From: a virus
Virus record (IMG/VR): IMGVR_UViG_3300032288_002471
Coordinates: 1-27,342 of that record
Direction: 5' to 3' (one strand)
DNA length: 27,342 bases
Positions within the stretch are counted from its first letter, which is position 1, and every line of letters begins with the position of its first letter. Position numbers and translations under genes: made by a program. Under the pieces are notes generated by a model that saw nothing but the letters and a program-made list of their open reading frames with translations, ran no database searches and had not been told where the DNA came from. Positions 1 to 27,342 of the stretch are shown here, piece by piece.

Positions 1-31
1 AATTCACTTGTGAATTAAGTTTATATTCTAG
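1..31. promoter_or_regulatory. Operator-like palindrome plus AT box, copy 1
   Basis: The element starts with the dyad AATTCAC-TT-GTGAATT and continues into AGTTTATATT. It matches 26 of 31 bases of the element at 779-809. Two of the five differences are paired (T3/A14 here, A/T there), so the symmetry is kept. It lies just beyond the terminator of the leftward operon, where a promoter for the next leftward unit outside the window would sit. A dimeric regulator site is the simplest reading. A two-base loop is too small for an RNA hairpin. The regulator is unknown. Confidence 0.5.
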
Positions 32-46
32 GGTTTTGGTGATAGT

Positions 47-78
47 AAAAAACAAAAAGGAAGAGCCGAAGCCCTTCC
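47..78 (-). terminator. Intrinsic terminator of the leftward micro-operon
   Basis: Read leftward, GGAAGGGC and GCTCTTCC (59-78) form an eight-pair stem with one G-U pair around a TTCG tetraloop, followed by T5, G and T6. It starts 20 bases beyond the last stop codon of the minus-strand genes, so it closes that transcript. Confidence 0.85.
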
Positions 79-97
79 CTTAATCTCTTGTGTAATC

Positions 98-274
98 CTA
101 ATGTCTGTATGCACTGTGTCTTGACTGTGCCTTTCTAACATCTTTAGCAACATAATACTTTCTGCCATTACCATGACATGAGTTCTTACTTGCACCGCAA
201 GACATTAAACATACTATTAGCATAACACACATGCCAATTAACATTCCTTTGATAACAATAGCTAGATTTTTCAT
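98..274 (-). CDS. Small lipoprotein-like secreted protein (58 aa)
   Basis: A 58-residue protein beginning MKNLAIVIKG, with a hydrophobic segment (about residues 4-25) that ends in LMSCG. This is a good lipobox with Cys26 as the candidate lipidated residue. The mature part is short, basic and rich in His, Ser and Tyr (ending HSAYRH). No family is recognised. Its start overlaps the stop of the upstream minus-strand gene in an ATGA junction, implying translational coupling, and a terminator follows. A phage lipoprotein of this size could act at the host envelope, for instance in superinfection exclusion, but that is inference from topology only. Confidence 0.7.
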   Translation of the reverse strand: MKNLAIVIKGMLIGMCVMLIVCLMSCGASKNSCHGNGRKYYVAKDVRKAQSRHSAYRH

Positions 275-417
275 TTTGATTTAATTTTAAAGACTCCATT
301 AGTGTGAGAGCCTTGGTTTAACAATTGATTCTTTTTCCAATAGCACAATGCTTTATTGGGAAATGTAAATGACTCCATAATAGTAGAGCCATTTACAATG
401 TATTCTAAACACCACAT
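271..417 (-). CDS. Small hypothetical protein (48 aa)
   Basis: A 48-residue protein (MWCLEYIVNGSTIMESFTF at its start) that is soluble-looking, aromatic and basic near the C-terminus (VFKIKSK). It has no membrane segment and no recognised family. Its ATG overlaps the stop of the gene before it (TAATG), and its own TGA overlaps the next start (ATGA). That tight packing in one frame chain is the main evidence that it is a real gene. Function unknown. Confidence 0.6.
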   Translation of the reverse strand: MWCLEYIVNGSTIMESFTFPNKALCYWKKNQLLNQGSHTNGVFKIKSK

Positions 418-581
418 TACTTTTTGAATAATGGGTAAGAACTATTTATCAAGAAGCATATTGCTGACAAGCACATTGCTGAACCTGCGAATACAAATGC
501 TTCTGAACTCTCCGCTGTCATAGCAGAGAAACAACTTACACCGCACATCAGTGTAAGTAAAAGGTTGAATAGATTTTTCAT
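417..581 (-). CDS. Small membrane or secreted protein (54 aa)
   Basis: A 54-residue protein beginning MKNLFNLLLTLMCGVSCFSA. One hydrophobic segment spans about residues 4-20, with Cys13 and Cys17 near a lipobox-like pattern, and a second spans about 28-46 (FVFAGSAMCLSAICFLI). The C-terminus is basic. It is either a two-pass membrane protein or a signal-peptide protein with one membrane anchor. The leader upstream (AACCCTTAA, then TTTCA before the ATG) resembles the leader of the 604-750 gene, which suggests a shared cassette origin. Function unknown. Confidence 0.65.
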   Translation of the reverse strand: MKNLFNLLLTLMCGVSCFSAMTAESSEAFVFAGSAMCLSAICFLINSSYPLFKK

Positions 582-603
582 GATTGAAATTTATTAAGGG
601 TTA

Positions 604-750
604 TTATTTACTAAATACTTCACACAATACTAAAGGCATAATGAGAGCTGGAACAGCAATTAAGCTTATTGCATAAGGTGTTACAGACATCAATAAGATT
701 GGTGTTAGCACTAATAGCACTGTAACCAAAACGGCAAGAACTTTTTTCAT
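604..750 (-). CDS. Small hydrophobic membrane protein (48 aa)
   Basis: A 48-residue protein starting MKKVLAVLVTVLLVLTPILL, hydrophobic almost throughout, with a second hydrophobic stretch (AISLIAVPALIMPLVL). Two short membrane helices, or a signal peptide plus one helix, are likely. It is the first gene of the leftward operon and lies about 30 bases downstream of the operator-like element at 779-809. Two successive stop codons (TAA TAA, 606-601) end it. No family is recognised. A membrane-acting early phage protein is a guess based on size, position and topology. Confidence 0.65.
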   Translation of the reverse strand: MKKVLAVLVTVLLVLTPILLMSVTPYAISLIAVPALIMPLVLCEVFSK

Positions 751-778
751 AAGTGAAATGTTTTTAAGGGTTTATATT

Positions 779-809
779 AAATCACTTGTGATTTAGGTTT
801 ATATTAAAG
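779..809. promoter_or_regulatory. Operator-like palindrome plus AT box, copy 2
   Basis: The dyad AAATCAC-TT-GTGATTT (779-794) is followed by GGTTTATATT (796-805). A further GGTTTATATT copy (769-778) flanks the dyad on the other side. Read leftward it places TAATATAAAC boxes on both sides of the dyad, directly ahead of the gene at 604-750. The 1-31 element is a near copy with compensating changes. It is a plausible regulated promoter for the leftward operon. No TAnnTTTG motif is seen here, so a different polymerase specificity is possible. Confidence 0.5.
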
Positions 810-810
810 G

Positions 811-1159
811 CTAAGTGCTGCAGTAATATATGTGCTATATAAGATAGACTACTGATAGACTTCTCTCTGTCTGTTGGAAGACAACACTTCACTTTGTTCT
901 CTCCTCTGTGTGTTGGCCTGTGTGGTGTGTGCTTTCTCTCCACCACCAAGAGTTCTTCCCCTGTGGATTTTTTTCTTGAGAGTTACGGTAATTTTTCTTT
1001 GGACTTTTTCTTTGAGTAGGGGGTATCCACCCGCGCCGAAAGGCCGGGGGGCCTGCGAAGCAGGGATGTTACCAACATACAGATACTATTCTATTTTGAT
1101 TTACCCACATCCTAACACAATCTGGTTTTACTTTACCCAAAATTTTGTAACTTTGAATT
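811..1159. other. Non-coding divergent intergenic region
   Basis: This gap separates the leftward operon from the rightward genes. The only reading frame of any length (from a TTG at 874) has low-complexity composition and runs out of frame into the 1160 gene, so no gene is called. The plus strand from about 855 to 1015 is strikingly rich in T and C with few purines. It then changes abruptly to a G-rich patch at 1019-1065. A replication origin, a long leader RNA or a regulatory region would all fit the position between divergent transcription units. Confidence 0.5.
987..1073 (+). other. GC-rich structured element, candidate RNA
   Basis: Inside an AT-rich genome this patch is mostly G and C. 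On the plus strand it offers a GGGT-ATCC-ACCC hairpin (1021-1032), a GCC-GAAA-GGC stem with a GNRA loop (1035-1044) and a CCTGC-GAA-GCAGG hairpin (1052-1064). The loop ATCC (1025-1028) can pair with GGAT (1064-1067), giving a possible pseudoknot. An outer GGTAA (987-991)/TTACC (1069-1073) pairing could close the domain. The fold was drawn by eye and the strand is not certain. It matches no RNA family that I recognise. Confidence 0.4.
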
Positions 1160-1429
1160 ATGGAGAGAGAAGAAAATGGTATTATTATACTAGTTCTGAA
1201 GCTAACAGAAAAAGCTCAGAAGTTTGAAAAGCAGATTAAATCAATCCGCAAACTTAATACGGCAGATGTTATGTTTCTATTAGAGATGTCTGATCATATA
1301 GATAAAATGAAATTACATATTAAGAATAAGACTTGGGATAATAATAAAGCATCTAAAGTTTATTCTTATCTTATTAGTAAGGATATTGAGTTAGTTAATC
1401 TTGCTAGAACTATATTGAGTTATGCATAG
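1160..1429 (+). CDS. Small hypothetical helical protein (89 aa)
   Basis: An 89-residue protein, lysine-rich and predicted mostly helical (residues 15-75, including AQKFEKQIKSIRKLNTADV and SDHIDKMKLHI). It has no signal peptide, membrane segment or recognised motif. Its AT-rich codon use matches the neighbouring phage genes. The ATG at 1160 is the most upstream ATG in this frame, and the next in-frame ATG is 37 codons later. It is the first rightward gene after the divergent region, so it may be early-expressed. A TAACTTTG at 1148-1155 looks like a -7 box but is too close to the start to serve this gene. Function unknown. Confidence 0.65.
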   Translation: MEREENGIIILVLKLTEKAQKFEKQIKSIRKLNTADVMFLLEMSDHIDKMKLHIKNKTWDNNKASKVYSYLISKDIELVNLARTILSYA

Positions 1430-1448
1430 TGTTTATAAATTATTTTTA

Positions 1449-1456
1449 TAGATTTG
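1449..1456 (+). promoter_or_regulatory. Candidate -7 promoter box TAGATTTG
   Basis: TAGATTTG matches the Bacteroidota -7 pattern TAnnTTTG and sits 17 bases before the ATG of the small basic gene at 1474. No convincing -33 TTTG was found, so the call is tentative. Confidence 0.3.
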
Positions 1457-1473
1457 CATTTAAAACCTAGAAC

Positions 1474-1614
1474 ATGGCAAAGATTACAACTCAAGGAACC
1501 AACACTAAACTTTCTCTTAAAGTAAATAGACCAGGTGTACATGCAAAGTCTAAGACTTCAAAGTTGAAGAAGTCTAAGAACTATAAGAAAATGTATCGCG
1601 GTCAAGGAAAATAA
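1474..1614 (+). CDS. Small basic protein, MAKITTQGTNTK type (46 aa)
   Basis: A 46-residue, very basic protein beginning MAKITTQGTNTKLSLKVN and ending in Lys/Tyr/Arg-rich sequence (NYKKMYRGQGK). I recall similar short proteins from other Bacteroidota and crAss-like phages, but not a function. The charge suggests binding to nucleic acid or the ribosome, which is inference. It has its own candidate -7 box upstream and a cluster of hairpins and a strong terminator downstream, so it may form a single-gene transcript with high expression. Its codon use is AT-rich like its neighbours. Confidence 0.75.
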   Translation: MAKITTQGTNTKLSLKVNRPGVHAKSKTSKLKKSKNYKKMYRGQGK

Positions 1615-1618
1615 TCTC

Positions 1619-1685
1619 GCCTGAACACTCTCTCCCGTTCAGGCACTTTAGGTGGCGCGACTAAAAACTATGTTATATTGCCACC
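1619..1685 (+). other. Two stacked hairpins, candidate structured RNA
   Basis: Right after the 1474 gene come two perfect stems. GCCTGAAC (1619-1626) pairs with GTTCAGGC (1637-1644) around a 10-base loop, and GGTGGC (1651-1656) pairs with GCCACC (1680-1685) around a 23-base AT-rich loop. A terminator follows four bases later. Neither stem has a T tract, so they are not simply terminators. They may be a 3' UTR structure protecting the mRNA or a processed small RNA. The segment is not a tRNA: no cloverleaf can be drawn. Confidence 0.5.
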
Positions 1686-1689
1686 GGAC

Positions 1690-1726
1690 AACCCTCACTT
1701 TCTGCTTTGTGAGGGTTTGTTTTTTT
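1690..1726 (+). terminator. Intrinsic terminator
   Basis: AACCCTCAC (1690-1698) pairs with GTGAGGGTT (1709-1717) around a 10-base loop, followed by TGT and T6. It ends the transcript of the small basic gene at 1474 and its hairpin cluster. Confidence 0.85.
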
Positions 1727-1727
1727 A

Positions 1728-1756
1728 TTGTAAATTAAAAATGTTTATTATCTTTG
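1728..1756 (+). promoter_or_regulatory. Candidate Bacteroidota-type promoter
   Basis: TTG at 1728-1730 and TATCTTTG at 1749-1756 (TAnnTTTG) are separated by 18 bases, close to the -33/-7 arrangement known in Bacteroides. It directly follows a terminator. Transcription would begin near 1763 and serve the genes from 1794 onward. Confidence 0.45.
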
Positions 1757-1793
1757 CTCAAAAGCAGTATGAAAATCTTTTACAAAACCATTA

Positions 1794-1991
1794 ATGGATT
1801 TAAAATTAAATTTTGCAGGGCTTATTTCTGTATGGGGATCGGAATGGATCAGTTTACTCCAATGTATTACAGATATACTATTGGACAATCACTGGGACCT
1901 GTTAAGAGGAAAAAAGAACTATGTGAAACTGCGACTAAAATATTTAAGTCATAAGTATGTGGATACATCAAGGAAAAGAATTTATAGATGA
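1794..1991 (+). CDS. Small hypothetical protein (65 aa), frame uncertain
   Basis: A 65-residue frame with an amphipathic first half (FAGLISVWGSEWISLLQCI) and a basic second half. It overlaps the nuclease gene at 1957 by 35 bases. A competing frame, from the ATG at 1769 to 1954, abuts the nuclease start. I prefer this frame because its third codon positions are more AT-rich, its sequence looks more protein-like, and the candidate promoter would leave the 1769 ATG only a few bases of leader. No family is recognised. Only one of the two frames is likely to be real, and neither is certain. Confidence 0.4.
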   Translation: MDLKLNFAGLISVWGSEWISLLQCITDILLDNHWDLLRGKKNYVKLRLKYLSHKYVDTSRKRIYR

Positions 1992-2373
1992 AATGATTCC
2001 GGAAGGAGCAGTTGGTTTTGTTTATGAAATGATTTCTATTATTGATGGAAAACCGGTGAGGTATATTGGCAAAAAGAATTTCTTTGCTGATGTAAAAACT
2101 AAGTTGGGTAAAAAAGAATTACCTACAGATAAAAGATTAAAGACTTATAAAAGAGTAAAACGAAGTACATATAAGAATTACTACAGTAGTAATGAAGTGT
2201 TGAAGAAAGCTCATGCAGAAGGAGTGACTATTAAAAGAGAAATACTACATATCTGTTATAGTAAGTTAGAACTTTCATACTACGAATGCAAATACCAGTT
2301 TGCATTAGGTGTATTAGAGAGTGATGAGTTCTTAAATGGGAACATACTTGGTAAATTTTATAAACTAAAATAA
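1957..2373 (+). CDS. Seg-like GIY-YIG family nuclease (138 aa)
   Basis: The protein has the compact GIY-YIG layout: GFVY at residues 20-23, YIGKK at 36-40, the NYYSSNE segment (74-80), a candidate catalytic Glu110 in SYYECKYQF, and the C-terminal NGNILGKF. Small phage proteins of this kind start MWI, contain LGKKEL and are annotated as Seg-like homing endonucleases. GIY-YIG enzymes cut DNA using a divalent metal. The MWI start at 1957 fits that family, even though an upstream frame overlaps it. It could be a free-standing homing endonuclease or a domesticated repair or host-attack nuclease. No intron is visible. The next gene starts right after its stop. Confidence 0.75.
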   Translation: MWIHQGKEFIDEMIPEGAVGFVYEMISIIDGKPVRYIGKKNFFADVKTKLGKKELPTDKRLKTYKRVKRSTYKNYYSSNEVLKKAHAEGVTIKREILHICYSKLELSYYECKYQFALGVLESDEFLNGNILGKFYKLK

Positions 2374-2877
2374 ATGGAGAAGGTAAAAATTATTAAAAGA
2401 AGTGGACCAAATCATTCTTGGTACAATGACTATGTAGGGCAATGGTTTCCAGTTGTAGACAAAAAGGAAAATGAATTGCAGCTTAATATTGGTAATGGAG
2501 ATTTAAGATGGATTGATAAGGACTGTGTAGAGTATGACCAACCAACTGAAGCTGAACCAAATCCGATTGCAGGTAATCCATTACTTGTGAGTATGATTGA
2601 AACATACAATAAATGTTTTGCTACAGCTGTAGCCAAGAATAATGACTATGGTGGATCTAATGATGATCCATTTGCTAACTTCAGAAATTCCACTATAGCT
2701 GGAGTTTCTGTAGAAAAAGGAATCTTGGTAAGGCTGATGGATAAGATGTCTAGAATATCTACTCTATTGGACAAAGAGGCAATGGTGAAAGATGAGAAGA
2801 TTACTGACACTATTGAAGATGCTATCAATTATCTGGCAATTATGAAAGCGTATATTGATTTAAAAAATAAAAAGTAA
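2374..2877 (+). CDS. SH3-like plus DUF1599/MazG-like protein (167 aa)
   Basis: Residues 1-55 look like a small beta-barrel of SH3 type (VKIIKRSGPNHSWYNDYVGQ, then LRWIDKDCVEY). Residues 70-165 match the DUF1599 pattern (nucleotide modification associated domain 1, of the all-alpha MazG-like class). That part contains KNNDYG (88-93), DDPFANF (97-103), LVRLMDKMSRI (118-128) and DTIEDAINYLAIM (145-157), whose acidic residues would bind metal. The family is linked to nucleotide handling or modified-nucleotide pathways in phages. The exact substrate is unknown. It sits directly after the nuclease with no gap, so the two are probably co-translated. Confidence 0.7.
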   Translation: MEKVKIIKRSGPNHSWYNDYVGQWFPVVDKKENELQLNIGNGDLRWIDKDCVEYDQPTEAEPNPIAGNPLLVSMIETYNKCFATAVAKNNDYGGSNDDPFANFRNSTIAGVSVEKGILVRLMDKMSRISTLLDKEAMVKDEKITDTIEDAINYLAIMKAYIDLKNKK

Positions 2878-2882
2878 AAAAA

Positions 2883-3149
2883 ATGAAGTACAGAAAAAAA
2901 CCAGTAGAAATTGAAGCAGTGCATTTTGCAGATGCTACATTAGGAACTCTTGATAAGATTTCAGAGTTTATGGAACAAGAACAAGAGATTGTTTTTAATG
3001 ATTCAGTGGCAGAACCTAAAATTAAGATTGAAACATTGGAGGGACCGATGTTTGCATCACTAGGCGATTACATCATCAAAGGAATTAAAGGTGAGTTCTA
3101 TGCATGTAAGCCGGATATTTTTGAACTCACTTATGACAAAGTAAATTAA
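2883..3149 (+). CDS. Conserved phage protein, KGEFYACKPDIF type (88 aa)
   Basis: A small protein starting MKYRKKPVEIEAVHFADA with a C-terminal block GDYIIKGIKGEFYACKPDIF. This combination recurs in many phages and some prophages as an uncharacterised protein of about 80-110 residues, so the length is normal. It is likely a compact beta-rich domain (LEGPMFASLGDYIIKG) with no catalytic motif. The ATG is preceded by an A-rich run rather than a Shine-Dalgarno sequence. It lies six bases after the DUF1599 gene, in the same operon. Function unknown. Confidence 0.75.
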   Translation: MKYRKKPVEIEAVHFADATLGTLDKISEFMEQEQEIVFNDSVAEPKIKIETLEGPMFASLGDYIIKGIKGEFYACKPDIFELTYDKVN

Positions 3150-3166
3150 TTAAATAAAAAATAGTT

Positions 3167-3448
3167 ATGATCTATCAAGGTAAAGTTGTCATTTTAGACA
3201 AACCGGTTTATGAACCAAAAATTAAAGGATTGGAGTTAAGTCCTGCTGATCAAGCAATCATTGAAGCAGATTTAGTAAAACATTACACTCGTCTTACAGT
3301 ACATGCAGTTGGAGAAGAAGTAACTTTCTGCAAACCTGGAGATGAAGTAATGGTAACTCCTCGTCAATTATCTTACTGTGATGTAATAGATATTGAAGGA
3401 AATACTAAATTTATATCCAAAGAAGCTGATTGTATTGCCAAATACTAA
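3167..3448 (+). CDS. GroES-like co-chaperonin candidate (93 aa)
   Basis: The length (93 aa) and pattern resemble GroES. There is an N-terminal beta strand (KVVILDKPVYEPK), a mobile-loop-like middle, then GEEVTFCKPGDEVMV (residues 49-63) and a terminal segment with IEGNTKFISKEADCIAKY, comparable to the end of GroES (read-out strand followed by an acidic turn). GroES caps the GroEL folding cage. Phage versions such as T4 gp31 help fold the capsid protein. Identity to GroES is low by eye, so the assignment rests on strand order and length. It is the last gene before a strong terminator and the structural region. Confidence 0.5.
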   Translation: MIYQGKVVILDKPVYEPKIKGLELSPADQAIIEADLVKHYTRLTVHAVGEEVTFCKPGDEVMVTPRQLSYCDVIDIEGNTKFISKEADCIAKY

Positions 3449-3466
3449 GCCTTACTTAAACTACAG

Positions 3467-3497
3467 AAGACCTTGTTAGCGCAAGGTCTTTTTTTTT
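3467..3497 (+). terminator. Intrinsic terminator
   Basis: AAGACCTTG (3467-3475) pairs with CAAGGTCTT (3482-3490) around TTAGCG, followed by a run of T. It closes the accessory operon 19 bases after the GroES-like gene. Confidence 0.9.
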
Positions 3498-3500
3498 GTT

Positions 3501-3508
3501 TATATTTG
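3501..3508 (+). promoter_or_regulatory. Candidate -7 box TATATTTG before tail-fibre genes
   Basis: TATATTTG matches TAnnTTTG and follows a terminator. The same octamer precedes the genes at 11884 and 23219. The predicted start near 3515 leaves a leader of about 50 bases with an A-rich run before the ATG at 3568. No clear -33 box is seen. Confidence 0.5.
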
Positions 3509-3567
3509 TTGCATAAACAAAAAGTTTTTTGTATATTATTAGATATTGTTTATTAAATTCATAAATT

Positions 3568-4992
3568 ATGTCCATTATAAATTCAGACGGTTTAAATACC
3601 AACTGGCAGTTAAATGTTTTAAGAGGACTGCAGGCTATTGCAGATGAGGTAGCAAAACCTCTTACCTGTGCCGAAGACGGAATTACAATATGTTCTCCAG
3701 TAAATGGTTTAAATGTTAATGTTCATGATGCTTTAGGCAATGATATTACAAGTACACCGGTTGGTCCAGATAGAGGATTAGATGTTAATATTATAGGAGG
3801 TGTTACCTTAGAAGTTAATCTAGATGCTGCTAATGACGAAGTAGGTATTTATGGTTATAATGGTACAACACCTACTCCAATTTCTGTAGATTCAAATGGT
3901 TTTTTAAATACAAACGTAATATTTCCTTCATCTTTAGCAGTAACACAAGATCCAAGTTCAGATCCTTGGACAGTAGATGCTAGTGATTTAGACATCAGGG
4001 ATCTTTTATTTGCTACAGATAAAGTAGATGTAAGTGGTTCAAATATTAATGCTATTATAACTGGACCTTTAGGAGTACAAGCAGATTGTGCAGATGCAAT
4101 ATCTACAACATTATGTCAAACTCAAGAAGATATTTTAACTGCAATTAAAGATGCAGTAGAAGGAACTGTAGATGTAAATATAGTAAGTGGTGTAACTTTA
4201 GAAGTTAATCTGGATCCAGATTTCGATGGAGTAACAATATATGGTTCTAATCCAACTGTTCCTATTCTTACTGATGGTGCTGGTCATCTTCAAGTAGATA
4301 TTCTTACAATTCCAGAAGTTGAAATAAAGAATGACGCAGGAAATCCTATTCCAGTAAATGGAACGGTTGCTGCTACACAATCAGGAACTTGGACAGCTGC
4401 AATTTCATCATTACCAGCTATAACAGGAACAGTTGCGCTAGATACTGCTACTCTTGCTGCTTTGGAAACAGTGACTGTCAATCAAGGAACATCTCCTTGG
4501 GTTGTATCAGCAAATGATTTAGATATTAGAAATCTAACTTTTGCTACAGATAAGGTAGATGTGTCAGGTTCTTCTGTTACGATTACTGATGGCACTGATA
4601 ATTTAGCAATTGATTTAAATGGCAGTATAAGTTCAAATTTATATGCAAATGATTTAGTATCGGGATCACCTGAGTTAGTAACTACAACAGGTGGAATAGG
4701 GTATCAAGCATTAGATGTAAATGTTGTAGCTCCTATAAATACAATTACACCTAATATATTATCTGTTACAGGTAGTGGTGTTATTGCACCTGCTGTATAT
4801 TCAATTACATTTTTTAATAGTGGACCTGATGATGAAGTAATATCATTTGATGGTGGTGCTACACCTGTAGTTCTGTCACCAGGAGTTTCTGTTACAATGG
4901 ATGCAGGAGGAATAGCTAATAAATATCCAGCAGGAGTATTTGCATATGATGTTATAGGAACAGGACCAATTATTATAACGTATAACTCTTAA
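3568..4992 (+). CDS. Tail-fibre or virion surface protein with tandem modules (474 aa)
   Basis: A beta-rich protein with low Lys/Arg and high Val, Thr, Asn and Gly, typical of phage fibres. It is built from two copies of a two-part module. The first part has the pattern VTLEVNLD...V.IYG.N (about residues 79-100 and 209-230). The second has DLDIR.L.FATDKVDVSGS (about 140-159 and 314-333). The N-terminal 35 residues (NTNWQLNVLRGLQAIADEV) look helical and may be the virion anchor. The C-terminus (from about 400) resembles a small beta-sandwich. It is the first gene of the rightward structural run and ends three bases before the next fibre gene. The host ligand is unknown. Confidence 0.7.
   Translation: MSIINSDGLNTNWQLNVLRGLQAIADEVAKPLTCAEDGITICSPVNGLNVNVHDALGNDITSTPVGPDRGLDVNIIGGVTLEVNLDAANDEVGIYGYNGTTPTPISVDSNGFLNTNVIFPSSLAVTQDPSSDPWTVDASDLDIRDLLFATDKVDVSGSNINAIITGPLGVQADCADAISTTLCQTQEDILTAIKDAVEGTVDVNIVSGVTLEVNLDPDFDGVTIYGSNPTVPILTDGAGHLQVDILTIPEVEIKNDAGNPIPVNGTVAATQSGTWTAAISSLPAITGTVALDTATLAALETVTVNQGTSPWVVSANDLDIRNLTFATDKVDVSGSSVTITDGTDNLAIDLNGSISSNLYANDLVSGSPELVTTTGGIGYQALDVNVVAPINTITPNILSVTGSGVIAPAVYSITFFNSGPDDEVISFDGGATPVVLSPGVSVTMDAGGIANKYPAGVFAYDVIGTGPIIITYNS
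3781..4578 (+). repeat. Duplicated coding modules inside the fibre gene
   Basis: Two sequence blocks appear twice in the order A-B-A-B. Block A is at about 3781-3888 and 4171-4266. Block B is at about 3958-4040 and 4495-4578. Protein similarity is higher than DNA similarity, with many silent differences, so the duplication is not recent. Confidence 0.65.
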
Positions 4993-4995
4993 CAA

Positions 4996-7833
4996 ATGAA
5001 AACATTTATAAAAAGAGATCTGCCTACTAATCAGTATAATGCAGCAATGCAGGCTAATACTCCATCTGGAACAAATCCATTTGCGACTATATCTGACTTA
5101 CCAATAGTAACGGGTAATGCAAACAGATTAGTATTTGATGTAAAGTATAATCAAACTGGAGGACTTGTAAAAGGTCAAGCAGTTTATGTTAATGGAGCAG
5201 ATGGTACTAATATTACTGTTGGAAAAGCAGATTATACCACTGAAGTAACATCATCTAAAACATTAGGTCTTGTAGTAGTAACTGGAGCAAATAACTTTCA
5301 AGGACAAGTAATTTCTGATGGATTATTATCCGGAATAGATACTTCTGCAGCAGGTGCTGCCGGTGATCCAGTTTGGCTAGGTCCTAATGGAACTTTGATA
5401 TATGGATTAACGGCAAAACCTTATGCACCAAATCACCTTGTTTTTATTGGTATAGTTACTAAGAAAAATGCAAGCACTGGTGAAATCTTTGTTAAAGTTC
5501 AAAATGGTTTTGAGTTAGATGAACTTCATGATGTTCAATTAAAAGGTACAGGTAATCTTCCTTTAGATGGAGAAGTTCTTACATATGAAGCATCCACTCA
5601 GTTATGGAAAGCAAAACCTGTTGTAAGTCAAAATGATTCACCACTTGTATTTGTTATTGCTGCTACTGAAGGAGCATTAGCAGGTTCACCAATATATAAT
5701 AATGGACTTGCTAATGATGGTATAGGAGCTACATTAACTGCTACAAGCAATGGTGTAGTTTCTGATGGTACTGCTGTAGGTAGAATTGATACTAATTATA
5801 TAGCTGAAGCTGGTGATCTTATTCTTGTTAAGAATCAAGCAAACCAGTTTCATAATGGTATTTATGAGATTACTAACACAGGTAGTGCAACCACTCCTTA
5901 CATTTTAACTAGAAGTATAGATGTTGATGCACCAGAGGAGTTATATCCTTTACAAGTAAATGCATTTCAAGGATTAGTAAACGGTAGTAAATACTTTACT
6001 CAAACAAATACTGCATGGAGTAGTGCTACTCCACCGGTGATTGGATTTGCAAATATAATATTTGCACTTACAACTCTTACTACAAGTCCTTTACAAATAA
6101 CATTTGTAGATAATGCTACAAGTGGAGTTCTTCCAGCATATACATATACTCCAGGACCTGACAGTACAAAACCAGGTGTTGGTGCTACACTTACAGCTCA
6201 AGGTGTAGGTACTTTAGTTGTATCAGGAATGACAGCTGGTGCTAGTACAACTTCATCAACTCAATTTACTACTCTTCTTGTTAGAAATGAAATTGAAACT
6301 CTTCCTTTAAGATCAGTAAGATATAATGGTACTTATCAAGTTATAAATCCAGGAAGTCCTACATCAAGATGGACATTAAGAAGAATAGATGATCTTGCTG
6401 CTGGTTTTAACAAAGCACTTAGAATTGTATTCTGTTCTCATAATGTATCTGTTTTTGCAGGAACTTATTTTACACCAACATGGAATCCAACATTACTTAA
6501 TAAAAATATTGGAAATACAACATTACCATTAGCAACAAATAGAATTGATTATGTAGCCTATGCTCCTCAAAATGGCAGATTTGGTATTGCTAATTCTAAT
6601 GGTGCATATAGTTATCATGGTACTTTGCAATCAGCAATTAATGCTGCACTAGCTGGTCAAACTATTGAAGTTTTTGCTGATTATACAGAATTAGCAGATT
6701 TAAGTGTAATATTAAAAAATGGTGTTAACATCAACGGTAATGGTCACACTTATACTTTAACTGGAAACGGTACCGCATCATGTCTTATTGATAATGGTGT
6801 TACAGCAAACTGTAAAATAAATAACTTTAATCTTGTTAGAATAAGTACTACTGCATATAATACATTAAATAAAGCAGCCTTAAATCTTACAGGTGCTTCA
6901 ATAATTGATTGTTCTGGTTCTACATTTACTGGTTCAAGTGCTGTATCTGTTATAGTTAATGGACCAATAAAACTTTCAAATATTGTAGTTTATGGTTCAC
7001 TATCTACTCAGTTAGTAATAAGTTCAAGTGGTGCTATAGTATCAAATGTATACGCACATAATACTACACTTAATGGTGCATCATTTACGGGATGTATTAA
7101 TAATACAGGTATTTTACAAAATGCTACTGCATATCATACTGGTGGAAACCCTGCAATTATTAATGGTACAACAGGTAAAGCTTTAGGTTGTAGAGGATAT
7201 GCAACAAGTTCTGTTGGTTTTGATAATCAAGGTATTGCTCAAGATTGCCATGGTTTCTCAGCTTCTAGTGCTGGATTTACTTGTTTTATTGCATCAATAA
7301 GTGAGAACTGTACAGGTACATCTTCTGGATCAGCAGGTATATCAATTAACGGTCAGAATGGTGCAAGACTTCTTAACTGTACTGGATATAGTACAGCTGG
7401 TCAAGGAATTACTGCAACTAATGGATTTATGATGGGTTGTCATGGATATAGTACTGCAAACAATGGTATTGGTGCATCAAATGGAAATAATGGAACTGGT
7501 TCAGCATACAATTGTACTGCTATATCAGATACATCATCTGCTTTTGCATTGAGTACACAAAATGCTTATACAATATCTAACTGTACCATAATTGCAAGAG
7601 CAAATAACTCAGCAGCAGCAGGAATTGAAATATCATTTTATGGTATACCATATGTTATTGTAGGCAACACAATTCAAGTTACTGGTAATACTGCAAACTG
7701 TATTAGATCAAATGGTGCAACAAGTATAAAATATTCTCAAAATAGATTTAATGGAGCATTCGTTTCTGTAGGAACAAACATAACACAAGCTATTATTAAT
7801 ACAGAAGATGCATACGGTAATATAACTCTTTAA
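4996..7833 (+). CDS. Large tail fibre/spike with parallel beta-helix (945 aa)
   Basis: The N-terminal ~190 residues (KRDLPTNQYNAAMQ, NPFATISDLP) resemble adaptor domains at the start of fibre proteins in environmental phages. A middle region (about 215-540) has repeated beta modules with ILVKNQANQFHNGIYEI. From about residue 545 the sequence becomes a right-handed parallel beta-helix, with short repeating turns such as NCTGYS, GCHGYS and DCHGFS, many Asn and Cys, and a helix-cap-like start (LQSAINAALAGQTIEVFADY). Such helices usually bind or cleave surface polysaccharide. No catalytic acid pair can be assigned by eye. It is the largest receptor-binding candidate here. Confidence 0.8.
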   Translation: MKTFIKRDLPTNQYNAAMQANTPSGTNPFATISDLPIVTGNANRLVFDVKYNQTGGLVKGQAVYVNGADGTNITVGKADYTTEVTSSKTLGLVVVTGANNFQGQVISDGLLSGIDTSAAGAAGDPVWLGPNGTLIYGLTAKPYAPNHLVFIGIVTKKNASTGEIFVKVQNGFELDELHDVQLKGTGNLPLDGEVLTYEASTQLWKAKPVVSQNDSPLVFVIAATEGALAGSPIYNNGLANDGIGATLTATSNGVVSDGTAVGRIDTNYIAEAGDLILVKNQANQFHNGIYEITNTGSATTPYILTRSIDVDAPEELYPLQVNAFQGLVNGSKYFTQTNTAWSSATPPVIGFANIIFALTTLTTSPLQITFVDNATSGVLPAYTYTPGPDSTKPGVGATLTAQGVGTLVVSGMTAGASTTSSTQFTTLLVRNEIETLPLRSVRYNGTYQVINPGSPTSRWTLRRIDDLAAGFNKALRIVFCSHNVSVFAGTYFTPTWNPTLLNKNIGNTTLPLATNRIDYVAYAPQNGRFGIANSNGAYSYHGTLQSAINAALAGQTIEVFADYTELADLSVILKNGVNINGNGHTYTLTGNGTASCLIDNGVTANCKINNFNLVRISTTAYNTLNKAALNLTGASIIDCSGSTFTGSSAVSVIVNGPIKLSNIVVYGSLSTQLVISSSGAIVSNVYAHNTTLNGASFTGCINNTGILQNATAYHTGGNPAIINGTTGKALGCRGYATSSVGFDNQGIAQDCHGFSASSAGFTCFIASISENCTGTSSGSAGISINGQNGARLLNCTGYSTAGQGITATNGFMMGCHGYSTANNGIGASNGNNGTGSAYNCTAISDTSSAFALSTQNAYTISNCTIIARANNSAAAGIEISFYGIPYVIVGNTIQVTGNTANCIRSNGATSIKYSQNRFNGAFVSVGTNITQAIINTEDAYGNITL

Positions 7834-7844
7834 AATTAAACACA

Positions 7845-8021
7845 ATGGATAATCTACAACAAATAGTACTTCAAGAAACTACAGCACCTTATGTAAGAGC
7901 ATTGGCTCAATATGGTGAAGGTTTTATACCAGATTTGCAAAAAGAAATCATCTATGATGAACTTTCTGATAGTGAAAAACAAACCTGGGATGCTTTTGTA
8001 CAACTTATAAAAAGTAAATAG
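7845..8021 (+). CDS. Small hypothetical protein between fibre genes (58 aa)
   Basis: A 58-residue, mostly helical, acidic protein (ends LSDSEKQTWDAFVQLIKSK) with no signal or membrane segment. It fills the gap between two fibre genes with 11 bases before it and two after it, and it has AT-rich codons like its neighbours. Small proteins placed next to fibre genes can be fibre assembly chaperones, but nothing in this sequence proves that role. Confidence 0.7.
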   Translation: MDNLQQIVLQETTAPYVRALAQYGEGFIPDLQKEIIYDELSDSEKQTWDAFVQLIKSK

Positions 8022-8023
8022 TC

Positions 8024-9415
8024 ATGGCTGTTACTCTTCTATCGTATGGTCACATACCTGAAAAAGGTATTAACTATACAGCAATTACTGATAGTTCTGC
8101 TGATTGGTCATCACCAACTTTACCAAACAATACTTATTTTTATGATAAGACGGACAAGTTACCTCATTACAAAGATGCATCTGGTAACATACTTGAAGTC
8201 TTTACAACAGCTGGTGTTTCAAGTAATATTTATAACACTGATGGAACATTAACAGGGCCAAGAACAGTTACATTAGGAACTAATGGATTAGCATTTTCTG
8301 GAGGAGCTGGAGTTGGATCTATTGTATTAGAAAAAGTTAATGGAACTATATTTACTAGGTATAGTCAAGATATAAGTAATATAAATGCGTTGGTGATAAA
8401 TGGTACTAACTCAACAGGTATATATCTTAATTCAACTCAATTTGAAATTCTTACAGATAATGGAGTTAACACAGGTTCTATTACTGTAGAACCAGATCAA
8501 ATTTCATTAACAATTCCTGGACCTGCAACAAGAAGTATAAACATCATACCAAGTGGTATTTCAATCAATGGAGAATACACATTACCAAATGCAGATGGTT
8601 CTGCATTCCAAGCTTTAACAACGGATGGTGCAGGAAATTTATATTGGTCAGAAGCAATTACTCCAAGTTCTTCTTTTATACCTCCTATTGAACAATCAGA
8701 AGTTAGAAGAGGTGTAGTTGCAGTTTCCAGTTCTACAAGTATAGGTAATTTTGGAGGAGTTGGGGCAGGTCAAGAAGGTTCAAGTGTTGCAATACCACTT
8801 GGAGGAATTGTACCATTAGCAAAAGTTAGACAACTTACTTCAGCTGCTTCAACTAATTCGCGTGTATCTGTACAAACAGGAACTTCTGGAGCTGTGATTA
8901 GAATGGGTAGAGGTTTTAGATTTATTGGTTCATATATATACTCAGATCAATCTGCTGGGGGTACAAACTGGTATTCAACAGGAGCAAGACAATTTTGTGG
9001 TTTAACAACAGGTGGTTCAATCATATTACCTATAAATAGTACTACTACAGTTCAAAGTAGAACAAATATAATTGGAATAGGATCAGATGTTGGAGATACA
9101 AATTTGCAGATATTTCATAATGCTAATACTGCTTCAGCCACTAAAATAGATTTAGGCTCCAACTTTCCAGCAAACAAAACGGGTCCTGTTACTAATGCTG
9201 AAGCATATCAACTTGAATTATATAATGCTTTTGGTTCTACTGAAGTAAAATATAGAGTCAGAAAATTAAGTAATGGTTTAGAAGTTACTGGAACAATTAC
9301 TACAAATTTACCTAATGGTGTAGATTTAGGACCACAGATTGTAAGGACTTCTGGTAGTTCTTCTGAAAACGTATCAATTGATTTAATACAATTAACAACA
9401 TACACAAGAGAATAA
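8024..9415 (+). CDS. Tail-fibre type receptor-binding protein (463 aa)
   Basis: The N-terminal part (1-60) contains YSSPTLPNNTYFYDKTDK-like content (residues 27-43: DWSSPTLPNNTYFYDKT), a common opening in environmental phage tail proteins. Residues 60-210 are beta-repeat rich. The C-terminal ~230 residues, beginning after residue 225, look like a lectin-type beta-sandwich module. They contain RMGRGFRFIGSYIYSD, a TNLQIFHN segment, DLGSNFPAN and a final LIQLTTYTRE strand. Similar C-terminal modules end many Bacteroidota phage fibres. The probable role is host glycan recognition. The stop codon overlaps the next start (TAATG). Confidence 0.7.
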   Translation: MAVTLLSYGHIPEKGINYTAITDSSADWSSPTLPNNTYFYDKTDKLPHYKDASGNILEVFTTAGVSSNIYNTDGTLTGPRTVTLGTNGLAFSGGAGVGSIVLEKVNGTIFTRYSQDISNINALVINGTNSTGIYLNSTQFEILTDNGVNTGSITVEPDQISLTIPGPATRSINIIPSGISINGEYTLPNADGSAFQALTTDGAGNLYWSEAITPSSSFIPPIEQSEVRRGVVAVSSSTSIGNFGGVGAGQEGSSVAIPLGGIVPLAKVRQLTSAASTNSRVSVQTGTSGAVIRMGRGFRFIGSYIYSDQSAGGTNWYSTGARQFCGLTTGGSIILPINSTTTVQSRTNIIGIGSDVGDTNLQIFHNANTASATKIDLGSNFPANKTGPVTNAEAYQLELYNAFGSTEVKYRVRKLSNGLEVTGTITTNLPNGVDLGPQIVRTSGSSSENVSIDLIQLTTYTRE

Positions 9416-9645
9416 TGAAAAAATTTGAGATAATCTTAACTTTAAAGAGAAGAGTTGAAAATGATATTTACTATGTTGAATATGCTCCTAATAATGATGA
9501 GTATGATGATCAAGTAAAAAAATGTGATACTGTTCCTTTAGATCAAATTGAAGATTTAATTTATTTAGAACAAGTAACAATTGAATTATTTAGTATACTT
9601 GAAGATAAGTTTGGAACTGAATTTACAAATCAATATTACTTATAA
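9415..9645 (+). CDS. Small acidic hypothetical protein (76 aa)
   Basis: A 76-residue acidic protein: an N-terminal beta segment (KKFEIILTLKRRVENDIYYVEYA), then a helical part (DQIEDLIYLEQVTIELFSIL). It has no membrane segment or known motif. Its start overlaps the stop of the preceding fibre gene by one base, and the first lysis-type membrane gene follows two bases after its stop. It is probably co-translated with both. Function unknown. Confidence 0.65.
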   Translation: MKKFEIILTLKRRVENDIYYVEYAPNNDEYDDQVKKCDTVPLDQIEDLIYLEQVTIELFSILEDKFGTEFTNQYYL

Positions 9646-9647
9646 CA

Positions 9648-9986
9648 ATGGGAACTGAAATGTTAACAATAGCAATTTTTGTAGCAGGTGTTATTCTTGC
9701 AATTATAGGCTTCTTTTTAAGAAGTGCTTATGGTACAATCAATAAACAAATAGAAATGTTAACTTTGGAAAATCAAAAAAGAATTGAAGACCAAGGTAAA
9801 TTGAAAGGAAAATTTGAGTTGTTAGAACAAGAGCACAGATTGAAACTCCAGCATATTGAAGAAAATACTCAACATGAAATAAAAAACATGGCTACTAAAG
9901 TAGGAGAACTTTCTGATGTTGTAGGAGATTTAGTAAGAGTTCAAATGAATGCAGCAGCAAGAAGAAGACCAAATAATAATAATTAA
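9648..9986 (+). CDS. Membrane-anchored coiled-coil protein, lysis-cassette member (112 aa)
   Basis: One strong membrane helix at residues 5-25 (MLTIAIFVAGVILAIIGFFL) is followed by a long charged coiled coil (about 30-95) and a basic, Asn-rich end. The layout fits an inner-membrane spanin-like or holin-accessory protein. The position just ahead of a holin candidate and an amidase supports a lysis role, but no sequence family is recognised. The ATG at 9660 (residue 5) is an alternative start that would leave only the membrane helix and coiled coil. Confidence 0.6.
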   Translation: MGTEMLTIAIFVAGVILAIIGFFLRSAYGTINKQIEMLTLENQKRIEDQGKLKGKFELLEQEHRLKLQHIEENTQHEIKNMATKVGELSDVVGDLVRVQMNAAARRRPNNNN

Positions 9987-9988
9987 TT

Positions 9989-10204
9989 ATGTCATTAAAA
10001 AAAAGATGGAATGCACCTACTCCTAAGTTCTGGAAGAAAGTGCAACAAATTGCAATAGTAGCTGGAGCAGTAGCAGGAGTTATTATTGCGGCACCAATTG
10101 CTCTTCCTGCAGCAGTAGTAACAGCTGCAACATATGTAGTAACAGCAGGAACAGTAGCAGCAACATTATCTCAACTTACTGTTGAAAATCCTGAAACAAA
10201 ATAA
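9989..10204 (+). CDS. Holin candidate (71 aa)
   Basis: A 71-residue protein with a basic N-terminus (MSLKKRWNAPTPKFWKK). Two Ala/Val-rich membrane stretches follow, at about 22-40 and 43-62, joined by a Pro-containing turn (APIALPAA), and then a short polar end. This is the size and topology of a two-helix holin, which would permeabilise the inner membrane so that the amidase encoded 300 bases downstream reaches the peptidoglycan. Basic N-terminal sequence followed by small residues is common in such proteins from Bacteroidota phages. Holins are assigned on topology and context, not sequence identity. Confidence 0.65.
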   Translation: MSLKKRWNAPTPKFWKKVQQIAIVAGAVAGVIIAAPIALPAAVVTAATYVVTAGTVAATLSQLTVENPETK

Positions 10205-10206
10205 CC

Positions 10207-10500
10207 ATGGCAAAGAAAAAAGTAGAAGACTTTAAAGTAGATGTGGATACTAAAAAAGTAGATGTTCATGTTGAAAAAAAAGGAGATTCAGTTAAAGCGG
10301 AAGTTAAGACTGAAAAAGTAGAAGTAAAATATGAACAAGACACTGATGGTAAAGATTTTAAACTGGATTCAAAAAAACTTGATGTCCATGTACAAAAATC
10401 TGAAACTGGAACTACCGTTAAAGTAGAAGCAGAAAATGGATTCTTAAAAAGAATTGGTAATTTTATCTCAAAGATATTTGTTAGAAAATTTAATAAGTAA
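10207..10500 (+). CDS. Charged repeat protein with amphipathic C-terminus (97 aa)
   Basis: Residues 5-75 alternate charged and beta-forming residues in repeats of the type KVDV.VEKK (KKVDVHVEKKGDSVKAEVK, KKLDVHVQKSETGTTVKVE). This suggests an extended beta solenoid or amyloid-like sheet. Residues 76-97 (NGFLKRIGNFISKIFVRKFN) form a cationic amphipathic helix like those that bind membranes. It lies two bases after the holin candidate and four before the amidase, so a lysis role such as a disruptin-like peptide or a membrane-associated regulator is possible. No family is recognised. Confidence 0.6.
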   Translation: MAKKKVEDFKVDVDTKKVDVHVEKKGDSVKAEVKTEKVEVKYEQDTDGKDFKLDSKKLDVHVQKSETGTTVKVEAENGFLKRIGNFISKIFVRKFNK

Positions 10501-10504
10501 AAAA

Positions 10505-11188
10505 ATGGGAGAGTTAGATTTAAAAAAAATTAAACAGATTCCATTATCTACATCTCAATATGTAGATGAAGATGTAAAAAAAGTTCAAATTGTTTTACAT
10601 CATACTGCGGGAAATTCTTCTGCACCAGCAACCATTAAAATGTGGAACAGTGATGATCGTGGTAGAATTGCAACATGTGTGGTAATTTCCGGAAAAGGTC
10701 TTTCAAAAGATACTTTTGATGGTGAAATCTGTCAAGCATTTTCTTCAAGAAAATGGGGATACCATTTGGGCCTTAAAAGAGATATTTTTAGAGCTTATGG
10801 TGTTCCATATAAATCAATTGATCCTATAGCAATAGGAATTGAAATTTGTAATTGGGGGCCATTACAAAAGAAAGGTGAAAAATACTTTAACTATGTAAAT
10901 AGAGAAGTTCCTGCGGATCAAGTATGTGAATTAGAAAAAGCATACAAAGGTCATAAATATTATCATGCTTATACAGATGCACAAATTGAATCTGTACGTC
11001 AGTTATTAGTTTATTGGAGTAAAGTTCACGGAATTGATCTTACTTACAATGAAGATATTTGGGATATATCTGTAAGAGCTTTAAAAGGAGAAAATGGAGT
11101 GTTTACTCATAATTCCTACAGAAAAGATAAATCTGATGTGTCCCCTCAACCAAAATTAATTACAATGTTAAAATCTTTAAAGTCATGA
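10505..11188 (+). CDS. N-acetylmuramoyl-L-alanine amidase endolysin (227 aa)
   Basis: This is an Amidase_2/PGRP-type zinc enzyme that cuts the bond between N-acetylmuramic acid and the first alanine of peptidoglycan. Visible motifs are IVLHHTAG with zinc ligand candidates His32/His33, the substrate strand WGYHLG (84-89), GIEICNWG with catalytic Glu113, and FTHNSYRKDKSDVSPQP with His202 and Lys208. No signal peptide is present, so a holin is needed. I chose the ATG at 10505, four bases after the upstream stop, because the longer upstream extension would overlap a good gene and lacks family sequence. The gene ends by overlapping the next start by four bases (ATGA). Confidence 0.9.
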   Translation: MGELDLKKIKQIPLSTSQYVDEDVKKVQIVLHHTAGNSSAPATIKMWNSDDRGRIATCVVISGKGLSKDTFDGEICQAFSSRKWGYHLGLKRDIFRAYGVPYKSIDPIAIGIEICNWGPLQKKGEKYFNYVNREVPADQVCELEKAYKGHKYYHAYTDAQIESVRQLLVYWSKVHGIDLTYNEDIWDISVRALKGENGVFTHNSYRKDKSDVSPQPKLITMLKSLKS

Positions 11189-11466
11189 GTAAAAATCAAT
11201 TTAAGGGATTAGCATATACAAAGAATGTAGATGCTTTAAATTATGCACCTTCAAATAGGTCAAGAGGAAGTTTACTTCGTAGAGAAGAAGGTGGAGAAGT
11301 ATGTGAAACTACATCAGATGGTGGAAAAGGTTGTCGCAGAAAATCAAAATCAAGATCAAGAGGTTCGTCAAGTGAAACAAGAGGTGGTGTATTATCTGCT
11401 ATTGGAACAGGTATTGCTGCTGGACTTGGTGGTCTTCTTTATAAAAACATGAAAGGAAAAGAATAA
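11185..11466 (+). CDS. Basic, Gly/Ser-rich protein with C-terminal hydrophobic segment (93 aa)
   Basis: The middle is rich in Arg, Lys, Ser and Gly with two Cys (CETTSDGGKGCRRKSKSRSR). Near the C-terminus is a Gly/Ala hydrophobic stretch of about 18 residues (VLSAIGTGIAAGLGGLLYK) ending in a basic tail. It may be a small membrane-associated or virion protein. It overlaps the amidase by four bases (ATGA) and the next gene by one (TAATG). An overlapping frame (11243-11452) has no support. No family is recognised. Confidence 0.65.
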   Translation: MSKNQFKGLAYTKNVDALNYAPSNRSRGSLLRREEGGEVCETTSDGGKGCRRKSKSRSRGSSSETRGGVLSAIGTGIAAGLGGLLYKNMKGKE

Positions 11467-11759
11467 TGGCTAGAAATTCATTAGCTGGTAAATCTACTGG
11501 TAAGAGTAAATCTGCAAAATACTTTGCAGAAAATCCGGAAGCCAGAAGAAAAAAGAATGCATACAATAAAGAGTATCATTCTTCACCTACTCGTGTTAAA
11601 TACAGAGAAGAACTAAATGCAGCTAATAGAAAATCGGGAACTTATGGAAACAAAGATGGAGTTGATAAATCTCACACAAAGTCTGGTAAACTTGTAAGTG
11701 AAAAAGCATCTAAAAACCGTGCTAGAAATGGCAAAGGTGGAAAACCAAAAAGAAAGTAA
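11466..11759 (+). CDS. Conserved small basic phage protein, NAYNKEY type (97 aa)
   Basis: A strongly basic protein with the pattern KYFAENPEARRKKNAYNKEY (39-residue core) followed by KYREELNAANRKSGTYGN and NRARNGKGGKPKRK. Proteins with this series occur in diverse environmental phages, including cyanophages, as an uncharacterised late-region gene. The charge and conserved Arg/Tyr/Asn suggest binding to DNA or RNA, for example packaged DNA. That is inference from composition and location. It is the last gene before a double-hairpin terminator. Confidence 0.75.
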   Translation: MARNSLAGKSTGKSKSAKYFAENPEARRKKNAYNKEYHSSPTRVKYREELNAANRKSGTYGNKDGVDKSHTKSGKLVSEKASKNRARNGKGGKPKRK

Positions 11760-11763
11760 CCTC

Positions 11764-11821
11764 CCCCATTAAATAGCATTTATGGGCCGCCCGTGTAATA
11801 CTGTTACACGGGTTCTTTTTT
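11764..11821 (+). terminator. Double hairpin with intrinsic terminator
   Basis: A first bulged stem (CCCATTAAAT with ATTTATGGG, 11765-11786) is followed by CCCGTGTAA (11790-11798) paired with TTACACGGG (11804-11812) and TTCTTTTTTT. It ends the fibre-lysis operon. Confidence 0.9.
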
Positions 11822-11824
11822 CAT

Positions 11825-11880
11825 TAAACATTTAATAGTTAAACATTTATTATTATATTTGACATCAATAAACATTTAAT
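11825..11880 (+). promoter_or_regulatory. Promoter with three TAAACATTTA boxes
   Basis: TATATTTG (11854-11861, TAnnTTTG type) is flanked by three direct copies of TAAACATTTA starting at 11825, 11840 and 11869, two upstream and one downstream. A related TAAACATATA is at 19810, ahead of the next operon. The placement around a -7 box, between a terminator and the packaging operon, suggests regulator binding sites for stage-specific transcription. Confidence 0.5.
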
Positions 11881-11883
11881 ATT

Positions 11884-12144
11884 ATGTCAGAAGAAACCAA
11901 CCAAGAAGAACGCGAATTTACAGAGCAAGAAATTCGCGCAATGCGTGACAAAACAATTGCTTATTACAAAAGTCAAGAAAAAGTATTGGCTGCACAATGC
12001 ACTGTTGAGGAATATAAAGCCCGCATTAAAAAAGCACAATTTGAAGCATTTGATTATTCAATGAGAATGATGCAAATTAACCAAGCCATGAAAGAAGCAG
12101 AGGAAGAAGCCGAATCTGAAACTGAACAAACTAAATCTGAATAA
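11884..12144 (+). CDS. Small acidic coiled-coil protein (86 aa)
   Basis: An 86-residue, almost wholly helical protein with acidic ends (EETNQEEREFTEQEI, EEEAESETEQTKSE) and a heptad-rich centre. It has no signal, no membrane segment and no catalytic motif. It is the first gene of the packaging operon, two bases ahead of the winged-helix-like gene. The composition resembles small assembly or scaffolding helpers, but no assignment can be made from sequence. Confidence 0.7.
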   Translation: MSEETNQEEREFTEQEIRAMRDKTIAYYKSQEKVLAAQCTVEEYKARIKKAQFEAFDYSMRMMQINQAMKEAEEEAESETEQTKSE

Positions 12145-12146
12145 TT

Positions 12147-12518
12147 ATGGCAAAGGCGTTAGTTGTAGATAAACAAGTGCCTTTATCTTTAAAAGAAGTA
12201 ATCAAGTTTCAAATAAACATGCATTGCTTTATTAATAAGATTAGGCTCAGTCCAGCACAATTAGATTGTTTAGCGTTGTTGGGACTTTATGGAGATATGA
12301 ATATGTCTGATTTTTGTAGTGAAGTTGTTTCTGAAGAAATTTTTGGAAATGTACAAACTACAAGAAACTTTATTACAAAATGTGTTAAAGATGGACTTGT
12401 TGTTAGAAGTGGTTTAGGAAACAAATTAGTTTCTATAAGTAAAGAACTAGAACTTTTAACTGAAGGAACAATTTTACTTAATTTAAAAGTATATCATCTT
12501 GAAACCAACAAAAAGTAA
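12147..12518 (+). CDS. Winged-helix-like protein (123 aa)
   Basis: Residues 30-105 read as a winged helix. LSPAQLDCLALLGLYGD is a first helix. NMSDFCSEVVSEEIFGNVQT and RNFITKCVKDGLV would be the turn and recognition helices. VRSGLGNKLVSISKELELL would be the wing strands. The likely role is DNA binding or regulation of the late genes. It lies next to an IHF-like gene, as commonly seen in crAss-like phages. Its C-terminal 20 bases overlap the TTG start of that gene. Assignment is by pattern only. Confidence 0.6.
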   Translation: MAKALVVDKQVPLSLKEVIKFQINMHCFINKIRLSPAQLDCLALLGLYGDMNMSDFCSEVVSEEIFGNVQTTRNFITKCVKDGLVVRSGLGNKLVSISKELELLTEGTILLNLKVYHLETNKK

Positions 12519-12894
12519 AGACTTAATTCAAAAAACTGCTCAACAATTAAATTTACCAGTTGAAATGGTAGCTGATGTTGTTGATTTTTATTATTCTGTA
12601 GTCATTAAAAAAATTGAAGAATTAAAAGATCCAACTATTTTTTTGCATGGACTAGGTACATTAAAATTAAGTAGAAGAAAACTTGAAAATAACATTAAGA
12701 ATTTAGAAAAACTGCTTGAGAGCAATTCACAAGAAGATTTTAAAAAGGTTGTAAAATACAATCTTTCTAAAGTAATGTTAGATGAAAAAAAAGAGAGTTT
12801 AGAAATTTGTAATCAGTATTATAAACCAATTTATGAAAAGCGTTATAAAAATTTGGAAAAGCAAAGGTCAGATACTGGAGGGGATAAAGAATAA
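12499..12894 (+). CDS. IHF/HU-like DNA-binding protein, TTG start (131 aa)
   Basis: The N-terminal ~75 residues fit the HU/IHF fold as found in crAss-like phages. KPTKSKDLIQKTAQQLNL forms helix 1, VADVVDFYYSVVIKKIEEL forms helix 2, and FLHGLGTLKLSRRKL is the strand region before the arm. Residues 75-131 are a longer charged helical tail than normal HU. The family bends DNA, and the phage copy may act in packaging or in genome organisation. No ATG lies before the domain in this frame, and the TTG at 12499 gives the family's MKPTKSKD-type N-terminus, so a TTG start is chosen. It overlaps both neighbours. Confidence 0.75.
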   Translation: MKPTKSKDLIQKTAQQLNLPVEMVADVVDFYYSVVIKKIEELKDPTIFLHGLGTLKLSRRKLENNIKNLEKLLESNSQEDFKKVVKYNLSKVMLDEKKESLEICNQYYKPIYEKRYKNLEKQRSDTGGDKE

Positions 12895-13159
12895 TATCTT
12901 TAAAACTGAACATGTAGAAGAAATTGCAAAAGAAAGATGGACTATTTGTGAAGGTTGTCCAGTTCTTGATAAAGAAGGAACAAAGTGCGTTGTTCCTGGA
13001 ACCGGTCCTTGTTGTGGAGAATGTGGATGTAGTATGGGATTAAAATTAAGATCACTTGGTTCTGAATGCCCTTTAAAAAAATGGGATGCGGTGTTATCTC
13101 ATGAAGAAAGTTATTTACTACAAAAAAAATTAAGCGATGAGTCAGAAGAAACTAAGTAG
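12833..13159 (+). CDS. Small zinc-ribbon-like cysteine protein (108 aa)
   Basis: Eight cysteines lie at residues 39, 42, 52, 60, 61, 64, 66 and 79. They form CEGCP, CCGECGC and ECPLKKW patterns that fit a rubredoxin or zinc-ribbon knuckle. The N-terminal 35 residues are a helix (ILEGIKNNIFKTEHVEEIAK) of a kind seen in similar phage proteins. Zinc binding is inferred. The target could be DNA or another packaging protein. No other ATG, GTG or TTG lies between 12833 and the cysteine core, so the 62-base overlap with the IHF-like gene appears genuine. It overlaps the next gene by 23 bases. Confidence 0.7.
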   Translation: MKSVIKIWKSKGQILEGIKNNIFKTEHVEEIAKERWTICEGCPVLDKEGTKCVVPGTGPCCGECGCSMGLKLRSLGSECPLKKWDAVLSHEESYLLQKKLSDESEETK

Positions 13160-13457
13160 TTTATTAAATGCAGGTGTTGTACCAATTAATCCTAATGATT
13201 CAATAAATGATTTTTCTCAAGGATTATGGAGTCAGATAACTCAAAATAATGCAAATATTTATGATCCATACAAAACCGTATCAATTTCTGCAGATGAAAA
13301 AGAGTATTTGGAAACTATTGCTCTTGCAGCAGATTTATTAGCCGGTGAAGTAATTACACCTCAAGAGTATTTTAAACTTAAACTACTACTTAAAAGTAAA
13401 GATGAAGAAGTTAGAAATACAGGAATTATATTCTTAAATCTAAAAGGAAAATTATGA
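13137..13457 (+). CDS. Small hypothetical protein (106 aa)
   Basis: A 106-residue, mostly helical protein with an Asn/Asp-rich N-terminal third (PINPNDSINDFSQGLWSQIT) and a helical C-terminal part (EKEYLETIALAADLLAGEV). It has no recognised motif. It overlaps the zinc-binding gene by 23 bases and the nuclease gene by four (ATGA), so it belongs to a tightly coupled set. Function unknown. Confidence 0.65.
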   Translation: MSQKKLSSLLNAGVVPINPNDSINDFSQGLWSQITQNNANIYDPYKTVSISADEKEYLETIALAADLLAGEVITPQEYFKLKLLLKSKDEEVRNTGIIFLNLKGKL

Positions 13458-14296
13458 GTTTAAAATTTTACGCAGATGATCATAAGTATGTAAGTTCAGA
13501 TGAAGAAGTTGAAAAAATAGAATGGATAAGTGTTACAAGATTAATTCATTTCTTTAAAGAACCTTTTAATAAAATAAAACAAGCAGACCTTGCTTCTAAA
13601 GGAAAAAACCCTAAATACAATAAACTAACACCACAACAAATTATAGATTTGTGGGATAGTGAAAACAAAAGGGCAATTAAGCTTGGTTCTTGGTATCATG
13701 ACCAAAGAGAAAAAGATTTACTTTCTTGCAACAGCATTACGCGACAAGGCAAAGAACTTGAAATTATAAGTCCTTTGATGGATGGAGATATTAAACTGGC
13801 TCCAGTACAACAACTGGTAGAAGGAATATATCCTGAACACTTTGTTTATTTAAAATCCGTTGGTATTTGTGGACAATCAGATAGAGCTGAAGTAGTTTTT
13901 GAATTTGTAGATGTATATGATTATAAAACTAATAAAGAAATTAAAAAGGAAGGATTTAAAGATAAGTCTGGAAAATCTAAAAAAATGCTTCCTCCGTTGT
14001 CCCATTTAGATGATTGCAATTATAATGATTATGCATTACAGTTAAGTACCTATATGTATATTATTTTAAAACACAATCACCAACTAAAACCTGGTAAAAT
14101 TCAATTAGATCATGTTGAATTTGAAATTGACCATTATGATAAAAATGGTTATCCGGTAGTGGCAACTGATGCAATGGGTGATCCATTGGTAAAAAATGTA
14201 ACACCGTATGAATTACCATACATGAAAAAAGAAGTAATTGCAATGTTTAAATATGTGCAAGAAAACAGAGAAAAAATACTAAGTCATGGCCATTAA
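13454..14296 (+). CDS. PD-(D/E)XK (RecB/exonuclease-like) nuclease (280 aa)
   Basis: This is a RecB-family nuclease core of about 280 residues. It has the early motif GSWYHDQRE (78-86), with His82 and Glu86, then GICGQSDRAEVV (137-148), with Asp143, and VDVYDYKTNK (152-161), with Asp156 and Lys158. ALQLSTYMYII (194-204) carries the RecB-type Gln196 and Tyr200. These enzymes cut DNA with a divalent metal. In this operon, just upstream of terminase, it could process DNA ends, degrade host DNA or take part in recombination and packaging. The start overlaps the preceding stop (ATGA), and the end overlaps the next gene by 11 bases. Confidence 0.85.
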   Translation: MSLKFYADDHKYVSSDEEVEKIEWISVTRLIHFFKEPFNKIKQADLASKGKNPKYNKLTPQQIIDLWDSENKRAIKLGSWYHDQREKDLLSCNSITRQGKELEIISPLMDGDIKLAPVQQLVEGIYPEHFVYLKSVGICGQSDRAEVVFEFVDVYDYKTNKEIKKEGFKDKSGKSKKMLPPLSHLDDCNYNDYALQLSTYMYIILKHNHQLKPGKIQLDHVEFEIDHYDKNGYPVVATDAMGDPLVKNVTPYELPYMKKEVIAMFKYVQENREKILSHGH

Positions 14297-14798
14297 ATTA
14301 TTTGACATACAAGGAGGTAAAGTTGTTCCTACAGAACATTGCTATCTTCTTCCATTTTTAAAAAGAATTATTGAGGAATACAAAGACAATCACTTAGATA
14401 TACTTGCTTATTTATTTTATATGTCTTGCCGTAGTTCTGAAAATCCATATTTTAATAGACCACAAGAGGATGTTCAAGAAGAAATTCTTAGAGATTTAGA
14501 AGCAACTTTTGATTCAGAAGATAGGTTTATTAGAATGGCTTTAGATAGATGTAAAGAAATGTATGAAACTCCAACTGTTAGAGCCTATAATGGAATTGCA
14601 AACATGTTAGAAAAACTAGCATTTTACATGGAAACTCAAACCATTACAGATGGTAGAGATGGAAATATAACTGCAATTGTAAGTGCTGCTAAAAACTTTG
14701 ATGCTATTAGAAAATCATTTAAAGGAGTTGCTAAAGATTTGGAAGAAGAACAATCATCAAGAGCAAGAGGTGGACAAAAATTAAGTTACGATGACTAG
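14286..14798 (+). CDS. Possible small terminase subunit or packaging factor (170 aa)
   Basis: A helical 170-residue protein with no clear motif. Residues 60-130 contain VQEEILRDLEATFDSEDRFI and YETPTVRAYNGIANMLEKLA. The C-terminal tail is Gly/Arg-rich (ARGGQKLSYDD). It sits immediately upstream of the large terminase, with an 8-base overlap, which is the classical place for a small terminase subunit. No helix-turn-helix is obvious, so the assignment is positional. Small terminases recognise phage DNA and stimulate the motor. It could also be an unrelated conserved neighbour. Confidence 0.45.
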   Translation: MAIKLFDIQGGKVVPTEHCYLLPFLKRIIEEYKDNHLDILAYLFYMSCRSSENPYFNRPQEDVQEEILRDLEATFDSEDRFIRMALDRCKEMYETPTVRAYNGIANMLEKLAFYMETQTITDGRDGNITAIVSAAKNFDAIRKSFKGVAKDLEEEQSSRARGGQKLSYDD

Positions 14799-17016
14799 AG
14801 ATGATTTAGGGGAAGTCTTTGCAGATATTCCTCTTTGGGATAATGGTATTTGGAAATCTCATAGTTTTGAGAGTAGAGAAGAATTTGCTGAAACATTAGA
14901 GCAAGATTACTTTAAAGAACCAGGTCAATATGATTTTGATGAAATAGTTTTTGAATTTCAAAAGCAAGGAAGAAAATTTAAAAAACATGGTTATTTCTGT
15001 GATGCTGCAGATGGAACTAAAGATTTTATTGATTATTGGAATGATCAAAAAATTAAATCTAGAAAAGGTGTTTTATTTTGGAAAGGTGATAAAAAATTCT
15101 ACTTATCACGTGACTACTATTTTTGGATTAACTTTTTACCCATCATTGATAAAGTAAAAAGAAAAACTGATTTTCCAGATATACATGATGCACAATATCA
15201 CATGTCATTATATGAGTGGATTGGTGAATTAAAATACAAACATGGGATTGTTTTAAAAAAGCGTCAGTTTGGTTCATCTTTTTATCATGCGGCTAAATTG
15301 ATAAATATACTTTGGTTTGAGTATTCACCTGTATTGAAAATAGGTTCATCATTAAGTGCCTATGTAACCGGTGTAAATGGTACTTGGAAAATGCTTCAAG
15401 AATACCGTAACTTCTTAAATACAAATACTGCATGGTATAGGCCAATGAATCCAGGTGGAGTTGGTGAATGGCAGCAAAAGATTGAATATGTTGAAGGAGG
15501 TAGAAAAACCGAAAAAGGTAGAAAGGGTGTATTACAAGCATTATCATTTGAACAATCTGATACTGCCGGTGTAGGGGGACTTTGTACTTTGTTCTTTTAT
15601 GAAGAGGCAGGAATTGCTAAATCTATGGACAAAACATACGAGTTCATGCTTCCGGCATTACAAGCTGGAGAAATAACAACTGGTTATTTTATTGCATCTG
15701 GAACAGTGGGAGATTTGAAACAATGCGAACCTTTAAGAAAATACATGTATAAAGCCAATGCTAACGGCTTTTATGAAATACCAAATAAATGGTCTGATTC
15801 TAAAGGTACTATTATAAATAGCGGATTGTTTATTCCAGAACAATGGTCAATGCCACCTTATATAGATGACTTTGGTAATTCAAAAGTAGAAGAAGCTTTA
15901 GAAGCACTTATTGCTTTAAAAGAACAATGGAAAAAAGACTTAGATCCTGAAACATATCAAATACGTTGCTCACAAAGACCAACTAACATGGAAGAAGCTT
16001 TTGCCTTTAGAGGTGAAAGTATATTTCCACTAGATTTAGTTAAATCTCACAAACGCACTATTGAAGAAGGAGAATATCCTTACATGTGTATGAATCTTGC
16101 ATACAACAATGTTGGAGAAATTATTGCAAGTCCTACAACTAAAAAACCAATCTTAACTTTTCCTGTAGAAAAAAATGCAGAAGATAAATCAGGAGCCATA
16201 GTTGTATGGGAAGAACCAGATGAAGAAAAAGAATTTTGCACTACATACTATGCATCTGTCGATCCAGTTTCTGAAGGTAAAACTGTAACATCAGATTCAT
16301 TGTGTTCTATCCATGTTTATAAAAATCCAGTACATGTACAAAGAGTACAATTAAATGGAGAAGTTGAAACATTTGTAGAGGGTGATAAAATAGTTTGTGC
16401 GTGGACAGGAAGATATGATGATATTAATAAAACACATGAAAGATTAGAGTTAATTATTGAATGGTATCAAGCATGGACAGTTGTAGAAAACAACGTGCCT
16501 TTATTCATTCAATACATGCAGTTTAAAAGAAAGCAAAAGTATTTGGTTCCATCATCACAAATTGTATTCTCTAAAGAAGTTCAGTTATCTAAAACCCAGT
16601 TTCAACAATATGGTTGGAGAAACGTATCAACAATCTTTAAAACAGTGATGTTAAGTTATTTAATTGAGTACCTTAGAGAAGAAATTGATGAAGAAACTGA
16701 TGAAGATGGCAAAGTATATAAGAAGTATTATGGTATCTCAAGAATACCAGATTACATGTGTATGATTGAAATGGAACATTATCAGCCAGGTGTAAACGTG
16801 GATAGATTAATTTCATTAGCTGCTTTAATTACCTTTGTAAAAATACAAGAAGCAAGTAGAGGATTAAAGAAAAGAATAGAGCATGAAGATGGGGAATATT
16901 TGGAAAAGTCAGAAAATTTGTATAAATTAAATAAGAGTCTATTTAGGCATATAGGAACGAGTGGTACATCATTAGGTATGAAAAAACCCAGAAGTCCTTT
17001 TAAAAACATTAGATAA
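14791..17016 (+). CDS. terL: Terminase large subunit (741 aa)
   Basis: The packaging motor ATPase and nuclease. The N-terminal ~125 residues precede the ATPase core. The P-loop region is KKRQFGSSFYHAAK (156-169), which lacks the usual GK[ST]. Walker B is LCTLFFYEEAG (264-274), with Glu271/Glu272 near the catalytic position. IASGTVGD (301-308) is the coupling motif. The nuclease domain begins near residue 485 with ASVDPVSEGK (488-497), where Asp491 is a metal ligand, and Asp502. The length and unusual P-loop agree with crAss-like terminases as I recall them. It pumps DNA through the portal encoded next and shares a TAATG junction with it. Confidence 0.92.
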   Translation: MTRDDLGEVFADIPLWDNGIWKSHSFESREEFAETLEQDYFKEPGQYDFDEIVFEFQKQGRKFKKHGYFCDAADGTKDFIDYWNDQKIKSRKGVLFWKGDKKFYLSRDYYFWINFLPIIDKVKRKTDFPDIHDAQYHMSLYEWIGELKYKHGIVLKKRQFGSSFYHAAKLINILWFEYSPVLKIGSSLSAYVTGVNGTWKMLQEYRNFLNTNTAWYRPMNPGGVGEWQQKIEYVEGGRKTEKGRKGVLQALSFEQSDTAGVGGLCTLFFYEEAGIAKSMDKTYEFMLPALQAGEITTGYFIASGTVGDLKQCEPLRKYMYKANANGFYEIPNKWSDSKGTIINSGLFIPEQWSMPPYIDDFGNSKVEEALEALIALKEQWKKDLDPETYQIRCSQRPTNMEEAFAFRGESIFPLDLVKSHKRTIEEGEYPYMCMNLAYNNVGEIIASPTTKKPILTFPVEKNAEDKSGAIVVWEEPDEEKEFCTTYYASVDPVSEGKTVTSDSLCSIHVYKNPVHVQRVQLNGEVETFVEGDKIVCAWTGRYDDINKTHERLELIIEWYQAWTVVENNVPLFIQYMQFKRKQKYLVPSSQIVFSKEVQLSKTQFQQYGWRNVSTIFKTVMLSYLIEYLREEIDEETDEDGKVYKKYYGISRIPDYMCMIEMEHYQPGVNVDRLISLAALITFVKIQEASRGLKKRIEHEDGEYLEKSENLYKLNKSLFRHIGTSGTSLGMKKPRSPFKNIR

Positions 17017-19751
17017 TGGAAATATTAAATGCAATTGATCTAAAAAAAGGTAAAAGAACCAAAAAAAATAGATTTGGTGTTTTTACACAACCGCTTCAAT
17101 TTGTACCACAAGATGAAAAAGATGATGAGTGGTCAAAGTGGAATATGGATTGGTTAGAGTGGCAAGGAATAAAGCAAATACAGGCTAAAGCAAGGCGTAT
17201 AATGAAAAATTATAAACTTGCTAAAGGTGTAATAGACAAAACTGATTATTTGCCATCTGTAGAAAATGAGATGTCTGAAATGTTAGAAGTTCTAACACAA
17301 GGCCAAGATGAAGTTTTGGAATTAAAGTTTTATCCTATTATTCCAAATGTAATTAATACAATGGTTTCTGAGTTTGCAAAAAGAAATACCAAAGTTGATT
17401 ACCGTGCTATTGATGAGTATTCTTATAATGAAATTATGGATAAAAAGACTGAGGCAATCAGTCAAGTTCTAGTTGAATATGCTCAACAAAAACTTATTTC
17501 TAAAATGGTTGAAATGGGGTTGGATCCTAATTCAGAAGAAGCTCAACAACAATTAAATCCAGATGCATTAAAAAAACTTCCAGAAATTGAAGATTTTTAT
17601 TCTAAAAAATACCAAACTCTTGCAGAAAAATGGGCTGTTAAACAACATGCAATTGATGTAAATAGATTCCGAATGGATGAAATGGAAGAAATTGCATTTA
17701 GAGATTCACTAATTACAGATAGTGAATTTTGGCACTTTAAAATGTTAGAAGATGATTACAATATTGAATTATTAAATCCAGCATTATCTTTTTATCATAA
17801 ATCACCAAATGTTCATTACATATCTCAAGGTAACTGGGCGGGTTGGATTGATATGCTTACAATTGCAGATGTAGTAGATAAGTATGGTTATCTTATGACT
17901 GCTGAACAATTAGAATCATTAGAATTATTACATCCAGCGCGTTCAGCAAGATACATGATTGATGGTATTCCTAATGATGGTTCATTATACAATACAGATG
18001 ACAGTTATGAATCTAATAGAAGATCTGGCGTTGATATGCGCCGACATCTTTCTTTTTTAGAAAATGCACATGATCCACATGATGTAGTTTCTTATATAGT
18101 TGGTGAAAGTGAACATGCTGGTAATTTACATACTGTAGAATTATTAAGAGTTTCTACAGTTTATTGGAAAACTCAAAGAAGAGTTGGTAACTTAACTAAG
18201 ATTGATGAGGATGGTTCTGTTGTTACAGAAATTGTAGATGAAAACTATGTAGTAACAACTAAACCGGTTTACAATAAAGTATTTGAGAAAAAAGAAACAT
18301 CTGATAATTTAATCTTTGGTGATCACATAGATTGGTTTTGGGTTAATCAGGTTTGGGGTGGTGTTAAAATTGGAAATAACAGAACAATCTTTAATACTGA
18401 AACAGATACTGACTTTGATCCAATTTATTTAGGAATAGATAGGGATAAACCAGGTCCTTTAAAATTTCAATTCAGAGGAGATCAAACTCTTTATGGTTGC
18501 AAGCTTCCTATAGAAGGTAAAGTATTTTCAGATAGAAACACTAAAGCTACATCTTTAGTAGATCAAATGAAACCGGCACAAGTTGGTTATAATATATGCA
18601 ATAACCAAATATCAGATATTCTTATAGATGAATTAGGTTCTGTAATTGTACTAGACCAAAACGCTTTACCAAAACATTCTTTAGGAGAAGATTGGGGTAA
18701 AGGAAACTTAGCTAAAGCCTATGTAGCAATGAAAGACTTTTCAATGTTACCATTAGATCCAAGTATAGCTAATACTGAAAATGCTACTAACTTTCAACAT
18801 TATCAAGTTTTAAATCTTGAGCAATCAGCAAGACTAATGTCAAGAATACAACTTGCTAATTACTTTAAACAGCAAGCAATGGAAGTAGTTGGTCTTAATC
18901 CTCAACGAATGGGCCAACAACTTGGACAAACTAATACAGCTACAGGTGTAGAACAAGCAGTTGCTGGTTCTTATGCTCAAACAGAAGTTTATTTTATGCA
19001 ACACTCGGATTATTTAATGCCGCGTGTACATCAAATGAGAACAGACTTGGCTCAGTATTATCATTCAAATAAATCATCAGTTAGATTGCAAGGTATGATT
19101 TCTCCAGATGAGAGAACAAATTTTGAAATCAATGGTACTGATTTGTTGCTTGTTGATCTTAATGTATTTTGCCAAACAAATGCTAATAATAGAAGTATAC
19201 TTGAACAACTCAAACAATTATTTATGAGCAACAATACTACAGGTGCTTCTATTTATGATTTAGGAAAAGCAATGCAAGCAGATTCAATTGGTAGTCTTAA
19301 TACTATTCTTAAAGATATTGAACAAAAAACTGAAGAACAAAGAGCACAGCAACAACAGCATGAACAACAAATGCAAGAAGCTGAAATTAAAGCTAAACAA
19401 GATGAAAAACGCATGGTTATGGATCATGAATCTCGCGAGAAAGAAAAAGACCGCAGATCAAGACTTCTTGAAGCTGAAATTAAAGCTGCTGGTTATGGTG
19501 CTATGCAAGATGTAAATAAAAATGAGCAATCTGATTTCCAAGATGTTTTAAAAGAAGTGAAGCAATCAGAACAATATGATGAAACAATGAACTTTAATAG
19601 AGAAAAAGAAACTAATAAAAAGGATATACATCAGCAAAAATTAGACTTAGAAAGAGAAAAAATTTTAACTGAATCAAGAAATAAACAAGTAGAACTTGCC
19701 ATAGCGCAAGAAAACAAGAATAAGTATGACCAGAAAAAACCTAATAAATAA
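17016..19751 (+). CDS. Portal protein (911 aa)
   Basis: The dodecameric portal ring through which DNA is packaged and released. The N-terminal segment (KARRIMKNYKLAKGVID, about residues 56-72) and the following LPSVENEMSEMLEVL and FYPIIPNVINTMVSEFAKR patterns resemble crAss-like portals. The core extends to about residue 760. The last ~145 residues are a Gln/Glu/Lys-rich coiled coil, likely the long barrel helix or an internal tail. The length is at the large end for portals and typical of this group. The start is coupled to terminase (TAATG). A long intergenic region follows. Confidence 0.88.
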   Translation: MEILNAIDLKKGKRTKKNRFGVFTQPLQFVPQDEKDDEWSKWNMDWLEWQGIKQIQAKARRIMKNYKLAKGVIDKTDYLPSVENEMSEMLEVLTQGQDEVLELKFYPIIPNVINTMVSEFAKRNTKVDYRAIDEYSYNEIMDKKTEAISQVLVEYAQQKLISKMVEMGLDPNSEEAQQQLNPDALKKLPEIEDFYSKKYQTLAEKWAVKQHAIDVNRFRMDEMEEIAFRDSLITDSEFWHFKMLEDDYNIELLNPALSFYHKSPNVHYISQGNWAGWIDMLTIADVVDKYGYLMTAEQLESLELLHPARSARYMIDGIPNDGSLYNTDDSYESNRRSGVDMRRHLSFLENAHDPHDVVSYIVGESEHAGNLHTVELLRVSTVYWKTQRRVGNLTKIDEDGSVVTEIVDENYVVTTKPVYNKVFEKKETSDNLIFGDHIDWFWVNQVWGGVKIGNNRTIFNTETDTDFDPIYLGIDRDKPGPLKFQFRGDQTLYGCKLPIEGKVFSDRNTKATSLVDQMKPAQVGYNICNNQISDILIDELGSVIVLDQNALPKHSLGEDWGKGNLAKAYVAMKDFSMLPLDPSIANTENATNFQHYQVLNLEQSARLMSRIQLANYFKQQAMEVVGLNPQRMGQQLGQTNTATGVEQAVAGSYAQTEVYFMQHSDYLMPRVHQMRTDLAQYYHSNKSSVRLQGMISPDERTNFEINGTDLLLVDLNVFCQTNANNRSILEQLKQLFMSNNTTGASIYDLGKAMQADSIGSLNTILKDIEQKTEEQRAQQQQHEQQMQEAEIKAKQDEKRMVMDHESREKEKDRRSRLLEAEIKAAGYGAMQDVNKNEQSDFQDVLKEVKQSEQYDETMNFNREKETNKKDIHQQKLDLEREKILTESRNKQVELAIAQENKNKYDQKKPNK

Positions 19752-19876
19752 ATAAATTATGTGTTTTAACTATAGTATAACAAAAAACTTTTTATGCACT
19801 AAAAATAGTTAAACATATATTGTTTACAATTAGATAAATTTGCTTATATTATTATTAGTCAGTAAAACCAACAATC
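19752..19876 (+). promoter_or_regulatory. Intergenic region with candidate promoter before scaffold gene
   Basis: AT-rich. TAAATTTG at 19835-19842 fits TAnnTTTG. An AATAGTTAAACAT block (19804-19816) is identical to one at 11834-11846 ahead of the packaging operon. No terminator hairpin is visible, so transcription from the portal operon may read through. Confidence 0.45.
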
Positions 19877-21163
19877 ATGACAGAAGAAGAAAAAGCTGCT
19901 CAAGAAGCAGCACAAAATTCCGGTACAACGGTAACGGAAGTTGATTTTGATAACATAGATGACCTTTTAGGAATACCCTCTGCTAGTTCAGTGATAACTC
20001 CACCAGAAGGAAAACCATCAGTATTAAAATCTAACAAAGTTGACATATCGTTCCTTGATGAAATTAGTGATGATGATACAGATTCATTAAAAGATCCAGA
20101 AGTGGCTAAAGCTGCAGTTGCTGCAATTGTAGATACACCACTTTTAGATAATGATGATGAAGATGACAGTGATGATGTCAGTCAAGTAAATAAAGGTGGA
20201 AGACCTAAGTTAGTTAAAGATGCAATGATTGAAGCTGCAAATAGACTAATTGACAAAGGAGTTCTTCAACCATTTGATGACGGAAAAGCACTTACAGATT
20301 ACACTGTAGATGATTTTGAAGAATTAATCCAAGCAAATATTGATTCACAAACAAGTGAAGTGGCTCAAAATGCACCGGTGCAATTATTTCAACAACTACC
20401 AGAAGAAGTTCAAGCTGTAATACATTATGCATTAAACGGAGGTCAAGACATTAAAACAATTTTTAGTCAATTATCAAGAGCACAAGAAACCTTTGATCTT
20501 GATGTTACTAGTGAAAATGATCAAGAAACTATTGCAAGGCAGTACTTAAATTTAACAGGTTTTGGTTCTACTGAAGAAATAGAAGATGAAATTAATGTTC
20601 TTAAAGACCGTGGTGATTTAGCTAAATATGCTGAAAGATACAAACCGAAATTAGATGCTAGACAAGCAGAGGTAATTGAAAATAGGTTAAAAGAACAGCA
20701 AGCTGCACAGAACAGAAAAGTTGAAATGGAAAAAAGGTATCATGATGTAGTGTATAATACACTTAATTCAAATAACTTAAATGGTATTCCATTAAATAAC
20801 AAAGTTCAAACAATGCTGTATTATGGTTTAACTGATGCAAATAAGTATCAAGATTCTAAAGGTAATCCTACAAATGCATTAGGTTACTTGCTTGAGCAAC
20901 ATCAATTTGGACCTAAAGCTAATCCATCATTAGTAGCTGAAGCTTTATGGTTACTTGCTGATCCGGTTAATTACCGAAACTCAGTAAAACAATTAGGTGC
21001 AAATGTTGCTAATGCTAATACAGTTCGTCAATTAAGAACTGAAGAAGGATCAAGAAATTCATCATCAACTGGTATCGGGGAGCAAAATACAAATGCTGGA
21101 CGAACATCTTCTAAAAGAGAGCCTATAAAAAGGCAAGGAAGATCTTTGTTTTCCAGAGGTTAA
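19877..21163 (+). CDS. Scaffold-like capsid assembly protein candidate (428 aa)
   Basis: It lies between portal and major capsid protein, the usual place for a scaffold. Residues 1-105 are very acidic and disordered (DEISDDDTDSLKD, DNDDEDDSDD). The middle (110-330) is helical with coiled-coil segments (EVIENRLKEQQAAQNRKVEMEK). The C-terminus is basic (KREPIKRQGRSLFSRG), matching scaffold proteins whose basic end contacts the coat. No protease domain is seen. A minor capsid or internal protein is the alternative. Its stop is 42 bases before the capsid gene. Confidence 0.65.
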   Translation: MTEEEKAAQEAAQNSGTTVTEVDFDNIDDLLGIPSASSVITPPEGKPSVLKSNKVDISFLDEISDDDTDSLKDPEVAKAAVAAIVDTPLLDNDDEDDSDDVSQVNKGGRPKLVKDAMIEAANRLIDKGVLQPFDDGKALTDYTVDDFEELIQANIDSQTSEVAQNAPVQLFQQLPEEVQAVIHYALNGGQDIKTIFSQLSRAQETFDLDVTSENDQETIARQYLNLTGFGSTEEIEDEINVLKDRGDLAKYAERYKPKLDARQAEVIENRLKEQQAAQNRKVEMEKRYHDVVYNTLNSNNLNGIPLNNKVQTMLYYGLTDANKYQDSKGNPTNALGYLLEQHQFGPKANPSLVAEALWLLADPVNYRNSVKQLGANVANANTVRQLRTEEGSRNSSSTGIGEQNTNAGRTSSKREPIKRQGRSLFSRG

Positions 21164-21171
21164 AAGTGTAA

Positions 21172-21189
21172 ATAAATAAATAAATAAAT
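21172..21189 (+). repeat. AAAT-type short tandem repeat before the capsid gene
   Basis: Four to five units of AAAT (beginning AAATAAATAAATAAAT) fill the leader 17 bases before the capsid ATG at 21206, followed by an A-rich run. It may act as an unstructured, ribosome-accessible leader. Confidence 0.6.
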
Positions 21190-21205
21190 ACAAAAACAAA
21201 CAAAA

Positions 21206-22822
21206 ATGAGTACACCAGTTTTAAATAATGGTATGTTCCTTCGGGACAACTATTACACAGCAAGCTCTCATGTGGATTCTTACCACTTGATGAATTTGAT
21301 GAAAGATGCACAACCAGATGATTTGGGACCAATTGAACTTTGGGCGCAAGTTAAAAAGTTGGAGATGCCTTTATATCAAATGTCTTCTTTTAATGGAAAG
21401 AATGTTATTGAGGTTAACCACCCAAGAGGTGAATACAAGTGGTCAACACCTGTATCTGAAGAACTTCCTTTCATTATGGAAGATCTTGATCCATCAAATA
21501 CTGCTAAAGGTGTTGATGGTACTCCGTTCAAAATCAAATTGAACAAGCGTGTTTTTGGACATGGTGATATTATCACTTATGACAAATTCAACGGTAAAGA
21601 ACTTTACATTACTGATGAAGATATTCTTGACATGGGTGATGGTTATATCTATACTGTTCAGATGCCTAATAATGATTCATCTGCAACTTTTGATAACCGT
21701 TTCTTGACTAACAATACTTACTATTTCCGTGTAGGTTCTGCTCGTGGTGAGTATGGTGAAAGATATTCTGATCTTTCTATGACTCACACAACTCGTGAGT
21801 TCTACAACTATGTAGGTAATGCAGATGCACACGTTCACTATACAATTTCTTCTAAAGTGAAATTGATGGAGAAAGGTGGTATGCAAGCTGATGGTTCTAT
21901 TCCTGTAACTGAAATTTGGAAAAACTTTGACACTACTGTTGATCCATCTATCAATACATTGGAAGGAATGGTTGCTGCTAAAGGTCAAGGTTATGTGAAA
22001 AAAGCAATGGACAATGGAAACCTTGTGCGTTCATTTATCACTAAATTAGAAGCTGCTCACTTGTCTAAAATTGCTTATGATATTGAAACTTACCTTATGT
22101 GGGGTAAAGGTGGACGTATTAAGCAAGATGGACCAGATGATCTACGTCTTTCTGTAGGTCTTTGGAAGCAGTTAGATTTGTCTTACAAGCATGTATATAA
22201 CAAATCTGATTTCCGTCTTGACATCTTCCGTTCTGAAATCTTTAACTTCTACCAAGGTAAAGTTGATTTCCAAGGTCCAGATCCAAAACGTGAACTTATT
22301 GTTCAAACTGGTATGGGTGGAATGAGAATGATTAATGAGGCAATCAAAAGAGATGCATTTGCATCAGGTCTTGTACTTAATGCAAAAGAATTAGAAGCTG
22401 TTAAAGGTTCAGGAATGGACTTGTCTTACGGTTTCTCTTTTACAAGCTACACAATTCCTTTCTTGGCAAATGTGAAGTTTGTATTGAACCCTGCGTTTGA
22501 CAACTTGCAAAACAATGAGATTGAAAACCCAATCATTGATGGTTTCCGTCTTTCTTCTTACTCATTTATCATCTTTGATATTACTGAGAATGGACAAGAC
22601 AATATCAAATTGTTGAAATGTGCTTGGAATAAAGATCTTGTATGGCGTTATGTAAATGGTTCTATGGACTATATGGGACGTACACAAGGATTTGCTTCTT
22701 CTGGTAACTTTAATGGATACCAAATCTACATGACTCAGGCAATGCCTGCAATCAAAGTAGAAGATCCTACTAAAGTATTGAAAATTGTGATGAGAAACCC
22801 AATCACGGGAGGTTCATTGTAA
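21206..22822 (+). CDS. Major capsid protein (538 aa)
   Basis: The main shell protein, expected to have an HK97-type fold. The start has NNGMFLRDNYYTA, and the middle has beta-rich segments (EYKWSTPVSEELPFIMEDL, DITENGQDN near the end). The length, the order after portal and scaffold-like genes, and the codon use all support it. Its arginines are mostly CGT (14 of 20 by my count), while neighbouring genes use mostly AGA. C-ending codons such as TTC and AAC are frequent. This is the bias expected for the most highly translated gene. A perfect terminator hairpin follows its stop. Confidence 0.85.
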   Translation: MSTPVLNNGMFLRDNYYTASSHVDSYHLMNLMKDAQPDDLGPIELWAQVKKLEMPLYQMSSFNGKNVIEVNHPRGEYKWSTPVSEELPFIMEDLDPSNTAKGVDGTPFKIKLNKRVFGHGDIITYDKFNGKELYITDEDILDMGDGYIYTVQMPNNDSSATFDNRFLTNNTYYFRVGSARGEYGERYSDLSMTHTTREFYNYVGNADAHVHYTISSKVKLMEKGGMQADGSIPVTEIWKNFDTTVDPSINTLEGMVAAKGQGYVKKAMDNGNLVRSFITKLEAAHLSKIAYDIETYLMWGKGGRIKQDGPDDLRLSVGLWKQLDLSYKHVYNKSDFRLDIFRSEIFNFYQGKVDFQGPDPKRELIVQTGMGGMRMINEAIKRDAFASGLVLNAKELEAVKGSGMDLSYGFSFTSYTIPFLANVKFVLNPAFDNLQNNEIENPIIDGFRLSSYSFIIFDITENGQDNIKLLKCAWNKDLVWRYVNGSMDYMGRTQGFASSGNFNGYQIYMTQAMPAIKVEDPTKVLKIVMRNPITGGSL

Positions 22823-22837
22823 TCATATTTTATTAAT

Positions 22838-22866
22838 AAAGGGAGTCATTAATTTGACTCCCTTTT
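22838..22866 (+). terminator. Terminator or attenuator after the capsid gene
   Basis: GGGAGTCA (22841-22848) pairs with TGACTCCC (22855-22862) around TTAATT, with flanking AAA and TTTT extending the stem. The T tract is short, so partial read-through to the 22880 gene is plausible. Confidence 0.8.
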
Positions 22867-22879
22867 AAAATTAAAAGCT

Positions 22880-23140
22880 ATGTCACAAGTAAAAGTTGGG
22901 GTTTCAAGCCCAGATCCAGTATTACAAAGAAATCCTTATGCTGAAGCAGCTTTAGCAAGAATTGCTCATGTAAATGAAGCTATTCGTTTGTTAAAAGCTG
23001 ATTGTTCTGCAGTAGGACAACTACCAACGTATACACCAATAACAGGAGCTGCAAGTGTTGCTGCTTTACAAACTGCAGTTAATGCAAAGCTTTCTGATAT
23101 TACGGTTAAATTAAATGCTCTTGTTGCAGCATTATCCTAG
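22880..23140 (+). CDS. Small capsid-associated protein candidate (86 aa)
   Basis: An 86-residue, Ala-rich protein with a helix (NPYAEAALARIAHVNEAIRLL), a Pro/Thr linker (LPTYTPITGAAS) and a C-terminal helix (AVNAKLSDITVKLNALVAAL). It is flanked by terminator hairpins on both sides, directly after the capsid gene. Ala-rich helical termini of this type appear in phage head-fibre or decoration proteins, and the position agrees, but no family is proven. Confidence 0.6.
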   Translation: MSQVKVGVSSPDPVLQRNPYAEAALARIAHVNEAIRLLKADCSAVGQLPTYTPITGAASVAALQTAVNAKLSDITVKLNALVAALS

Positions 23141-23151
23141 AAAGGTAAATT

Positions 23152-23180
23152 GAGGCAGTAACCTAGAACTGCCTCTTTTT
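23152..23180 (+). terminator. Intrinsic terminator
   Basis: GAGGCAGT (23152-23159) pairs with ACTGCCTC (23168-23175) around an 8-base loop, followed by T5. It closes the capsid segment three bases before a new -7 box. Confidence 0.85.
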
Positions 23181-23182
23181 AT

Positions 23183-23190
23183 TATATTTG
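23183..23190 (+). promoter_or_regulatory. Candidate -7 box TATATTTG
   Basis: The third copy of the exact octamer TATATTTG, three bases after a terminator and 28 bases before the ATG at 23219. The leader contains ATTCATAAA, also found before the fibre gene at 3568. Confidence 0.5.
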
Positions 23191-23218
23191 TCAGTCATAA
23201 ATTCATAAACCAACAAAA

Positions 23219-24211
23219 ATGAGTACAAAATTAGAAACCGTAGGAAAGGTTACAATAAAACCTTACGCAGATCCTACACAAGAAAACATGGGATTAGAAA
23301 AATACAATTATGTTGTATTCCCAAACACATTTCAAGTAGAAACTCTTGCTGCTGTTGAGCAAAATGGCAAAACAAGATACTTGACAGGATTAAATGAGTT
23401 TGCTCCGGAAATTAAACAAATTAAAGATCCGGAAAGGCAAAAAGCAGTTATTAAAGATATACGTGAAACAGTGGCACTGTTAGAAAGAGAAAGAGCATTT
23501 AATTACATTGAACCAGAAGATAAAGAGTTTTGGTCAAAGGTGCAGATGTTTACTCCAAGCAATGCTGAAATCTGGGGTAAAGTGTTTATCAAATTAGGTA
23601 ATGATGATCAAGTTCTTAATCCTAAAGAAAATTTAGATCACTTAATTTTGATTAAAGCAATTGAAAGTGGTGGATTTTCTTTAGTGGCATCTAGTTTTGA
23701 AGAGGCTAAAAGAACAAAAGCAAAGTGGTATTTAGACAGACAAATAGATACTATTGCTATTAAAACAAACATTACCAAACTTAGAAATAAAGCTCTTGCT
23801 ATTCTACAAGAAATTTCTGAAGAAGAACCAAGAAAGTTATTTTACATTGCTAAGAATTTGGACGGAAATGGAGTTCAATATACTAATAAAACATTGCCAG
23901 ATATTATTTATGACAACATGGATAAATATATTAATGCTTTAGGATATGACTCAGATAAAAAAAGATGTGCAAGTTCATTTATTGATTATTCAAAAATGAG
24001 CAATGAAGATTTAAAAATTAAATCAATTATTAAAGATGCAAGTTTCTATAAATACATTATTTCTAAACCAGATGGAATGTTGTATGAAGCTTCTCAAAGT
24101 ATAATGCTTGGAAGAAATGTATCTGATGTTTTAGAATATCTTAAAAATCCAATTAATGAAGATATGTTGGATTTATTGATGGCTAAAGTTGAAGATATTT
24201 GGGCTAAATAA
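23219..24211 (+). CDS. Conserved structural-module protein of unknown function (330 aa)
   Basis: A soluble 330-residue protein, beta-rich in the first 70 residues and helical afterwards (LALLERERAFNYIEPEDKEF-like content near residues 85-105). It is lysine- and glutamate-rich throughout, with no catalytic motif or membrane segment. It opens a transcription unit with its own TATATTTG box and leads into the basic micro-proteins and the connector candidate, so a virion or assembly role is likely. A crAss-like virion gene of unknown role is the best description. Confidence 0.6.
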   Translation: MSTKLETVGKVTIKPYADPTQENMGLEKYNYVVFPNTFQVETLAAVEQNGKTRYLTGLNEFAPEIKQIKDPERQKAVIKDIRETVALLERERAFNYIEPEDKEFWSKVQMFTPSNAEIWGKVFIKLGNDDQVLNPKENLDHLILIKAIESGGFSLVASSFEEAKRTKAKWYLDRQIDTIAIKTNITKLRNKALAILQEISEEEPRKLFYIAKNLDGNGVQYTNKTLPDIIYDNMDKYINALGYDSDKKRCASSFIDYSKMSNEDLKIKSIIKDASFYKYIISKPDGMLYEASQSIMLGRNVSDVLEYLKNPINEDMLDLLMAKVEDIWAK

Positions 24212-24228
24212 ATTTAAATAAATATACC

Positions 24229-24513
24229 ATGAAAACAACAATGAAAAAAGTTGCAGCAAAACCAGTTATGAAAAATGGTGGCAAAATGAAAAAGTATGGA
24301 AATGGAGGTAAAACTTCAGGTGCTGATGGCATGTACACTAATACTACTTCTGGTCAAATTTCAGTTCCAAAAAAAGGAATGGGTGGTAAAATAAAAAAAT
24401 ATGCTGCTGGCGGTAAAGTTGTTCCTACAGTTGATAACTCAGTGATGTCAAAAGGCGGAAAGGTTATGCCTAAAAAAGCTATGGGTGGTAAGATGGGTAA
24501 AAAAGCTTGTTAA
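24229..24513 (+). CDS. Lys/Gly repeat protein, GGK-KKY type (94 aa)
   Basis: A cationic, low-complexity protein. The unit GGK(M/I)KKY with NGGK or AAGGK recurs (about residues 17-29, 51-62 and 84-92), separated by Ser/Thr-rich stretches. It ends in Cys. Such repeats occur in many phage virion-region genes. They suggest contact with DNA or with acidic proteins in the capsid. It is the first link in a chain of five coupled genes, joined to the next by TAATG. Confidence 0.7.
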   Translation: MKTTMKKVAAKPVMKNGGKMKKYGNGGKTSGADGMYTNTTSGQISVPKKGMGGKIKKYAAGGKVVPTVDNSVMSKGGKVMPKKAMGGKMGKKAC

Positions 24514-24662
24514 TGGCTGGCAAAGGTTTATATGCCAACATTCATGCTAAAAGAAAACGCATTGAAAATGGTTCCGGGGAAACTATGAAAAAACCCGGAG
24601 CCAAAGGTGCGCCTTCTAAAAAAGATTTCATTAAGTCTGCAAAAACTGCTAAAAAGAAATAA
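24513..24662 (+). CDS. Conserved micro-protein, GLYANIHAKRKRI type (49 aa)
   Basis: MAGKGLYANIHAKRKRIENG, then MKKPGAKGAPSKKDFIKSA, is a pattern I recall from short proteins in many unrelated environmental phages, always near structural genes and never with a known function. It is basic, with a probable amphipathic helix. The start overlaps the previous stop (TAATG), and the next start is two bases after its stop. The conserved pattern makes it a confident gene despite its size. Confidence 0.85.
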   Translation: MAGKGLYANIHAKRKRIENGSGETMKKPGAKGAPSKKDFIKSAKTAKKK

Positions 24663-24664
24663 TC

Positions 24665-24787
24665 ATGGCTGCAAAAAAAATTAAAAAAGAAAAAACTGAT
24701 TGTGGTGTAAAGACTAAAAAAGCTTTTCAAGCAGGATTAATTGTAGGTCGCAACATGAAAAAGCCAACTACTAAAAAGAAGAATTAA
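24665..24787 (+). CDS. Basic micro-protein (40 aa)
   Basis: A 40-residue protein with 16 Lys or Arg residues, one Cys and a short helix (TKKAFQAGLIVGRNMKK). It has no recognised family. It is placed tightly between two micro-proteins of recognisable type, with a TAATG overlap to the next. Low complexity makes coding status less certain than for its neighbours, but the spacing supports it. Confidence 0.65.
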   Translation: MAAKKIKKEKTDCGVKTKKAFQAGLIVGRNMKKPTTKKKN

Positions 24788-24954
24788 TGGCAAAGGTTAA
24801 AAAAGGAATGGGCTTCAAAGCAGCTCAAAAAGGTATAGCAAAAAAGCAAGGTGTTTCTATGGAAGCCGCTGGTGCTATACTTGCTTCATCTGCAAGAAAA
24901 GCCTCACCTGCCGCTAAAAAAAAGAATCCTAATCTTAAAAAAGTTAAAGGATAA
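24787..24954 (+). CDS. Conserved micro-protein, GAILASSARKASPAAKK type (55 aa)
   Basis: The protein has GFKAAQKGIAKKQGVSMEAA followed by GAILASSARKASPAAKKKN. I recall this combination from small proteins in other environmental phages, near the structural genes and of unknown role. It resembles a small helical DNA- or protein-binding domain. It overlaps both neighbours by one base (TAATG at each end). Confidence 0.8.
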   Translation: MAKVKKGMGFKAAQKGIAKKQGVSMEAAGAILASSARKASPAAKKKNPNLKKVKG

Positions 24955-25655
24955 TGACTAATGATACTCTACAAATAAAAGTTAAACAGCGAATCAATAA
25001 GTTGGCAAGTAATGATTATGATAACATCATGCCTTGGCAAATTGTTGAAGCATTTAACAAAGGGGTAACTGCTTGGTGTAGAAGAAACCTTATGGGAACA
25101 AACATGTCAAAAACTGGGGATGAAGCCAGTAAAAGACGTATTGATGACTTGCAAATTCTTTTAACAGAAAAACCACTCCAAATGGTTAAAAAGGATTTGT
25201 TTTTTCAATCTCCAATACTTCCAACAGATTATTTTGAGTGGAAAAGAATTTCTGCTACAGCTAAAAAAGATTGTTGCGATAAAAGAAAAATGGTTGTTTA
25301 TCTTGCTGAAGAAGCAAACATAGATGAACTATTAAGAGATTATAATAAAAAGCCAAGTTTTGAATGGGGTGAAACTTTTTCTACAGTTCTTGGAAATAAA
25401 ATTAAAATCTTTACTAATAATGATTTTGATATTGAAACTGCAACATTAACTTATTACAGACAACCGCGTAGAATACAAATACCAGGTGTGTCAGATCCAT
25501 ATACAGGACAAATTTCATCTGTTGATGTAGAATGTGAATTTAAAGATGACATCGTTGAGTTATTTATTGATGAGTGTGTAAAAATACTTGCTGGTGATCT
25601 TGAAGATGTTACTGCAAATCAAATTGCAGATAACTCAGTAGAAACTAATAACTAA
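24954..25655 (+). CDS. Ring/head-tail connector protein candidate (233 aa)
   Basis: Residues 1-55 form a helical start (KQRINKLASNDYDNIMPWQI, then EAFNKGVTAWCRRNLMG). A beta-rich middle follows (LTYYRQPRRIQIPGV), and the C-terminus is FKDDIVELFIDECVKILAGD. This layout matches connector or ring proteins in Bacteroidota phages as I recall them, where they extend the portal to attach the tail. The position after capsid genes fits. The exact ring number cannot be given. Its start overlaps the last micro-protein stop. Confidence 0.65.
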   Translation: MTNDTLQIKVKQRINKLASNDYDNIMPWQIVEAFNKGVTAWCRRNLMGTNMSKTGDEASKRRIDDLQILLTEKPLQMVKKDLFFQSPILPTDYFEWKRISATAKKDCCDKRKMVVYLAEEANIDELLRDYNKKPSFEWGETFSTVLGNKIKIFTNNDFDIETATLTYYRQPRRIQIPGVSDPYTGQISSVDVECEFKDDIVELFIDECVKILAGDLEDVTANQIADNSVETNN

Positions 25656-25662
25656 GAATAAA

Positions 25663-26142
25663 ATGAATGCACCGCAAAGAAGTTTGTTAAAAAGACCAAT
25701 GCAAACACAGATGCAACAACCAGCTGCATCCAGTCAAGCTTACACAAAGCCATCAGGTAATCATTGCGTAGAAGAAACAACTGCTTGTGTTTGTGAATTA
25801 ATGAATGCAACTGTTTCATTTCATAAATTACACCTAAAAGTAAATGGCGTTGGTGCACATGCTATACATGTTGCATTAGGTCCGTTGTATGAAGGACTAC
25901 CTGATCTTGTTGATACAATTACAGAAGCTTATCAAGGAGCAGCTGAAAGAATTTTAGTTCTTCCAGACTGTTGTCCAAGAACTCTTAATTCTGTAGAAGA
26001 AGCTATTGTTTACATCAGAGAAATCTATGACATGATCTGTGCTTTACAAGACATTATGTGTTTTTCAGAAATCGGCAATGAGCTAGATAATGTAAAACTT
26101 TTACTAAGCAGTACAAAATATAAACTACTTTTCTTAAAATAA
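25663..26142 (+). CDS. Ferritin/Dps-like (DUF5856-like) helical protein (159 aa)
   Basis: After a Gln/Pro-rich N-terminal extension (1-33), residues 40-95 read like the first helices of a Dps/ferritin-like bundle. ATVSFHKLHLKVNGVGAHAI carries His54, His57 and His66. ALGPLYEGLPDLVDTITEAY carries acidic Glu77, Asp81, Asp84 and Glu88 in an i, i+3/4 array that could bind metal. Seven cysteines are scattered through it. Phage proteins of this type (DUF5856) are known near virion genes, with an unproven role. Iron storage or protection of packaged DNA is possible. The exact family needs a profile search. Confidence 0.6.
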   Translation: MNAPQRSLLKRPMQTQMQQPAASSQAYTKPSGNHCVEETTACVCELMNATVSFHKLHLKVNGVGAHAIHVALGPLYEGLPDLVDTITEAYQGAAERILVLPDCCPRTLNSVEEAIVYIREIYDMICALQDIMCFSEIGNELDNVKLLLSSTKYKLLFLK

Positions 26143-26147
26143 AAACC

Positions 26148-26519
26148 ATGTTAAATAACCTTACAAACTTTTTAAGCATCATTGCTAAAGAAAGAATCAA
26201 GAAAAAACTTGAGCCTTCAGATATTATTGCCATAGGAACAAAACAAAGTTCCAAACTTGGTGATTACAAACCAACTGCTATTGTGTATGCGGATTTAGAA
26301 GCACAATTATTGTCAGCAGTTCCAACACCGACTCCTACACCAACACCTACTCCATCTGGAAGTGGTTCTGTATGGATGAATGGTTTTACTCCAGTAGGAT
26401 GTATTAATGAAGACATTACATTACCTACTCCAGGAACTTTTACTTATCCTACACCGTTAACTATGTGTGTTGGTAAGACTTTAACAGTACCAGTAGGAAC
26501 AACTTTAATAATCGTGTAA
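26148..26519 (+). CDS. Small virion protein candidate with PT linker (123 aa)
   Basis: Residues 1-55 are helical and basic with an N-terminal hydrophobic stretch. Residues 59-69 are a strict PTPTPTPTPTP linker followed by SGSGS. The last ~50 residues form a small beta domain with two Cys and repeated Pro-Thr (TLPTPGTFTYPTP). Linkers of this type join an anchor to an exposed domain in fibres or decoration proteins. It is preceded by the Dps-like gene (five-base gap) and followed by the S74 fibre gene. Confidence 0.6.
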   Translation: MLNNLTNFLSIIAKERIKKKLEPSDIIAIGTKQSSKLGDYKPTAIVYADLEAQLLSAVPTPTPTPTPTPSGSGSVWMNGFTPVGCINEDITLPTPGTFTYPTPLTMCVGKTLTVPVGTTLIIV

Positions 26520-26529
26520 ATTAAAAATC

Positions 26530-27342
26530 ATGAGTCAAATTAATGTAGATATTATAGAAAATTTAAGTGGAACACCAGGAGATAATACTCCAGTTTGTGT
26601 AAATGGAGCTAAAATATATGGGGTTGGTATAGGTATGAGATCTTTATCAATTGGAGATAATCAAAAAGCAATTAGCCCAGGTTATGGAATAAATGCAGAT
26701 GCTGTTCATATTGGGACAAGTGTTTTTCCTCCTGCTTCTGGATTTAATGCACAAACGGTTGCAATTGGTAGTCTTATTGCAGATTTAAATGCAAACAACG
26801 GTTGTGGCCAATCAATATTAATAGGAACGGAAGTAGCTAGAAATATTGGAAATTCTTCATCTGATAATGTTTTTATAGGTTATAAATCTGGAGAATCATT
26901 AACTGGATTAAATGATAATAATGTAATTATTGGTAGTCAATCTGGTAAATTAATTACCTCTGGTAATCAAAACGCATTATATGGTGCTTTTGCTGGTTCT
27001 ACATTAACTAGCGGTGGAAATAATGTTTGTATTGGTTCTAATTCTAATACTGCTACTGCTACTACATCTAATTCAATTACATTAGGTAATTCATCACATA
27101 CTGTATTAAGATGTGCAGTTACATCTATTACATCACTGTCAGATGCTAGAGATAAAACTAATGTAGAAGACTCTACTTATGGATTAAGTCTTGTTAATTC
27201 TTTAAAGCCAGTTACATTTGAATGGGACACTAGGGATGGAGCTAAAAAAGGAGTTAAAGATTTAGGATTTATTGCTCAAGACTTAAAAGAGCTTGACGAT
27301 GAGTATTTAGGCCTTGTATATGATGAGAATCCAGAAAAATTA
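26530..27342 (+). CDS. Tail fibre with S74 intramolecular chaperone, cut by window end
   Basis: The 271 visible codons have no stop, so the gene is partial at its 3' end. Residues 55-190 are beta-roll repeats of the YadA-head type (NVFIGYKSGESL, NNVCIGSNSN, NAISP-like turns). They are followed by SLSDARDKTNVEDSTYGLSL, the start of a Peptidase_S74 chaperone. That domain helps trimerise the fibre and then cuts itself off. The cut is expected before Ser204 in the SDARDK motif. The rest of the chaperone lies outside the window. It would be a trimeric receptor-binding fibre. Confidence 0.85.
   Translation, partial: MSQINVDIIENLSGTPGDNTPVCVNGAKIYGVGIGMRSLSIGDNQKAISPGYGINADAVHIGTSVFPPASGFNAQTVAIGSLIADLNANNGCGQSILIGTEVARNIGNSSSDNVFIGYKSGESLTGLNDNNVIIGSQSGKLITSGNQNALYGAFAGSTLTSGGNNVCIGSNSNTATATTSNSITLGNSSHTVLRCAVTSITSLSDARDKTNVEDSTYGLSLVNSLKPVTFEWDTRDGAKKGVKDLGFIAQDLKELDDEYLGLVYDENPEKL

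Follow-up and report, generated by a model that had tools for sequence, protein, structure and literature searches.

Uncultured crAss-like phages of one freshwater group were found to carry a short module, an AT-rich box followed by a small hairpin, that is confined to the beginning of their leftward gene arm. We tentatively read it as an early start module comparable to the hairpin promoters of phage N4, which would serve an injected RNA polymerase and in which the hairpin would most likely act as DNA. The module was recognised from two similar 31-base elements at the left end of a viral contig of 27,342 nucleotides (IMG/VR record IMGVR_UViG_3300032288_002471), which in its full length is called the window (WIN) here. 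The original prediction had described these elements as a repeated promoter-operator cassette that brackets a leftward operon of four tiny genes.

The terminase (TerL), portal and major head protein of the window matched head and packaging families of PHROGs, and the terminase was 23-25% identical (tblastn) to those of gut crAss phages and Flavobacterium phages. Judged by these protein matches, the window is a fragment of a crAss-like phage; homology to the giant virion RNA polymerase (vRNAP) of such phages was seen in relatives, the window not extending to that gene. No close DNA relatives were found among named phages. As the window is a fragment, the remaining genome was examined through its relatives. 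A terminase scan of IMG/VR yielded 76 related loci, from which several relatives were taken whole or nearly whole (G024, L003 and similar labels are working names for IMG/VR records). The features of the left part of the window were as follows, the two elements being named P1 and P2.

1..16, minus strand: hairpin of P2, AATTCAC(AA)GTGAATT
17..31, minus strand: box of P2, CTAGAATATAAACTT, with AATATAAAC at 19-27
39..48, minus strand: TTACTATCAC motif between the terminator and P2; in relatives a motif of the leftward strand only
54..78, minus strand: terminator of the micro-operon, GGAAGGGC(TTCG)GCTCTTCC followed by TTTTT, a UUCG hairpin on the sense strand that is conserved in relatives
98..274, minus strand: leftward gene 4, 58 aa, lipoprotein-like with a signal peptide ending in LMSC (lipobox read by eye)
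271..417, minus strand: leftward gene 3, 48 aa, the best conserved gene of the micro-operon, with relatives in many other contigs
417..581, minus strand: leftward gene 2, 54 aa, small hydrophobic protein; in L003 and G038 the first gene encodes its homologue
604..750, minus strand: leftward gene 1, 48 aa, small hydrophobic protein whose homologue opens the operon in G006 and G011
770..778, minus strand: second AATATAAAC box, adjoining the P1 hairpin on its downstream side
778..795, minus strand (leftward sense): hairpin of P1, TAAATCAC(AA)GTGATTTA, with 8-bp arms, identical in L003
796..809, minus strand: upstream box of P1, TTTAATATAAACC, ending just before the hairpin and common to P2
1148..1155, plus strand: -7 box of Bacteroidetes type (TAnnTTTG), TAACTTTG; the first rightward gene follows 5 nt later, with its ATG at 1160

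The 31-mers AATTCACTTGTGAATTAAGTTTATATTCTAG (1-31) and AAATCACTTGTGATTTAGGTTTATATTAAAG (779-809) were identical at 26 of 31 positions, and the mismatches lay at 3, 14, 18, 28 and 29, exactly the five differences reported originally. The swap at 3 and 14 was indeed compensating, with the pairing of the dyad kept. An AT box beside each palindrome was also confirmed, but the third box at 770-778 had been overlooked: the second palindrome reaches from 778 to 795 and carries a AATATAAAC-type box on both of its sides on the leftward strand. On the template (plus) strand the loop of the P1 hairpin reads C-TT-G. The first base of the contig is the first base of the P2 palindrome, and the sequence downstream of P2 is therefore missing. 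The sequence TCACTTGTGA occurred exactly twice in the 27,342-base record, both times on the same strand. In 200 dinucleotide shuffles of the window the best match to the 31-mer at 779-809 averaged 20.4 and never exceeded 24, against the observed 26. No hairpins in the window other than P1 and P2 combined arms of at least 6 with C(AA)G or C(TT)G as their centre; since the shuffled window held a mean of 0.37 and a maximum of 2 hairpins of this class, the number of palindromes is not decisive by itself. What is remarkable is the common box, the compensated changes and the conservation in relatives, rather than the number.

Between the elements the predicted leftward unit of four genes was present as four leftward open reading frames, the order of which was largely kept in relatives. 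None of the four proteins matched a Pfam or PHROGs family above the cut-off. The gene 3 protein (271-417) follows the pattern NGSTxxESFTFPNKALCxWKKN and has relatives in about 70 viral contigs; the contigs sampled among these were mostly without the box-hairpin. A leader of the form AACCCTTAA..ATG is common to small leftward genes, for example at 582-600 and 751-775 (minus strand) of the window, and is probably a translation-start context. The stretch 820-1080, between P1 and the rightward genes, is of low complexity and rich in GA and CA, and relatives keep this character but not the sequence; this junction could be an origin or packaging region. One early rightward gene (1957-2373, plus strand) encodes a SegE-type GIY-YIG endonuclease (Pfam PF19835, E 3.6e-21).

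About 13 related contigs carried the module, always on the leftward strand. P1 sits at the divergent junction, ahead of the first leftward gene, and P2 follows the UUCG terminator of the micro-operon. Both were syntenic in the window, L003, G006, G010, G002/G003, G019, G027, G029, G030 and G038, and also in G024, while a box-hairpin at one or both places was seen in L143, L149, L224, G008, G011 and G012. The copies that could be placed all lay on the leftward strand, in the initial few kilobases of the leftward arm, and no copies were found elsewhere in the arms or genomes scanned. Each of the placed copies headed a leftward unit, as had been proposed.

The module consists of an AT-rich box of about ATnnTAAAY (leftward strand), 1-3 nt and then a hairpin with a stem of 5-8 bp. 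L003 carried P1 letter for letter over about 60 bases, before a leftward operon that starts with the gene 2 homologue; its P2, behind the lipoprotein gene, had the same box and another palindrome, AAACGC(AAA)GCGTTT. On the leftward strand G006 contained TATCCTAAACTT before AAAATCTC(AA)GAGATTTT and CTATCCTAAACTT before AAAGTCAC(AA)GTGACTTT, G019 contained CATACATAAACT before AAAATCAC(AA)GTGATTTT and CATACATAAATCA before AAAACAC(AA)GTGTTTT, and G030 contained ATTCTAAATAT before AAGTTC(TTAC)GAACTT plus four more. Within a genome the box was constant and between genomes it drifted, which is the pattern expected of sites that are read by one shared factor. The box of G024 differed from the rest, and this genome was counted as being without it; stems were short or bulged in G038, G008 and G011. 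Box models trained without the clade under test (leave-clade-out) found the elements again in the window (P1), L003 (two), G006 (two) and G030 (five, inside 2.2 kb of the 82-kb record, the fifth copy being added by the model). The same models missed the divergent boxes of G019, G027, G003, G038, G008 and G011 as well as P2 at the end of the window, so the box is not universal.

When the box was ignored, all C(AA)G or C(TT)G hairpins of at least 6 bp were exactly P1 and P2 in 85 kb of G003, in 25 kb of G019 and in the window. A hairpin scan around the ATGs of four long genomes revealed no genome-wide hairpin class, and the element is therefore local rather than a generic leader. No such module was found in a search of phi14:2, FpV21 and crAss001, nor were GNA-type hairpins found in 15-20 kb of each of the more distant relatives (TerL 51-54%). 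A pattern scan for hairpins of the G024 type gave matches beyond G024 in unrelated contexts only, and Rfam returned nothing above the gathering score for the window, L003, L224, L105 and parts of G029 and G008.

The stems varied jointly on both sides. Stem pairs 2-5 were Watson-Crick without exception (100%) in a set of 22 elements, with three to four pair types used at each position; when the 3' arms were re-dealt among these elements, the mean pairing at 2-5 was 38% and the highest value 61%. Of 35 stem pairs that differed inside a genome, 31 had changed on both sides. The loop was 2 to 5 nt long, and its C-G closing pair was kept in 21 of the 22 elements. This set is partly biased, and because several of its elements had been collected through hairpin searches, the pairing was checked in two ways that carry less bias. 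One was a scan of 2.9 million IMG/VR contigs in which the variable stem positions were left free; it showed pairing over 8 bp in every match from the clade, against 1-4 bp in seven of eight matches from unrelated contexts. The other was the count of C(AA)G and C(TT)G hairpins given above, which made no use of the box and found just P1 and P2. The selection on symmetry that had been proposed from the two window elements thus gained support from the whole group.

On the rightward arm these phages have Bacteroidetes sigma promoters (TTTG ... TAnnTTTG) before their genes, and the leftward box ATnnTAAAY does not match these. TAnnTTTG just before an ATG was commoner for rightward genes, though the excess was modest (29 versus 8, summed over six genomes). 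A leftward TAnnTTTG within 450 bases upstream of P1 was absent in 10 of 12 genomes, the window included, and P1 would therefore have to carry the leftward start.

The hairpins resemble the early promoters P1-P3 of phage N4 (Schitoviridae) in several respects. N4 promoters are small hairpins, one at each early start, with a stem of 4-7 bp and a loop of 3 nt; they have a C:G closing pair and a template loop with 5'G and 3'A, leave the other stem letters free as long as they pair, and occur in few copies at the early end; the template of N4 P1 is GTTGC-GAA-GCAAC. Transcription from a promoter of this type starts about 11 nt downstream of the loop and needs gyrase and single-stranded DNA-binding protein. 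The module likewise occurs in few copies confined to the early genome end, where they head early units, and as small hairpins whose stem letters vary while pairing is kept. Template-strand loops (the plus strand of the window) were GAA, GGA, GTAA, GCAA, GAGA and once AAA in G029, G030 and G024, closed by C-G. The loop length was 3 nt in G024 and in three copies of G029, 4 nt in G030 and 2 nt in the window group. G024 held six hairpins of 5 bp and 3 nt on the intergenic leftward sense strand, the P1 and P2 places included; antisense copies were absent, and 20 kb of the late arm contained no hairpin of this kind. Across all records, 24 noncoding hairpins whose sense loop was TNC or TNNC closed by C lay on the leftward strand in the junction and the leftward arm, where the opposite kind numbered 0; several of them stemmed from a separate structured region. 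This preference for the template strand is no general habit, since the terminators of the same phages use sense UUCG loops. The folding energies of the hairpins as DNA were -2.3 to -5.5 kcal/mol, near or beyond that of N4 P1 (-2.7). The likeness has limits, however. The N4 loop rule is followed in G024 and mostly in G029 and G030, whereas the window group has C-TT-G loops, and the conserved box upstream of the hairpin has no counterpart in N4. Both systems have a giant injected RNA polymerase, but the N4 enzyme is T7-like and that of crAss-like phages is a two-barrel enzyme with a DFDID motif from an unrelated family, the type to which the giant protein of the relatives belongs. As neither the loop rule nor the polymerase family applies in the window's group, we did not file the module as an N4 promoter.

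This giant protein has 3,400-4,100 residues in the long relatives and carries the motif PGVRIPTQGP...D(F/Y)DID. It is homologous to gp77 of phi14:2 (2,180 aa; BLASTP 1e-10 to 1e-14, hmmsearch 4.5e-25), and by length and motif gp77 would be the characterised crAss-like virion RNA polymerase. We take gp77 to be the protein called gp66 in the literature. A sequence search with the giant protein against PDB gave no match. Like phi14:2 and crAss001, the relatives combine a homologous DFDID protein with an early arm opposed to a late structural arm; phi14:2 and crAss001 differ in that no equivalent module was found in them. According to a review (PMC10136315), the crAss-like vRNAP transcribes early genes independently of the host RNA polymerase, which in turn probably serves the late genes; such a division fits the two kinds of signals on the two arms.

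On our preferred reading, the first part of the genome would enter the cell and supercoiling would let the small template-strand hairpin form. The RNA polymerase packaged in the virion and injected with the DNA would then recognise box and hairpin and start transcription just downstream. P1 would fire the leftward arm at the divergent junction, and P2 the unit that follows the micro-operon's terminator. With slightly more reserve we consider that in this clade an injected polymerase of the two-barrel, cellular type may read hairpin early promoters as a convergent counterpart of N4, in which box and loop would be lineage-specific and co-evolve with the polymerase.

The main rival is that the box alone is the phage promoter, with the start at its end, and that the hairpin forms the 5' end of the mRNA, where it is protective or bound by a phage RNA-binding protein. 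The hairpin would then lie in a 5' leader 25-130 nt before the ATG at near-constant spacing to the box, long leaders follow it in L224 and G029, and the variable loops and stem covariation suit RNA as well as DNA. Yet the hairpins of the window group are weak as RNA (-1.4 to -3.7 kcal/mol), and the sense loops are UNC, UNNC or a CAAG tetraloop instead of GNRA or of the UUCG found in the terminators. G-U pairs are also absent from the first five stem positions, a count biased by the collecting of perfect pairing. We regard this explanation as somewhat unlikely. The original view of the palindromes as operators for a dimeric phage protein beside a promoter would explain the perfect dyads next to a start signal, as known from dimeric repressors, and the similar half-sites AAAnTCnC in the closest relatives of the window. 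A dimer needs no joint change of both half-sites, however, and half-sites inside one genome differed while remaining perfectly symmetric; at P2 of L003 the same box is combined with an unrelated half-site, AAACGC. Neither a conserved half-site nor a constant spacing per genome was seen, the dyad spacing shifting between 2, 3 and 4 nt. Since the stems differ but pair and the loop length varies, a hairpin is indicated rather than a dimer operator. From the proposed cassette the repeated box with its palindrome was retained, whereas the operator, with the box and not the half-sites conserved, now appears decidedly unlikely.

Another motif, TTACTATCA or one that went unseen, might instead be the real promoter, and the box-hairpin a later element for regulation, processing or translation. 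In four long relatives TTACTATC[AC] was confined to the leftward strand, usually right behind terminators and upstream of P2. The motif was absent upstream of P1, the start of the leftward arm, in the genomes examined, and its distance to the box varied from about 20 to 158 nt, so we consider such a role unlikely. That the palindromes are terminators or chance repeats could be argued from the few hairpins per genome, a number that in G003 (2 versus 1.3) is near the shuffle expectation. At P1, which opens the arm at a divergent junction, there is nothing leftward upstream to terminate, and most copies lack the U-run that follows the stable stem of a terminator where a unit ends, while real terminators nearby, such as the separate one at 54-78, have UUCG stems and U-runs. 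With box, synteny and pairing conserved, we disfavour this explanation as highly improbable.

Further conserved elements were observed. The motif TTACTATCA[CT] occurred 8/0, 9/0, 7/0 and 6/0 times on the leftward/other strand of L107, L104, L117 and L111, sometimes inside genes. Most copies directly followed a terminator close to where the leftward arm begins (39-48, minus strand, in the window), and the motif is possibly another promoter class. A conserved, hairpin-rich noncoding stretch (GTGTCGGCTCATTGAAACC..GGTTTC..) was located between early genes in L107 (about 13110-13460; G008 27113-27454) and at homologous places in G038, G011, L143, G006, G003, G030, G029 and G027, often flanked by TTACTATCA. 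It had no match in Rfam and is a candidate noncoding RNA. Long leaders directly downstream of the box-hairpin were present in L224 (about 2115-2330) and G029 (61735-62190; L117 about 3236-3690). These otherwise distant phages share GATTAACTGAACAAAyGATGTTTC inside a stem and were the sole two IMG/VR contigs with that sequence.

In the literature searched, no account was found of the way in which crAss-like phages direct their giant virion RNA polymerase to its early promoters, nor any promoter motif for this enzyme. The module represents a concrete candidate in sequence and structure that is testable with short DNA templates. If our preferred reading of an injected polymerase recognising box and hairpin is true, it would add an independently evolved second example of early transcription in which hairpins guide an injected polymerase, and the module may reveal by what signal the crAss-like RNA polymerase, once injected, locates the early genes.
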